From NCBI GenBank assembly GCA_947458455.1, contig CANGYJ010000001.1, positions 124,001-188,000 of the forward strand: 64,000 nucleotides of DNA, given 5' to 3'. A program made the translations under genes and the position numbers. The stretch comes from Verrucomicrobiaceae bacterium (GTDB lineage: Bacteria > Verrucomicrobiota > Verrucomicrobiia > Verrucomicrobiales > Verrucomicrobiaceae). Under the pieces are notes generated by a model. It was not told the DNA's origin and searched no databases. It was given only the letters and a program-made list of their open reading frames with translations. Shown here piece after piece: positions 1 through 64,000 of this stretch; position 1 is the first letter of the stretch; every line of letters begins with the position of its first letter.

Positions 1-30
1 GGACATGAGCGGGGGGCGAAGAGTAAAGAC

Positions 31-2175
31 CTAGGTGGAGACGGGGGCCAGCGGTGGGTTCTTTCTCGCCAAAAGGTGCGTGAAGGGATGCGTGGCGGCG
101 AGGTTGTATTGTTTGATGGCGAGGGACCAGAAGGGCGCGAGGTCGTGCTCGGTGGCGCTCCAGAGGCGATAATGGAGATCGGTGACGGTCTCGGTGTCGT
201 TGATGAGGGCATTGACCTCACGCGAGGTGAGCGCCTGCGGGCCTTGCTGGATGAGCTTGTCGGCGATTTCGTCGAGATACTCGCTGGAGTCCTGGGTGTT
301 CTTGCGGCGGCGCAGGAGGGAGATGTGGAGACCGTTGACGTAAGGATCGAGGCAGACCTGCATGAGGCCGTAGTTCCGCTCGATCTCCGGTGGCAGTTGC
401 AGGCGGCCTTTGACCTCGGCGAGGTTCGTTTCCAGCTCGCGGAGCACAGCGGGAGGCTCGGTTTCTTCGGGGCTGAGGAAGAGGCCGAAGCGCTGGCCGC
501 TTTTTCCGCTGCTGAGCCAGATGGCGAGGGGAATGGCGAGCGTGAGAGAAACGAAAATGGGGCTGAGCCAGAGAAAGAAGCTCCACGAGATCATCCAGGC
601 GACGATGCCCCAGGCGATGCCGAGAAGGGTGACGCCGCCAAACGTGAGGATGACCTCCCGCCAGTCCACGCCATCGAGTTTGCGCTTTTGGGCCACCCAT
701 TTGACGCCCTGGCCGGTGATGATTTTAAAGACGAAGGTGGTGTGAAACCACATCATCACCGGGGACATCAGCGTGAAGATGACGGTGTCGAGCATGCTGC
801 TGAGGAGGGCGAGCATACGGAGTTTCAGGGGCTTGAAGACGCGACCGCTGACCATCTCATCGAGTAGGATGACGAACTTCGGCATGAAGATGAGCGTGGC
901 GGTGAGGCCGAGCAGGAGGTGGCCAGCACGTTCGGCGGGGCCATCGCGGATCACATCTCCCGGTGTGGCGGCGAGCCAAGTGGTGAAGACGAGGAGCAGG
1001 AACCACAGGGGCGAGCTGACGTAGCTGAGTACGCCATGAGCGAAATTCACGCGGCTCATGAAGTGCCAGCCACGGGCAAAGAGGAGCCAGAAGTGCTGCA
1101 TGTTTCCCTGGCACCAGCGGCGGTCACGTTTCAGCGTGTCGATGAGGGTTGGTGGGCCTTCCTCATAGCTGCCGCGGATGGTATTCAGCAGACGGACCGA
1201 GTAGCCCGCTTTTCGCATGAGCGCGGCTTCGACGAAGTCATGCGAGAGAATGTGGCCGCCGAAGGGCACGGTCTTCGGCAGCGGCGGCAGAGCACAATGC
1301 TGGATGAAGGGATCGAGGCGGATGATGGCGTTGTGCCCCCAGAAGTTCGCCTCGCCATTCTGCCAGTAATTAAGCCCGGCCATGAAGGCGGGGCCGTAAA
1401 GCGACTGAGCGAATTGCATGAGCCTGCCGATGAGCGTTTCGCTGGCGACCTGCTTCGGGAAGGTTTGGAGAATGCCGATGCCGGGGTTCCTCTCCATGAT
1501 GCGAGTCATGGCGACCATGAGGGCACCGGACATGAGGCTATCGGCATCGAAGACGATCATGTAGCGATACCTTTTCCCCCAGCGGCGGCAGAAGTCGGAG
1601 ACGTTGCCGCTCTTGCGATTGATGGGCTTGCGGCGATGGCGGTAGAAAATTTTGCCGAAGGCTCCGAGCTGGCGGGAGAGTTCGAGCCAGGCGGTTTGCT
1701 CCTCAATCCACTTGTTGGTCTGATCGCTATCGCTGAGGACGAAGAAGTCGAAATTTTTGAGGTGTCCGGTTTTTTGCAGGGACTCAAAGGTGACTCGCAG
1801 ACCTTCCCAGACACGGCTGACGTCTTCGTTGTAAACTGGGATGATGATGGCGGTGCTGGCGTCGATCGGGCCGCCATCGTCTTCGATGGTCTCCCAAAGG
1901 TCCGTGGGGTCGTCTTTGGGGCGGTTTTGCAGCCACACGCCGATGAGGGCGGTCCAGAAGCCGGAGTTCAGTTGGTAGAACAGCGGCACAAAGCAGATGA
2001 GTAGGCCGATTTTGGCATTACGGTAGCCTTCGCTGACCTGGAGGAAGCGGATCATCAGCCAGGTGCCCAGTAGGGTGCCGAGACACACGAGCGTGAGGAA
2101 GGTCACACGGCGTGCGCGTGCCAAGGTGCGCGGGATGATGCCTGCAGGCGGGGTTTTGACCGAGGGCTCACTCAT
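31..2175 (-). CDS. opgH: Glucans biosynthesis glucosyltransferase OpgH (MdoH)
   Basis: A 714-residue inner-membrane GT2 enzyme of the OpgH family, which makes and exports the beta-1,2 backbone of osmoregulated periplasmic glucans from UDP-glucose. Hydrophobic N-terminal helices are followed by a cytoplasmic GT-A domain with IIPVYNED, the VFDADS metal-binding motif, SHDFVEAA and the RDRRWCQGN acceptor motif, then a multi-helix C-terminal half. The start at 2175 is chosen because its ATG overlaps the TGA of the upstream gene (ATGA); a longer frame reaching 2244 would overlap that gene by 70 bases. The usual periplasmic partner OpgG is not next to it. Confidence 0.93.
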   Translation of the reverse strand: MSEPSVKTPPAGIIPRTLARARRVTFLTLVCLGTLLGTWLMIRFLQVSEGYRNAKIGLLICFVPLFYQLNSGFWTALIGVWLQNRPKDDPTDLWETIEDDGGPIDASTAIIIPVYNEDVSRVWEGLRVTFESLQKTGHLKNFDFFVLSDSDQTNKWIEEQTAWLELSRQLGAFGKIFYRHRRKPINRKSGNVSDFCRRWGKRYRYMIVFDADSLMSGALMVAMTRIMERNPGIGILQTFPKQVASETLIGRLMQFAQSLYGPAFMAGLNYWQNGEANFWGHNAIIRLDPFIQHCALPPLPKTVPFGGHILSHDFVEAALMRKAGYSVRLLNTIRGSYEEGPPTLIDTLKRDRRWCQGNMQHFWLLFARGWHFMSRVNFAHGVLSYVSSPLWFLLLVFTTWLAATPGDVIRDGPAERAGHLLLGLTATLIFMPKFVILLDEMVSGRVFKPLKLRMLALLSSMLDTVIFTLMSPVMMWFHTTFVFKIITGQGVKWVAQKRKLDGVDWREVILTFGGVTLLGIAWGIVAWMISWSFFLWLSPIFVSLTLAIPLAIWLSSGKSGQRFGLFLSPEETEPPAVLRELETNLAEVKGRLQLPPEIERNYGLMQVCLDPYVNGLHISLLRRRKNTQDSSEYLDEIADKLIQQGPQALTSREVNALINDTETVTDLHYRLWSATEHDLAPFWSLAIKQYNLAATHPFTHLLARKNPPLAPVST

Positions 2176-2747
2176 TGCAGGAGACGGTAAACGTAAAAGA
2201 ATACAAAGGTAACAAACACGGCCAGCACGGTGTATCGCATCCATGGCTGGCGTGCGAAGCCTTCAAACGTGCCTTCGGCTACATGGGTGAAGCCGAGATC
2301 CATGTCACGCGGTGTCATTTTGGAGACTTGCAGGCTGGGGCCACTCGTGCGCACGGCCTCACGCATGGCTCCGCTCATTTCTGGCGGGACGAAATTGCGG
2401 TCCATGAAGTGCAGTGGCCAGCGGTCTGGCCCATCGCTGATGTAAAACCCCAATCGGCCTCCGGCCTCGATCTGCGGCTCGGTGAGGTGCATGTCGTGGT
2501 AGACCGTGCCGAGCCAGTCGTGCATCATTTTCCGTGCTTCGTCGATGGCGAGGGCCACAGGCTTGCGGGAAGGATCTTTCATGTGCGCATCCGAGGCGCG
2601 GCGGAGGGATTCGAGCACGAGCTGCGTGCGGCGGATGCGGTTGTGCAGGCGATAGGAGCGGAAGTAGTCTGCTAGGCGTGCATAGGCCTCATTCCACTCC
2701 TGGTCGGTGCCAGTGGCAGGTGCGAATTGGATATTGACGGCCTCCAT
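2172..2747 (-). CDS. Unknown tail-anchored protein coupled to opgH
   Basis: 191 residues, not recognised. The N-terminal 165 residues are soluble and charged; a single hydrophobic stretch (about residues 171-188, FVTFVFFYVYRLL) ends the protein, so it is probably tail-anchored in the inner membrane facing the cytoplasm. Its stop overlaps the opgH start by ATGA, implying translational coupling and a shared role with glucan synthesis. It does not resemble OpgG, OpgC or OpgD. Function is unassigned. Confidence 0.8.
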   Translation of the reverse strand: MEAVNIQFAPATGTDQEWNEAYARLADYFRSYRLHNRIRRTQLVLESLRRASDAHMKDPSRKPVALAIDEARKMMHDWLGTVYHDMHLTEPQIEAGGRLGFYISDGPDRWPLHFMDRNFVPPEMSGAMREAVRTSGPSLQVSKMTPRDMDLGFTHVAEGTFEGFARQPWMRYTVLAVFVTFVFFYVYRLLQ

Positions 2748-2835
2748 AATTGAAAAAGCCGATCACGATACGGCTTGAGCGGCTGCTTTATAGAGCAGGC
2801 CAGTCAAACGAACCACGAGATTTCGCGGCGTTCGA

Positions 2836-2916
2836 TCACATGCCACCGCTCTGCGCGAGGAAATTCAGCGCGAGTGTGGCTATGGCGAGAAGGAAAACAA
2901 CCCAGGCGAGTAGCAT
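2836..2916 (-). CDS. Possible 26-residue hydrophobic membrane peptide
   Basis: A short ATG frame encoding 26 residues, almost all hydrophobic (LLAWVVFLLAIATLALNFLA), lying between the Pro/Ala-rich gene and the opgH-linked gene on the same strand. It would be a single-span membrane peptide. No clear Shine-Dalgarno site precedes it, but neighbouring genes also lack one. Support is only its hydrophobic composition and same-strand position. Confidence 0.35.
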   Translation of the reverse strand: MLLAWVVFLLAIATLALNFLAQSGGM

Positions 2917-2978
2917 GATGGGAAAAGCGAGAAAAGGGTTTGGAAAGTAGGCAGATAGGGCAGGGGACTGTCGAACGA

Positions 2979-4001
2979 TTAAGGAATCGAGGGCAGCTCA
3001 GTGCGTTGGAAGGTATTGTCCCAGGAACCGGTCGCGGTGCGAGATTCCCACTTCTGTTTGCCAGACTCTGGAACCATGATGGGGGAGCTTTCACCTTGTG
3101 CAGCGGTCTTCACCATATCCGCGCCGAACATTTGGACGACCAAGAGGGCGGCGGCGAGCACGAAACAGATAGCGGAAAGCGGCATGAGGCCAGCTTCAGG
3201 ATCTTTTTCTTCGTAGAACTGCTCGGAATCAGCGGCTGCGGCACGTTTCACGGGAGCGCTGGGAGGAGCGGAGATCGGCGCACGCTGCATGGCCTGGGTG
3301 GGCTGCAGCTTGACCGTGGCTTTTGGAAGCGGGGCAGTGCCACCGCTGACCATCGGGCCAGTGCCGGGAGCTTTTGGAGCCATCGGTTTCGGGGCACCAG
3401 TGGCAATCGGAACAGTGGGAGCACCTGCTTCGACACGAGGAGCCGCAGGAGGCGCTCCGGGAGCCTTGGCGAGGGGACGGGTGGCGGCAGGAAGAGAAGC
3501 TGTAGGCGGGCCACCAGCGGCGGATGGCGGGCGAGGGGCACCGGGAGCCACGGGGGGCTTCGGAGCCATCGGGGCCGTGGGCGGGCCGGAAGGAGCGACA
3601 GGAGGACGAGCCGGAGGAGGTAGCGGGCTACCTGCGGAAGGGGTGCTTGGGGGCGGTGCGGAAACAACAGGCACAGCCGAAGTCGTCCTTTTCGAAGGCG
3701 GTGGCATCGGCGGGGAAGGGAGCTTCACCGGGGACGTGGCACTCTTCGCCGCAGGCGGAGGAAGGGGAGCGGAGGGGAGCTGGATCGGTGCGGTCGCCGT
3801 CTTGGCCACCACGGGCACGGCGGAAGTCGCCGCGCTGGAGGGGGAGATACTGCCCGTTACTGGACTCACAGGAGCGGTGGCCTCGCGGGCCTGGGTGACA
3901 CCGGCACCGGGGCGGGCACGAAGCGTGATACGCACGGTTTCTTTCTTCAGCGGCACGGCAGAGGTTTTCGGCGTGGAGGAAGGGTTATCTGAGTCGCTCA
4001 T
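2979..4001 (-). CDS. Pro/Ala-rich tail-anchored protein, unknown function
   Basis: 340 residues. The first 250 or so are low-complexity Pro, Ala, Thr and Lys with repeated SAVP, APKP and PPP runs; a hydrophobic helix follows near residues 277-295 (AICFVLAAALLVVQMF) and a short polar tail ends it. This looks like a membrane-anchored protein with a long disordered cytoplasmic region, or an envelope linker. It heads the minus-strand run that leads to opgH, diverging from the epimerase gene at 4156. The opposite strand also stays open for a long way because of the codon bias; that frame is a shadow. Confidence 0.75.
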   Translation of the reverse strand: MSDSDNPSSTPKTSAVPLKKETVRITLRARPGAGVTQAREATAPVSPVTGSISPSSAATSAVPVVAKTATAPIQLPSAPLPPPAAKSATSPVKLPSPPMPPPSKRTTSAVPVVSAPPPSTPSAGSPLPPPARPPVAPSGPPTAPMAPKPPVAPGAPRPPSAAGGPPTASLPAATRPLAKAPGAPPAAPRVEAGAPTVPIATGAPKPMAPKAPGTGPMVSGGTAPLPKATVKLQPTQAMQRAPISAPPSAPVKRAAAADSEQFYEEKDPEAGLMPLSAICFVLAAALLVVQMFGADMVKTAAQGESSPIMVPESGKQKWESRTATGSWDNTFQRTELPSIP

Positions 4002-4155
4002 GTGTGGGGATGTGAATAAAGGGGAATTCCTCTTCTCTTTAGCGAATTCCGCCCTCGGGCGTCAATCGCTTTTCCTCCACGGTTGCAAATATCCAAGCGG
4101 TGCTCGTTATTTTCCGCTTTTCGTGGCCTTTTGCCCTCTTCCTTTCTCTTTTTTC

Positions 4156-5133
4156 ATGAAACGCATCCTCGTCACCGGCGGCGCCGGCTTCATCGGCTCC
4201 CACACTGTTCAGCGGCTCCTAAGCGAGGGCGTTGAGAGCGTCGCCGTGCTCGATAGCTTCAACGACTACTACAATCCGGCCATCAAGCGGGCGAACATCG
4301 GCGCCATGGCCGATCCGCGCCTTTCGGTCCAAGAAGGCGAGTTGAACGACGCCGCTTTCGTGGGGGAAGTCTTCGAAAAAGGCCGCTTCGATGCTGTCGT
4401 TCACCTCGCCGCCCGGGCGGGCGTACGTCCCTCCATCGAGCAGCCGGAGCTTTACATCGATACCAACATCAAAGGCACCTTTAACCTCCTTGAAGCCGCC
4501 CGCCGCACCGGCGTGAAGCAGTTCGTCTTTGCCAGCAGTTCCTCCGTCTATGGCGTGAACAAAAAAGTGCCCTTCTCCGAGGCCGATCCCATCCTCCAGA
4601 CCATCAGCCCTTACGCGATGACGAAAATGGCCGGCGAGCAGATGTGCTCGAACTACAGCCACCTCTACGGCATCAAGACCGTCTGCCTGCGCTTCTTCAC
4701 CGTCTATGGCCCTCGCCAGCGGCCTGACCTTGCCATTTCCAAATTCACCCGCCTCATTGAGGATGGCAAACCCATCGACAAATTCGGCTCCGGCACCACC
4801 GCTCGCGATTACACCTTCGTGACCGACATCGTGGACGGCATTCTCGGCTCCGTAAATTACACCACCGGCCCCATTTGCGACATCTTCAACCTCGGCGGCT
4901 CCCAGACCGTGACGCTCAACGACCTTATCGCTGCCATCGAGGAGGCCACCGGCAAAAAAGCGCAGATCAACCAGCTTCCCGATCAGCCCGGCGATGTGCC
5001 CCTGACCTCCGCCGATGTGAGCAAGGCCACCGCGCTGCTGAACTTCAAGCCCACCACGCACATTCATCAGGGTATCCCCAAGTTTGTTGAATGGTTCCGC
5101 GAGATGCGCGCCAAAGGCGTCGCGGTTTGCTGA
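4156..5133 (+). CDS. NAD-dependent epimerase/dehydratase (UDP-glucuronate 4-epimerase-like)
   Basis: A 325-residue extended short-chain dehydrogenase. The Rossmann motif GGAGFIGSH is at residues 8-16, the SSSS of the active site near 127-130, and the catalytic Tyr-Lys pair at Y153 and K157 (YAMTK). The closest family feel is UDP-glucuronate 4-epimerase or UDP-glucose 4-epimerase, acting on nucleotide sugars for surface polysaccharide. The frame is open far upstream, but the glycine-rich loop belongs at the N-terminus, so the ATG at 4156 is the start. The exact sugar cannot be set from sequence alone. Confidence 0.9.
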   Translation: MKRILVTGGAGFIGSHTVQRLLSEGVESVAVLDSFNDYYNPAIKRANIGAMADPRLSVQEGELNDAAFVGEVFEKGRFDAVVHLAARAGVRPSIEQPELYIDTNIKGTFNLLEAARRTGVKQFVFASSSSVYGVNKKVPFSEADPILQTISPYAMTKMAGEQMCSNYSHLYGIKTVCLRFFTVYGPRQRPDLAISKFTRLIEDGKPIDKFGSGTTARDYTFVTDIVDGILGSVNYTTGPICDIFNLGGSQTVTLNDLIAAIEEATGKKAQINQLPDQPGDVPLTSADVSKATALLNFKPTTHIHQGIPKFVEWFREMRAKGVAVC

Positions 5134-5190
5134 GTCGCTCACGCAAAACAACGCTCGACAATCCACGCTCGAATCGAAATACTCCCCGCC

Positions 5191-5628
5191 GTGCTTCATT
5201 TCCTCCATCGGTTCCTCCTCCTGCTTGCCCTGTTGGGCACTCAGGTGATGGGCCTGCATCGCGGTTACATCTGCGATTGTGGCGGCGTGGAGCGTCTCAC
5301 GCAGCTCGATCACTGCCACGGCCCGCACGATCACGGCTGCGAGCCTGAAGAACATGAGATGCCCGCTCATGATCGCCATGATCATGAAGAGGAAGAGCCC
5401 ATCCATGAGCACCCGGCGCTCGTCGAATCACCTCTCGCCGACAAAGCTCACGCCGCCGCCTTCATGCCCGTCCAGGCTCCGCTGCTCGTTTGGCTTCCGT
5501 TGGATGGTTTTGCCATCAAAACTCTCCCGCAGGCAGAAAGGGCTCGTTTTCAGCCTCCTCGGATCAACAGCCGCGCTGGGCCACCCTGGCCCTCACGGCT
5601 CTCACACACGATTTCGCTCAGGATTTGA
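5191..5628 (+). CDS. Secreted His-rich protein at head of metal-efflux operon
   Basis: 145 residues from a GTG start, with a signal peptide (LHRFLLLLALLGTQVMG) followed by ICDCGG and a histidine/acid-rich stretch (HDRHDHEEEEPIHEHP, roughly residues 58-76). Composition suggests periplasmic binding of a divalent metal. It lies about 95 bases before the TolC-type channel gene of the efflux operon and on the same strand, so metal sensing, buffering or delivery to the pump is plausible. No homologous family is recognised by name. Confidence 0.7.
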   Translation: MLHFLHRFLLLLALLGTQVMGLHRGYICDCGGVERLTQLDHCHGPHDHGCEPEEHEMPAHDRHDHEEEEPIHEHPALVESPLADKAHAAAFMPVQAPLLVWLPLDGFAIKTLPQAERARFQPPRINSRAGPPWPSRLSHTISLRI

Positions 5629-5723
5629 GCCAGGATTGATCGCCGCCATCCACGACGATGGCCTCCGCTGTGTTCGCATGGTTTTCCCATGCCGCTTTTC
5701 AGCCCATTCAATCCGGCCTCAAC

Positions 5724-6932
5724 ATGCTCCGTCCTCTCCTTTTCCTTTTCGTCTTCGTTTTCACCGCCCGCGCGGCCGAGCTTCGCCTCGAGCACATCAC
5801 CGCCCGTGTTCGCAGCCATCATCCCATGCTCAAAGCCGCCCGCATGGCCGTCGAGGAAGCTCGCGGACGCCAGCTCGGTAGCGGCAGGCTCGCCAATCCC
5901 ACGCTCGAGACCAGCTTTCAAAACGAAAGCCGCACCAGCCCGCGCACGATGCTCTTTGGCATCGATCAGTCCTTTCCCGTCACCAAGCGCCTCACTCTCG
6001 AAAAACAACTCTCCAGCCAGCTCGTCACCGCCGCGGAGCTGGAGGTGCGTGATGCGGAGCGTCGCCTCATCGCCCAGGCACGCGAGCACGCGGTGCAGAT
6101 CCTCGCCCTCCAGCAGCAGCGTATCCTGCGCCAGCAGCAGCGTGAACTGGCCCTCAAGCTCTCTGAATTCGCCAAAAGCCGCGCCGCCCAAGGAGAACTC
6201 TCGTCGCTCGATGCTGCGCAGGCCCAGGTGGATGCGCAGCGGCTCATTTTAGAGGCCAAAAAACTCGAAACTCAGCACACCAGTCTTCTCGGCGCCTTGA
6301 AGCCCATGCTCGGCATCGCTCCGCAGGATTCACTGGTACTTCTCGGGGCCTTGCCAGCCCTCGTCATGCCCGGCCTCTCGCCCTGGCAGCACCGGGCGGA
6401 TTTCCAACTCGCCCAAACCAAGATCACCGCCTCACAGACCGATGCCGCTCTCGCCAAATCCAAGCGCATGCAGGATGTGAGCGCAGGCTTCTTCGCCTCC
6501 CGCGAAAACCAAGGGCAACCCGATGGCCGTCGTGAGGACACCGGCTTCGTCGGCTTTCGTTTCTCCATCCCGCTGCCCTTCTGGAATCGCAACCAGGGCG
6601 AGATCGCCGAAAAAGCCGCCACCGCCGAGCGCCAGCGCCTCGAAGCCGAAGCTCTCGGAAAACAAATCGCCAGTGAGGCCGATACCGCTCGTCGTGAGAT
6701 GCAGGCCAATGCCGATCTCGCCCGCGAAACCCGCGACACGCTTCTCCCACTCGTCATCGAGCAAACGCAAAAGCTCGAACAAGCCTACCAGACCGGCCAG
6801 ACCGATCTCCTCATCCTCCTCCGCGCCCGCGATCAGCGCCTCCAACTCGAATCCGGCGTCCTCGATGCCGCCCGCGACTTCCACCTCGCCCGCATCCGCT
6901 ACGAAGCCGCCACCGGAGCCACCACGCCATGA
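5724..6932 (+). CDS. TolC-family outer-membrane efflux channel (CzcC-like)
   Basis: 402 residues with a signal peptide (LRPLLFLFVFVFTARA) and the long alpha-helical repeats of outer-membrane efflux proteins: RSHHPMLKAARMAVEEA near the N-terminus and a second half rich in Gln and Glu helices. It would form the outer-membrane duct of the RND pump encoded downstream. The start at 5724 is chosen because it places the signal peptide at the N-terminus; the frame is open back to 5658. Its stop overlaps the adaptor start (ATGA at 6929). Confidence 0.88.
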   Translation: MLRPLLFLFVFVFTARAAELRLEHITARVRSHHPMLKAARMAVEEARGRQLGSGRLANPTLETSFQNESRTSPRTMLFGIDQSFPVTKRLTLEKQLSSQLVTAAELEVRDAERRLIAQAREHAVQILALQQQRILRQQQRELALKLSEFAKSRAAQGELSSLDAAQAQVDAQRLILEAKKLETQHTSLLGALKPMLGIAPQDSLVLLGALPALVMPGLSPWQHRADFQLAQTKITASQTDAALAKSKRMQDVSAGFFASRENQGQPDGRREDTGFVGFRFSIPLPFWNRNQGEIAEKAATAERQRLEAEALGKQIASEADTARREMQANADLARETRDTLLPLVIEQTQKLEQAYQTGQTDLLILLRARDQRLQLESGVLDAARDFHLARIRYEAATGATTP

Positions 6933-8071
6933 AACTCGTCCCTTTCGTCCTTTGTGTCCTTTTCGTCCCTGTCCTCTTCGGCGCAAAACCCGACATCATC
7001 CTCGACGAGACCGCCGTCTCCCACATGAACCTCGAATTCGCCGAGGCGGAGGAAACCTCCTTCGAGGAGACCATCTTCTCGCTTGGGCACATCGAGGTGC
7101 TGCCAGGAAAAAAAGCCATCGTCAGCAGCCGCATTCCGGGTCGTGCCGTTTCCGTGCTCGTCATTCCGCATCAGGAGGTCGATGCTGGAGCGGAGGTCGC
7201 GTGGATCGAAAGCCGCCAGCCCGGTGATCCACCGCCCGTGATCAAGCTGGAGGCCCCCATCGCTGGTTTTGTCTCCAAAGTAAACCTCACCCAAGGGCAG
7301 CCTGTCTCGCCGGAAGATGCGCTCATCGAAATTTTTGATCTCAGCCTCGTCGAAGCCGCCGCTAGCGTGCCGCAGCATCTCGCGGGCAAATTAAAGCTTG
7401 GCCAGAAAGCCCACATCCGTCTTCACTCGCTGCCGGAGAAGGTCTTTGAAGCCAAACTCGCCCACATCGCCGTCGAAGCGGATGAGGCCACCGGCACCAT
7501 CGAGGCCGCGTTTCACGTCGCCAATCCAGAAAAGCTCCTGCGCCCCGGCATGAAGGCCGAGTTCAGCATCGTCGTCAGTCAGCGTGAAGGCGTCATGTCC
7601 ATTCCGCGCAGCGCCGTGCAGGGCGATCCCGCGCAGCGCTTCGTTTATGTGAAGGACTTCGAACTCAAAAACGCCTTCGTGAAAGCCCCGGTCACGCTCG
7701 GAGCGCAAAACGATCGCTTCGTCGAAGTCGTGAGCGGCCTGCTGCCTGGCGATGAAGTCGTTACTCGCGGCGCCTACGCACTCGTCTTTGCTGGCAAAGG
7801 CAGCGTCAGCCTCAAAGAAGCCATGGATGCCGCCCACGGCCACGCCCACAACGAAGACGGCACCGAGATGACGGAGGAACAACACGCCACTCACGAAGAT
7901 CACGACCACGAAGATGATCACAACGCGTGGAACACGCTCACCATCTTCTTCGCCAGCACCAGCGGGCTGCTGTTGGTGCTGCTGATCCTCCTTTCTCTAA
8001 AACGCCCCCATCATCCGTCCGATCCGTCTGATCCGACCGATCCCCAAACCTCTGCGAAGAAGCCATGCTAA
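6929..8071 (+). CDS. RND efflux periplasmic adaptor (CzcB/HlyD-like) with unusual C-terminal membrane helix
   Basis: 380 residues: signal peptide at 1-19, then the usual barrel-sandwich and beta-barrel adaptor domains (GHIEVLPGKKAIVSSRIPG; IEAPIAGFVSKVNLTQGQ-like lipoyl half near 108-125; MKAEFSIVVSQREGVMSIPRSAV near 208-230). After a His/Glu-rich stretch (about 307-333) a hydrophobic helix (ASTSGLLLVLLILL, about 337-353) and a polar SDPSDPTDP tail follow. A C-terminal transmembrane anchor is not typical of the family. The adaptor links pump to channel. It overlaps the pump gene by 7 bases. Confidence 0.9.
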   Translation: MKLVPFVLCVLFVPVLFGAKPDIILDETAVSHMNLEFAEAEETSFEETIFSLGHIEVLPGKKAIVSSRIPGRAVSVLVIPHQEVDAGAEVAWIESRQPGDPPPVIKLEAPIAGFVSKVNLTQGQPVSPEDALIEIFDLSLVEAAASVPQHLAGKLKLGQKAHIRLHSLPEKVFEAKLAHIAVEADEATGTIEAAFHVANPEKLLRPGMKAEFSIVVSQREGVMSIPRSAVQGDPAQRFVYVKDFELKNAFVKAPVTLGAQNDRFVEVVSGLLPGDEVVTRGAYALVFAGKGSVSLKEAMDAAHGHAHNEDGTEMTEEQHATHEDHDHEDDHNAWNTLTIFFASTSGLLLVLLILLSLKRPHHPSDPSDPTDPQTSAKKPC

Positions 8072-11000
8072 ACGCCCTCATCCGCTTCTCGCTGCATCAC
8101 CGGGCGCTCGTTTTGATGCTCGCCCTCGTCGTGCTGTTGTTTGGCGCACAAACGCTCACACAACTCCCCGTTGAGGTGCTGCCGGACATGACGAAGCCCA
8201 TCGTGACCATCCTCACCGAGGCACCCGGCCTCGCGCCGGAGGAGGTGGAAACGCTCGTCACGCAGCCGCTCGAAAATGCCGTGCAAGGCGTCGGCGGGCT
8301 CGACCGCTTGCGTTCAAACTCCGATGTCGGTCTGTCGCTCGTCTTCGCGGAGTTCGGCTGGGGCACGGACATCTACCGCGCACGCCAGCTCGTGCAGGAA
8401 CGCATGCAGAGCGTGAAACTGCCGGAACATGCCAAATCCGGCATGACGCCCGTTTCATCGCTCATGGGCGAGATCTTGCTCGTGGGTCTCAAAAGTGCCG
8501 ACGGCCAGATTTCGCCACCCGAACTGCGCACGCTCGCGGATTGGACGATTCGTCGGCGTTTGCAAAGCCTCAGCGGCGTGGCGGAGGTGCTCACCATCGG
8601 CGGCGGCGTGCGTCAAATTCAGGTGCAGCCTGATCCGAATCGTCTCGCGGCCTTCGGCGTGACCTTTGACGAGATCGAGGCCGCCGCTGCACGCGCCTCC
8701 GGCAATGCCACGAGCGGTTACCTGCAAGCCGGGCCGCGTGAAATCATGGTGCGAAATCTCGGCATGACCACGCGACTTGAGGATATCGCTCAAACCGTCA
8801 TCAAAACCGTCGGCGACCGCCCCGTGCTCATCAGCGATGTGGCGGAAGTGAAGAACGGCATCCAGCCCATGCGCGGCGATGCCAGCGTGAACGGCACGAT
8901 GGGCGTCGTGCTCAGCATCGACAAAGCGCCCGGCTTTGACACGCTGAAGCTCACACAGCAGGTGCAGGCGGCGTTGGAAGAACTGAAGCCCACGCTGCCT
9001 GCGGGCGTCACCGCCGAGATCCTCTTCCGCCAGGGGGATTTCATTGAACACGCCATCCACAACCTCGAAGAAGCCATCCGCGATGGCGCGATCATGGTCG
9101 CGATCATCCTCTTTTTGTTCCTGCTGAACTTCCGCACCACCTTCATCACGCTCATGGCCATGCCGCTGTCCTTCGCGGTGACGATTTTGATCTTCAAACT
9201 GCTCGGCGTCAGTGTGAACTCGATGACCCTCGGCGGCCTCGCTGTCGCCATCGGCATGGTGGTGGATGACGCCATTGTCGATGTGGAGAACGTGTGGCGG
9301 CGTTTGAGAGAAAAGGGTGGTGCAGCCGTCCCGGCTGCTCAGAGCAGGCCAGAGGCCTGCACCACACTGGACATCATCGCCACCGCCTCCGGCGAAGTGC
9401 GAAATTCCATCCTCTATGCCACGGTGCTCGTCATGCTCGTCTTCATGCCGCTGCTCGGTCTCGAAGGCATCGAAGGCCGTCTTTTCACGCCCATCGCCAT
9501 TGCCACGATCGCCAGCATGGCAGCGTCGTTTGTGGTGAGCCTCACGGTGATTCCCGTGCTGTGTTCTCTGTTGCTGAAAAGGGACGCAAAAGACGAAAGG
9601 GACGGTTTGGTCGTTCGCGCCATGAAATGGCTCGTGGAGCGCACCTTCCTCAAAGTCGCTCTCGGAGCGCCTCAGCTTGTTCTCGCGTTCGTGGGCATGC
9701 TGTTGGTCGCTTCGTTGATGTTGTATCCCAAGATGGGGAAGGAGTTTTTGCCCGCGTTCAATGAAGGCAGCGCCACCATCTCGCTCGCGGGTGCTCCCGG
9801 CACCTCCTTGGCCCATTCGAATGAGATCGGTGAGGCGGCGGTGAGATTGCTTCAAGGTATCAAAGAGGTGAAAAGTGTCGGTAGACGTGCCGGACGGGCG
9901 GAGCGGGATGATCACGTGATGCCGGTGAGCGTGAACGAGTTCGACGTGGAGTTTCACGAAGGCGGAAGACCGCGTGAGGTCGTGTTTGCCGAGATTCGCG
10001 GCAAGCTCGGCAAGATCCCCGGCACCTTCTTGAACATCGGCCAGCCTATCGGGCATCGCTTGAGCCACATGCTCAGCGGCGTCTCGGCGAAGATCGCCGT
10101 GAAGGTCTTCGGGCCCGACCTGGCCGTGCTGCGTGAAAAGGGTGAGCAAATACGCGACCTCGCCCAAACGATCCCCGGATTGACCGATGTGATGCTGGAG
10201 CCGCAGGTGCCGATTCCTCAGATTAAAATCGAAGTGAATCGCGAGCGAGCCGTCGCTTACGGCGTGCAGCCCGGATCGCTCAATGAACAAGTCTCCGCCC
10301 TGGTCGGCGGCAAAACGCTCGCCGAACTTCGCGAGGGCCAGCGCACGGTCGATCTCATGCTGCGACTGCCGGAGACATGGCGAGACTCACCTGAAAAGAT
10401 CGGTGATTTGATCATCGAGACCGACACCGGCCGTCGCATCCCGCTGCGGCTCGTGGCGGACATCCGCGAGAGCCAGGGGCCGAATGTCATCAACCGCGAA
10501 AACACCCAGCGCCGCATCGTCATCAGCGCCAACACGAGCGAGCGGGACCTCGAAAGCATTGTGCGCCGCTGGGAAACGGCCGTGAAGGAGCAGGTGAAGT
10601 TCCCCGAAGGTTACTTCCCGCGCTTTGAAGGCGAATTCCAAGCGCAGCAGGCCGCCGCGAAGCGCATCGCGTTTTACTTCGGCCTCGTGCTCGTGGCGGT
10701 GACCGTGCTGCTCTTCAGCTACTTCCGCAGTCTTTCGCTGGCCTTGCAGGTCATGCTGAACATCCCGCTCGCCCTCATGGGCGGTCTCGCGCTCACCTGG
10801 CTGCTCATTGATAACATCAGCATCGCCACCATTGTCGGCTTCATCGCCGTCGGCGGCGTGGCGGCTCGGAATGGCATCATGATGATCAGCCATTACCTGC
10901 ATCTGATGAAGCACGAGGGCGAGGGCTTCACTCGAGCGATGATCGTGCGCGGCACGTTGGAGCGGCTCGTGCCCGTGCTGATGACCGCCCTGAGCGCTGG

Positions 11001-11172
11001 CATCGCCCTCATCCCGCTGCTGCTCGCCGCGAACGAGCCCGGCAAAGAAATCCTCCATCCCGTGGCCGTCGTCATCGTCGGCGGCCTCGTCAGCAGCACC
11101 TTCCTCGACCTGATGGTCACCCCAGCAGTCTTTTATCTTGTTGGCAAACCACACACTCAAACCACCCCATGA
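8065..11172 (+). CDS. Heavy-metal RND efflux transporter (CzcA/CusA family)
   Basis: A 1035-residue, 12-helix RND pump of the heavy-metal (HME) group. Visible marks are LPVEVLPDMTKPIVTILTEAPG near the N-terminus, MVVDDAIVDVENVWRRL after helix 4, and the late motif FIAVGGVAARNGIMMISHY. It exports metal cations such as Co, Zn, Cd, Cu or Ag using the proton gradient. The loop after helix 4 contains a stretch encoded by a palindromic repeat (9317-9365), and another loop near residue 505-514 is encoded by a short simple repeat. The channel and adaptor genes lie immediately upstream. Substrate cannot be fixed by eye. Confidence 0.95.
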   Translation: MLNALIRFSLHHRALVLMLALVVLLFGAQTLTQLPVEVLPDMTKPIVTILTEAPGLAPEEVETLVTQPLENAVQGVGGLDRLRSNSDVGLSLVFAEFGWGTDIYRARQLVQERMQSVKLPEHAKSGMTPVSSLMGEILLVGLKSADGQISPPELRTLADWTIRRRLQSLSGVAEVLTIGGGVRQIQVQPDPNRLAAFGVTFDEIEAAAARASGNATSGYLQAGPREIMVRNLGMTTRLEDIAQTVIKTVGDRPVLISDVAEVKNGIQPMRGDASVNGTMGVVLSIDKAPGFDTLKLTQQVQAALEELKPTLPAGVTAEILFRQGDFIEHAIHNLEEAIRDGAIMVAIILFLFLLNFRTTFITLMAMPLSFAVTILIFKLLGVSVNSMTLGGLAVAIGMVVDDAIVDVENVWRRLREKGGAAVPAAQSRPEACTTLDIIATASGEVRNSILYATVLVMLVFMPLLGLEGIEGRLFTPIAIATIASMAASFVVSLTVIPVLCSLLLKRDAKDERDGLVVRAMKWLVERTFLKVALGAPQLVLAFVGMLLVASLMLYPKMGKEFLPAFNEGSATISLAGAPGTSLAHSNEIGEAAVRLLQGIKEVKSVGRRAGRAERDDHVMPVSVNEFDVEFHEGGRPREVVFAEIRGKLGKIPGTFLNIGQPIGHRLSHMLSGVSAKIAVKVFGPDLAVLREKGEQIRDLAQTIPGLTDVMLEPQVPIPQIKIEVNRERAVAYGVQPGSLNEQVSALVGGKTLAELREGQRTVDLMLRLPETWRDSPEKIGDLIIETDTGRRIPLRLVADIRESQGPNVINRENTQRRIVISANTSERDLESIVRRWETAVKEQVKFPEGYFPRFEGEFQAQQAAAKRIAFYFGLVLVAVTVLLFSYFRSLSLALQVMLNIPLALMGGLALTWLLIDNISIATIVGFIAVGGVAARNGIMMISHYLHLMKHEGEGFTRAMIVRGTLERLVPVLMTALSAGIALIPLLLAANEPGKEILHPVAVVIVGGLVSSTFLDLMVTPAVFYLVGKPHTQTTP
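9317..9365. repeat. REP-like palindromic doublet inside the RND pump gene
   Basis: The outer arms GTGGTGCAG and CTGCACCAC are perfect complements. Inside are two hairpins: GCAGCC/GGCTGC at 9322-9338 and a 7-bp perfect stem GCAGGCC/GGCCTGC at 9344-9360. It is read in frame as roughly residues 418-434 (GAAVPAAQSRPEACTT), in a loop after transmembrane helix 4 where the family varies in length. Confidence 0.75.
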
Positions 11173-11609
11173 AAACCAAACTCATCCTCCTCGTCACCCT
11201 CCTTTCCACCCTCGCTTTCGCCCACGAAGGCGTCGAACGCGGTCCCAACGGTGGTCGCATCCTCGAATTCAGCGACAATGAAACCATGCATGGCGAAGTG
11301 CTCGTCAAAGACGGCAAATTTCACATCGAGCTGCTCGATAAGGACATGAAACCTGTCGCCCTGGCCGCCCAAACGCTTACTGCCATGACCGGTGACCGCG
11401 CGAAGCCGGTGAAGTTGGAGGTCACGAAGGACGCGAAAGGTTTCGCCATCCCTGCGTTGAAGGCCGGCGAGTGGCTGATCCTCCGCTACAAAGACACGCC
11501 AGATGCCAAGGCCATCACTGCACGCCTTGAATACAACACCGCCATCTGCGAAGAATGCCAGGCCCAGGAGTGGCTGTGCAAGTGCAAGCCGGAGAAAGAG
11601 GCCAAATAA
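11169..11609 (+). CDS. Small secreted Cys-rich-tailed protein of the efflux operon
   Basis: 146 residues with a clear signal peptide (TKLILLVTLLSTLAFA) followed by HEGVERGPNGGRI, a beta-rich middle and a C-terminal CEECQAQEWLCKCK cluster with four cysteines in 14 residues. It starts inside the pump stop codon (ATGA at 11169), so it belongs to the operon. The His near the mature N-terminus and the Cys cluster suggest a periplasmic metal-binding accessory, but no named family is recognised. Confidence 0.8.
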   Translation: MKTKLILLVTLLSTLAFAHEGVERGPNGGRILEFSDNETMHGEVLVKDGKFHIELLDKDMKPVALAAQTLTAMTGDRAKPVKLEVTKDAKGFAIPALKAGEWLILRYKDTPDAKAITARLEYNTAICEECQAQEWLCKCKPEKEAK

Positions 11610-11703
11610 GCAACGGGTGGCCCATGATTCCCCAAGCAGAGTATCCTCGCGAGAACGCTCTTAAAGGTGGCTTGTTCGTTCACACGACCTAGGCTGGTCT
11701 CAC

Positions 11704-12354
11704 ATGACCCGCCTAGTCGCCCCCGAAATCCTCGAAACTCTTGCTGATGACGATCCGCATGCCATTCGCAGCCGGGCGGACCTTTTGAAAGTGAACTGGA
11801 TCATGGGCAATCACCGCTGGATACTTCAGAAGCTCAAAACGGAGCGTCAACCCGGTGAACACATCTGCGAACTCGGCGCGGGCGATGGAGCACTGAGCCA
11901 AAAGCTGCTGCTAAACGTGGTTTGTGCTCCGCATGAGCTGCACGCGGTGGATCTGGCCGTGCAGCCTCAAAACTGGCCTGCAGGTGCGGTGTGGCATCGG
12001 GGTGATCTGTTTGCCATGCCCCTCCCTGATTGCGAAATCCTGATCGCGAACCTGTTTTTGCATCATTTCACTAGCGATCAGCTTTCACGCCTCGGCGCAC
12101 AGCTTTCGCCGAAAACGCGTCTTATCATCGCGGCAGAACCGGCTCGGTATTTCGCCCATAAAATCAGCGGTTGGCTCTTCACGCGGTTGGCGCGGCTGAA
12201 TCATGTGACGCGTTATGACATGCAGGTGAGCATCCGTGCAGGCTTCCGAGGAGATGAGCTGCCGCGCTCGCTCGCCCTTCAGGCTCCGTGGAACTGGAAA
12301 AGCAGGTGCACGATGTTCGGTGCCAACCGCGTCGTCATGCGGCGCGGCGTGTGA
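11704..12354 (+). CDS. Class I SAM-dependent methyltransferase
   Basis: 216 residues with the SAM-binding glycine loop CELGAGDGAL near residues 57-66, an acidic end of strand 2 (LHAVDLAV) and a motif IV-like segment (CEILIANLFLHHF). The substrate is unknown; small-molecule or lipid methylation is as likely as any other. It stands alone on the plus strand about 95 bases after the efflux operon, and ends back-to-back with the convergent metallopeptidase gene with no spacer. Confidence 0.8.
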   Translation: MTRLVAPEILETLADDDPHAIRSRADLLKVNWIMGNHRWILQKLKTERQPGEHICELGAGDGALSQKLLLNVVCAPHELHAVDLAVQPQNWPAGAVWHRGDLFAMPLPDCEILIANLFLHHFTSDQLSRLGAQLSPKTRLIIAAEPARYFAHKISGWLFTRLARLNHVTRYDMQVSIRAGFRGDELPRSLALQAPWNWKSRCTMFGANRVVMRRGV

Positions 12355-13386
12355 TCACCGCCACACCTCGGCGAAATGATGCGCGAGGCGCAGCTTGCGG
12401 GCGACAGCGGGGGAGATCACATACGGATACAAAAACGGAGCGCCGAAGCTGCGGCTGATTTCGTTCATCATGCTGGCGAGGCTGATCCAGCGCTGGATCA
12501 AGGAGTGGAAGTTGGCGTCTTCGCTGGCGGATTCGATTTCGAGGCCAACAGGCAAAGTGCAGGCGCTGGAGGGCAGGGGAGCCTCGCTGCTGCGGATGCC
12601 GAGCTGCTCACAGGTCTCAAAGCCGTCGACCATTTGCAGGTAGTGTGCCCACGTTTCGGCCCAGTCTTCCCAGGGGTGCGAGGCGGCGTAGGCGGAGATG
12701 TAGTTTTGCTGCCAGTCAGCAGGCGGGCCGTATTGATAATGGCGAGCGAGTCCGTCGGAGTAGGGCAGGGCTTCGTTGCCAAAGATTTCGCGGAAGGCCA
12801 TGCGCCAGGGATGGGTCCATTCGAGCCGCGAGAGGTAGCGATACCAAAGGTAATGCCCGCTTTCGTGCCGGAAGTGGCCGAGGAGCGTGCGGGAGGCTTC
12901 GCCGAGCTGCTGGCGGTTGATCTGCCGCCAGGTATCGTCGGCTTCTTCGAGGCTGACGGTGATGACGCCGCTGAGGTGGCCGGTGGTGGCGGCGGGATTC
13001 AGCGTGGTGCTGACAATATCGAAGGCGAGGCCGTTTTGCGGATCTTCGGCCAGGGTGGGCAGCGGGATGCGCAGGCCGATTAGCGTGTGCAGCAGGCGGC
13101 GCTTGGCGGCTTCCATCAGGCTCCAGTGCTGGCGGTTCAGCGCATTGCTGAGATCAGGAATGGTGCGGTTCAGGCGGCAGGAGGTGCAAAAAGCTTCGCC
13201 GGAGCTGGTGGGCACGAGCCAGTTGCACGCGGCGTAGCGCTGGCCGTTGGCGCAGAGGCGGAAATTTTTGTCGATGCGGCGGATGAGGCCTTTCACGGGT
13301 TCGTAGCCGACATCGAGGCCGCACTTGAGACAGCGCGAGCTTTCGAAGAAGAGCGCGTTGCCGCAGGCGCATTGAAAAGACCTCAT
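12355..13386 (-). CDS. Putative zinc-binding metallopeptidase with N-terminal zinc ribbon
   Basis: 343 residues. Two CxxC-type pairs at the N-terminus (CACGN and CLKCG) and a later Cys pair (CTSC) suggest zinc-ribbon modules. The HFRHESGHYLW segment carries an HExxH-like gluzincin core (HESGH). This combination matches the family called putative zinc-binding metallopeptidase (Peptidase_Mx). It is the third gene of a coupled operon: its ATG overlaps the stop of the GH130 gene (ATGA at 13383-13386). No signal peptide, so probably cytoplasmic. Substrate unknown. Confidence 0.82.
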   Translation of the reverse strand: MRSFQCACGNALFFESSRCLKCGLDVGYEPVKGLIRRIDKNFRLCANGQRYAACNWLVPTSSGEAFCTSCRLNRTIPDLSNALNRQHWSLMEAAKRRLLHTLIGLRIPLPTLAEDPQNGLAFDIVSTTLNPAATTGHLSGVITVSLEEADDTWRQINRQQLGEASRTLLGHFRHESGHYLWYRYLSRLEWTHPWRMAFREIFGNEALPYSDGLARHYQYGPPADWQQNYISAYAASHPWEDWAETWAHYLQMVDGFETCEQLGIRSSEAPLPSSACTLPVGLEIESASEDANFHSLIQRWISLASMMNEISRSFGAPFLYPYVISPAVARKLRLAHHFAEVWR

Positions 13387-14849
13387 GCAGCCCCTTCGAC
13401 CAATGTTTTGAGCAAATCAACGATGGGCATGCTGACAATGGCGGTGGCCTTGTCACTCATGGCATAGGGCAGGATGAGCTGGCCGCCATGGATGAGCGAG
13501 CCGCAGCTATAGACGACGTTGGGCACATAGCCCTCACGCTCGATGCCCACGGGACAGAGCAAAGGCTCACGCAGGCGGCCGATGACTCGCGTGGGATCAT
13601 CGAGATCGAGCAGCACGGCTCCGATGCAGTATTTCCGCATGGGGCCGACGCCGTGGGTGATGACGAGCCAACCGGCCTCCGTCTCGATGGGTGAGCCGCA
13701 GTTGCCGATCTTCACGGACTCCCAGGCCTCGGCGGGGCGGAGGATGAGATGCGGATCGGTCCAGTAGTGCGGATTGTCGCTGAACATGACGAAGAGGTTC
13801 TCGTCATCCTGACGCGAAAGCATGGCGTGGCGTCCGCCGATGCGGCGCGGAAAGAGCGCCATGCCTTTGTTTTGCACGGCACCGCCATTGAGCGTGAGCA
13901 CGCGAAAGTGCAGGAAGTCCTGCGTTTCGATGAGCTGGGGCAAAATCGCACGGCCATTGTAGGCGGTGTAGGTGGCGCAGTAGGTCACGGTGCCGTCGTC
14001 ATCGACGAAGCGCACGAAACGGGCGTCTTCGATGCCGTTGCTCTCGTTGTCGGAGACGGGAAAGAGGATACGCTCGCTCAGCGCCAGCTTGTCGGAGAAG
14101 CGCAGCTCGTAATTCGAGTCTGCCAGCCACTGGATGCACTCCAGTGTGCGCTTGGTTTCATGGGAGAGTGGCAGGCTTTCTCGGCGCACGCTGGCCACGC
14201 GGACGGCGAGCTCGCTGCGGGTGAATTCGGGTGCGAGAGCATCCATCACGGCAGCGGTGCATTCGTTGTCGAAGCCCATCTCATGCAGCTTGATCATGAA
14301 GCGCTTTTTGCGGTAGCCGGGGTTCGGCAGCACCTCGGGCAGGCTCACATAGCGTGACACGGGCGTGAGCTCGATGTGTCCATCCGGCGAGATGATGCCT
14401 TCGCGGAATTCGATGGAGGAGATGTGCCCTTCACCCGTGGCGCGGAGGCTCATGATGAAGCGCAGGCCGCCAGCGGCCACGCCGTTTTGATCCGGGTGCG
14501 GCACGATGGAGGGATTGAAGAGCGCCGCAGCCTCCAGCGAGTATTCACCGCTGAAAAGAGCGCCGATGAGGAGCTGCCGCGAGCGAGTGAGCGGGCGCTG
14601 CGTGAAGATCTCCGACTGCACTTTGGCAAAGTGGCTCATGAGCACCGGCTCGATGTCGAAGTGGCGGCTATCGAAGTCCGCATGCACCGCGGCGAGTTCT
14701 TTTTCCACCTCTTCCTCCGTCAGTGCCAGCGCACGGCCGATGATGGTGGAGAGCCGCCGACCACTGGAAGGAATAAACGGACGGATGATCACACGAGCGC
14801 TCTCCGGCTGGAGGATGATGTGATGGCGGTGGATGGCGAGGTGACTCAT
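13383..14849 (-). CDS. Glycoside hydrolase family 130-type protein (mannoside phosphorylase-like)
   Basis: 488 residues with the five-bladed propeller marks of GH130: GIEDARFVRF, NKGMALFPRRIGGRHAMLSRQDDEN, GNCGSPIETEAGWLVITHGVG and GYVPNVVYSCG. Characterised members phosphorolyse or hydrolyse beta-mannosides; this longer form with a 100-plus-residue N-terminal extension is often next to a GT4 glycosyltransferase. Both of its ends show ATGA overlaps with its neighbours, so the three genes are translated together. Cytoplasmic. The true glycan is not known. Confidence 0.88.
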   Translation of the reverse strand: MSHLAIHRHHIILQPESARVIIRPFIPSSGRRLSTIIGRALALTEEEVEKELAAVHADFDSRHFDIEPVLMSHFAKVQSEIFTQRPLTRSRQLLIGALFSGEYSLEAAALFNPSIVPHPDQNGVAAGGLRFIMSLRATGEGHISSIEFREGIISPDGHIELTPVSRYVSLPEVLPNPGYRKKRFMIKLHEMGFDNECTAAVMDALAPEFTRSELAVRVASVRRESLPLSHETKRTLECIQWLADSNYELRFSDKLALSERILFPVSDNESNGIEDARFVRFVDDDGTVTYCATYTAYNGRAILPQLIETQDFLHFRVLTLNGGAVQNKGMALFPRRIGGRHAMLSRQDDENLFVMFSDNPHYWTDPHLILRPAEAWESVKIGNCGSPIETEAGWLVITHGVGPMRKYCIGAVLLDLDDPTRVIGRLREPLLCPVGIEREGYVPNVVYSCGSLIHGGQLILPYAMSDKATAIVSMPIVDLLKTLVEGAA

Positions 14850-17116
14850 GCGCGGGCGGGTAGGGGGTGCTGCGCAAAGGTCATCTCCGCGAGAGCGAGG
14901 TGGAAGGCGAGCGTGGACTCCGCTCCTTGGTTTTCATTCACACGGTCCGGGTGCAGCCCATCGCCGCAGCCGCCCGTGATGGGATCATAAAGCGGCATCG
15001 CGAGGTCATTGCGCCCGAGGAACCACTCAAAGGCACGGCGCGCCTCACGTAGCCAGGAAGGATCACTGGTGATGTGATAAGCCGCGAGGCAAGCAGAGAT
15101 CATGGCCTGCGCCTCGACCGGTTGTTGATCAAAATGGGCTCGTGCTCCATCGCGGATGCAGAAGCCATTGCTGCCGATGGGGCGGAAGCAGCCGCTCGGC
15201 GTCTTTTGAATCGAAACCAGCCAGCGCAGCGATTGCAGCGCGATGTCCTGCATCTCCGCGTGGTCCATCGCCTGTCCGCTAAGCAGTAGCGCCTGGCTGA
15301 GGCGTGCATTGTCATACGTCGCTCCTGGCTCGAACCACGGCCACTCGGTCGTGGCGCACTGTTTCCACAGCCGCATCAGATCACGCGTCAGCACCTCGCG
15401 TGCGGCCATGGCGCCGCTGCTCAGCGGATTGCCACGCAAGTATTCATGGATGCCCAGCAGGCTGAAAGCCCACGCTCTCGGCGAGCTGAAGGCCTCCACG
15501 CGGGCCAGCCCGGCCTCAAAAAGGCTCGCGCACAGTCTTTGCTGCCCGGTGTGGTGTGCATGCACGCTGCCAGTGCCCAGCGCCCACAGCGCACGACCAT
15601 GGCTGTCCTCGCTGCCCTCAGGCTCCAGCCATTGGCGGCCAAAGCTCATGAAATTGCGAAAGCCGCCCGTGTCGCGATTCAGCGCAGCGGCCAGAAAGGC
15701 CAGGTAAGTCGTCGAAAGCCCGTTCAAGCTCTCACCTGGCGGTCGGCCACCCAGATCATCGAGTAGGCAGCACAAGATGAAGGCGCGGGCATTGTCGTCC
15801 GTGCAGTAGCCGTGATGAAAATCCGGCACCGTGTGCAGCGCATGTTGAAAGATGCCCGTGCTGTCTGTCATGCGCACCAGATGATCCAGCTTGAAGGCGG
15901 GCAGCCCTTGCTTGTGACCCGCCGTCCAGCCTGCAAAGGCCGTGCGAGCTGGTGCGCGGCGTTCCAGGCAGGCCTCGCGAAAGGTTTCCAGATAGCGATG
16001 CGCCACCGCAGGCCAGATCATCTCGCGCCCCGCCTGCCACGCGGCTTTTTGCGTGCTCAAAATCAATTCGGGCCGCTCCAGATACTCACACACCGCCGCC
16101 GCGATGCCTGCGGGCTTTGAAAACGGCACCAGCATGCCCTGACCCTTCGTGAGAAGCTCCTCCGCATGATGATACGGCGTTGAAACGACCGCACGCCCCG
16201 CGCCAAACACCTGCGCCAAGGTGCCGGAGGTGATCTGCTCGCGGTTCAGATACGGCGTGAGGTAAATATCCGTCGCACTCACAAACTCACGCAGATCCGC
16301 TGGCGACACATAGCGCTTGTCAAAGATCACATGCTCACGCACGCCCAGTTCCTCCGCCAGCCACTCCAGGCTCAGCCGGTAGCGCTCGCCTTCATGCGCC
16401 AGCAGATGCGGATGCGTGGCCCCCAGAATGATGTAAACCACTTCCGGGTGCCGCTGGATGATCTCCGGCAGTGCCTCGATCGCATGCTCGATGCCTTTGC
16501 CCGGACCGATCAGGCCAAAAGTTAACAGCACCTTCTTTCCCTCCACGCCAAACTGCGCCTTCGCCGTGGAGGAATCCACCAGCGGCACATCCGGGATGCC
16601 ATGCGGAATCACCGCGATCTTCGACTCCGGCACCGCATACACCTCACGCAAAATTTCCGCCCCCTTCCGCGCCATCACCACCAGCCGCTCGCTGCGCTGG
16701 ATCAGCTCATTCATCACCTTGCGCTGCGTCGCATTCGGCTCCCGCAGCAGCGTGTGCAGCGTTGTCACCACCGGCATGCGCACTTCTTTGAGCAGCGCCA
16801 GCAGATGACTGCCCGCCGCACCGCCGTAGATGCCAAACTCATGCTGCACGCACAGCACATCCACGTTGTCGAAGTTCAAAAAGTCCGCTGCCCGTCGATA
16901 CGAGTCGATGTCTTTCTCCTGCAACTCAAAGCGCACTCGCGAAGGATACTCGTAGCCTTCCACGCGATCATTCACCGCTCCCGCGTAGCATTCCGCCTCC
17001 GGCGCTGCTGCGCTCACCGCTTCGCATAGATCCCGCGTAAACGTCGCGATCCCACACTGACGGGGAACATAGTCCCCGAGAAAAGCCACCCGCGTCAACG
17101 ACGGTGCCGTGGTCAT
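14846..17116 (-). CDS. Two-domain protein: GT4 glycosyltransferase plus (alpha/alpha)6 barrel-like domain
   Basis: 756 residues. Residues about 5-365 form a GT-B glycosyltransferase of family 4 (FLGDYVPRQCGIATFT at the start, CVQHEFGIYGG, GLIGPGKGIEHAIEALPEI, LTPYLNREQITSGTLAQVFGAGRAVVSTPY). Residues about 385-750 resemble an alpha/alpha toroid glycosidase-like domain (GYCTDDNARAF, NENQGAESTLAFHLA). The start at 17116 is preferred because GGAAGG-like pairing (GGAAGG, 7 bases upstream) precedes it; an in-frame ATG at 17149 is an alternative. First gene of the operon with GH130 and the metallopeptidase. Confidence 0.87.
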   Translation of the reverse strand: MTTAPSLTRVAFLGDYVPRQCGIATFTRDLCEAVSAAAPEAECYAGAVNDRVEGYEYPSRVRFELQEKDIDSYRRAADFLNFDNVDVLCVQHEFGIYGGAAGSHLLALLKEVRMPVVTTLHTLLREPNATQRKVMNELIQRSERLVVMARKGAEILREVYAVPESKIAVIPHGIPDVPLVDSSTAKAQFGVEGKKVLLTFGLIGPGKGIEHAIEALPEIIQRHPEVVYIILGATHPHLLAHEGERYRLSLEWLAEELGVREHVIFDKRYVSPADLREFVSATDIYLTPYLNREQITSGTLAQVFGAGRAVVSTPYHHAEELLTKGQGMLVPFSKPAGIAAAVCEYLERPELILSTQKAAWQAGREMIWPAVAHRYLETFREACLERRAPARTAFAGWTAGHKQGLPAFKLDHLVRMTDSTGIFQHALHTVPDFHHGYCTDDNARAFILCCLLDDLGGRPPGESLNGLSTTYLAFLAAALNRDTGGFRNFMSFGRQWLEPEGSEDSHGRALWALGTGSVHAHHTGQQRLCASLFEAGLARVEAFSSPRAWAFSLLGIHEYLRGNPLSSGAMAAREVLTRDLMRLWKQCATTEWPWFEPGATYDNARLSQALLLSGQAMDHAEMQDIALQSLRWLVSIQKTPSGCFRPIGSNGFCIRDGARAHFDQQPVEAQAMISACLAAYHITSDPSWLREARRAFEWFLGRNDLAMPLYDPITGGCGDGLHPDRVNENQGAESTLAFHLALAEMTFAQHPLPARA

Positions 17117-17530
17117 AGCCGAACCTTCCGTTGAATTCGCATTCTTCACAGACAGCCTTCACGAACACAAAGCAACCCGTCATTCGTCCGCGACCATGGG
17201 GTGAATTACCCATCTAAGCTCGCGGCTGCTCGCATCGTCGTACTCGTTTCGGTGGCGTAGCTCCATAGGCGAAGGACGTAGAGTGCAGAGTTTCATTGGT
17301 CAGAGTCGCCGTGTGACCAACTTGGATAGTACCTTAGCTGATCCTGACATGGAGTTGATGCGCCAGAAGCTCAAAGAGCTGATCCTGAATGGGCGGCGGT
17401 AGGGGCCTGAAGTCCGCTGGACTGTATGCCTGCAAAAAAAACGGTGGACGAATCTGGGGTAACCATAGTTTATTGTGACTAATCAATGTCCGCCAGAAAG
17501 CTTAGACCTATGCACGCCTAATTTGCAACT
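17117..17530. other. Intergenic region, 414 bases
   Basis: Separates the glycosyltransferase operon (minus) from the membrane/SET gene pair (plus), so it should hold divergent promoters. No RNA gene or clear repeat is seen. A frame from about 17260 to 17402 ends in ELMRQKLKELILNGRR followed by a stop and might be the tail of a decayed gene. The last 100 bases are AT-richer and run into the atypical gene pair. Confidence 0.4.
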
Positions 17531-18097
17531 ATGGAATGGATTTTAAAACTACTCGTCTCCATTGTGGGGGTAATTGGTGGATGTGTGGCCGCCTACAAAG
17601 CTTTAGTCGAAATGAGGGCGGCGAATCTCCAACGCAGACTAGAGTTGCGGTGGAAGAGGGCAGAGGCTGCGCGGGATCTGATCAAAGAAATACATGAGGA
17701 GTCTTTCGCGATGGCTGCAATCAAGATGCTTGACCATACAGATCAGTCGAGAAGGTATTCAGTGGGTGACTTAACTCTGACTCTCAGTGCAAATGATGTT
17801 CTAAAAGCTCTTGCGCTCTCGAGTCTCGACGCCACCTCCGAATCTGAACTTTATGTGAGGGATTGCTTTGACTGGTTATACTATCACATGGGAAGGCTGG
17901 AGCACTTTATCGTGACGGGCTACATAGACTTTATTGACGTGGCATCAGTTTTTAGGTGCTACTGCGAAAAGATTGTGAACCATCTCGATTGCCACCGCTC
18001 TTTGGTCGAAGAGCGCCAGTACATTGACACACTCTCATTTTTGCGGCGATTTCACGATCTAAATGAGCAAGCAAAACACACCATCAGCCGATCATAA
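17531..18097 (+). CDS. Unknown single-pass membrane protein overlapping the SET-domain gene
   Basis: 188 residues. A transmembrane helix occupies about residues 4-22 (ILKLLVSIVGVIGGCVAAY), followed by a basic, helical cytoplasmic region (RAANLQRRLELRWKRAEAARDLIKEI) and an all-helical C-terminus containing several aromatic residues (DCFDWLYYHMGRLEHFI). Not recognised. Its 3' end overlaps the next gene by 35 bases. Base composition is clearly less GC-rich than the flanking genes, consistent with acquisition by transfer. Confidence 0.75.
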   Translation: MEWILKLLVSIVGVIGGCVAAYKALVEMRAANLQRRLELRWKRAEAARDLIKEIHEESFAMAAIKMLDHTDQSRRYSVGDLTLTLSANDVLKALALSSLDATSESELYVRDCFDWLYYHMGRLEHFIVTGYIDFIDVASVFRCYCEKIVNHLDCHRSLVEERQYIDTLSFLRRFHDLNEQAKHTISRS

Positions 18098-18629
18098 TTT
18101 GTATGTCGGAGATAGTTGTATACACGGAATCGGGGTTTATGCGAGACAACCGATTTCGCGTGGTAATGCATTCTGTTACCTGACGGGACACGTTCGACAC
18201 CAGGTGTATGTCACTGAGGCCGATGGCTTGCTGCATCCAAATGAGTTTTGCATTGGACAGGATCTTTGGCTGGATCCTGATCCTCCTTTTTGTTCATTGA
18301 ATCATTCATGTGAACCAAACTGCGCTCAGTTGGACAATTTGGCGTTAGCTGCCATTGATGACATAGCGCCAGATACTGAATTGACTATTGATTACTCTCG
18401 GAGCGAACTCTTTGAGCCGTGGAGGATGAGATGCTCCTGCGGGAGTCCAAAATGCAGGAACGTGATAGCATCGGTGCATGCGTTTTCAGGTGAGCATTTC
18501 CGCGTGCTTTCAAACATGAATACTATCCCATTGTTTGCTGCGATAGCCTATGAGTCACACCTAGCGAACAAAGCGCTGTTGGCAGCATATGGGCCAGCCG
18601 AATTATCTGTTGGTTCGAGTGCCTCGTGA
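18063..18629 (+). CDS. SET-domain lysine methyltransferase-like protein
   Basis: 188 residues with the complete set of SET motifs: GIGVYA at 22-27, NHSCEPN at 80-86 (the knot that binds SAM), ELTIDYS at 106-112 with the catalytic tyrosine Y111, and a post-SET cysteine cluster CSCGSPKC at 124-131 that would bind zinc with C83. SET enzymes methylate lysines of proteins; bacterial copies may modify host or own proteins. It overlaps the upstream membrane-protein gene by 35 bases and shares its lower GC content. Target unknown. Confidence 0.88.
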   Translation: MSKQNTPSADHNLYVGDSCIHGIGVYARQPISRGNAFCYLTGHVRHQVYVTEADGLLHPNEFCIGQDLWLDPDPPFCSLNHSCEPNCAQLDNLALAAIDDIAPDTELTIDYSRSELFEPWRMRCSCGSPKCRNVIASVHAFSGEHFRVLSNMNTIPLFAAIAYESHLANKALLAAYGPAELSVGSSAS

Positions 18630-18795
18630 CCCCTCCCCCATCGGCGCCAGAGTTCAAGCTTTCACCACCCTGCAGAGTTTTTTTTTGATTCGCTCTGCTT
18701 CCCCGCTTACGCCTTCGTGTAAGTCCTTGTATTCAGTTGCCTTGGTGGAAATGCGAAGCGAATGCGACGGCGGCCTTAACCTGGCCACCACCCTT

Positions 18796-18894
18796 ATGAA
18801 ATCCAACGACGCCAAAAAAGAGACCAAAAAAGCCCCGCAAAAAACCGCCAAGGAAAAGAAGCTGGCGAAGCAGGAGAAAAAAGCGAAGCGCTGA
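18796..18894 (+). CDS. Small Lys-rich protein
   Basis: A 32-residue frame from an ATG at 18796, made almost wholly of Lys, Ala, Glu and Gln (KKAPQKTAKEKKLAKQEKKAKR). It would be a basic, disordered peptide, perhaps nucleic-acid binding. A longer frame back to 18589 exists but its upstream part is not protein-like. Support is composition only. Confidence 0.4.
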   Translation: MKSNDAKKETKKAPQKTAKEKKLAKQEKKAKR

Positions 18895-18971
18895 TCACGG
18901 ATCGCAGTCAGATAGGCCGCTCGGTACTTTTTCAAACGCTCCCCAAAGCGATGGGCTGATGGCCGCCAAGA

Positions 18972-19610
18972 CTAGGTAGTTGGCATCTGGGGGGCATGCC
19001 TAGCGATGAGCAGTGGCAGTATCTCCGTCTGATGACTCAGGACCATGAGGTGATCACCGCCTGGGATGATGAGGTGGATTTTTTGCCGTGAGATGGGAAA
19101 CAGAGGGTCCTTATCGCCATGGATCTGGATGATGTCTCGATGGACGGAAGGACTCTTCCATCTGGCGGCATGCAGACAGGCCCAGCGGATGAACTTCGCA
19201 TCGGCCATGCGAAACATGGCGAGCGCGAGGCGACGTGAGCGATTCAAGAAGAACGACGGGAAGGGTGTTTTCTGAATCCATCGCCAAGGCATGAAGCGGC
19301 TGAGTTGACGAAGGTGGCGGACGAAGGGCTGAAGGTGATGGGAGTCGGTGCAAGAAGACACGAGCGTCACCTTGGTGATGGGCATGAGCGCTGCGATCTC
19401 GCAGGAGATCATGCCTCCGAGCGATACCCCAATGAGACTGTCCCCAGGCTGGATGCCATGGTCCCGGATGAGCTGTCGCGCATAGTCGGAGAAGCTCAGC
19501 GTGGGCGTGCTGGGAGCTGGGTAGTCCACCCTGCGGGTCGGAAAGGGGAACTGATAGTCGGCAAAAAGGTCTGAGGTGGCACCGAGGCCTGGAAGTAGGA
19601 AGACGGTCAC
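18972..19610 (-). CDS. Alpha/beta-hydrolase family protein
   Basis: 212 residues. The N-terminal FLLPGLGATSDLF oxyanion region, the nucleophile elbow GVSLGGM (Ser near residue 63), the acid loop IHGDKDPLFP and the histidine in PGGDHLMVL give a full Ser-Asp-His triad of the alpha/beta-hydrolase fold. No signal peptide, so probably cytoplasmic esterase or lipase-like. It is divergent from thiS. Substrate is not predictable. Confidence 0.85.
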   Translation of the reverse strand: MTVFLLPGLGATSDLFADYQFPFPTRRVDYPAPSTPTLSFSDYARQLIRDHGIQPGDSLIGVSLGGMISCEIAALMPITKVTLVSSCTDSHHLQPFVRHLRQLSRFMPWRWIQKTPFPSFFLNRSRRLALAMFRMADAKFIRWACLHAARWKSPSVHRDIIQIHGDKDPLFPISRQKIHLIIPGGDHLMVLSHQTEILPLLIARHAPQMPTT

Positions 19611-19732
19611 GAGGTGTTTGAATGGATGGGATTTACTTTCTTAACTCTTCACGGGGAGGGTATCCACTGCCATCGTTCTTGCTTTCGGTCGTGAGGCGGC
19701 CTTGAATGGCGTTCCCCCTTTCTTTCGTGCCC

Positions 19733-19933
19733 ATGCAAATCACCCTCAACGGCGAAAAACGTACTTTCGACTCCCCCCTCACGGTTCGAGCCTTGCTCGA
19801 TGATCTCGGTCTCGGGGGGAAGCCGGTGGTGGTGGAGCAAAATCAGGCCGCACTGCTGCCTCGCGAACTCGATGCGGCCTCGGTGAGCGAGGGTGATATG
19901 ATCGAGGTGGTGCAAATCACGGCGGGAGGCTAG
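19733..19933 (+). CDS. thiS: Sulfur carrier protein ThiS
   Basis: 66 residues with a ubiquitin-like fold and the C-terminal ITAGG required for adenylation and thiocarboxylate formation in thiamine thiazole synthesis. It starts with MQITLNGEKR, as family members do; the frame is open 27 bases further upstream without support. It stands alone: thiG, thiF and thiE are not adjacent, and no TPP riboswitch is seen upstream. Confidence 0.92.
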   Translation: MQITLNGEKRTFDSPLTVRALLDDLGLGGKPVVVEQNQAALLPRELDAASVSEGDMIEVVQITAGG

Positions 19934-19950
19934 GTGGCAGGGCCGCGAGA

Positions 19951-20483
19951 TCACTTCACGCTTTTGCGCACGATCTGGCCGGGGCGCTCATCGTTCAGCT
20001 TGGCATCACAGAGGACGGGGCGACCGTTCACAAGGACGTGCGGGATGCCTTCGGCGTGGTCATGCGGCGGATGGCTTCTTCGAGCATGAGCAGTTTCAGC
20101 TCGCGGACGTAGCACCCGAGCACGCGGGCGTTGTTGTCATAGCTGCGAGGGTGCGGCACGTCCTCACCGAGGAAGCGCGGGCCGCCATCGCTGGCGATCA
20201 TGGTGAGTGGATGCTTCAATAAGGCCTGCAAATCCTCCTCGTTCATGCTGTGGAAGATGGCGCTGGCGCCGCCACGGGCTTCGAGATCGAGGATGGTCTC
20301 GATCTGGTCGTTGAGCGTGTCTTTGCCCATCAGGAGCTGCGCGGCCTCAGGGATGGTTTTGCCGTTCAACTCAGGATTCATGACCGTGAGGGCGATGACG
20401 GCATAGGCGTAGTCCGTGCGCCCTTGCCTCTCACGCATCTTCGCCATGGCCGCGATGGTGCTCTGGAAGGAAAGGCTTGCCAA
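19951..20483 (-). pseudogene. Decayed N-acyl-D-amino-acid deacylase (D-aminoacylase), C-terminal remnant
   Basis: The minus-strand frame 20483-20028 matches only the last third of a D-aminoacylase (NPELNGKTIPEAAQ, ASAIFHSMNEEDLQALL, MIASDGG, HPRSYDNNARVLGCYVRE). After EEAIRRMTT it jumps: the segment that should carry the AQRFGLKDRG and DLVVFDP motifs is absent and the frame is lost. In another frame the normal ending EGIPHVLVNGRPV...ILRK-like (VLVNGRPVLCDAKLNDERPG) continues to a stop at 19951. N-terminal metal-binding parts are also missing; the remnant abuts ddl. Confidence 0.82.
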
Positions 20484-20500
20484 GCGAGAACCGGCTTGGC

Positions 20501-21439
20501 ATGGCTAGCCGTCTCATGATTGACCTCAAAGACAAGAAAATCGCCGTCCTGAAGGGCGGCCCCGGCTCCGAACGCAAGGTGTCTCTCAAGACCGCCGAAA
20601 GCGTGGTGGAAGCGCTCGCCTCGCTCGGGGCGCAGGTGATCGAGGTGGATGTCACGGGACCGGATTTCGAGGTGCCTGCGGATGTCTTCATCGCGATGAA
20701 TTTGATCCACGGTACCTTCGGCGAGGACGGGCAGATCCAGGCCATCCTCGAAGCCAAAGGCATCCGCTACACCGGTGCCGGGGTGCACACGAGCCGCATC
20801 GCTTTCGATAAGAAATTGAGCAAGGAACGCTTCATCGCCGCTGGCGTGCCCACACCGCGCTCGCAGATTTATCCGCTGGATGGCAGCGCGAAGCTGGAGA
20901 TCGGCTTTCCCCTTGTGGTGAAGCCACCGTGCGAAGGCTCCAGCGTGGGCGTGCATATCTGCCATCATCAAAGCGAGTTCGACGCCGCCATCGAGGACGC
21001 GAAGAAGTTCGGCAAGGACACGCTGATCGAAGACTATGTGGCAGGCAAAGAGCTCACGGTTGGCGTTTTGGGCGATCAAGTGCTGCCGGTGATCCACATC
21101 GAGCCGGTGGATGGCTTCTACGACATCAACAACAAATACCCCTGGATGACTGGCAAGGGCAAGACGCTCTACCATTGCCCCGCGCCCTTCAGCGAGGCCG
21201 TCACGAAGCAGATCCAGGAGGCGGCGCTGGCTGCCTTCCGCAGTTGCGGCACGGAAGTGTATGGTCGCGTGGATGTGATGCTGCGCGATAGCGATCAAGC
21301 CCCCTTCGTGCTGGAGATCAACACCATCCCCGGCATGACCAGCAGCTCGCTGCTGCCAAAAGCCGCGAAGGCCGTGGGCATCGAGTTTCCGCAGCTCTGC
21401 GCCCGCATCATTGAGTTGTCTCTGGCCGCGAGGCCGTGA
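20501..21439 (+). CDS. ddl: D-alanine--D-alanine ligase
   Basis: 312 residues with ATP-grasp folds of Ddl: AVLKGGPGSERKVSLKTA near the N-terminus, NLIHGTFGEDGQIQ, VVKPPCEGSSVGV, and EINTIPGMTSSSLLPKA at the end with the Mg-binding Glu/Asn. It makes D-Ala-D-Ala for peptidoglycan. In-frame starts at 20477 (TTG), 20501 (ATG) and 20516 (ATG) are all possible; none has a strong ribosome site and 20501 is a compromise. A Ser/Thr kinase gene follows 39 bases downstream. Confidence 0.93.
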   Translation: MASRLMIDLKDKKIAVLKGGPGSERKVSLKTAESVVEALASLGAQVIEVDVTGPDFEVPADVFIAMNLIHGTFGEDGQIQAILEAKGIRYTGAGVHTSRIAFDKKLSKERFIAAGVPTPRSQIYPLDGSAKLEIGFPLVVKPPCEGSSVGVHICHHQSEFDAAIEDAKKFGKDTLIEDYVAGKELTVGVLGDQVLPVIHIEPVDGFYDINNKYPWMTGKGKTLYHCPAPFSEAVTKQIQEAALAAFRSCGTEVYGRVDVMLRDSDQAPFVLEINTIPGMTSSSLLPKAAKAVGIEFPQLCARIIELSLAARP

Positions 21440-21478
21440 GATTCCATACCACGCGCCGTTTGATCCCCTCCCGCCCTC

Positions 21479-23209
21479 ATGTCTGACGAAACCCCGCACG
21501 CTCATCCTTTGCCCTTCGACGTTCCGACGGTCGAGGAGATGAACGCGTTGCTGCCGCAGTATGAGTTTCATAAGCTGGCCGCCTTTGGTGGCATGGGTGC
21601 CGTGTATCGGGCGCAGCAGGCCAGTCTGGATCGTCCGGTGGCGGTGAAGATCCTGCCGCCCGCTTTTGGCAAGGAAGCGGAGTTTGCGGATCGCTTCAAA
21701 ACGGAGGCCCGCGCCATGGCGAAGCTCAACCACACGAACATCGTGACGGTGTATGACTTCGGTATCTCACGGGAAGGTCATTTTTACCTCGTCATGGAAT
21801 GGGTGGAAGGTCACACGCTGCACGAGCTGGTGCAAAAGGGGAACATCCCCCTTCGCAAGGTGGCCAACTACGTCATGCAGCTCTGCGATGCGCTGCACTT
21901 TGCCCACAGCCACAAGATCCTGCACCGCGATGTGAAGCCGGGGAACATCATGGTGAACGAGGAGGACCGCGTGAAGGTGGCGGACTTCGGCCTCGCCCGC
22001 CCGATGACCGGTGAGGCGGAGGAAAATCCCTTTGGCACGCCGGATTACGCCGCGCCGGAAATCATGGACAAACGCGGCGTCGATCAGCGGGCGGACATCT
22101 TTGCGGCGGGCGTCGTGCTTTACGAACTGCTCACCGGTCGCGTGCCCGCCACACCGCGGCGCTCCGTCACCGAATACTCTCCCGTGAACAAGCGCTGGGA
22201 TGAAATCATCGCCAAGGCCACCGATCCTGATCCTGATAAACGCTACCCGGATGCGCTCGAATTCCGCGCCCACATGGCCGCTGCCCTCACGCTGGGCACC
22301 AGCGCCTCGCCGGTGGTCGTGACGGAGACGAAGCCCATCTCGAAAGAGCCGGAGAGAGTGGCACCGAAAGCCGCACCGAAAGTCGCGGCGAAGGTCTTGC
22401 CTTGGCCGAAGATCGCCTTCGCGGTGGTGGCCGTGTTGTGCGTGTTGCTGGTCGTTTTCCCGAAACCTGCGGACGAGGCCCCCAAGCCCGTCGAGATCGA
22501 AAAACCCGCGCCAAAGGTTGAAAAGATCGCCGAAGCTCCCCCGCCGGAAAAACCCGCGATCCCTGAAAAGAAGATCGAAGAGCCCAAGAAGGCCGAGCCG
22601 CCGAAAAAGGTCGTCGTTGCCGCGGTGAAGCCCGCGCCAGCCATGGCCGCGGTGAAGCCAGCGCCAGCGCCCGCACCTTCGATGCCCGCGCCGGTGCCGG
22701 TGATGACCTCCTCGGAGTTGCTCGCGAAGCTCGAAACCAGCGATCCTGAGCTCACGCAGATCATCGTCGGCATCACGGCCTCTTGGGATGCGAATCCCGA
22801 CACCAATCCCGGCCCGGCCAAGAAGGAACTCGCCTCAAAGTACATTCCGTATCTGCAAAAGACGCTCGCCACCACGCCCCCCGCCCAGCGTGATCCGATT
22901 TTGAGCGAGATCTCGAACGTGGCGAACAACCAGCCGCTGCGTGAAGCCGAAGACGCGTGGCCGGCGGTGCTCAAGCAGCTCCGCCAGACCTACGACACGC
23001 AGATGACCGCCATCACGAGCAAGGCCGAAGCGGCTGGCAAGGAACTGCGGCTATCTCAGCAGGCCTCCCTCCTCCAGCTCGCCAAAGACCGCGCCGCCAA
23101 AGGCGACCAAGATGGTGCCCGTCGCGCCGAGTTGATCGCCACCGCTCTCGTCCAGCTCACCGTTCGCCCCACCCTCGAGGCGCTCAAAGAGACCGGCGGG
23201 AAGCTGTGA
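21479..23209 (+). CDS. Membrane Ser/Thr protein kinase (PknB-type)
   Basis: 576 residues. The kinase domain spans about 27-270: FGGMGAVYRA loop, VAVKI lysine, HRDVKPGNIMV catalytic loop, DFGLA and GTPDYAAPE activation region. A basic linker, one transmembrane helix (IAFAVVAVLCVLLVVF, about 313-328), a long Ala/Pro/Lys/Glu-rich stalk (to about 410) and an outer helical domain follow. It is probably a receptor-type kinase of the inner membrane whose outer part senses an envelope signal; the nearby ddl hints at cell-wall context, but this is inference. Confidence 0.92.
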   Translation: MSDETPHAHPLPFDVPTVEEMNALLPQYEFHKLAAFGGMGAVYRAQQASLDRPVAVKILPPAFGKEAEFADRFKTEARAMAKLNHTNIVTVYDFGISREGHFYLVMEWVEGHTLHELVQKGNIPLRKVANYVMQLCDALHFAHSHKILHRDVKPGNIMVNEEDRVKVADFGLARPMTGEAEENPFGTPDYAAPEIMDKRGVDQRADIFAAGVVLYELLTGRVPATPRRSVTEYSPVNKRWDEIIAKATDPDPDKRYPDALEFRAHMAAALTLGTSASPVVVTETKPISKEPERVAPKAAPKVAAKVLPWPKIAFAVVAVLCVLLVVFPKPADEAPKPVEIEKPAPKVEKIAEAPPPEKPAIPEKKIEEPKKAEPPKKVVVAAVKPAPAMAAVKPAPAPAPSMPAPVPVMTSSELLAKLETSDPELTQIIVGITASWDANPDTNPGPAKKELASKYIPYLQKTLATTPPAQRDPILSEISNVANNQPLREAEDAWPAVLKQLRQTYDTQMTAITSKAEAAGKELRLSQQASLLQLAKDRAAKGDQDGARRAELIATALVQLTVRPTLEALKETGGKL

Positions 23210-23583
23210 GCGGTGGGCAGTGGGCAGAAGTCAGTGGGCAGAGGTTCTTTGTTCTTCGTTCGTAGTTCGGGGTTCGGGGTTCGCTTCGCGGCTTCGCAGT
23301 AGCCCGTTCTTGGTTCTTGGTTCATCCGCCTCCGCCTCCGACTCGAATTTCAGTGCTCAGTCGTCCGTTGTTCACGCTGGGCTTCAATGTTCATTGTTCA
23401 ACGTTGAATGTTCAATGTTCAACGTTGAATGTTCAATGTTGAACGTTCCCAGGTTCCTAGAGCCGAAAGCATCGAAAGAGACCATGAGCCTCGCCGCGCA
23501 GCTTCTCTCCAAGTCTCCAAGTCTCGCAGCGTAGCTGCTCTCCCAGTCTCCCAGTCTTTCCGCCTCCGCCTCCGCCTCCGCCC
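23210..23583. repeat. Intergenic repeat cluster, 374 bases
   Basis: No gene. It holds simple repeats based on GTTC/TTCG words (23240-23330), a 21-bp tandem unit from 23401 (ACGTTGAATGTTCAATGTTCA, then a nearly full second copy to 23440) that is largely self-complementary, and CTCCAAGTCTC / CCGCCTCCG runs (23505-23580). It lies between two convergent genes. Confidence 0.65.
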
Positions 23584-24423
23584 CTACGGTTGAAAACCCA
23601 GGGCCAGTTTGACCGCGGAGTATTCGGGATGATAGCCCCCGGCCTGGGTCCGGACAATCAACGGCGGTTCATCCCAGGTCTGGCCCCGAAACCACGCCGG
23701 CAGGTCTTCCGCGCGCATCATGGCAAACACGGCAATCAAGGGTTCATCGCCCTCTCGGAAAATGACCGGACGCTTGCGCACGATGACCAGCCCCGCCTCA
23801 CGCGCCCCTTGGTGCACACGCTCCAGTTGATGCGGCGCATGCGGGAACACACAGGCAAACAGGCCTCCCGTAGCCAAATGCTTCGCGGCCGTTCGACAAT
23901 AATCCACCACACTCCCCCGCACCTCAAAACGGCAGGCCCGTTTCTGGGGATGCTCACTGACGATGCCATCCGTCTCCGGCCAATAGGGCGGACTCCCCGT
24001 GACGAGGTCAAATCTCTCCTCCTCCCGAATCACCCCCGGCTCCCGAAAGTCGCCCTGACGAATCTCATACCGATCCACCAAGCCATTCGCCGCCGCCGAG
24101 CGACGCGCCAGGGCCACGCTCTCCGCCTGGGCTTCCACCGTCACAAACCGAGCGCCCGGACAACGCCACGCACAGATCATGCCCACCGTCCCAATGCCAC
24201 TCCCCAGATCCAACCCCGTCTTCACCGTCGGCGCCCACGACGTCCCATACCACGCCGTCAGCGCATCATCCGTGGAGAAGCGATGGCCGTTCTCCAACTG
24301 CAAGACCCAAAAATGGCCACAAAGTGCCGCGCACGATTCTCCCTCGCCCGCCACCGGCACCGCTGGTGGCACCGGGCCCGGCTTCGCCCAGCCTTTGAAA
24401 CTCGTTTGAACCTGATTCGTCAT
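23584..24423 (-). CDS. N6-adenine-type SAM methyltransferase (TrmN6/YfiC-like)
   Basis: 279 residues. The SAM loop is DLGSGIGTVGM near residues 92-102; motif IV is SPPYW (about 149-153), the amino-methylating signature of the tRNA1(Val) A37 and RsmC-type enzymes, with Ser in place of the common Asn. The N-terminal GHRFSTDDALTAWY also fits this group. Likely an RNA base or small RNA methylase; substrate not certain. It converges on the kinase gene across a repeat cluster. Confidence 0.78.
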   Translation of the reverse strand: MTNQVQTSFKGWAKPGPVPPAVPVAGEGESCAALCGHFWVLQLENGHRFSTDDALTAWYGTSWAPTVKTGLDLGSGIGTVGMICAWRCPGARFVTVEAQAESVALARRSAAANGLVDRYEIRQGDFREPGVIREEERFDLVTGSPPYWPETDGIVSEHPQKRACRFEVRGSVVDYCRTAAKHLATGGLFACVFPHAPHQLERVHQGAREAGLVIVRKRPVIFREGDEPLIAVFAMMRAEDLPAWFRGQTWDEPPLIVRTQAGGYHPEYSAVKLALGFQP

Positions 24424-24891
24424 GTTTCATGAGGTGGACCACCCCAGCTCGGACGGCAACTAGGAAGACTCGGAGGGCGGGATTGCATTCCCGCCGAAGG
24501 TCCGCTGTTCTTCGTTCTTCGTTCGTAGTCCGCGACTCCGCTCGCGGTTCAAGGCATGGCCCACCGCCGAGTTTGGAAGGTCGCGGAGTCCAAGCGTCAG
24601 ACGTAAGACGTCAAAAGAACGTGAACCGAGCCAGCGGGCCGATGGCGAGATCGACGAGGCGAAGCCGAGCCCTCCGGGGGTCGAACGAGCGGGGCCAGTT
24701 CGGTATCCACGTTGGAGCCCAACAGGATTTCATCCTGTTCAGCAAACGGGATGCCATGGGAGAGCGCCAGCGCTCACTGGCCAAGCAGTTCAGGCGTGTC
24801 TGGCCTGTGGTGATGAAGATCTGTCAGAGGGTTGTAGCCTGACCTCGTTTTCCGCATCTTTGGCTCTTTGACCGTATCACACAAAAAGCAG
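24424..24891. other. Intergenic region with palindromes, 468 bases
   Basis: No credible gene. It contains two palindromes, GGCGGGATTGCATTCCCGCC at 24476-24495 and AACAGGATTTCATCCTGTT at 24721-24739, plus TTCTTCGTTCTTCGTTC-type words at 24510-24530 and a CGACTCCGCTCGCGG word near 24533. These are members of families that recur in other gaps of the window. It separates the methylase gene from the end of the type I restriction operon. Confidence 0.6.
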
Positions 24892-25785
24892 TCAGTCCTT
24901 CTTGCCGGAGTTTCTCACCGAGCCCGCGAGGAACGTCATGAGAGCCTCCCGGTGGTATCGGGTCCAAAACTTGAGATAAGCTCCGTAACAGGGACAAATA
25001 GCAACGCCGCCTCCCAGAAGCACCAACAGCCCCAAAACGAAACAGCCATCCAGCAACAGGTGCGCAGCAATCATCCAAACAACGACCAATAAGATGAGGG
25101 TCATGGCCCGCAGAAATCCATATAAGACCACATAGTTCCGCAAAGTGTACAAGTGTGCTGGCGCCATTTCTAAAGCGTAGTGAAGCGCAAGCTTTTCCAA
25201 GCCATTCCCCCAGTGGAGGTCATCATTGCGCCGGGTGGGTCGTTTACCGCGTGGAGTTTTGACATCCAATGTGTCTAGCAGCCGATCTTCAGCTGCTTTC
25301 ACACACATTCGAAGCATGGGGTTCAGCGGCGAATTCAACTTTCGGGACAATCTCAGAGAACGAGTCACCATCCACTCCACCCAGGAGACTGGTAGCATAA
25401 AGAAGAGGATGACGAATTTCAGGAGACATTTGCCAGCCACGCTGAGGCGCTGCCCGGCTTCAAATACCCCACAGTACAAGTAACGTATCCGCACATGGCG
25501 GACGAGGAAACAGTTCGGATGGCCGTGCATCCTCGTGGCGTGATCTTCGATGATGATCGCCGAGGCAAAGCTGACCATGTGTCCCATGAAGTAACCAATT
25601 AGCGCAAGAGGTATGGCGTTATCCCAAGAGAGCGTCGCATAGCGGCTGATCATCAACTCCCAAGTTAGCGGTGTCTTGGATGCATGGTAGAGCCACGAAC
25701 AATCCACCAATCCGATCAAGACCAATCCGGGCAGAAGGTAGCCCAGAAAGTCATAGGTGGAAAATTGAGGGGACTTGGGTTCCAT
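24892..25785 (-). CDS. Multi-pass membrane protein of unknown function, last gene of the hsd operon
   Basis: 297 residues with about four or five hydrophobic helices: FLGYLLPGLVLIGLVD (13-28), IPLALIGYFMGHMVSFASA (about 57-76), LKFVILFFMLPVSWV (about 122-136) and a long C-terminal pair (TLILLVVVWMIAAHLLL and LGLLVLLGGGVAI). A basic loop with RGKRPTRR lies between. Not recognised. It begins 14 bases after hsdS on the same strand, so it is probably co-transcribed with the restriction system. Confidence 0.8.
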   Translation of the reverse strand: MEPKSPQFSTYDFLGYLLPGLVLIGLVDCSWLYHASKTPLTWELMISRYATLSWDNAIPLALIGYFMGHMVSFASAIIIEDHATRMHGHPNCFLVRHVRIRYLYCGVFEAGQRLSVAGKCLLKFVILFFMLPVSWVEWMVTRSLRLSRKLNSPLNPMLRMCVKAAEDRLLDTLDVKTPRGKRPTRRNDDLHWGNGLEKLALHYALEMAPAHLYTLRNYVVLYGFLRAMTLILLVVVWMIAAHLLLDGCFVLGLLVLLGGGVAICPCYGAYLKFWTRYHREALMTFLAGSVRNSGKKD

Positions 25786-25799
25786 GTCGTGATCTCTAT

Positions 25800-27077
25800 T
25801 TACCCCACCGTCACCTGACCGTTCATCAGCATCGGCAGCAGCCAGTCGCGGAGTTGGGTGAGTTCTTGGGTTTGTTGCTGAAGGGTGCCTAGCTCGGTGA
25901 ATATCGGATCGATAACGGTGTTGAACTTTTCAAGCGTGCTATCAGATCGGTTGTTGCCGGGAAATGGAATGCAAAGTGCTTTGAGCGTATCCTGACTAAC
26001 ATTTTTCAGAACCGTCCCAGCTGCATTGCTGGTCATCGCCTTTTCGATCATCTTCATGTTAAAGAAGACCAAGTTTCTGTCTTTCATCTGGTATGGTTCA
26101 AAGCATATGATGAAGCCGCAGTAGATCGTATTATCTTTTTGGTTTTGTATCAATCTGGTGGCTCCAGGAATGCCACTCCTTGCTATCAACACTGACTTTT
26201 CACTGACCAGATAGTTTTTGACTGACTTCCCTATTAGCAAAATCTCATCAAGCGAACTGGTCTCCAGGAAGAAGGATGAACTGCTCATGTTCCGCACATT
26301 AATAATGTGGGCCATCGTGTCTCCTACATCTTGGGGGCAATAATTGATGCCATTTTTAAATGTGCCTACCTCATTTAGTTTCCGCACCTCCCACCCCTCG
26401 GGGATGTCGCGTTTGAGGGTTTCGTTGTAGATCATCTTGCCGCCGGAGGCGCGGTAGGGGTGGCCGGCTAGCTTGGGCTTGCCCAGCGCGGCGGCTTGGG
26501 CGGCGGTCATGGGGAAGTCAAACTGCACGAACCAATAGTCATACAGTAGCTTCGCCATTCCCTCCAATTCCGCGTTGATCCGCTGGTTCAGTTCGATCTT
26601 GGCATCGAGTGCGCTGAGGACAGCGGCTATTCTCGTTTGGCAAGGGAGATCAGGATGTGGTATTTCAAGACTTCTGAGGTCTTCATTGTATATTCTGTTG
26701 ATCGTGCTCCCTGATGTTGTCTGCCATGGTTTAGTTTGGTAAAAGTAATAGAGGAATGAATTGAGTACTATTGATTCGTCATTAGCTACCCAAACAATGT
26801 TTGAATCCTGAAAATAAGCAGGAGCGCCATTGTAAACGACTGTCTTGCCAAGGGTTCCAGCCGCAGAAATTAATATGTCCCCTTTTCTAGGAAACGAATA
26901 TTTACTTCGATAGGCGTTGTATAGCTTTTCAGAAATGAATGATTCAGGCATTCCACCAAAGGTGGAAATTTTGAAAAAAGGGATGGCCTCATGTGATGTA
27001 GTTTGAGCCTTCAGAACCCTTTTGCACATGGCGACTTTACCTACTTCGCCTAGCCTTGTTTTTTTCCAGGTCATCAC
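25800..27077 (-). CDS. hsdS: Type I restriction-modification specificity subunit HsdS
   Basis: 425 residues with two target-recognition domains. The first ends in a central conserved helix (LSALDAKIELNQRINAELEGMAK, about residues 168-190) and the second is followed by a matching C-terminal helix (LGTLQQQTQELTQLRDWLLPMLMNGQVTV). The two halves read the two parts of a split DNA target. The recognition domains are visibly AT-richer than the central conserved segment, as expected for exchanged domains. Its start overlaps the hsdM stop (ATGA at 27074-27077). Confidence 0.92.
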   Translation of the reverse strand: MMTWKKTRLGEVGKVAMCKRVLKAQTTSHEAIPFFKISTFGGMPESFISEKLYNAYRSKYSFPRKGDILISAAGTLGKTVVYNGAPAYFQDSNIVWVANDESIVLNSFLYYFYQTKPWQTTSGSTINRIYNEDLRSLEIPHPDLPCQTRIAAVLSALDAKIELNQRINAELEGMAKLLYDYWFVQFDFPMTAAQAAALGKPKLAGHPYRASGGKMIYNETLKRDIPEGWEVRKLNEVGTFKNGINYCPQDVGDTMAHIINVRNMSSSSFFLETSSLDEILLIGKSVKNYLVSEKSVLIARSGIPGATRLIQNQKDNTIYCGFIICFEPYQMKDRNLVFFNMKMIEKAMTSNAAGTVLKNVSQDTLKALCIPFPGNNRSDSTLEKFNTVIDPIFTELGTLQQQTQELTQLRDWLLPMLMNGQVTVG

Positions 27078-28681
27078 AGTTTCAGTCCTTTCAACTGCTT
27101 CGCGATTTCCTGCTCCAACTCGCGCGAGTTTTTGAAGAGTTCATTTAGCCGTGATTGATGCACTGCCAGTTTCTCCTGAAACGCCTCCGGCGAAATATCC
27201 ACATGCTCGATCTGCACATCAAAATACTGCCCCGCACTGAGTGAGCAGTTCTTCGCTTCAATCTTGTCGTAGGACACCACGACGGAAAAGTTCTCGACGG
27301 CTTTCTTCGCATTGAAGGTCTCGATGATCTGCTGCTCTTCGTCGTGACGAAGGACGGTCTTCTGGTTCTTCCCTTCCTTGATCTTCTCGCCGAGGTTCGA
27401 GGCATCAATGAGGATCACGTCGCCATCGTTCGTGGCATCAATGAAGAGGATGGAGACGTTGGTGCCGGTGGTGGCGAAGATGTTGCTGGGCATGGAGACC
27501 ACGCCGCCGAGCATCTTGTTCTTCACGAGATGTTCGCGGATGCCTTTCTCAATGCCAGACTGGGCGGTGATGAAGCCAGTGGGGACGACGATGGCGGCGC
27601 GACCTTTCGGCGCGAGGGTGTGGATGACGTGCTGGATGAAAAGCAGGTAGATGGCCATCTTGTCCTTGTCCTTGTTCGGGACATTGGGGATGCCCGCAAA
27701 GAAGCGCTCTTTGTTCCACTTGGAGTCGAGCTGATTCCGGTAGTCGGAGAAGTCGAGCTTGAAGGGTGGATTGGAGACGATGAAGTCGAACTTCTTCAGC
27801 TTGGTTCCGTCCTTGTGGTAGGGTTCCAGGATGGTGTTCCCCTGGATGACGTTGGGGATGGAGTGGACAAGGTTGTTCAGGATGAGATTCAGCCGGAGCA
27901 GGCTGGATGACTTCTGGGAAACGTCCTGGGTGTAGATGGTGCAGCGGTCCTCGCCGATGGCATGGGCCAGATTCATGAGGAGCGTGCCGGAGCCTGAGGC
28001 GGGGTCGTAGCAACTGACGTTCTTTACCGCCTTGGGCACCAAGCAGGCGGCCATGATCTTTGCCACGGCGTGAGGGGTGTAATACTCGGCATACTTGCCG
28101 CCGCCGTCCTTGTTGTAGTCCTTGATGAGGTATTCAAAGAGCGTGGCGTAGAAGTCGAACTTCTCGGCAAAGATGCGCTCAAAGCTGAAGGGGATCAGTT
28201 TGTTGATGATGGCCTTGGCGAAGTCATCCCGACCGGAGGCGACATACTGCGTGATGGCCTCAAAGAGGATGATCTTTTGGCCGTCGTTGGTTTTGACGGA
28301 GAAGATGTCCGTATTGAATTTGGCGATGTCCAGCAGGGTGGCATCCAGCTTGGCAGCGAAGTCTTTGTCGTTCTGCTTGCCCCAAAGGGTGGAAAGGAAG
28401 TGCTCAGGTTTCAGCCGGGCGGTGCTGGCTCCGAGCTGCATGAGGAGCAGCTCGTAGTCGTCCGCTTTCATTTTGCGGAGGTCGTCTTCCCAGGACTTGG
28501 CCAGCTTGGGCTCGATCCGCTTCACCTCATGAGCGAATTTGTCGTTGAGGAATTTGTAGAGGAAGACCTGGGTGATGATCTTGAACTCGTTGCCATCATT
28601 GCCGAGGCCGTAGCTGGCACAGACCGCTTTGAGGTCGTCGATGAGGGTGATGGCTTTTTCTTTAAACTCTTGGGAGGTCAT
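27074..28681 (-). CDS. hsdM: Type I restriction-modification DNA methyltransferase HsdM
   Basis: 535 residues. The N-terminal helical bundle (TLIDDLKAVCASYG, FLYKFLNDKF) precedes the N6-adenine methylase core with YYTPHAVAKIMA, the SAM motif DPASGSGTLLMN (about 225-236) and the catalytic NPPF (about 309-312). Together with HsdS it methylates adenines in the host's own sites. Coupled at both ends by ATGA overlaps to hsdR and hsdS. All motifs look intact. Confidence 0.95.
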   Translation of the reverse strand: MTSQEFKEKAITLIDDLKAVCASYGLGNDGNEFKIITQVFLYKFLNDKFAHEVKRIEPKLAKSWEDDLRKMKADDYELLLMQLGASTARLKPEHFLSTLWGKQNDKDFAAKLDATLLDIAKFNTDIFSVKTNDGQKIILFEAITQYVASGRDDFAKAIINKLIPFSFERIFAEKFDFYATLFEYLIKDYNKDGGGKYAEYYTPHAVAKIMAACLVPKAVKNVSCYDPASGSGTLLMNLAHAIGEDRCTIYTQDVSQKSSSLLRLNLILNNLVHSIPNVIQGNTILEPYHKDGTKLKKFDFIVSNPPFKLDFSDYRNQLDSKWNKERFFAGIPNVPNKDKDKMAIYLLFIQHVIHTLAPKGRAAIVVPTGFITAQSGIEKGIREHLVKNKMLGGVVSMPSNIFATTGTNVSILFIDATNDGDVILIDASNLGEKIKEGKNQKTVLRHDEEQQIIETFNAKKAVENFSVVVSYDKIEAKNCSLSAGQYFDVQIEHVDISPEAFQEKLAVHQSRLNELFKNSRELEQEIAKQLKGLKL

Positions 28682-31600
28682 GCGGCTTGGTGTCCATGGA
28701 ACTCAGCCAGATACTCCTTCATCACAAGGCTGTTGATGAAGAGCGTGTTCTCGGCGGTGAGGGGGAGCTGGTGCTTGTTTTTGATCTGTTCGATGATGAG
28801 GCGGGTCATCTCGGCCTTGGCAAAGGCTTCGTTGTTGAGGATCTGGGCGTTTTGAGAGATGCGGGCATCCGCTTCCGCCTTGAAGGCGCTGAGGGCCTCG
28901 AAGAGTTTCCGCTCGCTCTTAGTGGGCTCTCCCTTTTCCAGCAGGCGCTTGTGCAGGCGGGCGTATTTCTCGTCGTTGGCATATTTGGCCCGGATGAGCT
29001 GATTCTTCCGCTCCAGCTCGCGGACGCGGGTCTGGATGTCTTTGAGCGTCTTGATGTTCTCCACCATCTCGGCCTGGGTGATCTCGGAGAGGTTCTTCTT
29101 TTTGAAGAGGCGCTCCAGTTCTTCCTTCAAGGTAACAAAGGCAGGGTCGCCCTGATCGAAGTTGCCGCCGAGACCTTCCCGCGTGCGCCGGAGCTGCTCA
29201 CGCAGTTCATCGGCGATGACCATCTCGGCCTGCGACACCTTGCGGAAGGTGAAGAGCACGTCTTCCAAGGCGATGTTCAGGATGTTCACGCCGTCATCGG
29301 CGTGCTCCAGGGCCTCACGCTGATTCAGCAGGGTGAGGTGGTTGTTCGCCTCGGTGGAGAGCTGGGTGATCTTGCGGAAGTCGAGCTTCTCCAGCAGTTC
29401 GTATTGGCCCGCGAGGCGGATGAGGTTGTAGAGGCTCTTGGCGTCGTTCAGCGCCTTGACGATCTTCCGCATCTCCGCGCGGTCAGTGATCTGGGTGATC
29501 TGCTGGGAGAAGACTTCGGCGTTTTCGGTGTTGAAATGGAAGAGGGCGTCCTTGATGGCCTCGATGTCGGCGGTGATCTCGGCCTCAGTCTTGAAGAGGT
29601 CGGAGTAGCTTTGCAGCTCATCCCCTAGCTCGCTCTGAAGTTCGTCGAAGTAGTCTTTGTTCGTCTTGGCGAACTCGGCCTCGATATTGACGAAATCCAC
29701 GACGCTGCCGTAGCGATAGCCGGAGTAAGGGCGGTTCACGCGGGTGAGCGCCTGGAGCAGGTTATGCGCCTTGATGATACGGCCGAGGTAGAGCTTCTTC
29801 AGCCGGGCGGCATCGAAGCCTGTGAGCAGCATGTTGAAGACGAAGAGGATGTCGATCTTGCCCTCCTTGAAGGCCTCCACCAGTTCCTTGCGCTCGGCTT
29901 TGGTTCCCACGTCATGCAGGATGAGGGCGTAAGTCCTGACGGTGCGCTTGGGCAGAACATAAAGGCCGTGACCTTCTGCCGCGATAGCCTCCGCGCTGGC
30001 TGGCGGAATCAGTGGCGACACCGGTGCGGCGGTCTTCACCGCATATTTAAGCTCAAAGAGCCGCGCCATCTCCTTCGCCTGCTCGGAGGAGTCGCAAATG
30101 ACCATGGCCCCGGTGGTGTAGTCATTCTTCATGACGCGGGAGTTCTCGAAGTCCTCAACGATGTAGTCGAGCATCGGCTCGACGAACTTCGGGTGCGAAT
30201 AGACCATGGTGCGGTTCTTCATGTCCTGAAGCACCTTGATCTGTTCCAGTGTCTCCTTGAGCTGGAGTTTGTACTTGGTCTCGATCTCCTCACGGATCAG
30301 CCGCAGCGTGTAGCCATCCGCGATGGAACGGTTGTAGTAGTATTTGTGGATGTAGTCCCCAAAGATGAGCTTCGAGCTGTAGGCCACCCGAGGCGTGGCG
30401 TTGCCGTCGTCATCTCGTGAACCTGCCAATGAGGCATTCAGCAAGGGCGTGCCGGTGAGGCCGATCTTGATGGCCAGGGTGTCTGACTGATTCAGGTTGG
30501 CCAGGAAGCTACCCTCGGGGTTGTAGCTGCGGTGGACCTCGTCGAGGAAATAGACGCGCTGGAGGCCGAGGGCGTAGTCCGTATTCTTGACGACGTCGGC
30601 GTCGTCCTTGAAGCGCTGGATATTGACGACAGTGATCTCTGGCAGGCCGGCGTTGTTATGAACGGCGAGGTTGGATTTGATGTCCGCTGCGAACTCATCC
30701 CGCGAATTGATGGTGTGGACATGCAGGCCACGGCTGCGGAACTCGCGGCAGGCCTGATCCAGCAAATCAATGCGATCCACGATGAAGTAGAACTTAGGCA
30801 CGACACCGCGCCTGCGGTAATAATCCGTGAGGAAGTGGACGCAGTAGAAGGCAAGCGCGGTCTTCCCGCTGCCCTGCGTGTGCCAGATGATGCCTTTGCG
30901 AATGCCTGCATCGAGTTTCTTCTCGATGGCCTTGGCCGCGAAGATCTGCGGGTAGCGCATGACATGCTTCTCCAGCCGCTTTTCCGTCTTCACATAAGCG
31001 ATGCCAAAGCGCAGCATGAAGGCGAGGCGGGCCCGGGAGAAGAGGGATGTGCTGAGGCGGTTTGTCGGGCTGTCGGGGTTCTTGTTGGTGGCGAACTCGG
31101 GCGAGTGCTTGATGGCGGGGTAGTTTGTGTCCGCGAGGATGAAATCTTCCGTCTCTGGGTCTTCGGGCCGCAGCAACTGGGTGAGGTTTAGCTCTTCTTC
31201 CTCGCGGAAGTAATTGAACACCGGCTCGCCGTAAGACGTGGAGGCATAGAACGCGCCGGTGAGAGGCTCGGGGGAGCCGTCGTCATACTCCATGTTGTTC
31301 GAGAACACCATGAGCTGGGTGATGTTGACGAAGCGCCTGAACTTGGGGTTCTTGAACCGGGAAATAATGCGCTGCCGCTCGGCGAGGATGCCGTCGCGGT
31401 TGTTGGGTTTTTTCACCTCAATGAAAACGAGAGGCAGGCCATTGATGAGGAGGGTGATGTCCGGGCGGAACTCCTCATCATCCTTTTTGCAGGTGAACTC
31501 GGTGACGACGTGGTAGGTGTTTCGGTCCAAGTCCTCGAAGTCGATGATCTTCAGCCCGGAGGTGGCGGTGATCTTCTCGTAGAACTGCTTGCCGAGGTCT

Positions 31601-31818
31601 TCATTGTCTAAGGCGAGGTCGAGCTGGCCGAGGGCGTTGTCGATCTCGACGGGCGAGGCAGTGGGATTTACCGCGGCGATGCTTTGGCGGAAGAGGGAGG
31701 GAACGATGTTGCTGGCCTCATCATATTCCAGGCCCTTCAGAGACAGGTAGGTGTATCCCAGCCGCGTGAGATGGAGGATGGCGGGGATTTTGACCCTGGA
31801 GTCTTCGTTGAACTTCAT
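28678..31818 (-). CDS. hsdR: Type I restriction endonuclease subunit HsdR
   Basis: 1046 residues. The N-terminal nuclease core shows RPDITLLINGLPLVFIEVKKP (about 116-136; Asp, then Glu-x-Lys). The helicase motor has HTQGSGKTALAF (Walker A, about 305-316), DEVHRSY (motif II) and GLTGTPLL. The C-terminal helical region contacts HsdM. It translocates and cuts unmethylated foreign DNA. First gene of the operon, joined to hsdM by ATGA. No frameshift or missing motif seen, so the system looks functional. Confidence 0.95.
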   Translation of the reverse strand: MKFNEDSRVKIPAILHLTRLGYTYLSLKGLEYDEASNIVPSLFRQSIAAVNPTASPVEIDNALGQLDLALDNEDLGKQFYEKITATSGLKIIDFEDLDRNTYHVVTEFTCKKDDEEFRPDITLLINGLPLVFIEVKKPNNRDGILAERQRIISRFKNPKFRRFVNITQLMVFSNNMEYDDGSPEPLTGAFYASTSYGEPVFNYFREEEELNLTQLLRPEDPETEDFILADTNYPAIKHSPEFATNKNPDSPTNRLSTSLFSRARLAFMLRFGIAYVKTEKRLEKHVMRYPQIFAAKAIEKKLDAGIRKGIIWHTQGSGKTALAFYCVHFLTDYYRRRGVVPKFYFIVDRIDLLDQACREFRSRGLHVHTINSRDEFAADIKSNLAVHNNAGLPEITVVNIQRFKDDADVVKNTDYALGLQRVYFLDEVHRSYNPEGSFLANLNQSDTLAIKIGLTGTPLLNASLAGSRDDDGNATPRVAYSSKLIFGDYIHKYYYNRSIADGYTLRLIREEIETKYKLQLKETLEQIKVLQDMKNRTMVYSHPKFVEPMLDYIVEDFENSRVMKNDYTTGAMVICDSSEQAKEMARLFELKYAVKTAAPVSPLIPPASAEAIAAEGHGLYVLPKRTVRTYALILHDVGTKAERKELVEAFKEGKIDILFVFNMLLTGFDAARLKKLYLGRIIKAHNLLQALTRVNRPYSGYRYGSVVDFVNIEAEFAKTNKDYFDELQSELGDELQSYSDLFKTEAEITADIEAIKDALFHFNTENAEVFSQQITQITDRAEMRKIVKALNDAKSLYNLIRLAGQYELLEKLDFRKITQLSTEANNHLTLLNQREALEHADDGVNILNIALEDVLFTFRKVSQAEMVIADELREQLRRTREGLGGNFDQGDPAFVTLKEELERLFKKKNLSEITQAEMVENIKTLKDIQTRVRELERKNQLIRAKYANDEKYARLHKRLLEKGEPTKSERKLFEALSAFKAEADARISQNAQILNNEAFAKAEMTRLIIEQIKNKHQLPLTAENTLFINSLVMKEYLAEFHGHQAA

Positions 31819-32005
31819 GAGCCTGGTGGGAATCGGCGGCCTTTGGCGAACGAAGGCAGAGGAATGGAGGCTTTGGGGACCATGCGGGAATTTCCCCTAT
31901 CCAAGCAGGGAGCGGAGTGGATGGCAAGACTTTGAGACGAGGGGACGGTGAGAAGAGGACCTGCCCGCAGGGCTACGCTCAGCGTTGCAGGCGGGCCTGC
32001 CCGCA

Positions 32006-32095
32006 GGGCTCGGTGCTTCCTGAACCGCGAGCGGAGTCGCGGACGACTTCAGCCGGAACGGGAACCCACAGGATGCAATCCTGTGACACTTTCTT
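32006..32095. repeat. Direct repeat copy 1 (90 bp)
   Basis: Starts GGGCTCGGTGCTTCCTGAAC and ends in GTGACACTTTCTT. It contains CGCGAGCGGAGTCGCGG and a 19-base palindrome at 32067-32085. Almost identical to copy 2 at 32181-32270. Confidence 0.8.
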
Positions 32096-32180
32096 GTGAC
32101 GACTGACGATCGAGCCGGGGGCGGATGAACCAAGAATGACGAACAACGTAGATCGCCTCTCCGAGGCGGATATTCCTTTT

Positions 32181-32270
32181 GGGCTCGGTGCTTCCTGAAC
32201 CGCGAGCGGAGTCGCGGAGTACTTCACCCGGAACGGGAACCCACAGGATGCAATCCTGTGACACTTTCTT
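32181..32270. repeat. Direct repeat copy 2 (90 bp)
   Basis: Second copy of the 90-base unit, differing from copy 1 mainly in the middle (GAGTACTTCACCC for GACGACTTCAGCC). The palindrome CACAGGATGCAATCCTGTG lies at 32242-32260. Confidence 0.8.
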
Positions 32271-32600
32271 CTGACCACAGCGGACAGGAGTGTCCGCGCT
32301 CCCTTCTTTGACCGCCTGAAGGCGGGACTACGAACCCCTGAACGGGCAGGTCAGTGGTGGATTCAACACCGCTGGATCGAGGACGAGTTCGAGTAGGAGG
32401 ACGAGGACGAAATTCTGACTACCGATCACTGCTTACCGACCACGGACTTCGAGACGGAGGCGGATTGCTCTGAGGCTCTGATCTCTACGCCCTTAGCCCT
32501 TGGCTCTACGCTACAGGATCGAGGCCGAATGAAGGCCGGGAGGAACATTCAACATCGAACGCTCAACATTGAACATTGAATGGGAGGCACGAAAGCTCTG

Positions 32601-32653
32601 ACCATCGACCATCGACCACCGACCACCGACCACCGACCACCGACCATCGACCA
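32601..32653. repeat. 7-bp tandem repeat (ACCATCG/ACCACCG)
   Basis: About seven and a half copies of a 7-base unit with C/T variation at one position, just downstream of the histidine kinase stop codon. Low complexity; no coding potential supported. Confidence 0.8.
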
Positions 32654-32671
32654 CTGTGTGAGAAACACTGC

Positions 32672-33817
32672 CTACTCTCCGGGCTGGGTGAGGAGGCGGA
32701 TTTTTTTCTCGACCAAGGGCATCCAGAGGGTGATGCGGGTGCCGTGGCCTTCGCGGGATTCGATGTCGATCTCGCCGCCGTGCTCGCGGATGATGCGGCG
32801 GACGATGAGGAGGCCGAGGCCGGTGCCAGTGCTGCGGGTGGTGGAAAAGGGCTGGAAGAGCTTGCCCATCTGACCGGCGTTGATGCCTTTGCCGGTATCT
32901 TCAAAGCTGAGGCGCACTTCGTAATCGGTGAAGGTGCCGCCGATGGTGAGCTGGCCGCCTTGAGGCATGGCCTGGCAGGCATTGCGGATGAGGTTGTGGA
33001 AGGCCTGTTTGATCTGCGCGGCATCGAGCGGCATGGCGGGGAGGTCCGCGCGGAGATCGAGCTTGAGGGTGACTTTGGCCTGCTCGAGTTCGGGCTGGAG
33101 CACGCGGAGACATTCATCCAGCAGTTCGCGAATCTGCACGCGCTGGACCTGCGGTTTGGTGGGTCGGATGGCGGCGAGGAACTGGCTGATGATGCCATCG
33201 AGCCGCTTGATCTCACTGGAGGCGACATCGAGGTGCTCGCGGAGTGGCTGGCCCTTGGTGCCCATTTTCTTCAAGCGACGCTCCAGAAGCTGGAGGTGGA
33301 TGGTGAGGGAGTTGAGCGGATTGCCCAGTTCGTGGGCGACGCCCGCGGCGAGCATGGTGAAGGCATTCAAGCGCTCGCTTTCGAGCTGTTCCTCGGTGCG
33401 TTTGCGCGTCTCGGTGACATCGCGGATGAGCATGACAAAGCCCATGGAGGTATCCTTGTCCTCGATGGAGGTGATGTAGAAATTCAGGAAGCGGTTTTCG
33501 GGATAAAAGACTTCCATGTCGCGGCTGATGACGGTGCCGGGTGTCATCATGCCATCCCAGTCCAAGCCGCGAACGCCCTGGGCGAGGCGCTGGCCGATGA
33601 CGGCATCTTTTTCCATGCCGAAGAACTGGCAGGCGGCGCGGTTCACATAGGTGACCTGGCCTTCGGGATCGAGGAGGATGACGCCTTCCTGAAGCGCCTC
33701 GAAGACCTTTTCCAGGAGGCCTTTTTCACGCAGCAACTCCAGCACGATGCTCTGCACCTCGCCGGGTTCGAGGCGGTCCATGCGTTTGATGAGCTTATCG
33801 ATGAAGGCGGAGCGCAT
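32672..33817 (-). CDS. Soluble PAS-domain sensor histidine kinase (NtrB-like)
   Basis: 381 residues. A PAS domain (about 36-135, LQEGVILLDPEGQVTYVNRAACQFFG) precedes the dimerisation helix with H162 in AAGVAHELGNP and the ATPase domain with NLIRNACQAM (N box), DTGKGI (G1) and GTGLGL (G2). There are no transmembrane helices, so it senses a cytoplasmic signal. No response regulator lies beside it; the partner must be elsewhere. The minus-strand neighbours upstream are clpS and the GYF-like gene. Confidence 0.92.
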   Translation of the reverse strand: MRSAFIDKLIKRMDRLEPGEVQSIVLELLREKGLLEKVFEALQEGVILLDPEGQVTYVNRAACQFFGMEKDAVIGQRLAQGVRGLDWDGMMTPGTVISRDMEVFYPENRFLNFYITSIEDKDTSMGFVMLIRDVTETRKRTEEQLESERLNAFTMLAAGVAHELGNPLNSLTIHLQLLERRLKKMGTKGQPLREHLDVASSEIKRLDGIISQFLAAIRPTKPQVQRVQIRELLDECLRVLQPELEQAKVTLKLDLRADLPAMPLDAAQIKQAFHNLIRNACQAMPQGGQLTIGGTFTDYEVRLSFEDTGKGINAGQMGKLFQPFSTTRSTGTGLGLLIVRRIIREHGGEIDIESREGHGTRITLWMPLVEKKIRLLTQPGE

Positions 33818-33874
33818 GGAGGGGCTTTACCGTTCAGAGTTCCATGTTCAAGGCTCAAAGCGCTGCGCCGCCGC

Positions 33875-34219
33875 TCACTCGGATCGCTCGATGACGGATT
33901 TCATCTGGCCTTGGCAGTCTGGATAGGGCTGCCGCGGCTGGTACTCATGGATTTGCTCCTGGCGCAGCTCGGCGAGTTCTTTGTGGACGGTGGCGACGAT
34001 GACGCGGCCTGCCTCGTGAACCTCGGAGGCCATTTGGAACCCGACTTCCACGGAATGCCCGAAGATGTCCTCCAGCATCTCGACGACGTAACGAAAGGTG
34101 TGGTGGTCGTCATTGAGCAGGATGACATGCCAGGGCGGCTCCTGCTGGGGCAGCATGCGCGGCTGTGCCACCTGCCGTTTCGGCGGCGGGGCGATGGTGG
34201 CGCTGCGGATGGTTTCCAT
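33875..34219 (-). CDS. clpS: ATP-dependent Clp protease adaptor ClpS
   Basis: 114 residues. The core WHVILLNDDHHTFRYVVEMLEDIFG carries the NDD and TF residues of ClpS, and HEAGRVIVATVHKELAELRQEQI matches the C-terminal helix and strand. It delivers N-degron substrates to ClpAP. The start at 34219 is preferred (METIRSATIAPP); an ATG six codons upstream at 34237 would begin one base after the upstream stop and is the alternative. Confidence 0.93.
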   Translation of the reverse strand: METIRSATIAPPPKRQVAQPRMLPQQEPPWHVILLNDDHHTFRYVVEMLEDIFGHSVEVGFQMASEVHEAGRVIVATVHKELAELRQEQIHEYQPRQPYPDCQGQMKSVIERSE

Positions 34220-34237
34220 GGTCGTGAGAGGTCTCAT

Positions 34238-34783
34238 TCAAAGGGGATCACGGCCCACGGATTCGACGAACTGCTGCTGGAGCCGCAGATAGGCCTGCTG
34301 CCATTCATCGACGGCCCGCTGAAGCTCCATCGTCTGCCGCTCGAGGGCGGCGATGCGGCGCTGGGCGGCATCATCGATGGCAGGGGAGCGATCGTAGCCC
34401 GTGCCCTGAAAGGTGGTGGAGGCGCTGCGGCTCTGATGAGGGCTGGCGCTGAACCAGCCGAGGTCGCCGAGGCGGGACTCGGTGTTGTCGAGGCAGTTGA
34501 TGATGGAGACGTTTTCATCGATCTCGCCGGTGGCGAGGAATTCCTGGATGGTGGCGACGTTGGTGGGGCCGTAGAGGTAGTTGTCCGGCATCTGCACGAG
34601 GAGGTCCATTTGCAGATCGGCGATCATCGGCGCTCGATTCCAACTCTGGCGGTTGTCGGAGGAGATTTTGTCGAGAGGAGAGATCTTGGCCTCGGAGGCC
34701 CAGCTCTTCAGGGTGGCGAGATCGGTGGGGCCAAAGACTTCTTTGTCGGAGGCTTTGAGGAGAAACCAAGTGCGTGCGCTCAT
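34238..34783 (-). CDS. Protein with two GYF_2-like modules and a coiled coil
   Basis: 181 residues. Two similar modules, about 4-56 (WFLLKASDKEVFGPTDLATLKSWASEAKISPLDKIS) and 57-112 (YLYGPTNVATIQEFLATGEIDENVSI), match the GYF_2 style with GP followed by a helix. A Gln/Glu-rich coiled coil covers about 138-170. Such domains often mediate protein contacts in verrucomicrobia and planctomycetes. The start at 34783 is where protein-like sequence begins; the frame is open to 35236 as a shadow of the cupredoxin gene. One base separates it from clpS's alternative start. Confidence 0.8.
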   Translation of the reverse strand: MSARTWFLLKASDKEVFGPTDLATLKSWASEAKISPLDKISSDNRQSWNRAPMIADLQMDLLVQMPDNYLYGPTNVATIQEFLATGEIDENVSIINCLDNTESRLGDLGWFSASPHQSRSASTTFQGTGYDRSPAIDDAAQRRIAALERQTMELQRAVDEWQQAYLRLQQQFVESVGRDPL

Positions 34784-34874
34784 GGTCGAAGGTATTTCCG
34801 CGCGGCCAACTGCCAAGCGGAGAAACGGAAACACGCAAAATTCCCTCCGCATGGCTCGTTTGGTCACGCCCCCG

Positions 34875-36422
34875 ATGATTCGCCCCTTCCTTTTCAGCCT
34901 CCTCGCCGTTGTTTCTGCCTCCGCCGCCGAGACCGCCGTTTTTAAGATCAAAACGATGACGGCGCAGATGAAGTATGACACGAACGAGCTGCTTGCGGCT
35001 CCATCCCAGCCCGTGAAGATCGTTTTCGAGAATGGCGATGACCTGCCGCACAACCTCGTCTTTTGCCAGCCGGGCACGGACACGGCGGCGATGGCCTTGA
35101 AGCAGATGGAAAAGCCGGATGAGGCGCTGAAGCGGAACTGGCTGCCGGATGACAAGCGCATCTGGGCCCACTCGAAGATGCTCAATCCGCACGAGAAGCA
35201 GGAGCTGAGCTTCACCGCCCCGGAAAAGCCGGGCACCTATCCTTACGTCTGCACCTTTCCCGGCCACGCGATGACGATGCGCGGTGATCTGAAGGTGGCG
35301 GCGCAGGCGGAAGGTCTCCAGGACCTGCAATTTGCCCTTTATCTGGGCAGTTGGAAGCAGCTCCCTGATTTCTCCAAGCTCACGCCGCATCGCTCCGGCA
35401 AGGTGGAGGATAATCTGATCGCTGTGAAGCTCGACGACTACAAAAACGAGTTCGGCGTGGTCTTCACCGGGAAGCTGAATGCGGTGAAGAAGAGCCCGCA
35501 CCGGTTTTATCTGGCCAGTGATGATGGCGCACGAATCCTCATTGATGGGAAAACGGTGCTGGAGAGCGATGGCATCCATCCGGCCAGCAGCATCAAGGAA
35601 GGCTCGATCGTGCTGGAAAAAGGGACGCACGAGTTCCGGCTCGAATACTTCCAGGCAGCCGGAAATATCGAACTCTACACCGCCTACAAATCGGCGGCCT
35701 CGCAGATCACGCCGCTCTCGAAGTGGCTGCACCCGAACTGGAAGGGCGGGGCCAAAAAGGAGAAGGAATTCGATCCCATCCCGCTCGTGGTGAAGGACGA
35801 ACCGGTCATCTACCGCAATTTCATTCAAGGCGCGGGCAACCGCGCCATCGGCGTGGGGTATCCCGGCGGCGTGAACATCGCCTGGAGCGCGGAAAGCATG
35901 AATCTGGCGGTGCTTTGGCGCGGGGCTTTCATCGACGCGGGTCGCCACTGGAACTCTCGTGGAGGTGGTCACCAGCCGCCGCTGGGTTATGGCACCTGTC
36001 GCCCCACCGGCGAGGTCACGCCTGCGCTGCACATCACGGCGGATCCAGCCTCGGCGTGGCCGGTTTGGGACAAGGTGAAGCGCTACGAGGGCTTTCAATG
36101 GAAGGGCTACTCGCTCGATGCGAAGCGCAGCCCCAGCTTCCGCTACCTTTGGCATGAAGCGGAGGTCACGGAGAGCTTCGCCAGCGCCGGGGATGGGGCT
36201 CTCGCCTTGCTGCGCCGCGTGCAGATCAGCGGCAAGGTGCCAGCGAATGCCTGGTATCGTCTCGCCACCGGCAAGGTCACGGCTCAGGGTGAGGCTTTCC
36301 TCGTCGAGGAAGGGGGTACGAAGCTTCGGGTGAGCTGTGCAGGCGCACGGCTGGCAGGCAGCAATCTCGTCGTCGAGGCCCAAACAGGCCCGCTGAGCAT
36401 CCGCTACGAATGGTTGCCGTGA
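34875..36422 (+). CDS. Secreted cupredoxin-PA14 protein
   Basis: 515 residues with a signal peptide (IRPFLFSLLAVVSASAAE). A plastocyanin/azurin-like domain covers about 20-142, with ligands H59 and C126-H131-M135 spaced as in azurin (Cys-x4-His-x3-Met). A PA14-like domain follows (about 150-275: GVVFTGKLNAVKKSPHRFYLASDDGARILIDG). The C-terminal part (GVGYPGGVNIAWSAES, LWRGAFIDAGRHW) resembles a domain found in PVC-group secreted proteins with heme modules. Probably a periplasmic electron carrier tied to carbohydrate binding. An ATG at 34851 is possible. Confidence 0.82.
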   Translation: MIRPFLFSLLAVVSASAAETAVFKIKTMTAQMKYDTNELLAAPSQPVKIVFENGDDLPHNLVFCQPGTDTAAMALKQMEKPDEALKRNWLPDDKRIWAHSKMLNPHEKQELSFTAPEKPGTYPYVCTFPGHAMTMRGDLKVAAQAEGLQDLQFALYLGSWKQLPDFSKLTPHRSGKVEDNLIAVKLDDYKNEFGVVFTGKLNAVKKSPHRFYLASDDGARILIDGKTVLESDGIHPASSIKEGSIVLEKGTHEFRLEYFQAAGNIELYTAYKSAASQITPLSKWLHPNWKGGAKKEKEFDPIPLVVKDEPVIYRNFIQGAGNRAIGVGYPGGVNIAWSAESMNLAVLWRGAFIDAGRHWNSRGGGHQPPLGYGTCRPTGEVTPALHITADPASAWPVWDKVKRYEGFQWKGYSLDAKRSPSFRYLWHEAEVTESFASAGDGALALLRRVQISGKVPANAWYRLATGKVTAQGEAFLVEEGGTKLRVSCAGARLAGSNLVVEAQTGPLSIRYEWLP

Positions 36423-36470
36423 GGTGGTTGAAGAGATGAGGGATCAGGGATTGCATTCCCGCTGTGGTTC

Positions 36471-36648
36471 GTAGTTCGGGCTTTAGCCCGTTTAGAAGCG
36501 TCCAATCACGGCCTAAAGGCCGAACTACTAACAGGAGATCATTCACACACGATCGCTGAGCGATGCCCTGCGGGCAGGGGGCTTTAGCCCGCTGAGAAGC
36601 GTCCAATCACGGCCTAAAGGCCGAACTACAAACAGGAGATCATTCACA
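36471..36648. repeat. REP-like doublet, two copies
   Basis: Copy 1 (36471-36528) reads GTAGTTCGGGCTTTAGCCCG, a spacer, then GGCCTAAAGGCCGAACTAC: outer arms GTAGTTCGG/CCGAACTAC and two inner hairpins. The core of 69 bases (36479-36547) recurs at 36580-36648 with few changes; copy 2 lacks the left outer arm. The gap lies between two converging genes. Confidence 0.8.
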
Positions 36649-36703
36649 AACCCACGGGCTGTGAGTCATAAGGGTTAGCCCGCCTCTTCGGCATTCGATA
36701 TGT

Positions 36704-37402
36704 TCACTTCTCCGCCAGCACGGCTGCTACGGCGGGCTTGGCTTGAAGGAAGAGTTTCACACCTGCGGCGATGCCACGGGCGATCTTTTCCTGATGCTTC
36801 TCATCTTTCAGCCGGGTGGCTTCTTCGGGGTTGGTGAGGAAACCACATTCGACGAGCACGGCAGGGGAGGCGGCCTCTTCGATGACCACATAGTCACGCT
36901 CTTTGATGCCTCGGTTGTCGGCACGCGTTTCCTGGCACACGCAGCGCTGCACGGTGGCGGCCAGTTTTTCGCTGGTGGTGCCGTTTTCGCCCTTTTGCCC
37001 CGTTTTGCGCAGGGTGGAGAGAGAAGGCTTGCCGGCGAAGTAGGTCTCGATGCCGTTGGCGGAGGAACCGGAGCCATCCGTGTTGATGTGAACGCTCACG
37101 AAGGCCTCCGCGCCGTGCTTTTTCGTCAGCGCCGCCCGTTCTTCGAGGGGGAGGAAGGTATCCGTGTCTCGCGTCATCACCACGCGGAGGCCGGCGGCGA
37201 TCAATTCGTCCCGGAGTTGCTTGGCGATGGCCAGCGTGAGGTGCTTTTCGATGCCGCCATTCGATACCGCCCCGCCGTCATGGCCGCCGTGACCGGCATC
37301 GACAAGAACGACCGGGATTTTTTGCGTTTCGGCATCCCAGGGGCCGATTCGCGGCTTTTCGAGCGTCGCCACCTGATGCCCCAGCCACACAAGGGAGGCC
37401 AT
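36704..37402 (-). CDS. N-acetylmuramoyl-L-alanine amidase (Amidase_3)
   Basis: 232 residues from the ATG at 37402. The zinc enzyme motifs are present: VVLVDAGHGGHDGGAV (first His), the Glu region of EKHLTLAIAKQL, FVSVHINTDGSG (second His) and AVLVECGFLTNPEE (catalytic Glu). It cleaves the amide between muramic acid and stem peptide. A TTG at 37471 would add a hydrophobic stretch (VLLFCQTIASLSALGG) that makes a better membrane anchor, so the start is uncertain. The frame continues upstream as a shadow of the divergent LysM gene. Confidence 0.88.
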   Translation of the reverse strand: MASLVWLGHQVATLEKPRIGPWDAETQKIPVVLVDAGHGGHDGGAVSNGGIEKHLTLAIAKQLRDELIAAGLRVVMTRDTDTFLPLEERAALTKKHGAEAFVSVHINTDGSGSSANGIETYFAGKPSLSTLRKTGQKGENGTTSEKLAATVQRCVCQETRADNRGIKERDYVVIEEAASPAVLVECGFLTNPEEATRLKDEKHQEKIARGIAAGVKLFLQAKPAVAAVLAEK

Positions 37403-37465
37403 GGCTCCGCCCAGCGCCGAAAGTGAGGCGATGGTCTGGCAAAAAAGTAGGACTGGAGGTGGGAA

Positions 37466-37537
37466 TTTCAAAAATTTGTTAGGATGTCTAAAATATTTTA
37501 TTGATTTAACAACATGAAAAACTAAAATCATCATATT
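37466..37537. promoter_or_regulatory. AT-rich divergent promoter region
   Basis: A sharply AT-rich stretch (CTAAAATATTTTATTGATTTAAC and neighbours) between the amidase gene (minus) and the LysM gene (plus), in otherwise GC-rich DNA. Position and composition fit a divergent promoter for two cell-wall genes; no exact -35/-10 pair can be assigned. Confidence 0.5.
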
Positions 37538-38722
37538 ATGACGCCTCTGCCGCACTTTCTCCCAATCGGCTGCGCCCTGAGCCTGGGCCTTTGCCTCTCC
37601 GCTGCTGCTCAACCGGCGTCTTCCATGCCCACTGGCTACTCTTACATGCAGCCGCTGCCCACGGACTCTCCCATCCAGATGGCCCGGCTGAATTCCACGG
37701 TGCAGGATCATGACACTCGCCTGCGCCGGCTTGAAAAAGATGTCGCGGGCATCCGGGGCGGCTCCATCCGCCTCGCCAGCACCGACACGGCCTCCGCCAG
37801 CCTGCGCTCGCACACAACCTACATGGTGAAGCCCGGCGACAGCCTGTGGGCCATCGCCAGTCGCCACCGCTGTAGCCCCGGCGAGATCATTCAGCTCAAC
37901 CGGCTGAAGGGCGACACCGTGCTCCTCGGCCAGCAGCTGCTTATTCCTGGCCCTCATGGCAGTGCCAGCAGCAGCACCACGCAGACGACTTACAAGCCCT
38001 ACTACCACGATGTGCGGCCAGGAGATAGCTCCAGCGGCATCGCCAAAAGGTATGGGGTGAGCCGTCAGTCCCTCATGGAAGCCAATCCGCGAGTCGATTT
38101 CGGCGGCGGTCTCATCCCCGGCTCCCGCGTGATCATTCCAGGGAAGGGGACTCGCGTTACGACCGGTCCAGCCCTCACCGCGAGCAGTTCTTCCAGCAGC
38201 GGAAGCTACACCGTGAAGCCAGGCGATAGCCTCAAGGCCATCGCCATCCGCCATGGCACCAGCACGGCGAATCTCGCCTCGCTCAACGGCATCGAGGACG
38301 CCAACAAGCTCGTCGTCGGCCAGCGACTCGTTTTGCCCGGTGGCAAAGTCGTCTCCTCCAACCGCTCCGTGGCCTCCTCGAAGCCCAAACCCGTCTCCAA
38401 ACCTTCCGCCCAGGCTTCCAGCGACACCGTCCCGATGCCCGGCGTGGGCCTGCCAGATGGGATTCCACCACCTTCGAGTGTCGCTCTGCCTTCGAACACC
38501 ATTGCCGAACCGAAAAAGTCCACGCCACCTCCTGCCAACACGCACCGTGGCGTGCTCGCCTACCGGGTCGATAATACCGACAACATCGAAAGCATCGCCA
38601 GCCAGTTCAGCACCACGCCAGCCCGCATCCGCGAGATGAATCACCTCCAGTCCACGACCAAACTGAACGCGGGCGATGAGATCATGGTGCCCGCTCTCGG
38701 AGCCGTCTCCGTTGGCAACTAA
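37538..38722 (+). CDS. Secreted protein with four LysM domains
   Basis: 394 residues with a signal peptide (LPIGCALSLGLCLSAAA). Four LysM modules: about 93-135 (YMVKPGDSLWAIASRH), 151-195 (DVRPGDSSSGIAKRYGVS), 217-262 (YTVKPGDSLKAIAIRHGTS) and a divergent 340-385 (YRVDNTDNIESIASQF). Ser/Pro-rich linkers join them and no catalytic domain is present. It should bind peptidoglycan. A short helical stretch near 45-60 may be a coiled coil. Divergent from the amidase gene, suggesting joint control. Confidence 0.9.
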   Translation: MTPLPHFLPIGCALSLGLCLSAAAQPASSMPTGYSYMQPLPTDSPIQMARLNSTVQDHDTRLRRLEKDVAGIRGGSIRLASTDTASASLRSHTTYMVKPGDSLWAIASRHRCSPGEIIQLNRLKGDTVLLGQQLLIPGPHGSASSSTTQTTYKPYYHDVRPGDSSSGIAKRYGVSRQSLMEANPRVDFGGGLIPGSRVIIPGKGTRVTTGPALTASSSSSSGSYTVKPGDSLKAIAIRHGTSTANLASLNGIEDANKLVVGQRLVLPGGKVVSSNRSVASSKPKPVSKPSAQASSDTVPMPGVGLPDGIPPPSSVALPSNTIAEPKKSTPPPANTHRGVLAYRVDNTDNIESIASQFSTTPARIREMNHLQSTTKLNAGDEIMVPALGAVSVGN

Positions 38723-38939
38723 TCTGCATTCTCACACCTACCATGCTGCACCTGCTCATGGGGTTGCCGCAATGGGGCAGAGGAGCAGAGGCCGCAGAGA
38801 TGAAAACAGACGCAGCCTTTTGTGACCCTAGTGCATTGCCCTGAGGAAATAATCAGCGTGAGAAACTCGGGCTAAAGACACCAGTTTCAGATCCCTTGGA
38901 ACTTGGAAACAAGAACCAAGAACCTGAATCGAAAGCGCC

Positions 38940-40499
38940 TTACCGGCGCTTCTTCTTCCGGCCTGTCATGATGCCGCGGGCCTTGTCTTCCTCGTCGAGC
39001 ACCGTGGTGTATTTGTAGCTGAAACCTTCCAGCTTCCGGCGGGGAATCTTCTGGCTGATGAGGCGCTCGATGGAGGCCACATTCATGATTTCATCGGCGG
39101 CAAAAAGCGTGAAGGCATCGCCCTCTTTTTGGGCGCGGCCGGTGCGACCGATGCGATGCACATAGTCCTCGCTGTGCTCGGGGACCATGTAGTTGATGAC
39201 GTGCGTCACGCCGCTGATGTCCAGGCCGCGAGCGGCGAGGTCGGTGGCGACGATGATTTCGAATGCACCCTCGCGGAAGCCTTTGAGCGCCTTTTCGCGA
39301 TCCTTCTGGCCGATGTCGCTGTGCATCACGGCGGCTTTGTATTCGCCGGTGCGTTCGATGGCGGAATAAAGCTGATCCGCCTGCGCTTTCGTGCGGGTGA
39401 AGATCATCATGCTCTCGAAATGCGTCTGCTTCAAAATGGCGAGCAGCAGTTCCTGGCGCTGATCGCTGGCCACCGGATACATGTAATGGCTGACGGTCTC
39501 TGCGGCGGAGAAGCGGATGCCCACTTCGACGCTTTCGGGTTCTTTCAGGGCAAAGTCCGCCAGGCTCTTGATCTGCGGTGGCATGGTGGCGCTGAAAAAC
39601 AGCGTCTGGCGGGTGGCGGGCGTCTTTTCGACGATCCGGCGCACGTCGGGGAGGAATCCCATGTCCAGCATGCGGTCCACTTCATCGAGGATGAGGATTT
39701 CCACGCCGCGCAGGTCCGCGATGCCTTCCTGCATGAAATCCAGTAGGCGCCCCGGAGTCGCGACGACAATGTCCACGCCTTCCTGCAGACCTTTGCGCTG
39801 CTTTTCATAGCCCACGCCACCGTGGACCAGAAGGACACGCAGTCCGGTGTGCTTGCCGTATTTCTCAAACTGCTCCACGACCTGCGCCGCGAGTTCGCGA
39901 ACGGGTTCCAGCACGAGGCAGCGGAAGGTTCCCGGGGCACCCAGTCGATGGAGCGCGGGCAAAGCAAAGGCCGCCGTCTTCCCCGTGCCGGTTTGGGAGG
40001 CGCCGACGAGGTCTTTGCCGGTCAAAATGATCGGAATGGACTTCTCTTGGATGGTGGTGGGCTTGTCGTAGCCTGTTTCACGCACCGCCGCGAGGACGGC
40101 GGGCGAAAGGCCCAGCACTTCCCAGTTGGGAGGGTAGGGGCCTTCGGGCACAGGTGGCGGGGCGGGTGGCGGCACCGGGGCGTGGTTTTCACGCTCGGGC
40201 TTGGCCTCACGAGGCGCACGGCCACGCTCAGGGCGGTCACTGCGAGGACCCCGGTCACGCGGCGGACGGTCGCCGCGTGGCTTGCCGCCTTCGCGATGGC
40301 CTTCCTTGGATGCTTCATGCGCAGGACGTTTGTGAGCGTGAATCGTCGCCGGATGGTCGGGGTGCGGCACATGCGCTTCCTTGGCCAGCTCCTTCACGAC
40401 GGGTTGCTTCATTCTCAGCACCTTCTTCAGGCCCGACTTCAATCGGCTGAACAGGGAGGGTTTTTTCGGGGCGTGGTCGGGGCGGCGTGGGGTGGTCAC
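38940..40499 (-). CDS. DEAD-box RNA helicase (RhlE-like)
   Basis: 519 residues from a GTG at 40499. A basic, disordered N-terminal arm (PKKPSLFSRLKSGLKKVL, then Arg/Pro-rich repeats to about 120) leads to the helicase core: Q motif near PTTIQEKSIPI, ASQTGTGKTAAF (Walker A), VATPGR, DEVDRMLD (DEAD-motif variant DEVD), SATMP, and HRIGRTGRAQKEG. A short basic tail RKKKRR ends it. DEVD in place of DEAD is known in this family. The GC-rich third positions support coding back to 40499; an ATG at 40412 with AAGG upstream is the alternative. Confidence 0.9.
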   Translation of the reverse strand: MTTPRRPDHAPKKPSLFSRLKSGLKKVLRMKQPVVKELAKEAHVPHPDHPATIHAHKRPAHEASKEGHREGGKPRGDRPPRDRGPRSDRPERGRAPREAKPERENHAPVPPPAPPPVPEGPYPPNWEVLGLSPAVLAAVRETGYDKPTTIQEKSIPIILTGKDLVGASQTGTGKTAAFALPALHRLGAPGTFRCLVLEPVRELAAQVVEQFEKYGKHTGLRVLLVHGGVGYEKQRKGLQEGVDIVVATPGRLLDFMQEGIADLRGVEILILDEVDRMLDMGFLPDVRRIVEKTPATRQTLFFSATMPPQIKSLADFALKEPESVEVGIRFSAAETVSHYMYPVASDQRQELLLAILKQTHFESMMIFTRTKAQADQLYSAIERTGEYKAAVMHSDIGQKDREKALKGFREGAFEIIVATDLAARGLDISGVTHVINYMVPEHSEDYVHRIGRTGRAQKEGDAFTLFAADEIMNVASIERLISQKIPRRKLEGFSYKYTTVLDEEDKARGIMTGRKKKRR

Positions 40500-40643
40500 A
40501 ATCAGAACGGGAGGAATGGGGCCGTCCCTATCGGCCAGCTTGGCGGACAATGCAAACCCGCATCCGCCGCGTGAATTTGCCGCGTAAACCGGGAACAATC
40601 CTCTTGCCCCATCGCCTCACGTTTTCATACTCGCCCCGCCCTC

Positions 40644-42035
40644 ATGTCCACCATTTCGTATCTCCCCGGAAAAGAGCCTCATCCACGCGAACACCGCCTG
40701 ATCTTCAAAAACGTCGATCGTGTCGGCTGGAATACCTCCATCGACTGCGCCATTGCCGACGGCGGTTACGAGATGCTCAAAAAGGCTCTCAAGATGGAGC
40801 GCAGCGCCATCACCAACGAAGTGAAGGCCAGCGGCCTGCGTGGCCGTGGCGGTGCGGGCTTCCCCACTGGCGTGAAGTGGGGCTTCATCCCGCCCACGAA
40901 CACCAAGCCCGTCTATCTCATCTGCAACGCCGACGAATCCGAGCCCGGCACCTTCAAAGACCGCTACATCCTCCATCAAGATCCGCATCAGCTCATCGAG
41001 GGCATGACCATCGCCTGCTTCGCCGTCGGGGCCAAGCTCGCCTACATCTACATCCGCGAGGAATTCCCCCAGGCCGCCATCATCGTCGAAAAAGCCATCG
41101 CGGAGGCCCACGCGAAAGGTTTCCTCGGCAAAAACATCCAGGGCAGCGGCTTTGACTGCGAAATCTACGTCCACCGCGGCGCCGGAGCCTACATCTGCGG
41201 TGAAGAGACCGGCCTCATCGAGTCCCTCGAAGGCAAGCGCCCCTACCCGCGCATCAAGCCGCCGTATTTCCCCGCTGCGCTCGGTCTCTACATGAGTCCC
41301 ACCATCGTCAACAACGTGGAGTCCCTCTGCCATGTGAAACACATCCTCCAGATGGGCGGCGCGGAATACGCCAAGCTCGGCACGCCGAACAACACCGGCA
41401 CCCGCATCCTTTGCGTCAGCGGTGATGTGCAAAAGCCCGGTTACTACGAGATCCAAGTCGGTAAGCTCACCATGGGCGAGGTGATTGAAGATCTCTGCGG
41501 CGGCCTCAAACCCGGTCGCAAACTGAAAGCCATCATCCCCGGCGGCAGCTCCGCCAAAGTCCTGCGTGCCGATGAAACCTTCAAAATGAAGGACGGCCGC
41601 GAACTCACCATCATGGACATCCCGATGGACTTCGACACCATGGCCGCCTGCGGCACCATGGCCGGCTCCGGCGGCGTCATCATCATGGACGACAGCCGCA
41701 GCATGAGCTGGGTCATCAACAACCTGAACAACTTCTACGCCCACGAAAGCTGCGGCCAGTGCACCCCCTGCCGTGAAGGCAGCCTGTGGATGAAAAAGAT
41801 CAGCGACCGCATCGTCAGCGGTCAGGCCAGCCCCGATGATGTGGACACCCTGGAGCAAGTCGCCGTGCAAATCGACGGCCGCACCATCTGCGCCTTCGGC
41901 GAAGCCAGCGCTTGGCCCACGCAGTCCTTCGTCCGCAAATTCCGTGACGAACTCAAAGCCGACTGTCAAGCCGACCTCGCCGGACAGATCGTCAACAGCG
42001 AAGGCAAGGTGGCTGCTGCCAGCGTGGAAGCCTAA
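40644..42035 (+). CDS. nuoF: NADH-quinone oxidoreductase subunit NuoF
   Basis: 463 residues. GRGGAGFPTGVKWGF and GEETGLIESLEGKRP are the FMN and NADH binding motifs; ESCGQCTPCREG with C370, C373, C376 and a fourth Cys at 416 ligates the N3 [4Fe-4S] cluster. The enzyme part passes electrons from NADH into complex I. It is alone: no nuoE or nuoG adjoins it, and the divergent neighbour is an RNA helicase. It may serve the main complex from a separate locus or be part of a hydrogenase-like complex. Confidence 0.93.
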   Translation: MSTISYLPGKEPHPREHRLIFKNVDRVGWNTSIDCAIADGGYEMLKKALKMERSAITNEVKASGLRGRGGAGFPTGVKWGFIPPTNTKPVYLICNADESEPGTFKDRYILHQDPHQLIEGMTIACFAVGAKLAYIYIREEFPQAAIIVEKAIAEAHAKGFLGKNIQGSGFDCEIYVHRGAGAYICGEETGLIESLEGKRPYPRIKPPYFPAALGLYMSPTIVNNVESLCHVKHILQMGGAEYAKLGTPNNTGTRILCVSGDVQKPGYYEIQVGKLTMGEVIEDLCGGLKPGRKLKAIIPGGSSAKVLRADETFKMKDGRELTIMDIPMDFDTMAACGTMAGSGGVIIMDDSRSMSWVINNLNNFYAHESCGQCTPCREGSLWMKKISDRIVSGQASPDDVDTLEQVAVQIDGRTICAFGEASAWPTQSFVRKFRDELKADCQADLAGQIVNSEGKVAAASVEA

Positions 42036-42612
42036 CCGCTCCTGCGTCAGAAAGTGGAACAGGTTTTTAACCTGTTCTTCGTTCTTGGCTCGCTTCGCGG
42101 CTCTGCAGAAGCCTGGTCAGGAGTTCCATGTTGAATGTTCAGCGTTGAACGTTCGATGTTCCTTCCGCCCATTCTGACCAATCCATTCCACCACAGACCT
42201 GCCCGCAGTGCTACGCCGCAGCGTTGCAGGCGGGGGGCACGGAGGGACACAGAAGAAGACTTGGAGTTGTAAGGCGTCAGACGGGAGTGCGGACGCCCTC
42301 GTCCGCCGAGCTTCGTTTTTTCGATCAGGCCCAAATAGGTCCCCCGCAATACACGCCCGCATCGCTGCGCGAAGCTCTGCGGGCGGGGACGATGAGTGGG
42401 GGACTTGGAGACCATGAGACTTTGATAAGGCGGCGGGGGGGCTGATGGCTCGGTGGCACGCTTGTGGTGGCGAAATGGATGCAACCCGCCCTCACTTATA
42501 AAAAACGAAAGTTACAACCGGCGGGTAAGGGCAGGCGTCTCTCCCATGCACCTCCTTGGGGCGGTGTATTGCACAGCTAAACCAACCCTACCCAACCCCC
42601 ATTCATTAAACC
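42036..42612. other. Intergenic region with dispersed repeats, 577 bases
   Basis: No gene supported. It contains a TTGAATGTTCAGCGTTGAACGTTC stretch (42130-42155), a copy of the CTACGC..AGCGTTGCAGGCGGG word (42210-42234), and an ACCCGCC/GGCGGGT inverted pair (42484-42490 and 42520-42526) around an AT-rich core just ahead of the fasciclin gene, where the promoter is expected. Confidence 0.55.
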
Positions 42613-43107
42613 ATGAAACGTATCCTCTCTCTTGCCTTTGCTGCGCTGCTCATCAGCACACCCTCTTCAAAGTCCTTTGCTGCGGAGGCTGCCGATCAAC
42701 CCACCGTCGTCGCCATTGCGGCTGGTAATGCCGATTTCTCCACCCTCGTGGCCGCCGTCAAGGCCGCAGGTCTTGCCGAAACCCTGAGTGGGAAAGGTCC
42801 ATTCACCGTTTTTGCCCCGACCAATGAGGCCTTTGCCAAGCTGCCAGCCGGTACGGTGGACTCCCTGCTCAAGCCCGAAAACAAAGCCAAGCTCGCCAGC
42901 ATCCTGACCTACCACGTGGTGGCAGCGAAGGTCATGGCTGCGGACGTCAAGACCAGCAAGGTGAAGACCGTGCAAGGGGGAGAACTCGATGTGGTGGTGA
43001 AAGACGGCGCCGTGACTGTGGACGGAGCCATGGTCGTCAAGACTGACATCGTCGGCTCCAATGGCGTGATCCACGTCATTGATGCCGTGGTGCTCCCGAA
43101 AGAGTAA
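42613..43107 (+). CDS. Secreted fasciclin-domain (beta-Ig-H3/FAS1) protein
   Basis: 164 residues: signal peptide at 1-23 ([21 protein letters not shown]), then one FAS1 domain (about 28-164) with the H1 motif [15 protein letters not shown], the YHVV segment and the final [14 protein letters not shown]2 motif. FAS1 domains mediate adhesion or matrix contacts. Single-gene unit followed by a hairpin terminator. Confidence 0.94.
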
Positions 43108-43146
43108 GCCGGACATCTAAACTGTCCGCCCATGGATGAACCTGAG

Positions 43147-43180
43147 AAGACCTTGGGCGAAAGCCAAGGGTCTTATTTCT
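43147..43180 (+). terminator. Rho-independent terminator after the fasciclin gene
   Basis: An imperfect stem AAGACC-TTGG...CCAA-GGGTCTT (two single-base bulges) closed by GAAA, followed by ATTTCT. It starts about 40 bases after the stop codon at 43107. Confidence 0.6.
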
Positions 43181-43261
43181 GGGAGTGACCGGCCGCCCAC
43201 AAACGGCGGTCCATCCCTCGTTTGAGATGCATTTGAACTCTGCTGCCCTAAAGTCGTAACC

Positions 43262-43597
43262 TTGAACACCGCACTGATCTATTTGAATGCCCTGTCCTTC
43301 ATCGGATACGGAACAGCATGCTTCCTTTCGAGTCGGATGAGACGGGAGTTCATACGCTACCGACTGGGTGCCCAGCGAGTGTGGGTGGGCTTATTGCAGT
43401 GGGGCGCGGGAATAAGCCTGCTGGCGGGCATGTGGGTGCCATGGATGGGGCAGGCAGCGGCGGGTGGTCTGGCCCTGATGATGCTAGTGGCCGTGGGGGT
43501 GCGTATTCAAATACGCGACGGCGTGTGGCAAACGATGCCAGCGCTTTTTTATCTGATGCTGAATGCCTACCTTTGCCTGGGTGGATTCGAAAGCTGA
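43262..43597 (+). CDS. DoxX-like small membrane protein (1)
   Basis: 111 residues from a TTG start, with four hydrophobic helices (IYLNALSFIGYGTACFL; VGLLQWGAGISLLAGMW; GGLALMMLVAVGVRI; PALFYLMLNAYLCLGGF). The GISLLAGMW and RIQIRDG features fit DoxX-like proteins, membrane proteins sometimes linked to redox or sulfur metabolism. It converges on a second DoxX-like gene with six bases between the stop codons. Confidence 0.75.
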   Translation: MNTALIYLNALSFIGYGTACFLSSRMRREFIRYRLGAQRVWVGLLQWGAGISLLAGMWVPWMGQAAAGGLALMMLVAVGVRIQIRDGVWQTMPALFYLMLNAYLCLGGFES

Positions 43598-43603
43598 GGC
43601 TGC

Positions 43604-43966
43604 CTACAGCTGGGCGATGGCGATGCACAAGGCGAGCACCGCCAAGGATGGCACGGCCTTGCTGACGGGGTCTTTGACCTTGAGATGCATCAAGAAGGCT
43701 CCAAGCATCAGGGTGCCCATGCCCATCGCGGCAGGTTGTGCGAGATGCGGAATCCAGATGGAGGCGAGGAGGGCGAGAGCCAGGCCGATCTTGAGAAGGC
43801 CGATAAGGCAGAAGACGGGGAAGGGTAATCCGTAAACGGCGAACTCCTCACGCATGGTCTTCGCGTTTCCGCCCCGGTAGGCGGTGGCTTTTCCTGAGCG
43901 CAAGAGCCACACATTTAGAATGCCGAGAGACACGATGAGTTTCAGAGCGATGAGGAGGTAGTTCAT
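43604..43966 (-). CDS. DoxX-like small membrane protein (2)
   Basis: 120 residues with four hydrophobic helices (LLIALKLIVSLGILNVWLL; FCLIGLLKIGLALALLASIW; MGMGTLMLGAFLM; LAVLALCIAIAQL). The LKIGLALALLASIW core resembles that of the convergent gene. The frame is open to 44167, but membrane-protein sequence starts at MNYLL, so 43966 is the start. Function unknown; the tail-to-tail pairing suggests an old inverted duplication. Confidence 0.75.
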   Translation of the reverse strand: MNYLLIALKLIVSLGILNVWLLRSGKATAYRGGNAKTMREEFAVYGLPFPVFCLIGLLKIGLALALLASIWIPHLAQPAAMGMGTLMLGAFLMHLKVKDPVSKAVPSLAVLALCIAIAQL

Positions 43967-44475
43967 AGGGTGATGCGGACGTGTTGAAGGCGTGGGATTC
44001 AGCCGCAACGGAGAGTGCTTCACTCGTCGGAGACTGCAAGGGAAACCCCTGTCATCACCTTCGCCCTCTGAAGGCGACACCGTTTCTATAGGTGGATGAT
44101 GGGTCCTTATGGCCACGCCTTGGGCAAGAGCGCCATAAAGACATTTCGAGTCCAAGTCGTCGTTCAAAAACGGTCCCGCCCTTCGTCCGCGCCCGCCGTG
44201 CTACGCTCAGCGTTGCAGGCGGGGAACGACGAACCACTGACCACTGAGGCTCTGCCCTTTGCGTTCCTTGCGATCCTTTGCGGCCATTCCTGCTTTGAAT
44301 CGCGAGCGGAGTCCTGGACGACTTCAGCCTGCCCCCTGCGGCTGAGGCCCTTTTCTTGGAACACGAATGGGGGAGTCAAATGGAATGGAATGCTCACGAA
44401 TGGCTGGGTCGTCGAGGAGGCCAGCTTTGGCGGTCATTCCGAAATAAACACCTCCATGCCGCGCGTTAGATCAAG
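43967..44475. other. Intergenic region, 509 bases
   Basis: No gene. A CTACGCTCAGCGTTGCAGG word at 44200-44223 and a CGCGAGCGGAGTC word near 44300 belong to repeat families found elsewhere in the window. It separates the DoxX-like gene (minus) from the nuclease-like gene (plus), so promoters for both lie inside. Confidence 0.5.
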
Positions 44476-45105
44476 ATGCAAAAAACAGCCCAAGCGGCGG
44501 CCCAGGCGAAAGAGACGACCCGATTGAAACAAGAGAATGCTCGGCTTCGGGCACGTCTCGCCGTGCTGGAGAAGGAAGTGGAGCGTCATCGCAACCTGCG
44601 AAAGCTCGCCGATAGGCACTCGTCCAATTCGACGGGGAAAACGGCGGAGGATTATGTCTGCCGTCTGCTCGGGGTAAAATCGACGGAGCGCAATGCGGAC
44701 CACGATTTCGTCATCGGACGTCGGCGATTCGAGATCAAAGGCTCCAAATGCTGCCTCGGGTATTCGGGGGCGGATCGAAAGCATTCCTTCGTCCGCTGGA
44801 CCTGGCACAACTTCCTCGGCTCCAGCCATCAGAAGACCTTTCACCGCCTCCTCCTCATCGGCGAGGCGGATGAGACACGCCGGGACACCTACCTCGACAA
44901 AAAGTCGCCCTATGTGATCTTCGATGTGCCGATCGAGTTTGCCCGTGAGATCGCCGCCTCCAGAAAGAACTACGGCGGGCGCTTCACCTTCCATTTATTC
45001 ACCCACCGCGCCGGAGCCAAAACCAGCCAGCTTTGCCAGCGCATGTGGGAATACGAGGTCACACGGGCTGAATTGAAGAAACGCTATCCCCGCCGCTCGG
45101 CATAG
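44476..45105 (+). CDS. Coiled-coil PD-(D/E)XK nuclease-like protein
   Basis: 209 residues. An N-terminal coiled coil (about 12-45, RLKQENARLRARLAVLEKEVE) is followed by a compact domain: GKTAEDYVCRLL (Glu58 in a first helix), D77 in DHDFVIG and E86-x-K88 in RRRFEIKGS. This arrangement, D-x8-E-x-K on a hairpin, is the PD-(D/E)XK nuclease signature. The C-terminus is basic and aromatic. No methylase or helicase partner lies beside it, and an IS remnant follows. Restriction, repair or homing roles are possible; none is shown. Confidence 0.72.
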   Translation: MQKTAQAAAQAKETTRLKQENARLRARLAVLEKEVERHRNLRKLADRHSSNSTGKTAEDYVCRLLGVKSTERNADHDFVIGRRRFEIKGSKCCLGYSGADRKHSFVRWTWHNFLGSSHQKTFHRLLLIGEADETRRDTYLDKKSPYVIFDVPIEFAREIAASRKNYGGRFTFHLFTHRAGAKTSQLCQRMWEYEVTRAELKKRYPRRSA

Positions 45106-45743
45106 CGAAATACGGGTGGCGCTTGAATGAGAAAGGGAGATAAACGGCGTGTTTGCCGCGCAAACTCATTCCCTTGGAGGCCCATTCCAAGACTTGCCTT
45201 CTACGGTGCAAACGCATTTTGTCTCCATGCACAATCGTGCTGCATCGACGCCCACTCATTTATACCCGTGAGGTGGTGTAGATTTTTGGACCCAGGACAA
45301 ACCAACAAACGAAAGTCCTTCCATGAACCAGAGAACCTTTCAGAGTGACGCACCCGAATTCAAGGAACAAGCCCTTGGCCTGCTTAGTTTGGGAAAGCCC
45401 GTCTCAGACGTGGCGCAAGAGCTTCAAATCAGCAGCAAGCTTCTTGACGCATCGCGCAGCTAGACTCATGGCACGCATGGCGGGGGCGCAGGACTGCGCC
45501 CCGTAGGTGAGCCGTCCGAAGCGGACACCCTGCGTCGTGAAAATGCGCACCTCCAAGCCGAAAACGCTATTTTAAAATGCCCGCGATTATCGTCAGGCCC
45601 GAAGTTGAAGCCGGCACGGGTACAAACTAGTTCCAGGCGCATTGAGGTGCTCCGCAGGCCTCCCTGAATCAGAATGCCTTGCGACCCACCAGCCCGATTT
45701 TTCCCGATTGGCTGGCGCTTTTAGCTCCGTTAGATGAGGCCGC
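45106..45743. other. Intergenic region with insertion-sequence remains, 638 bases
   Basis: Apart from the IS3-type remnant at 45323-45600 no gene is seen. The stretch TGTAGATTTTTGGACCCAGG at 45278 may be the old end of the element. A hairpin-like GGGGGCGCAGGACTGCGCCCC lies at about 45483-45503 inside the remnant. Confidence 0.5.
45323..45600 (+). pseudogene. Remnant of an IS3-family transposase OrfA
   Basis: A 46-codon frame starting NQRTFQSDAPEFKEQALGLL with GKPVSDVAQELQISSKLL matches the helix-turn-helix start of IS3-type OrfA proteins. It stops early at 45461. A second frame shortly after encodes VGEPSEADTLRRENAHLQAENAIL, the usual leucine-zipper end of the same protein, with a GC-rich hairpin between them. 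No OrfB follows. The element is a fossil. Confidence 0.85.
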
Positions 45744-47036
45744 ATGAAACGCACGCTTGCCCTCCTCGCCCTTCTCTCCATCTCCGCCGCCGCCAAGACC
45801 GACTGGAGCCGCTTTCGCGGCCCGAACGGCACAGGCCTCGCCGATACCACCGGCCTGCCGAGCGTCGTGGACGATAGCACCACGCTTTGGAAGGCCCCGC
45901 TGGGCAAAGGCTGGTCCTCGCCCGTGCTGTTGGGCGATAAAATCTTCGTCACCGCCGAAACGGCCGCGAATAAGCGAGCCGTGATCGCCCTTTCCGCTGC
46001 CGATGGGAAGGAACTCTGGCGCTACGAGTCCGAATTCGTCCCGCACAACATCCACAAGACCTACAACACCTTCGCCAGTAGCAGCCCCTTCGCCGATGCG
46101 GAGCGTGTTTATATCAACTGGAGCAGCGGCACGGACATCCAGGCGCTCGCTTTGGACCACAACGGCAAGCTCCTCTGGCACAACGACCATGTGGCCGACT
46201 ACATCCATGAGCACGGCACCGGCATCTCCCCCATCGTCGAAGACGGCATCATGATCGTGCGCAGCGAGTTTGACTGGCAGCGCGATGGCAAAGTCTATAC
46301 CGAGGATCCCGCCCAGCAGAAGTGGACCTCCTGCATCGTTGGTCTCGACGCGGAAACTGGCAAGCAAGCCTGGAAGCTCGAAATCCCAAACTGCCTCAAC
46401 ACCTTCTCCACGCCGGTGGTGCATACCTTGAAGAGCGGCAAAAAGGAAATCATCTGCGCCGACACCGGCAGCGGCGTCATGGGCATCGATCTCGTCAGTG
46501 GCAAGATTAACTGGCAGCACAATCCCGGCTACAAGCAGCGCAGCCTCGGCTCTGGCGTGCTGAGCAATGACTTTTACTTCTGCACCTTTGGCACCGGTGG
46601 CGGCGTGAAGGAAGTGGCCGCGCTCGACTTGAAGACCGGCAAGCCAAAGCCCGTGAATTTCGAGATCCCCAAAGGCCTGCCGTATGTGCCTTCGCCCCTC
46701 GTCATCGGCGAGCACATGTACCTCCTCGGCGATGGCGGCATCCTCCGCTGCGTCGAGCAAAAGACCGGCAAAGTGGTTTACGAAGAGCGTCTCGAAGGCA
46801 CCAAAGGCAGCGCGAAGTTCTTCAGCAGCCCCGTCGCGGGTGATGGCAAGATCTTCTGCGCCAGCCAGCAGGGCGATCTCATCGTTGTCAAAGCCGGACC
46901 GAAGTTCGAAAAGCTCGCCGTCAGTGCCCTCGACGCCCCCGTGAACTCCGTCCCCGCCATCGGCGACAAGCGCCTCTACATCCGCACCGCGAATTCTCTC
47001 TACTGCCTCGGCGCCAAAGGCCAGCCGGTGCCGTAA
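45744..47036 (+). CDS. Secreted PQQ-type beta-propeller protein
   Basis: 430 residues with a signal peptide (KRTLALLALLSISAAA) and propeller blades marked by repeated W/G patterns: WSRFRGPNGTG, ADGKELWRYE, HNGKLLWHND, ETGKQAWKLE, VSGKINWQHN, KTGKVVYEE. This style is common in planctomycetes and verrucomicrobia as PQQ-binding-like or BamB-like propellers. No catalytic motif proves PQQ binding. It is probably periplasmic, maybe a scaffold or an alcohol or sugar dehydrogenase relative. Confidence 0.88.
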   Translation: MKRTLALLALLSISAAAKTDWSRFRGPNGTGLADTTGLPSVVDDSTTLWKAPLGKGWSSPVLLGDKIFVTAETAANKRAVIALSAADGKELWRYESEFVPHNIHKTYNTFASSSPFADAERVYINWSSGTDIQALALDHNGKLLWHNDHVADYIHEHGTGISPIVEDGIMIVRSEFDWQRDGKVYTEDPAQQKWTSCIVGLDAETGKQAWKLEIPNCLNTFSTPVVHTLKSGKKEIICADTGSGVMGIDLVSGKINWQHNPGYKQRSLGSGVLSNDFYFCTFGTGGGVKEVAALDLKTGKPKPVNFEIPKGLPYVPSPLVIGEHMYLLGDGGILRCVEQKTGKVVYEERLEGTKGSAKFFSSPVAGDGKIFCASQQGDLIVVKAGPKFEKLAVSALDAPVNSVPAIGDKRLYIRTANSLYCLGAKGQPVP

Positions 47037-47484
47037 TTCGATAGGACAACCTTGGAGGGCGGTATTTCATTCCCGCCCAAGTGCCCCGTGACTCCAAGAA
47101 GGCACAGATGTCGCTGAAGGTCCCTAGAAACGAGCCCACCCAACTCTCGGGTCAAGCCGAAGTCGGCGGGGATGCAATCCCACTGCGAGTAGCCCCCTAA
47201 AACTCTAGCGTGGGTGGTGGAACAGAGATGGACGGAAGCCCAACTTGGCTGACAGAAAAATGGGGACAGCAAAATGTTCTCATTTTTATGCCCCCATTTT
47301 TCTGTCAGCTTTCGGGTTACGTGAGTCGGGTGGCGATGCCCTGCTGCGAGGGGTGGAGTCTATCGTTAAGGGTCGATTCCCCCACCCGTCGTTCCTCCCT
47401 CTTCCACATTTCAGCGCTGCGGCGTTTGGGGGCTATCGTCGGGCTTGGCAAACTCTCGCGGACCGCCTATACCTCGCGGCTCGC
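47037..47484. other. Intergenic region, 448 bases, with a long hairpin
   Basis: No gene. It contains palindromic words GGGCGGTATTTCATTCCCGCCC at about 47055-47076 and a perfect 18-bp inverted repeat at 47248-47309. The latter part holds the promoter of the Pro-rich membrane protein. Confidence 0.55.
47248..47309. repeat. Perfect 18-bp inverted repeat element (62 bases)
   Basis: Arms GCTGACAGAAAAATGGGG (47248-47265) and its exact complement (47292-47309) flank 26 bases that continue the symmetry loosely. The element is AT-richer than its surroundings and looks like a small non-autonomous mobile hairpin or MITE. Confidence 0.8.
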
Positions 47485-48366
47485 ATGAACATTCCTCCGC
47501 CTGATCTGCCGCCTCCGGGCAACCTGCCACCTCCCGGCGGGCTGCCGCCGCCACATCTTCCCGCTCCGAATCTCCCGCCTCCGGCCAATAGCGGCCATGA
47601 GCGTGTCATTTCGCAGTTCGAGCGAGCGCCGGTGGAAACCAGCACGGCGGCCAAGGTGGCCAAACAGATCGAAGAGGCCATTCCCGAGCGTCCCCTGATG
47701 GAATCCGCCACTCTGATGGAGGATGCAAAGACCTACCCTTGGCGTCGTGGCCAGAGTCATCTGCTGCGCATCGGATCACTGATCGCCGTGGCGTATGCTA
47801 TTGGGGCAAAGCTACCACTCGCGGGCGTCATGATCATCATCCTTGCCGCCATCTACACCGGCAGCTTCATTTACAAGGTCATCCATTCCACCCTCGAAGG
47901 CTCCGATACCCCGCCGGACTGGCCGAAGCCGAATGAATCCGTCGAGGACCTTCTCAAACCAGGCGTGCGCATCACCGCCGCCTTCCTCATCGCGCATGTG
48001 GTGTGGCTGTTCATCTATCTGAATACCGATTCCCATGTGGGCATGAACCCCGTGGTACAATGGGCCAGCTACCTCCTCGCAGCGGCTTATTTCCCCTTCG
48101 CCATCATGATGATCGTTTTCCAGGAGAGCTTTGCCTCCTGCGCCCCGTGGATCTCCATCCCCGCCATGCTGCGCTGCCTGCCTGCGGCCAAAACGGCGCT
48201 CGGCCTCTCCGCAGCTGCCTTTGTGGCCGTGCATGCGCTGAAGCTCATCCCCTTCGTGGGTGATCTGCTGGCGGCCGGGGCTGGTATCGTGATCTTCATC
48301 ATGCTCGCCCGCATGGTCGGCATGATCGCCGCGCAGCATCGCAAAGCCCTCGCCGAGCTGCATTGA
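47485..48366 (+). CDS. Membrane protein with Pro-rich N-terminus, unknown function
   Basis: 293 residues. The first 35 or so are Pro-rich (IPPPDLPPPGNLPPPGGLP), then a soluble linker and four to six hydrophobic helices from about residue 95 (LIAVAYAIGAKLPLAGVMIIILAAIYTG; RITAAFLIAHVVWLFIYL; YLLAAAYFPFAIMMIVF; DLLAAGAGIVIFIMLARMVGMI). It resembles DUF4013-like or Yip1-like membrane proteins only in outline. The ATG at 47485 is chosen because upstream sequence is not protein-like. dhaL starts 48 bases downstream. Confidence 0.7.
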   Translation: MNIPPPDLPPPGNLPPPGGLPPPHLPAPNLPPPANSGHERVISQFERAPVETSTAAKVAKQIEEAIPERPLMESATLMEDAKTYPWRRGQSHLLRIGSLIAVAYAIGAKLPLAGVMIIILAAIYTGSFIYKVIHSTLEGSDTPPDWPKPNESVEDLLKPGVRITAAFLIAHVVWLFIYLNTDSHVGMNPVVQWASYLLAAAYFPFAIMMIVFQESFASCAPWISIPAMLRCLPAAKTALGLSAAAFVAVHALKLIPFVGDLLAAGAGIVIFIMLARMVGMIAAQHRKALAELH

Positions 48367-48414
48367 TACTCCCTGTTTGACTTTCCCTCCCACCCCCGCA
48401 CTCATCCGCCCGCC

Positions 48415-49050
48415 ATGCCGAAGACCACTCTCTCCAAAGAAGAAACCACCGCGATGCTCCACCAGGCCTGCGATGCCATCATCGCCGCCGAACCCATGCT
48501 CTCCGAAGCCGACCGCAACCTCGGCGATGGCGATCACGGCCTCGGCATGGAACGCGGCATGAAAGCCGCCAAGGAAAAGCTCAATGCCACTCCGCCCGAG
48601 AGCGTCGAAAAGGCCTTCTCCACCGTGGGCATGGCCATGATGAGCAGCATGGGCGGCGCCAGCGGCGCCATCTTCGGCACCTTCTTCCGCAATGGCGGAA
48701 AAGCCCTCGCGGGCAAAGAGTCACTCGATGCCGCAGGGCTCGCCGCCTTCTTCCAGGCCGGTGTGGATGGCGTGAAGCAGCGCGGCGGAGCCGCCGTGGG
48801 TGACAAAACCTGCGTCGATGCCATGGAACCCGCCGCTCAAAAAGCCGCCGAAGTCGCCGGAGCCTCGCTCGCCGACGCCATTAATGTCATCGCCGCCGCC
48901 ACCGAGGCCGGCAAAGAAGCCAGCAAAGCCATGGTCGCCAAATTCGGCCGCGCCAAAACCCTCGGCGAAGCCTGCATCGGCTTCCCCGATGCCGGAGCCT
49001 GCTCCGTCGTCGTCATCGTGAACGCGATGCGGGATTACATTCTCGCCTAA
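48415..49050 (+). CDS. dhaL: Dihydroxyacetone kinase subunit DhaL-like protein
   Basis: 211 residues with the all-helical nucleotide-binding DhaL fold: NLGDGDHGLGMERGM supplies the acidic Mg-ADP site, and SSMGGASGAIFGTFF, VGDKTCVDAMEPA are conserved parts. DhaL phosphorylates the dihydroxyacetone held by DhaK. Neither DhaK nor a PTS DhaM gene is adjacent, so it may pair with a distant DhaK or act on another ketose. Confidence 0.9.
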   Translation: MPKTTLSKEETTAMLHQACDAIIAAEPMLSEADRNLGDGDHGLGMERGMKAAKEKLNATPPESVEKAFSTVGMAMMSSMGGASGAIFGTFFRNGGKALAGKESLDAAGLAAFFQAGVDGVKQRGGAAVGDKTCVDAMEPAAQKAAEVAGASLADAINVIAAATEAGKEASKAMVAKFGRAKTLGEACIGFPDAGACSVVVIVNAMRDYILA

Positions 49051-49294
49051 GCTGCCACGTTGACTGACACGTCCCAAGCTAAGCGACCCGGCGCACGGGA
49101 CGCATGAGTTGCATGCCACGACGCCAAGTAGGTTTTGCTGCATCTCATGGCTCGTGCCGGTTTCGATGTTGGTCTTCACACAGAGGAGGAGCAGAATAGT
49201 CATTGGGATTCACTAGCTGCATGTGACGCAAGTCTATCTTCTTCCCACTGATACTGTAGGTCACATTATCTTAACCGTGATGAAGTGGGCGCTT

Positions 49295-49729
49295 TCAGTC
49301 CGTGAGTCCCAATTGTGGTGAATGGCGAGCAACCCAGTGAAACCCGATGAAAACAACTAGTCCCAGCATGAACGCGGCTGAAACAACTGAGAACCAATAG
49401 TTGAATGGATCATCTGCCCGTGTGAATCGCTGTGATCGCTGATAAACTTCACCGGTCCAAAGTGAAAATATCAGCACAGATGCAAGAGCAACTGAGCCGC
49501 CAATGAAGGTAGCGAGTCCTGCGGCGAACTCACTACCTAACAAGGCGAAAATACCGGCAGCGAGAAGCCCAAACACAGCAGGCAATACGAATGATGCATC
49601 TCGTGCAGACATGGAGGAGCGGCGAGAAAGCTGAAGATTTGTTTCTGACCGTGGCGATACACTCTGAATCTTGGACAACTTGCCTGCATCCGTTTTATTC
49701 GGCCTTGGTCGTTTTGTGTGGCTCGGCAT
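49295..49729 (-). CDS. Small membrane protein of unknown function
   Basis: 144 residues. The first 40 or so are polar and Ser/Arg-rich; three hydrophobic helices follow (FVLPAVFGLLAAGIFALLG; GLATFIGGSVALASVLIFSLW; WFSVVSAAFMLGLVVFIGFHW). It starts 5 bases after the stop of the gene at 49735, so the longest frame is kept; an internal ATG at 49612 just ahead of the helices is a good alternative. Not recognised. Confidence 0.6.
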   Translation of the reverse strand: MPSHTKRPRPNKTDAGKLSKIQSVSPRSETNLQLSRRSSMSARDASFVLPAVFGLLAAGIFALLGSEFAAGLATFIGGSVALASVLIFSLWTGEVYQRSQRFTRADDPFNYWFSVVSAAFMLGLVVFIGFHWVARHSPQLGLTD

Positions 49730-49734
49730 GTCAA

Positions 49735-50235
49735 TCAGAACGCTGGGAAGATTGCCCGATCTCCCTGAACGGCAAATGGAGCTTCAATGGCAAGCTCGCC
49801 GTCAGCACCAAATGAGTATGGAAATATCACGACCGCTGAATAGCCCCCGCAATGGTCAACAGCCAATGCAATCGCATCCTGTTTCTGGCTCCGTCCCGGT
49901 GGAACCGTTCGGATGTCATAGACTATCGCACATGCTCGAATCTGCCGCTCTGCGGCTGCCTTCTGGTGAGCCTGTCGAAGAAGATCAATCAACTCCTGCG
50001 ATGGCGGATGCTCTGACCCGGTGTGTGCGCCTTCGTGGATGATCTCTCCATCTGGCTTCATAGATCCACCAAACGGAAAGAACTCCCGATGCTCACGCAA
50101 CATCTGCTCTGCAAAAGGAAGCAATGCGTCGAGGAACGCTTCTCCGTCTGCTTTGCCAGCTGCGGTATCAACAGGCTGACCCGTCGCGGGCTTCGGGTTG
50201 CCTCGCGAACCAAAGATGGATGAAAAGAATCCCAT
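49735..50235 (-). CDS. Unknown cytoplasmic protein
   Basis: 166 residues, not recognised. The N-terminus (GFFSSIFGSRGNPKP) is followed by a helical then mixed domain with FAEQMLREHREFFPFGGSMKPDGE and VVIFPYSFGADGELAIEAPFA. Proteins with this FAxxMLxxxxEFxPFG pattern are seen as hypothetical or immunity-like proteins; this is only an impression. It is coupled to the small membrane-protein gene downstream. Confidence 0.6.
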   Translation of the reverse strand: MGFFSSIFGSRGNPKPATGQPVDTAAGKADGEAFLDALLPFAEQMLREHREFFPFGGSMKPDGEIIHEGAHTGSEHPPSQELIDLLRQAHQKAAAERQIRACAIVYDIRTVPPGRSQKQDAIALAVDHCGGYSAVVIFPYSFGADGELAIEAPFAVQGDRAIFPAF

Positions 50236-50546
50236 GAGTGACGGTGGACTGTGCTAGTTGGGCGAACAGTGTTGATGGTTAACAGACCGCGAGGCTTGTC
50301 AGCAGCGCTATCACTAACGTTTTTGTTGGAAAAGTAGGGGCTGTGGTCCTCAAGGGTGTCGTTTTACCTTCCTATGCCGTTGCTGGGCAACAAAAAGGTG
50401 GCTTTGCAACGGCATCGGAGGGCAATTTCCATATGTGACTATTCCAAAGCTCCGACATACGGCACTTGGCAAGTGCCTCTCCTTGATCGCGGCACTCACC
50501 GGTTGAGCGGCCGACGAGCATGGTGGAATGGCTTTGGATGCGTAGA
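50236..50546. other. Intergenic region with hairpins, 311 bases
   Basis: No gene. ATGCCGTTGC (50374-50383) pairs exactly with GCAACGGCAT (50406-50415), and GGCACTTGGCAAGTGCC (50461-50477) is a 7-bp perfect hairpin of a REP-like family also present at 62111-62171. The region lies between two minus-strand genes: upstream of the unknown pair's end and after the transpeptidase stop. Confidence 0.6.
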
Positions 50547-51635
50547 TCACTTCTTCTTCCAGAACTGGAACCACTTCTTCTCCGAAGGTGGCGGAGCGGC
50601 CACTGAAGCGGCGGGTGTGGCAGGCGTCTTCTTGGCTGCCACCACGACGGGGCGTGGCGTGGGCTTTGGGCCTTCGATGATGACGGGGAGGCCCTTGGTG
50701 ATCATTTTGGAGAGGCGGATCACGTCCCAATTGGCGGTCCGCATGCAGCCGTGGCTGGCGCTGCGGCCGATGGTCTGCGGCTGGTTGGTGCCGTGGATGC
50801 CGATACCTGCCCGGTTGAGCCCGATCCACATGATGCCGACAGGGTTGTTCGGGCCGATGGGCAGCTCGAAGAAGGTGGAGGTGCGCACGCCGTAATTTAG
50901 CACGCCCGCATCCCAGCGGAAGGTGGGCAGTTGGACGATGCCGACGATCTTCCAGTTGCCTGGCGGGGTGGCGAGGTGGCCGCTGCCGGGTGTGATGGGG
51001 ATGCTGGCGAGCAGCTTTTCTCCGTCGTAAAGACCGAGCAGCTTTTCTTTGGTATCGATCTTGATCACGCGGGCGGTAAATTCAGGCACCTCGGGAAGAC
51101 CCGGCAATGGCTCCAGTAGCTCGATCTGGAATGGCTCGGCCACGTTCGGCACTTTCACGCTGTCGCCGGGCTTCAGGGCGCTCATCTTCATCGGGCTGTT
51201 CAGATACTCGATAAGCTCGGGCGAGGTGTGAAAGCGCTCGGTGAGGAATTCGAGCAGCGAATCGTAGGGCAGGTATTTCTTTTTGCTCTGAAGCGAAGGC
51301 TTGCCTGGCACCTCGCCGATGAATTTGAGGTCTTCAGGCCGGATCGCGTAGGTTGTGTAAAGCTCGACGTGGCTGCTCAGATCGAGCGAGTGAGCATCGA
51401 TCTCGGTCTCGGGCATGCCGTTGGCTTTTTGATAACGCTTCAGCGCCTTGGTGGTGAATTCGCCGGGGCGTCCGTCCACCTTGCCGGGGCCGAAGAGCTT
51501 TCCATCGAGGAAGAGCTGGAGGCGCAGGATGGATTCGATCGGCTCGGGAGCCTTGGGCATCGCAGGTTCCACGACCTGGGCGATGACGCTGAGCGGCAAA
51601 GCGGCATAGAGAAGAGCAAGGAGGCTAAATTTCAT
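50547..51635 (-). CDS. L,D-transpeptidase (YkuD) with LysM-like region
   Basis: 362 residues with a signal peptide (KFSLLALLYAALPLSVIA). A peptidoglycan-binding domain lies at about 30-75 (LQLFLDGKLFGPGKVDGRPGEFTTKALKRYQ-type); a LysM-like stretch (YDSLLEFLTERFHTSPELIEYLN) at about 125-170; and the YkuD catalytic domain at about 195-320 with HGTNQPQTIGRSASHGCMR (His, and Ser-His-Gly-Cys active site). A Lys/Pro tail ends it. It makes 3-3 cross-links or attaches proteins to peptidoglycan. Start at 51635 from the signal peptide. Confidence 0.92.
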   Translation of the reverse strand: MKFSLLALLYAALPLSVIAQVVEPAMPKAPEPIESILRLQLFLDGKLFGPGKVDGRPGEFTTKALKRYQKANGMPETEIDAHSLDLSSHVELYTTYAIRPEDLKFIGEVPGKPSLQSKKKYLPYDSLLEFLTERFHTSPELIEYLNSPMKMSALKPGDSVKVPNVAEPFQIELLEPLPGLPEVPEFTARVIKIDTKEKLLGLYDGEKLLASIPITPGSGHLATPPGNWKIVGIVQLPTFRWDAGVLNYGVRTSTFFELPIGPNNPVGIMWIGLNRAGIGIHGTNQPQTIGRSASHGCMRTANWDVIRLSKMITKGLPVIIEGPKPTPRPVVVAAKKTPATPAASVAAPPPSEKKWFQFWKKK

Positions 51636-51690
51636 CGCGGGAGAGGCTGTAACGCCACTACCACATCTCGCAACTGGTATGCCAACTACC

Positions 51691-52506
51691 TTATGGAAGA
51701 GGCCAGTGCTCCGGCAACGGCACGACTTTCCGCCTCCGTTTTTCAAAGCGCAGCGTCGTCGTGTAGCCCACGCTTCGCACGAGGGCGAGCGCCTTATCGA
51801 AATCCACGCCGACATCGGTGGGCAGATGCGCATCGGAATTGATGACGATGGGCACGCGGGCGCTGAAGGCCATCTCCAGCATCTCGCGGGCTGGGTAAAT
51901 TTCCCGCACATCTTTGCGCAGGCCAGCGGTGCTCACTTCCAGCACGCCATCGGTATCGACCAGCGCCTGGATGACCGGTTCGTAATAGCGGCGCAGATCA
52001 CCGGCGGGCCGCAGGCCGAAGCGCTTCGCGAGATCAGGGTGCGCATGGAAGTCGAACTGCCGCGTGCGGATCATCTGCTCGTAGAGCTTCCAATACATGC
52101 CCCACATGTGCTCGATGTCCGCCGCACTCTGCCAGCGGGAGACGTGCTTCGGATCATCCACCGCCACGCCGTCGTGGATGTAGTGGACACTGCCGATGAG
52201 GTAATCCCATTCGGCCATTCGAGTGGTCTCATCGATCCATTGGCCATAGCCTTCGAGGTGATCGCACTCGAGAGCGAGGCGGATGGGGAAGTCCGGCAGG
52301 GCCTCACGGGCCTCCTGCACGAGTTCAAAGTAACGCTGCAGATCACTCAGGGGCATGCGCCAGTTGTCATAGATCTCCGGCATCGGGTTGTGATCCGAAA
52401 GACCGATCTCGGCAAGGCCGATAGCCTGCGCATGCCGGGCGTAGTCCACGGGGTTTCCCTCAGCGTGAAGACAAAGCGGCGTGTGCGTGTGGTAATCGGT
52501 GAGCAT
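51691..52506 (-). CDS. PHP-type histidinol-phosphatase
   Basis: 271 residues. The PHP metal motifs DYHTHTPLC at the start, LSDHNPMP and the later ALECDHLE, FDFHAHPDL and NSDAHLP match HisJ/HisK-type histidinol-phosphatases, which dephosphorylate histidinol phosphate. hisB and hisH lie upstream on the same strand, supporting the assignment. The start at 52506 places the first motif at residue 5; the frame extends to 52602 through low-complexity intergenic DNA. Confidence 0.87.
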   Translation of the reverse strand: MLTDYHTHTPLCLHAEGNPVDYARHAQAIGLAEIGLSDHNPMPEIYDNWRMPLSDLQRYFELVQEAREALPDFPIRLALECDHLEGYGQWIDETTRMAEWDYLIGSVHYIHDGVAVDDPKHVSRWQSAADIEHMWGMYWKLYEQMIRTRQFDFHAHPDLAKRFGLRPAGDLRRYYEPVIQALVDTDGVLEVSTAGLRKDVREIYPAREMLEMAFSARVPIVINSDAHLPTDVGVDFDKALALVRSVGYTTTLRFEKRRRKVVPLPEHWPLP

Positions 52507-52598
52507 GGAAAGAACGGGGTGCTGGAGTGTTGGAGTATGGGAGTAATGGGCTTCTGGCAAATCGCAATCCTCCAACACTCCGTCACTCCATGGCCTCC

Positions 52599-53002
52599 TC
52601 ACTCACCGTGTTGCGCCTGCCAGAACTCTCGCAGCTCGCGGAGTTGTTTCTTATTCGGTTTGGTGATCTGCTCGTGCTCCGGTGGCGTGATGAGTTTTTT
52701 CTCGCGGCGAGCTTCAGAGGCTTTGTGAATCCATTCGAGGGGCGTGAGGTTTTCGCAAAACGCCGCCACGCCCGGCGGGCTGAGTCGCTGAGCAGGGGCA
52801 CCGAGTATTTTGAGCCGAAGCCGCAGATCGCCGCGAACGATTTCGATCACATCGCCCGGCCGCAAATCACGCGAGGCTTTCACGCCCTGGCCGCCGAGTG
52901 TCACATTCCCTTTGGCACAGGCTTGGGTGGCGAGGGAGCGGGTTTTAAAAACTCGCACATGATGCAGCCATTTATCGGCCCGCTGGGCTGTCACCGGCTC
53001 GC

Positions 53003-53006
<4 letters not shown>
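52599..53006 (-). CDS. S4-domain RNA-binding protein (Hsp15/HslR-like)
   Basis: 135 residues with an S4 domain at about 7-65 (RADKWLHHVRVFKTRSLATQACAKGNVTLGG). The C-terminus is basic (SEARREKKLITPPEHEQITKPNKKQLRELREF). Hsp15 binds stalled 50S ribosomes carrying peptidyl-tRNA. The start overlaps the YggS-like stop (ATGA at 53003-53006). Confidence 0.88.
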
Positions 53007-53701
<695 letters not shown>

Positions 53702-53717
53702 GACGGGGCAGGGGAGG

Positions 53718-54344
53718 TTAGGCAGAGGCGGCGAGCACCTTCACCGCATGGCGCAGCAGGGTGAGGCCGGCCTCTTGGCTTTTTTCTGGGTGAAACTGCA
53801 CCGCGATGAGATTCTTCTGAGCGATCCCACTGATGAAGCTCGTGCCGTAGTCCGTGCGGCAGAGCGCCAGCGATTCATCCTGCACCTCGGGGTAATAGGA
53901 ATGCACAAAATAGACGTGGGTGGGGTTTGGCAGGCCTTCCCAGATGGCAGCGTGCTCAGGAGCCCACTGCGCCACGTTCCAGCCCATGTGAGGAATTTTG
54001 AGGCCGCTGGCCGGATCAAACTTTCGCACGATACCCTTCGCGACTGCGAGACCTTCCACGCCGGGAGATTCCTCGCTGCTTTCAAACAGCAATTGATAAC
54101 CCAAACAGATGCCGAAGTAGGGTTTGCCCGCTGCCAGCCAGTCCTTGAGAGGCTGCCAAAGGCCGCGTACCTTCAAAATACGCACCGAATCCCCGAAGGC
54201 ACCCTGGCCGGGGAAAACGAGCACATCGATGCCATCGAAATCAGCTGGCCCCGTGACGAGCTCCGCGTGAGTTTCGATGGCCGCAAAAGCATTTAGCACG
54301 CTGCGCAGATTCCCCGCGCCGTAATCAAGCACTCCCAGTTTCAT
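53718..54344 (-). CDS. hisH: Imidazole glycerol phosphate synthase, glutaminase subunit HisH
   Basis: 208 residues, a class I glutamine amidotransferase. The nucleophile C80 is in FGICLGYQLLFE; the His-Glu pair is in VQFHPEKSQ near the C-terminus. With HisF it forms imidazole glycerol phosphate from PRFAR and glutamine-derived ammonia. It begins 2 bases after the hisB stop codon; hisF is not in the window. Confidence 0.96.
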   Translation of the reverse strand: MKLGVLDYGAGNLRSVLNAFAAIETHAELVTGPADFDGIDVLVFPGQGAFGDSVRILKVRGLWQPLKDWLAAGKPYFGICLGYQLLFESSEESPGVEGLAVAKGIVRKFDPASGLKIPHMGWNVAQWAPEHAAIWEGLPNPTHVYFVHSYYPEVQDESLALCRTDYGTSFISGIAQKNLIAVQFHPEKSQEAGLTLLRHAVKVLAASA

Positions 54345-54346
54345 CG

Positions 54347-54949
54347 TTAGAGAACGTCCTTCGTGCTGGGGATGCCGGTGACGCGTGGATCGAGACGTGT
54401 GGCGGCGTCCAGAGCACGGGCGAGACCTTTGAAAATAGCCTCCGCCATGTGATGCGCATCGCGACCGCGACGAATTTCCACATGCAAAGTCGCCAGCAAG
54501 CTGGAGGAGAAGGCGCGGAGGAATTCCTCCACGAGTTGGTAGCTGAAGCGGTTCACGCCGCCGATGGCCTCCACGCGTTCAGGAGCGTGGTAGCTCAAGA
54601 ATGAGCGTCCACTGAGGTCGAGAGCCACCTCTGCGAGCGTTTCATCCATGGGCAGAAGGAAAAAGCCGTAGCGGGTGATGCCTGCCTTGTTCCCCAGCGC
54701 CTCGCGGAAGCACTGGCCCAGCACGATGCCCGCATCCTCCACGGTATGGTGGTAATCCACCGCGATGTCGCCCACCGCTTTCACATTGAGGTCAAACAGC
54801 CCATGCTTCGTAAAAAGCGTGAGCATGTGGTCGAAAAAGGGGATGCCGGTGTCGATCTGCGCCTTGCCGGAGCCATCGACGTTTAATTCGATGGCGATGT
54901 CCGTCTCGGCGGTCCTGCGGTGGATCTTGGCGGTGCGTTCTTGGCTCAT
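54347..54949 (-). CDS. hisB: Imidazoleglycerol-phosphate dehydratase HisB
   Basis: 200 residues with the twin manganese-binding motifs: [17 protein letters not shown] and [15 protein letters not shown], repeated later as [19 protein letters not shown]. This is the monofunctional dehydratase without a phosphatase domain, consistent with a separate PHP-type phosphatase at 51691. The start at 54949 ([11 protein letters not shown]) is preferred to an ATG six codons upstream. Confidence 0.96.
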
Positions 54950-55103
54950 GAGCGGGCGAACAAACACTCACATCGTGCCTCCGACAACCTTCTTCTGCCC
55001 GGTCTGGCCCCTGCTCGGTGTTTTGGAAGCTTCTTGTTTTGGAATGATCTTCCGGCTTGCACGCCGGTGAATCGCGTGTACATACGCGGCCCTTCAGCGG
55101 AAT

Positions 55104-55178
55104 GCGCAGGTAGCTCAGCGGTAGAGCAGTTGGCTTTTAACCAATTGGTCGAGGGTTCGATCCCCTCCCTGCGTACCA
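55104..55178 (+). tRNA. tRNA-Lys (anticodon UUU), CCA encoded
   Basis: Acceptor GCGCAGG pairs with CCTGCGT (one G-U), the D arm is GCTCAGCGGTAGAGC, the anticodon loop CTTTTAA (55134-55140) gives UUU, and the T arm is GAGGG-TTCGATC-CCCTC. ACCA follows directly. The fold is complete. It lies between hisB (minus) and a minus-strand methyltransferase. Confidence 0.96.
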
Positions 55179-55228
55179 TTTTCACTCACGAAACGAGGAG
55201 TGATAAGGAAGGTCACAACAGCCTCCCC

Positions 55229-55969
55229 TTAGAGGGTCTTCACGGCCTTGGCGATGATCGTGCGGCCCACCAGCATTTCATAGCTGTTCATGGCGCTGAC
55301 GAGCGGCTCATTGGCCTCATCGAGCGTCTTGTAGCGCACCCGTTCACGACGCATGGCGAGGAAACCGAAGAACTTGATGAGCGGAAAGAGAAACAAGAGC
55401 TTGGGCAGCGAGGAACGCTGCACACGGTCGATGTGCGGGCTGGCAGAGGGGAAACCTGCATCGAGCAAGGCATGCGCCACATAGAACCACGACACGGGAT
55501 TGATGTGGCCGCCGGTCGAATAGAGGGCGCTGTGCTTCACTGGAAGCGGGCCGAAGAGGTTCCAGAATCCGAACCACAGGAAACGCAGGCGCGAATTGAG
55601 GTTCAGGATGTTCGGTGTGCTCAGGATGCACACGCCGCCGGGCTTCAGCACTCGATGAATCTCCCGCACCACTTGGCGGAAGTCCTCCAGATGCTCGATC
55701 ACCTCTGTGGCGGTCACGACATCGAAGGTGGCATCGGGATAGGGCAGGGGCTCGTGATTCAGATTGGCGATGTCCACCCTCTGGCCGGGGATTTGCATGA
55801 GCGTATCGGTGTAGTCACAGGCGCACGATTTGACACCGAGTTTGGATTTCACCTTCGCGATGAGCGAGCCGCGGCCGGCACCGATGTCCAGATACATCCC
55901 CCACGATCCGTGGGAGGGTTCGGCGAGAAGAAGTTCGATGACTTTTTTGTGGATACCGTCAATGCTCAT
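55229..55969 (-). CDS. Class I SAM-dependent methyltransferase
   Basis: 246 residues. The SAM loop is LDIGAGRGSLIAKV near residues 27-40; ATEVIEHLEDFRQVVREI and LKPGGVCILSTPN are methyltransferase type 11 marks. The C-terminal half includes hydrophobic segments (LPKLLFLFPLIKFFGFL), so membrane or lipid substrates are possible. The start at 55969 is used; a longer frame to 56008 enters sequence without coding support. Substrate not predictable. Confidence 0.85.
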   Translation of the reverse strand: MSIDGIHKKVIELLLAEPSHGSWGMYLDIGAGRGSLIAKVKSKLGVKSCACDYTDTLMQIPGQRVDIANLNHEPLPYPDATFDVVTATEVIEHLEDFRQVVREIHRVLKPGGVCILSTPNILNLNSRLRFLWFGFWNLFGPLPVKHSALYSTGGHINPVSWFYVAHALLDAGFPSASPHIDRVQRSSLPKLLFLFPLIKFFGFLAMRRERVRYKTLDEANEPLVSAMNSYEMLVGRTIIAKAVKTL

Positions 55970-56105
55970 GCAGGCGGCGTGCTTATCGAATGCCTGCCAC
56001 CGGGGCAACCCTTTTTCTCTTCACAGATCGTTGGGAAGCGGAATTCCCGGCTTGAAGCGTCTCCCAACGCGGGCTTTAGCTGAATGCCCGCCTTCACAAA
56101 CACTC

Positions 56106-57104
56106 ATGGAAGATCTCTTCGGCCATCGCATCTCGTATTTACGCGTCTCCGTCACGGATCGCTGCAACGAGCGCTGCCGTTACTGCATGCCGGAGGAGGA
56201 GCAGGCCTGGTTTGCGAAGGACGAAACGCTGACTTACGAGGAAATGGTCCGCGTGGTGCGTGTTGGCACGACGCTGGGCATCAAGCGCATCCGCGTGACC
56301 GGGGGTGAGCCGCTGACGCGTCCGGGGATCGCGGATTTTTGCGGTGAACTCACGAAAATCCCCGGCATCGAAGGGGTCGGCATCTCCACCAATGGCACCC
56401 TACTCGCCAAAATGGATCACGGCCTCACACTGGCGGAAAAACTCGTCCGCGCCGGAGTCCGCACGGCCAATGTCTCGCTCGATTCGCTCGACCGGGAAGC
56501 TTACCAGCGCACCACCAGCCGCGATCTGCTCCCGCGTGTGCTGGAAGGCATCGACGCGGCTATCGACGCGGGTTTTGAATCCATCCGGCTGAACTGCGTG
56601 CTCATGAAAAACCAGACCGAGCGTGAGCTGCCCGCCCTCGTCGAGTATGCGGCGAAAAAGAACGCGCTGCTGCGCTTCATCGAGCTGATGCCCGTGAGCA
56701 CGCAGGAGGTGCTCAGCGAGGACAATTTCCTGCCCGTGGCCATCGCGAAGCGACTCGTCGAGCAGACCACCGGCCCGCTCATCGAGGAACCCGATTTCAA
56801 AACGAACGGCCCTGCTTTGTATCATCGCGTGTCGGCCACTGGCCAGCGCATTGGCTTCATCGGCGCGATGACGAATCTGCACTTCTGCGAGAGTTGCAAC
56901 AAGCTCCGCCTCACCTCCGATGGCAAGCTGCGCCCCTGCCTGGGCAGCTATCTCGAATTCGATCTCCGCGCCGTCCTGCGTGCCGGATGCAGCGATGCGG
57001 AACTGGCGGACTTCTTCCGAAGTGTCGTCGCCCGCAAGCCGAAGGAGCACGACTTCCGCCACAACTACCAGCCCAACCGTCGCATGATCGCCATTGGAGG
57101 TTAA
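56106..57104 (+). CDS. moaA: GTP 3',8-cyclase MoaA
   Basis: 332 residues. The radical-SAM cluster C20-x3-C24-x2-C27 (CNERCRYC), the [10 protein letters not shown] segment, and the C-terminal cluster [21 protein letters not shown], plus the GG terminus needed for activation, identify MoaA. It starts molybdenum cofactor synthesis by converting GTP to 3',8-cH2GTP. moaC follows 4 bases downstream. Frame extends upstream to 55830, but the motifs place the start at 56106. Confidence 0.97.
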
Positions 57105-57108
57105 TGCC

Positions 57109-57567
57109 ATGCCACGCAAGCTCACCCATCTCGACAGCCAAGGCCAGGCCTCCATGGTCGATATCTCCGCCAAGCCAGCCGTGCGCCGTGAGGCCGTGGC
57201 GACGGGTAAAATCGTGCTGCAACCTGCCACGATCCGCCTCATCCGAGAAAACGGCCTCAAGAAGGGCGATGTGCTCTGCGTCGCCCGCATTGCCGGCATC
57301 CAGGCGGCGAAGCAAACACAGCTCCTCATCCCGCTCTGCCATCAAATTCCGCTCGCCAAGGTGCAGGTGGATTTTGACGTGCAGGCCAAAGCCATTCGCA
57401 TCACCGCCACCGCCCTCACCACCGCGCCTACGGGCGTCGAGATGGAGGCCCTCACCGCCGTCAGCATCGCCGCGCTGACCATCTACGACATGTGCAAGGC
57501 CGTGGACAAGACGATGCGCGTCGAAGGTATCAAGTTGCTGCGGAAAACGAAGGGCACTGCGTCGTGA
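57109..57567 (+). CDS. moaC: Cyclic pyranopterin monophosphate synthase MoaC
   Basis: 152 residues. [18 protein letters not shown] and [23 protein letters not shown] with its catalytic Lys are the active-site segments; the usual LCHPIPL reads LCHQIPL here. A GGAGG ribosome site lies 9 bases before the ATG, inside the 3' end of moaA, showing coupled expression. It converts the MoaA product to cPMP. Confidence 0.96.
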
Positions 57568-57576
57568 CGGGCGAGC

Positions 57577-57608
57577 TGGAGTGATGGAGTGATGGAGTGA
57601 TGGAGTGA
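57577..57608. repeat. 8-bp tandem repeat (TGGAGTGA)x4
   Basis: Four exact copies directly after moaC, followed at 57620-57650 by a CCACTCCACTACTCCCTCACTCCACC run that is roughly complementary, so the RNA could fold as a terminator between the convergent moaC and M20 genes. Confidence 0.8.
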
Positions 57609-57633
57609 TGGAAATCTAAGGCCCACCACTCCA

Positions 57634-58848
57634 CTACTCCCTCACTCCACCTCCGAGCATACTCTCCAACGCCAGCACATTCATGACTGCCTTTGGCACC
57701 AGCGAGGACGTTTCCAGGTATTCCGGCAGCTTCGAGCCATCCGCGCTGCGTTCGGAGCAATGCGCATTCGCTCCCCATGGCCCCAAACCATCCAGCGTGG
57801 GGCCGAGATGCCAGAGGTGATTCGCATCGCTCAGGCCTCCGCGAGGCACCGAGATGGCGGTGAGGCCGATTTCAGCTGCGGCGGCCTGCCAGTGCTTGAA
57901 CATCGTCTCCACCTCATCACCGCCCGGCCAGGGTGAGGTATGTCCGCTGCGTTCCGCTTTGAGGGTGGCTCCATTTGCCGCTTGACCGCTCAGGCTGGCA
58001 AAAAACGCATCCGCCGCCGCCAGCGCTGCCGGCGTCACTGCGCGGCATTCCCATTCGGCCATCGCTTCATGCGGCACGCGGTTCACCACCGTGCCACCGC
58101 CGATGTGGCCGATGTTCACGGTGCGTTCCTCCGCCGCGTTCGTCCATGCGGCGATGGATGGCAGCGCCAAAGCCAGCGCATCAATGGCATTGATGCCCGC
58201 ACCATGCTGCGAGCCCGCATGCGCCGCCCTGCCTTCTACACTTAGCTTCCAGGTGCTGCGACCTTTGCGCGAGCTGACGAGGTGCCAGCCACGCACATCC
58301 ACCGGGCCGCCTTCGAAGACTAGAATGGCCTTCGCCTTCCCACCGCAGCGTGTCGCCGTCTGCTCGGCAAAATCCGCGCCTGTGATCTCTTCCGCCGCGT
58401 TCGAGGCGATCAGCCAATGCGTGCGATCAAACACCTCCGGCCTCTTTTCCTTCAGCAGGCGCAGGATCATCCAAATGAGAAGCGTGCCGCCTTTGTTGTC
58501 GATCACGCCGGGGCCGTAGATGCGACCTTCGGCAGGTCGCTCATCCCATTTGAAGTCGTTTTTGATCTCCTCCTCAGCGGGAAACACCGTGTCCGAGTGC
58601 GTCACCAGCACCACCGGATCACCGCCAGCGCCGCGACGACGCAGAAACGCATGGTTGCCCGTTCCTTCGGTGGCACACGGCGAGAATTCCGCCTCGAAAC
58701 CCAGCTCCGCAAACATCTCCGCCGTCTTTTCGGCCACGAGATTCACCCCTGCGGCATTCGCGGTGAAGCTATTGATCTCCACTAGGCCGCGCAGCAGGCG
58801 CAAAGCTTCGGCAAGATGGTTTTCGGCAGAGGTGGTGAGTACATCCAT
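57634..58848 (-). CDS. M20-family metallopeptidase (carboxypeptidase G2-like)
   Basis: 404 residues. VLVTHSDTVFP and GPGVIDNKGGTLLIWMILRLL carry the first zinc ligands; SNAAEEITGADF has the catalytic Glu; a dimerisation insert (about 185-295) follows and GGLSDANHLWHLGP ends the site. No signal peptide, so probably cytoplasmic, cleaving C-terminal amino acids, dipeptides or acyl-amino acids. It converges with moaC and is divergent from the heme/dehydrogenase pair. Confidence 0.9.
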   Translation of the reverse strand: MDVLTTSAENHLAEALRLLRGLVEINSFTANAAGVNLVAEKTAEMFAELGFEAEFSPCATEGTGNHAFLRRRGAGGDPVVLVTHSDTVFPAEEEIKNDFKWDERPAEGRIYGPGVIDNKGGTLLIWMILRLLKEKRPEVFDRTHWLIASNAAEEITGADFAEQTATRCGGKAKAILVFEGGPVDVRGWHLVSSRKGRSTWKLSVEGRAAHAGSQHGAGINAIDALALALPSIAAWTNAAEERTVNIGHIGGGTVVNRVPHEAMAEWECRAVTPAALAAADAFFASLSGQAANGATLKAERSGHTSPWPGGDEVETMFKHWQAAAAEIGLTAISVPRGGLSDANHLWHLGPTLDGLGPWGANAHCSERSADGSKLPEYLETSSLVPKAVMNVLALESMLGGGVRE

Positions 58849-58926
58849 GCCGCCATCTCAGCGAAAACGGCCTGGCAGACAAGGCGCAGCTTGCGTTTGC
58901 ATGCTTCCGGGACTTTTCCTTGCCGC

Positions 58927-59088
58927 ATGTCCAGTCCCGGCAGCATCCGACTTTTCACCGCCCTCCTGCTGGGCGTCGTGGTCTGGCACTGGTGGCATCA
59001 CCCAAGTGCCCCGCTGCCTTCTACCAAGAGCGCCGCTCCTGCCGAAGCCTCGCCAGCCAAGGAGAAAAGCCTCTTCCCAGACGAATGA
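58927..59088 (+). CDS. Small membrane protein coupled to the heme/dehydrogenase gene
   Basis: 53 residues: one transmembrane helix (IRLFTALLLGVVVWHWW, about 7-23) followed by an Ala/Pro/Ser/Lys tail ending in LFPDE. Its TGA overlaps the ATG at 59085 (ATGA), giving the link to the large downstream protein. Unknown function; an assembly or anchoring role for the partner is inferred only from coupling. Confidence 0.6.
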   Translation: MSSPGSIRLFTALLLGVVVWHWWHHPSAPLPSTKSAAPAEASPAKEKSLFPDE

Positions 59089-62000
59089 CAGGAAAGTACC
59101 TCTTCACCGCACAAGGCCGCCGCCGTCTTCTTCGTATTGTCACCATGCTCCGCGTTCCTTTTGTCCTTTTCGTCCTTTCCGCTTCTGCCTTCCCTCAAAC
59201 CGGCCCCGCCGGCAACGAAGCGGTCAAAAAGATCATGGAGACACGCCCAGGCCGCGGTGTGATGCGTGACGACACACCACCCACGCCCGCGGCGGAGGCG
59301 GTGAAGAAATTCAAACTGCGCAGCGATGTCGCCATCGACCTCATGGCGTCCGAACCGGTCGTCGAGCAGCCGCTTTATGTGAGCTGGGACAGCAAAGGCC
59401 GCATGTGGGTCACCATGTATCGCCAATACCAGTTTCCCGCCGGATTGAAGATCGTCAGCTACGACCAGCACCTCCGCGCGAAGTTCGACAAAGTGCCGTT
59501 GCCGCCACCTCGTGGCGAAAAAGGCGCGGACAAGATCACCGTCTTCGAAGACACCGATGGCGACGGCTTTTACGACAAGCACGAGGACGTCATCACCGGC
59601 CTGAACATCGCCAGCGCCGCGCTGCATGGCATGGGCCGCATCTGGGTGCTGAATCCGCCTTACCTCCTGAGCTATCCCGATGCCGACTTTGATGCCAAAC
59701 CGGATGGCGATCCCGAGGTCGAGCTCAGCGGCTTCGGCCTCGAAGACACCCACAGCGTCGCCACCAGCCTGCAATGGGGCATGGACGGCTGGCTTTACGG
59801 CGCGAACGGCAGCACCACCACCGGCAACGTCAGCAGCGCCAACACCAAGAACGTGAAATGGGAAGGCCAGTGCATCTGGCGCTACCATCCGAAGAAGAAG
59901 AGCTTCGAAATTTACGCCGAAGGTGGGGGCAACACCTTCAGCCTCGACTTCGACAGCAAAGGCCGCCTCTTCTCCGGCACGAACGGCGCCACACGCGGCA
60001 TGCATTACGAGCAGGGCAGCTACGGCATCAAAGGCTGGGGCAAACACGGCCCGCTCACCAATCCGTATGCCTTCGGCTGGTTCGAGCACATGCGGCATGA
60101 GGGCGATAACAAACGCTTCCCCCAAGCCTTCACCATTTATGAAGGCGGCCTGCTCGGCAGCGCCTACGAGGGAAAAATCATCGCCCCGAACGCCCTGCAC
60201 AACCTCGTCTATGTCAGCGAGCGCCTCCCCGACGGCTCCACCTTCCGCACCAAGGATGAAGAGCAACTCATCACCACCCCCGACCGCTGGTTCCGCCCCG
60301 TCTGGGCCGGCGTCGGCCCCGACGGCGGCTTCTACATGGCCGACTGGTATGATACGCGCCTCAGCCACGTCAGCCCCGTCGATGACTGGCACAAAACCAG
60401 CGGCCGCATCTACCGCGTGCGTCCCGCGAGTGGTGAGCCGAAGATGAAACCCTTCGATTTGAGCAAGGCGAGTGGTGAGGAGCTTCTCGGGTATTTGAGC
60501 CACGCGAATGAGTGGTTCCGCAAACAAGCCGTTCTCGAAATCGGCTGGCGAAACCTCCAAGACCTCGCCCCCAAGCTCGCTCAGTCACCAACGTCAATCG
60601 AGTCAATCTGGTCACTCGATGCGCTCGGTGCCGTCAAAGAGCTGCCCACCACCTCAAGCGATCCTTACATCCGTCGCTGGGCTTGGAGGATGGCTGGAGA
60701 GAAGCAAATCCTGCCACCTCTCGGCGAAGAAAAGAATCTGGAAGTCTGTGCTCAAATCCTTGCCTCAGCAAAGAAACTGCCGAATGCAGGCGCTCTCGCT
60801 CTTCTGCGAGCTGGCGGCATTGAAGACGAAAGCGGCCACCTTCCGCTCCTCGCGTGGTGGGCGCTCGAATCGAAAGCTGAAAAAGAGCGCGAAGCCGTCT
60901 TCACCTACCTCAAAGCCGACCCCGCCTTTCTTGCCACCAAACTCTTTCGCGACCATCTCGCCGAAAAGCTCGCCAAACGTTATGCGCTGGCCGGTGGCGA
61001 AGAAAACCTCAACTCCTGCGCCGATCTGCTCGCACTCACCAACGACGAAGCCCTGCGCGGCAAATTCATCGCGGGCATCGCCTCCGCCTTTGAAGGCGCG
61101 GAGATGCCCAAACTGCCGGATTCGCTCACCAAGGCCCTCAACGACTACATGGCGAAGCAAAGCGGCGGTGACCTAACACTCGCGTTGCGCAGTGGAAACG
61201 CCGAAGCGCTCGCGAAGGCCCTCAAACTGCTTTCCGACACCAAAGCAACGAATACAGCCCGAATCGCCATAGCGAAGACGTTGGCCGAACTCGGCAAGCA
61301 AGAGGCCGTGATGCCCATGGTGCTGATTTTGAAGTCCAGCGCGGCTCCGAGCCTCAAACGCGGCATGTTGCAGGCCGCAGCCAAATTTGACGACAAACGC
61401 CTGCCTGAGGCCCTCCTGCTCGGTTGGGAAGGCCAAATCGCGGGCGACAAAGCCCTGCGCGAGGACGCCCTGCGCGTCATGGCCGGACGCAAAGAATGGG
61501 CCCAGGTGCTCGTGAACTTCGTCAACGAATGGAAAGTGCCTGCCAAGCATTTCACCATCGACATCGTCCGCCAGCTCAGCCTGCACAAGGACGCGGAGAT
61601 CGACGCGAGCATCGAAAAGCACTGGAAAGGCCTACTTGCCACCGGACCCACGCCGGAGAAGAAACGCGAAGCCGAGCGCATCAAAGCCGTGCTCAAAACC
61701 GGCCTCGGCGATGCCGAGAAGGGCAAACGGCAATTCACCGCCCGCTGCGCTGTCTGCCACAGCCTCTTCGGCGAAGGCGGCAAGATCGGTCCCGAGCTCA
61801 CCGGCTACGACCGCAGCAACGCCGACTTCTGGCTCGACAACCTCTTCACCCCCAGCCTCGAAATCCGCGAAGGCTTCGGCACCTACATCGTGAAAACCAA
61901 AGGCGGTCAGATGCTCACCGGCCTCATGGATGCCCAAGACGCCCAAGGCATCGTCCTCAAAGACCTCGCCGGCAACAAAACCGCCATCAAGCAGACCGAC

Positions 62001-62108
62001 ATCGAGAAACTCGAAGCCTCCCCCATTTCCCTCATGCCCGAAGGCATGACCGCGGGCATGAGCGACGCCGATTTGAAGGACTTCTTCGCGTATCTCATGC
62101 GGAAGTGA
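59085..62108 (+). CDS. PVC-type secreted dehydrogenase-like propeller with HEAT-like region and CxxCH heme domain
   Basis: 1007 residues. After a signal peptide (LRVPFVLFVLSASAFPQ) an N-terminal six-bladed propeller (about 65-475) resembles sugar or PQQ dehydrogenases (ITVFEDTDGDGFYDK, LQWGMDGWLYGANG). A helical, HEAT-like part (about 480-860) follows, then a cytochrome-type domain with CAVCHSLFGEGGKIGPELTGYDRSNADFWLDN (CxxCH near residue 888). Proteins of this make-up are frequent in planctomycetes and verrucomicrobia. Start at 59085 by ATGA coupling; an internal ATG at 59145 starts right before the signal core. Confidence 0.9.
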   Translation: MTGKYLFTAQGRRRLLRIVTMLRVPFVLFVLSASAFPQTGPAGNEAVKKIMETRPGRGVMRDDTPPTPAAEAVKKFKLRSDVAIDLMASEPVVEQPLYVSWDSKGRMWVTMYRQYQFPAGLKIVSYDQHLRAKFDKVPLPPPRGEKGADKITVFEDTDGDGFYDKHEDVITGLNIASAALHGMGRIWVLNPPYLLSYPDADFDAKPDGDPEVELSGFGLEDTHSVATSLQWGMDGWLYGANGSTTTGNVSSANTKNVKWEGQCIWRYHPKKKSFEIYAEGGGNTFSLDFDSKGRLFSGTNGATRGMHYEQGSYGIKGWGKHGPLTNPYAFGWFEHMRHEGDNKRFPQAFTIYEGGLLGSAYEGKIIAPNALHNLVYVSERLPDGSTFRTKDEEQLITTPDRWFRPVWAGVGPDGGFYMADWYDTRLSHVSPVDDWHKTSGRIYRVRPASGEPKMKPFDLSKASGEELLGYLSHANEWFRKQAVLEIGWRNLQDLAPKLAQSPTSIESIWSLDALGAVKELPTTSSDPYIRRWAWRMAGEKQILPPLGEEKNLEVCAQILASAKKLPNAGALALLRAGGIEDESGHLPLLAWWALESKAEKEREAVFTYLKADPAFLATKLFRDHLAEKLAKRYALAGGEENLNSCADLLALTNDEALRGKFIAGIASAFEGAEMPKLPDSLTKALNDYMAKQSGGDLTLALRSGNAEALAKALKLLSDTKATNTARIAIAKTLAELGKQEAVMPMVLILKSSAAPSLKRGMLQAAAKFDDKRLPEALLLGWEGQIAGDKALREDALRVMAGRKEWAQVLVNFVNEWKVPAKHFTIDIVRQLSLHKDAEIDASIEKHWKGLLATGPTPEKKREAERIKAVLKTGLGDAEKGKRQFTARCAVCHSLFGEGGKIGPELTGYDRSNADFWLDNLFTPSLEIREGFGTYIVKTKGGQMLTGLMDAQDAQGIVLKDLAGNKTAIKQTDIEKLEASPISLMPEGMTAGMSDADLKDFFAYLMRK

Positions 62109-62110
62109 CC

Positions 62111-62171
62111 AAGGAGAGGCACTCGCCAAGTGCCCCCACGCCATGCCGGGACTTGGCAAGTCCCGCTCCTT
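62111..62171. repeat. REP-like doublet of two hairpins
   Basis: Outer arms AAGGAG (62111-62116) and CTCCTT (62166-62171) enclose two hairpins: GGCACTCGCCAAGTGCC (62118-62134) and GGGACTTGGCAAGTCCC (62148-62164, perfect 7-bp stem). It lies directly between convergent gene ends and may end transcripts. Confidence 0.8.
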
Positions 62172-62186
62172 GAACGTCGCCGTTAC

Positions 62187-63689
62187 TCACTGCGCCCATT
62201 CTTCCTCGAAGTAGCGAACGAGGGCTTGGTTGCTGAGGTGGTTGGTCTCGGTGGTGAGGCGGGCCATGTCGGGCGGAAAGCGGGGGAGTTGGGCGAGGGT
62301 TTCTTCGTTGATGAAACGCAGGCCCTCCGGGAGAGAGGCGGGGGCGCTGAGTGGCTTGTGGGAGGCGAGGATGAAGCCCCATTCACCAAAGCTGGGCACG
62401 AAGGTGTGATACGGCTCGGTGTGTAGACCGGAGGCTTGCAGGGTGGCATCGACACACCAAAAGGATTTTCGGGCGACGAAGGGCGAGGTGCTTTGCACGA
62501 CGAGGGCGGCCTCCGGGCTCATGCTGCGGCGGAGTCGCTGGTAAAAGGTAGTGCTGTAGAGCTTGCCGAGGGAGAAATTCGACGGATCGGGGAAGTCGAT
62601 GATGACGAAGTCGAAAGGACCTCTCTGCTCTCCGAGCCAGATGAAGGCATCGGCGTTCTCGACCTTGACACGGGGACTGGTGAGGGCGTTTTGATTGTGC
62701 GAGGTGAGCAGTTCGTTGGTGGCAAACAGCCGCGTCATGGCTGGATCGAGATCGACGAGCGTGACGCTTTCAATGCGCGGGTAGCGCAGCACCTCGCGGG
62801 CGGCCAGGCCATCGCCTCCGCCGAGGATGAGGCCGTTTTTGGCGTTCGGAAGTCGCGAGAGGCCGGGGTGCACGAGGGCTTCGTGGTAGCGATATTCGTC
62901 CTTCGTGCTGAATTGCAGGTTGCTGTTGAGGTAGAGGCGCAACTCGTGCTTCGACGCGGTGAGCACGATGCGCTGGTAGGGCGTGGATTCGGCGTAGATG
63001 ACGGCGTCGGGAAAGGCGGCGATCTCGCCCCAACGGGTGATTTTTTCGCCAGAGAACATGCCGACGATCAAAATGGCCGAGACGAGGCCGCCAGTAAGCC
63101 ACAGGCCGGTTTTCTTCGGCAACTCATGCCGCAGCATGCGCAGGGTGAGGAGGCCAACGGCGGCATTGATGAGCCCAAAGAGGAAGGCGGATCTCACGAG
63201 GCCCAGATGGGGCATCAAGACGAGCGGGAACAGCAGCGAGGCGAGCAGGGCACCGATGTAATCGAAGCTAAAAACATTCGAGACGAGGTCTTTGAAGGCG
63301 AAGCGCCCCTCCAGCACGCGGAGCAGCAGCGGGATTTCGAGACCGACGAGCGCCCCGATAAGGAAGACGATGCTGTAGAGTGGGATGCGGAAAGAGATGC
63401 TCCAGCCAAACAGCAGAAACAGCAGCGCTGCGGAACATCCGCCGAGCAAGGCGATCATGAATTCCACGCGGATGAAGGTGGCGATGAGGTTCCCGGTGAA
63501 GAAGCGGGAGAACCACGAGCCCACGCCCATGGCGAAAAGATACACGCCGATGACCGTGGAAAACTGCGTCACCGAATCTCCGAGTAGGTAACTGGCGAGC
63601 GTGCCGGCGATGAGCTCATAGACCAGCCCACACGTCGCGATGGCGAAGACGGAGAGCAGGAGGAGCCAGGGCTTTGGCGGTGAAGACAT
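62187..63689 (-). CDS. Polyamine aminopropyltransferase with N-terminal membrane domain (SpeE-like)
   Basis: 500 residues. About six to seven hydrophobic helices fill residues 8-210 (LLLLSVFAIATCGLVYELIAGTLASYLL at the start), then a spermidine-synthase fold with YQRIVL, LILGGGDGLAAREVLRY and VDLDPAM for decarboxylated SAM, and DFPDPSNFSLGKLYS where soluble enzymes have D-x-T/S-DP. Membrane-fused forms are known in many bacteria; substrate remains uncertain. Start 63689 (MSSPPKPWLL) is preferred over the open frame to 63776. Confidence 0.9.
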   Translation of the reverse strand: MSSPPKPWLLLLSVFAIATCGLVYELIAGTLASYLLGDSVTQFSTVIGVYLFAMGVGSWFSRFFTGNLIATFIRVEFMIALLGGCSAALLFLLFGWSISFRIPLYSIVFLIGALVGLEIPLLLRVLEGRFAFKDLVSNVFSFDYIGALLASLLFPLVLMPHLGLVRSAFLFGLINAAVGLLTLRMLRHELPKKTGLWLTGGLVSAILIVGMFSGEKITRWGEIAAFPDAVIYAESTPYQRIVLTASKHELRLYLNSNLQFSTKDEYRYHEALVHPGLSRLPNAKNGLILGGGDGLAAREVLRYPRIESVTLVDLDPAMTRLFATNELLTSHNQNALTSPRVKVENADAFIWLGEQRGPFDFVIIDFPDPSNFSLGKLYSTTFYQRLRRSMSPEAALVVQSTSPFVARKSFWCVDATLQASGLHTEPYHTFVPSFGEWGFILASHKPLSAPASLPEGLRFINEETLAQLPRFPPDMARLTTETNHLSNQALVRYFEEEWAQ

Positions 63690-63774
63690 GAGGGAGGACG
63701 AAAGCGCGGATTCGGCATTCGTCATTCGGGTTTCGTCATTTGCTGACCTGGGGTGGCTGGCTAGTGATCTAGCC

Positions 63775-64000
63775 ATGTGCGTTCCAGACGAGCATCTTTC
63801 CTCCCGCCGTGTTTTGAAATCGCGTGATCAAGCGTGGGCCAAGGCTTTGGCGGGCTTCTGTGTGCGTCTCGGGCTGCCGCCGAATGTGATTTCGATCTTC
63901 AGCATGGTGTTTGCCGCCGGCGCTTGGTGGATCTTCATGCATGCAGGGGACCAGACCGGGCCGTGGATCATCGCCTCGTGGCTCGGTGCCATTGCCTGCA
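63775..64000 (+). CDS. CDP-alcohol phosphatidyltransferase-like protein (5' part)
   Basis: The frame runs to the window edge (75 codons seen). SRDQAWAKALAGFCVRLGLPPNVISIFSMVFA resembles the start of CDP-alcohol phosphatidyltransferase membrane enzymes, just before the D-G-x2-A-R motif that would lie beyond the window. It is divergent from the aminopropyltransferase gene by 85 bases. Confidence 0.7.
   Translation, partial: MCVPDEHLSSRRVLKSRDQAWAKALAGFCVRLGLPPNVISIFSMVFAAGAWWIFMHAGDQTGPWIIASWLGAIAC

Follow-up and report, generated by a model that had tools for sequence, protein, structure and literature searches.

Repetitive extragenic palindromic (REP) sequences of the GTAG superfamily also occur inside genes, and Opitutus terrae has the highest number of such intragenic copies (Di Nocera et al. 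2013, PMC3733652). In the parts of that report that deal with intragenic inserts, more than half of them are dimers or groups coding for 20-30 residues, the GTAG-20 family of O. terrae is mostly GTGG-tagged, intragenic REPs are listed for the repair genes uvrA and DNA ligase of O. terrae and in three further species, for tRNA synthetase genes, and different REPs occupy about the same site in the recB genes of two Xanthomonas (PMC3733652). REPINs and RAYTs are the subject of a further report (Bertels and Rainey 2011, PMC3116915). In Rickettsia, the palindromic mobile DNA elements termed RPEs, which are about 105-150 bp long, lie in frame in conserved genes and are tolerated by the protein, and the summaries of the two reports state that the gmk product with an RPE is enzymatically active (PMC10969869, PMC2229807). 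Since intragenic GTAG REPs (PMC3733652) and Rickettsia RPEs are reported in genes, the kind of element described here is already known.

The present element is a doublet in a heavy-metal efflux pump gene within the window, i.e. the whole 64,000-nucleotide stretch of Verrucomicrobiaceae DNA that was analysed. It resembles the GTAG superfamily of O. terrae in being a verrucomicrobial REP with GTGG tags that forms dimers and has copies inside ORFs; unlike in that account, 18 of the 30 detected copies are in frame, four families are found in one pump loop, and pairing was compared between species. It resembles REPINs in that two inverted REPs form one unit and a RAYT-like gene is flanked by copies, whereas REPINs are best known from extragenic space and 18 of the 30 copies lie within genes. 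With RPEs, as summarised above, it shares the in-frame insertion in conserved protein genes; unlike the rickettsial RPEs it spans 49-57 bp, outside their length range, and has REP tags and a RAYT-like neighbour. The original studies on RPEs are reportedly those of Ogata et al. from 2000 and 2002. The host gene is an ordinary member of the CusA/CzcA RND heavy-metal pumps, but it carries a REP-encoded loop between helices 4 and 5. The literature searched, which was not aimed exactly at these points and included few subscription papers, yielded neither an RND pump loop hit repeatedly by several families nor a between-species pairing analysis of in-frame REP copies, and no paper in it joined repetitive extragenic palindromic, gene conversion and concerted evolution. 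The word RND is absent from the main text of PMC3733652.

The reading that we favour, with a probability of ca. 0.88, is a REPIN-like insertion of a RAYT family that occurred in frame, was tolerated in a pump loop and goes back to an ancestor shared with a related genome, G037. Two inverted REP units of a genome-wide family, probably moved by a RAYT, would have entered the CzcA-type pump gene in that common ancestor, at the short segment linking transmembrane helices 4 and 5, which is free to vary in length and sequence; the element would have replaced about six resident residues seen in the sister species, and would now code for 17 residues of a flexible loop. The established parts of this reading are the family membership, the frame, the position in the loop (from homology and a model), the insert-free relatives, the repeated invasion and the RAYT-like gene by copies of the family. 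An earlier note on this DNA had proposed that the doublet may be a REP-type insertion which the loop, being variable in length, could tolerate, and the copies, the RAYT-like gene, the insert-free relatives and the flexible loop support that proposal.

The doublet occupies bases 9317-9365 of the window and reads GTGGT GCAGCCG TCC CGGCTGC TCAGA GCAGGCC AGA GGCCTGC ACCAC (49 bases). Its outer arms are perfect, each of its two hairpins has a 7-bp stem and a 3-nt loop, and its parts follow the order of a REP doublet, namely GTGG tag, hairpin, linker, hairpin and CCAC tag (Table 1). When the 63-nt stretch around the doublet was folded as RNA, the energy was -31.9 kcal/mol (z -3.26), and none of 200 shuffles folded as well. 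Sequence and fold thus confirm the previous description of a 49-base doublet with perfect outer arms and two inner hairpins, and the window element is a REP doublet, REPIN-like in form. In the 64-kb window, each half of the doublet matches itself alone at up to three mismatches (chance means 0.00 and 0.01). The boundaries are wider in aligned family members and in the match of a covariance model (R1), by a few bases on either side (9313-9369); the window copy is itself one of the 17 sequences used to build R1. The window holds other repeats as well. Repeats of a 14-nt unit like GTTCAACGTTGAAT occur in both orientations at 23382-23448, 32542-32585 and 42123-42161; two 73-nt copies that are 95% alike lie at 36478-36550 and 36579-36651, with the motifs GGGCTTTAGCCC and GGCCTAAAGGCC; and a 115-nt direct repeat, 89% alike, is found at 31989-32103 and 32164-32278.

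Table 1. Features of the doublet and its host locus (positions in the window) and in-frame sites of the repeat family shared between genomes (G000 is the genome of the window).
Feature	Position	Strand	Genomes	Basis
CusA/CzcA-type RND efflux pump gene with insert, 1035 aa	8065..11172	+		ORF; TIGR00914; PDB relative CusA 3t51
Codons of REP-encoded peptide GGAAVPAAQSRPEACTT, residues 418-434	9316..9366	+		codon table; pLDDT; helix 4/5 loop
Extended REP-doublet element, 57 nt	9313..9369	.		covariance model R1 match G000:C1:133313-133369, 77.2 bits, E 1.1e-16
Left REP unit, GTGG tag and hairpin GCAGCCG-TCC-CGGCTGC	9317..9338	+		sequence, fold, helix 2 covariation, 99.2% of cells paired
Linker TCAGA between the REP units	9339..9343	.		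sequence; length and sequence vary among copies
Right REP unit (inverted), hairpin GCAGGCC-AGA-GGCCTGC and CCAC tag	9344..9365	-		sequence, fold, helix 3 covariation, 97.4% of cells paired
Upstream ORF, probably CzcB-like membrane-fusion subunit	6929..8071	+		ORF; name by position
Upstream ORF, probably CzcC-like outer-membrane subunit	5658..6932	+		ORF; name by position
Shared in-frame site, LeuRS			G000, G009, G005	
Shared in-frame site, C6:147265			G000, G022, G011	
Shared in-frame site, second RND pump (RND2)			G000, G017, G001	
Shared in-frame site, BNR protein			G000, G005	
Shared in-frame site, looks like IleRS			G001, G005, probably G012	
Shared in-frame site, one further gene			G011, G012, G013	
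Shared in-frame site, DUF7133 gene			G000, G007	
Shared in-frame site, kinase			G000, G016	
Shared in-frame site, CzcA-type pump			G000, G037	

The genome to which the window belongs comprises 5.35 Mb. At E <=10, BLAST with the 81-nt region yielded 39 match rows in this genome, with the self match and some both-strand matches counted, and a strict doublet pattern gave 11 matches per strand, corresponding to 11 places, while the reversed control pattern gave 0. In 17 aligned copies, 94.3% of the cells of a three-helix structure were paired (99.2% and 97.4% in the inner stems, 87.3% in the outer helix), and the covariation score was 0.292 against 0.079 for shuffled alignments, with 0 of 500 shuffles reaching it. 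The GTGG tag was invariant in all 17 copies, and GTAG occurs in related genomes. In the own genome, R1 matched at 30 distinct places (59 strand-wise matches, E <=0.1), some of them half elements; this number is a lower bound since 150 of the 4059 first-look candidates were scored. At E <=0.01, R1 matched in 19 of the 35 genomes searched, the own genome included. The family thus has the marks of REPs and REPINs: a GTAG-like tag by a stem-loop, two inverted REPs as one unit, many dispersed copies, and a Y1_Tnp reading frame with copies to either side. A genome search for other copies of the doublet had been named in the earlier note as a check, and the 30 places rule out their absence. The GC-richness of the stretch, and nothing further, speaks for a chance palindrome-like stretch of ordinary coding sequence; this explanation is refuted by the number of related places, the covariation among the 17 copies, the zero matches of the reversed control and the close relatives that have no element, and we give it next to no credence.

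Y1_Tnp matches number 12 in the own genome, and a single gene appears to contain two of these. The RAYT-like reading frame comprises the last 208 residues (C4:208889-209515) of the ORF C4:208889-209734 and scores 32.2 bits on Pfam Y1_Tnp (cut-off 23), while its match to NCBIfam REP_Tyr_transpos (E 2.8e-18, 66 bits) is below the cut-off of 80. It has an HxH motif (PNHVH), and F stands at one candidate place for the catalytic tyrosine. One family copy lies beyond its 3' end (C4:208806-208863) and two lie before its 5' end (C4:209533-209598 and 209594-209651), with the longer ORF running through the latter. These features make a RAYT (a single-strand transposase of the Y1/HuH type) the probable mover of the genome-wide family. 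In the related genome G009, six places (L346-L351) belong to a seemingly separate palindrome family, GCATGGGG..CAGGCGTCCCGCCTG..CCCCATGC, none of which was called in frame.

The pump scores 785 bits on TIGR00914 (curated cut-off 701) and is thus a member of the CusA/CzcA family, with CusA 3t51 as its closest PDB relative (E 2.9e-144). The named relatives nearest to it are MAGs labelled Verrucomicrobia, Prosthecobacter or Verrucomicrobiaceae. The two upstream ORFs are presumably CzcB-like and CzcC-like, as we take it from their position. The REP-encoded peptide follows the conserved VVDDAIVDVENVW segment and precedes the next helix; in the predicted structure, helices span residues 386-419 and 434-464, pLDDT is below 50 at residues 420-431, and the REP-encoded loop is the lowest ten-residue pLDDT block (41) of the model, the C-terminal end excepted. 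The pump loop with the insert is predicted to be unstructured or flexible. Its assignment to TM 4/5 and to the cytoplasmic side is presumed from RND topology. Several claims of the earlier note were borne out: the doublet lies in frame in a CzcA-like gene and codes for ca. 17 loop residues after helix 4 (residues 418-434), VVDDAIVDVENVW adjoins it as the conserved segment, and the rest of the gene is ordinary, with Pfam ACR_tran spanning residues 17-1037 of the 1046-aa open frame. In a later pump loop, which should follow TM6 by our assumption, a 27-nt stretch (9578-9604) is 89% complementary to 6937-6963 (repeat region 6937-6968), and a further related copy lies at 59153-59175; this is a further case of a short repeat within coding DNA.

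The helix 4/5 loop was readable in 108 of 110 homologue loci, some genomes being represented twice. It had 16 residues in 76 loci, 12 in 15, 13-15 in five and 20 or more in 12, and the insert-free pumps closest to the window pump had 12-aa loops. Of the 108 loops, none but those of the window genome and of L075 (G037), which have the insertion in common, contained the residues of the window loop, and an ancestral conserved loop was rejected on this ground. Homologue alignment and structure prediction of the loop, both proposed as checks beforehand, thus gave insert residues that are not widespread, a variable loop length and a flexible segment. Six of the ten distinct long loops were REP-like by judgement: family A in the window pump and L075, family B in L042 (peptide GTGFQPV) and L078 (GIGFQPV), family C in L035 (GTGILPV) and family D in L118 (58 residues). 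No palindrome family could be matched to the other four of these ten loops (L044, L055, L100 and L135). Both the B insert (G016) and the C insert (G015) proved to be multi-copy when their own genomes were searched, with 28 match rows in each case (self and some both-strand matches counted), and the inserts of L078 and L118 were assigned to B and D by sequence only. The DNA of the L118 loop (CANJSG010000015.1), read as RNA, folds at -112.9 kcal/mol.

In a tree built without the loop, insert presence corresponds to four changes (A, B twice, C) among 33 of 35 rows, two unclear rows being set aside. The two carriers of family A pair at bootstrap 100, and L042, L078 and L035 are each sister to an insert-free pump (bootstrap 97-100); the carrier of family D, L118, is in a distant branch and adds a fifth gain. 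On a gains-only count, the pump loop has thus been invaded five times by four palindrome families, three of them shown to be multi-copy and the fourth judged from its sequence. That the loop is a unique hot spot is only partly true; across 98 distinct proteins, length also varies at residues 276, 506-509 and 632. One CzcA homologue has a 51-aa insert at residue 506, at the place matching the copy site of the second RND pump (RND2).

Compared with the sisters of A and B, ca. 18 resident loop nucleotides are missing, and the net gains over insert-free pumps are 36 nt (A), 33 nt (B) and 42 nt (C); ValRS is alike, with a net gain of 36 nt. This pattern suggests that the inserts of the pump and ValRS are replacements rather than plain insertions. 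Since an IS200-like enzyme is expected to insert cleanly, the look of replacement counts against the insertion reading. No target duplication was seen in the sister comparisons of the insert sites. Later trimming of the loop is one possibility that may explain the missing resident nucleotides. The MutS loop was too variable among relatives for the insertion mode to be judged.

Between G000 and G037, the loop differs by 4-5 synonymous and three nonsynonymous changes (dS 0.434 and dN 0.075, against 0.72 and 0.061 in the rest of the gene). Since these substitutions are near the gene's own pattern, the loop evolves as coding sequence. The peptide might have been recruited to serve a function in the pump, through a loop contact or in regulation: the frame and 14 of 17 residues are kept between G000 and G037 (loop dN/dS about 0.17), and in other lineages, different palindromes gave rise to loops of 23-26 aa. 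However, the loop is predicted to be disordered, its nonsynonymous rate is not low (32% of the 19-codon windows are as high or higher, and the rest of the gene has a dN/dS of about 0.085), and the loops of the other lineages are unrelated in sequence; we consider recruitment very unlikely. On the favoured reading of a tolerated insertion, the insert most likely has no role beyond that of a flexible loop, the peptide would be translated and harmless, and its retention would reflect a filter for open, tolerable peptides in tolerant loops and not a new function.

The 18 in-frame places of the own genome lie in 16 ORFs, by the rule that the best coding score on both sides is in the same frame (codon model trained on 27 window ORFs), and two of them are half elements (C15:56468 and C9:8820). 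The mainly extragenic location that is typical of REPs, although it does not define them, is thus not seen here. The hosts include MutS, ValRS, LeuRS, two RND pumps, a protein kinase, an FAD oxidoreductase and six DUF7133 proteins, and 10 of the 18 copies are inside a Pfam match that spans the copy. When aligned with structures, the element position corresponds to a 16-aa gap in 1gax (ValRS) and to 12 absent residues, in two gaps, in 1h3n (LeuRS); we take both chains to be Thermus enzymes. The RND2 copy lies after what should be TM6, a numbering that we assume. By the same in-frame rule, 448 of 1000 random window positions were intragenic, and random in-silico placement passed the rule in 381 of 1000 trials for the 57-nt element and in 21 of 1000 for the 49-nt element. 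Measured by these yardsticks, genes are not avoided, and the frame is strongly filtered. The 17 in-frame copies with a left half use the GAAV frame in 11 cases, VVQ in six and WCSRPG in none, a distribution with a probability of 0.001 under equal use of the frames; part of this bias may come from stop codons in some linkers.

Of 300 random positions in the window, 117 were intragenic by a stricter coding rule. Under this rule, which left out loci of other lengths and repeats of one place and missed a known copy of C in a pump (L258), the intragenic share was 6 of 17 usable loci for family A in relatives (23 fetched), 4 of 19 for B in G016 (27 fetched) and 3 of 8 for C in G015 (28 fetched), and a looser rule gave 15 of 40 places in relatives, chosen from the listed R1 matches. 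Because of these lower shares, an in-gene majority can be taken as shown only for family A in the window genome. When other copies of the own genome were folded and compared with shuffles, z was -4.29 for MutS, -3.33 for RND2, -2.74 for LeuRS and -1.35 for ValRS. Two further observations concern these hosts. In several genomes of the same genus (L330, L339 and others), the ValRS match breaks into parts near query residues 482-508, in some of them inside a single open frame, and perhaps this is another in-frame insert; in G003, the MutS match (L288) contains one in-frame TGA.

Nine in-frame sites are common to several species (Table 1); the name IleRS for one of them is our presumption. Pairing was counted with one comparison per site, between the first and the last genome. 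Of 171 pairs, 147 were the same in the two genomes (in at least one of these, neither copy pairs), 10 changed in a compensatory way, two changed on one side and stayed paired, and 12 were unpaired in one copy or both, five of these in the pump copy of G037 and seven across the other eight sites. In RND2, G000 and G017 have GTGG/GCAGCC and G001 has GTAG/GCAACC. Synonymous divergence at the LeuRS site was 0.06-0.12 in the element and 0.35-0.47 in the flanks (p 0.003-0.008, three related comparisons), at C6:147265 it was 0 and 0.41 (p 0.00016), and in the kinase pair, the orthology of which is doubtful, it was also below that of the flanks (p 0.0013). The differences at the CzcA site (p 0.12) and at C1:79475 (p 0.19) were not significant. 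These observations suggest that something, either refreshment by the resident family or selection, may keep the coding palindromes paired.

Under refreshment, the resident family would repeatedly renew its in-frame copies, by gene conversion or by a new insertion into the old site, and loops of otherwise unrelated proteins would change in concert with selfish DNA. The 10 compensatory changes, the RND2 tag and stem that differ in both arms between G001 and G000/G017, and the lower synonymous divergence within the element at LeuRS and C6:147265 are in line with it. The pump copy fits as well: it is perfect in G000, where the family is populous, and in G037 the peptide is kept but the hairpins have decayed (z -1.56, two mismatches in each inner stem), with R1 finding no family place besides the pump among the 150 of 3009 candidates scored. 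On the other hand, G022 (genome 52% complete) has one detected family place, yet its copy at C6:147265 is intact and identical to that of G000. Since every shared site other than CzcA was located by means of the structure model, decayed copies are under-represented and intact ones favoured, and CzcA, found by protein similarity, has no significant extra synonymous conservation; nor has the C1:79475 pair, and the kinase and DUF7133 sites may be separate insertions. Because of the intact copy in G022, the non-significant results and this bias, refreshment is a hypothesis and not a result, and we regard it as a tentative idea with the odds against it. A simple link between family size and intact palindromes is weakened by G022, and the branch asymmetry of the stem changes in the pump, all of which fall on the G037 branch, was not significant as a proof of refreshment, this longer branch having 84 of 140 polarised changes, with 366 ambiguous.

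The same compensatory changes and synonymous conservation would also be expected if the host selected the hairpins for an RNA or DNA function in the message, such as pausing, mRNA stability or DNA structure, and four of the five own-genome copies folded (window, MutS, RND2 and LeuRS) clearly beat their shuffles. Against such selection, the fold of the ValRS copy does not stand out, the elements sit in host genes that are unrelated to one another, and the element is missing from most related pumps. The earlier note had suggested that RNA hairpins in the message could slow translation. The decay of the hairpins in G037, where the loop is kept, makes a conserved need for hairpins in the pump gene less likely, and an RNA need for them there is not supported. 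We judge this explanation unlikely.

REPs owe their name to an extragenic location, yet in one genome most of the family copies detected are in frame. The in-frame copies occupy enzymes that every cell needs, palindromes of four families reach one pump loop in different lineages, and the palindrome is kept at several sites shared between species, partly through matched changes. This raises a testable question, namely whether mobile palindromes merely find tolerant loops or keep shaping protein sequence over the life of a repeat family. When these proteins are annotated, stretches like SGAAVPAA or TGFQPV should be read as translated repeats. It is possible, although we would not expect it, that a selfish DNA family rewrites loops of LeuRS, IleRS, RND pumps and other proteins, with copies that are refreshed, change in both arms and decay once the family dies. 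If this is true, parts of unrelated proteins would show concerted evolution with a transposable element.
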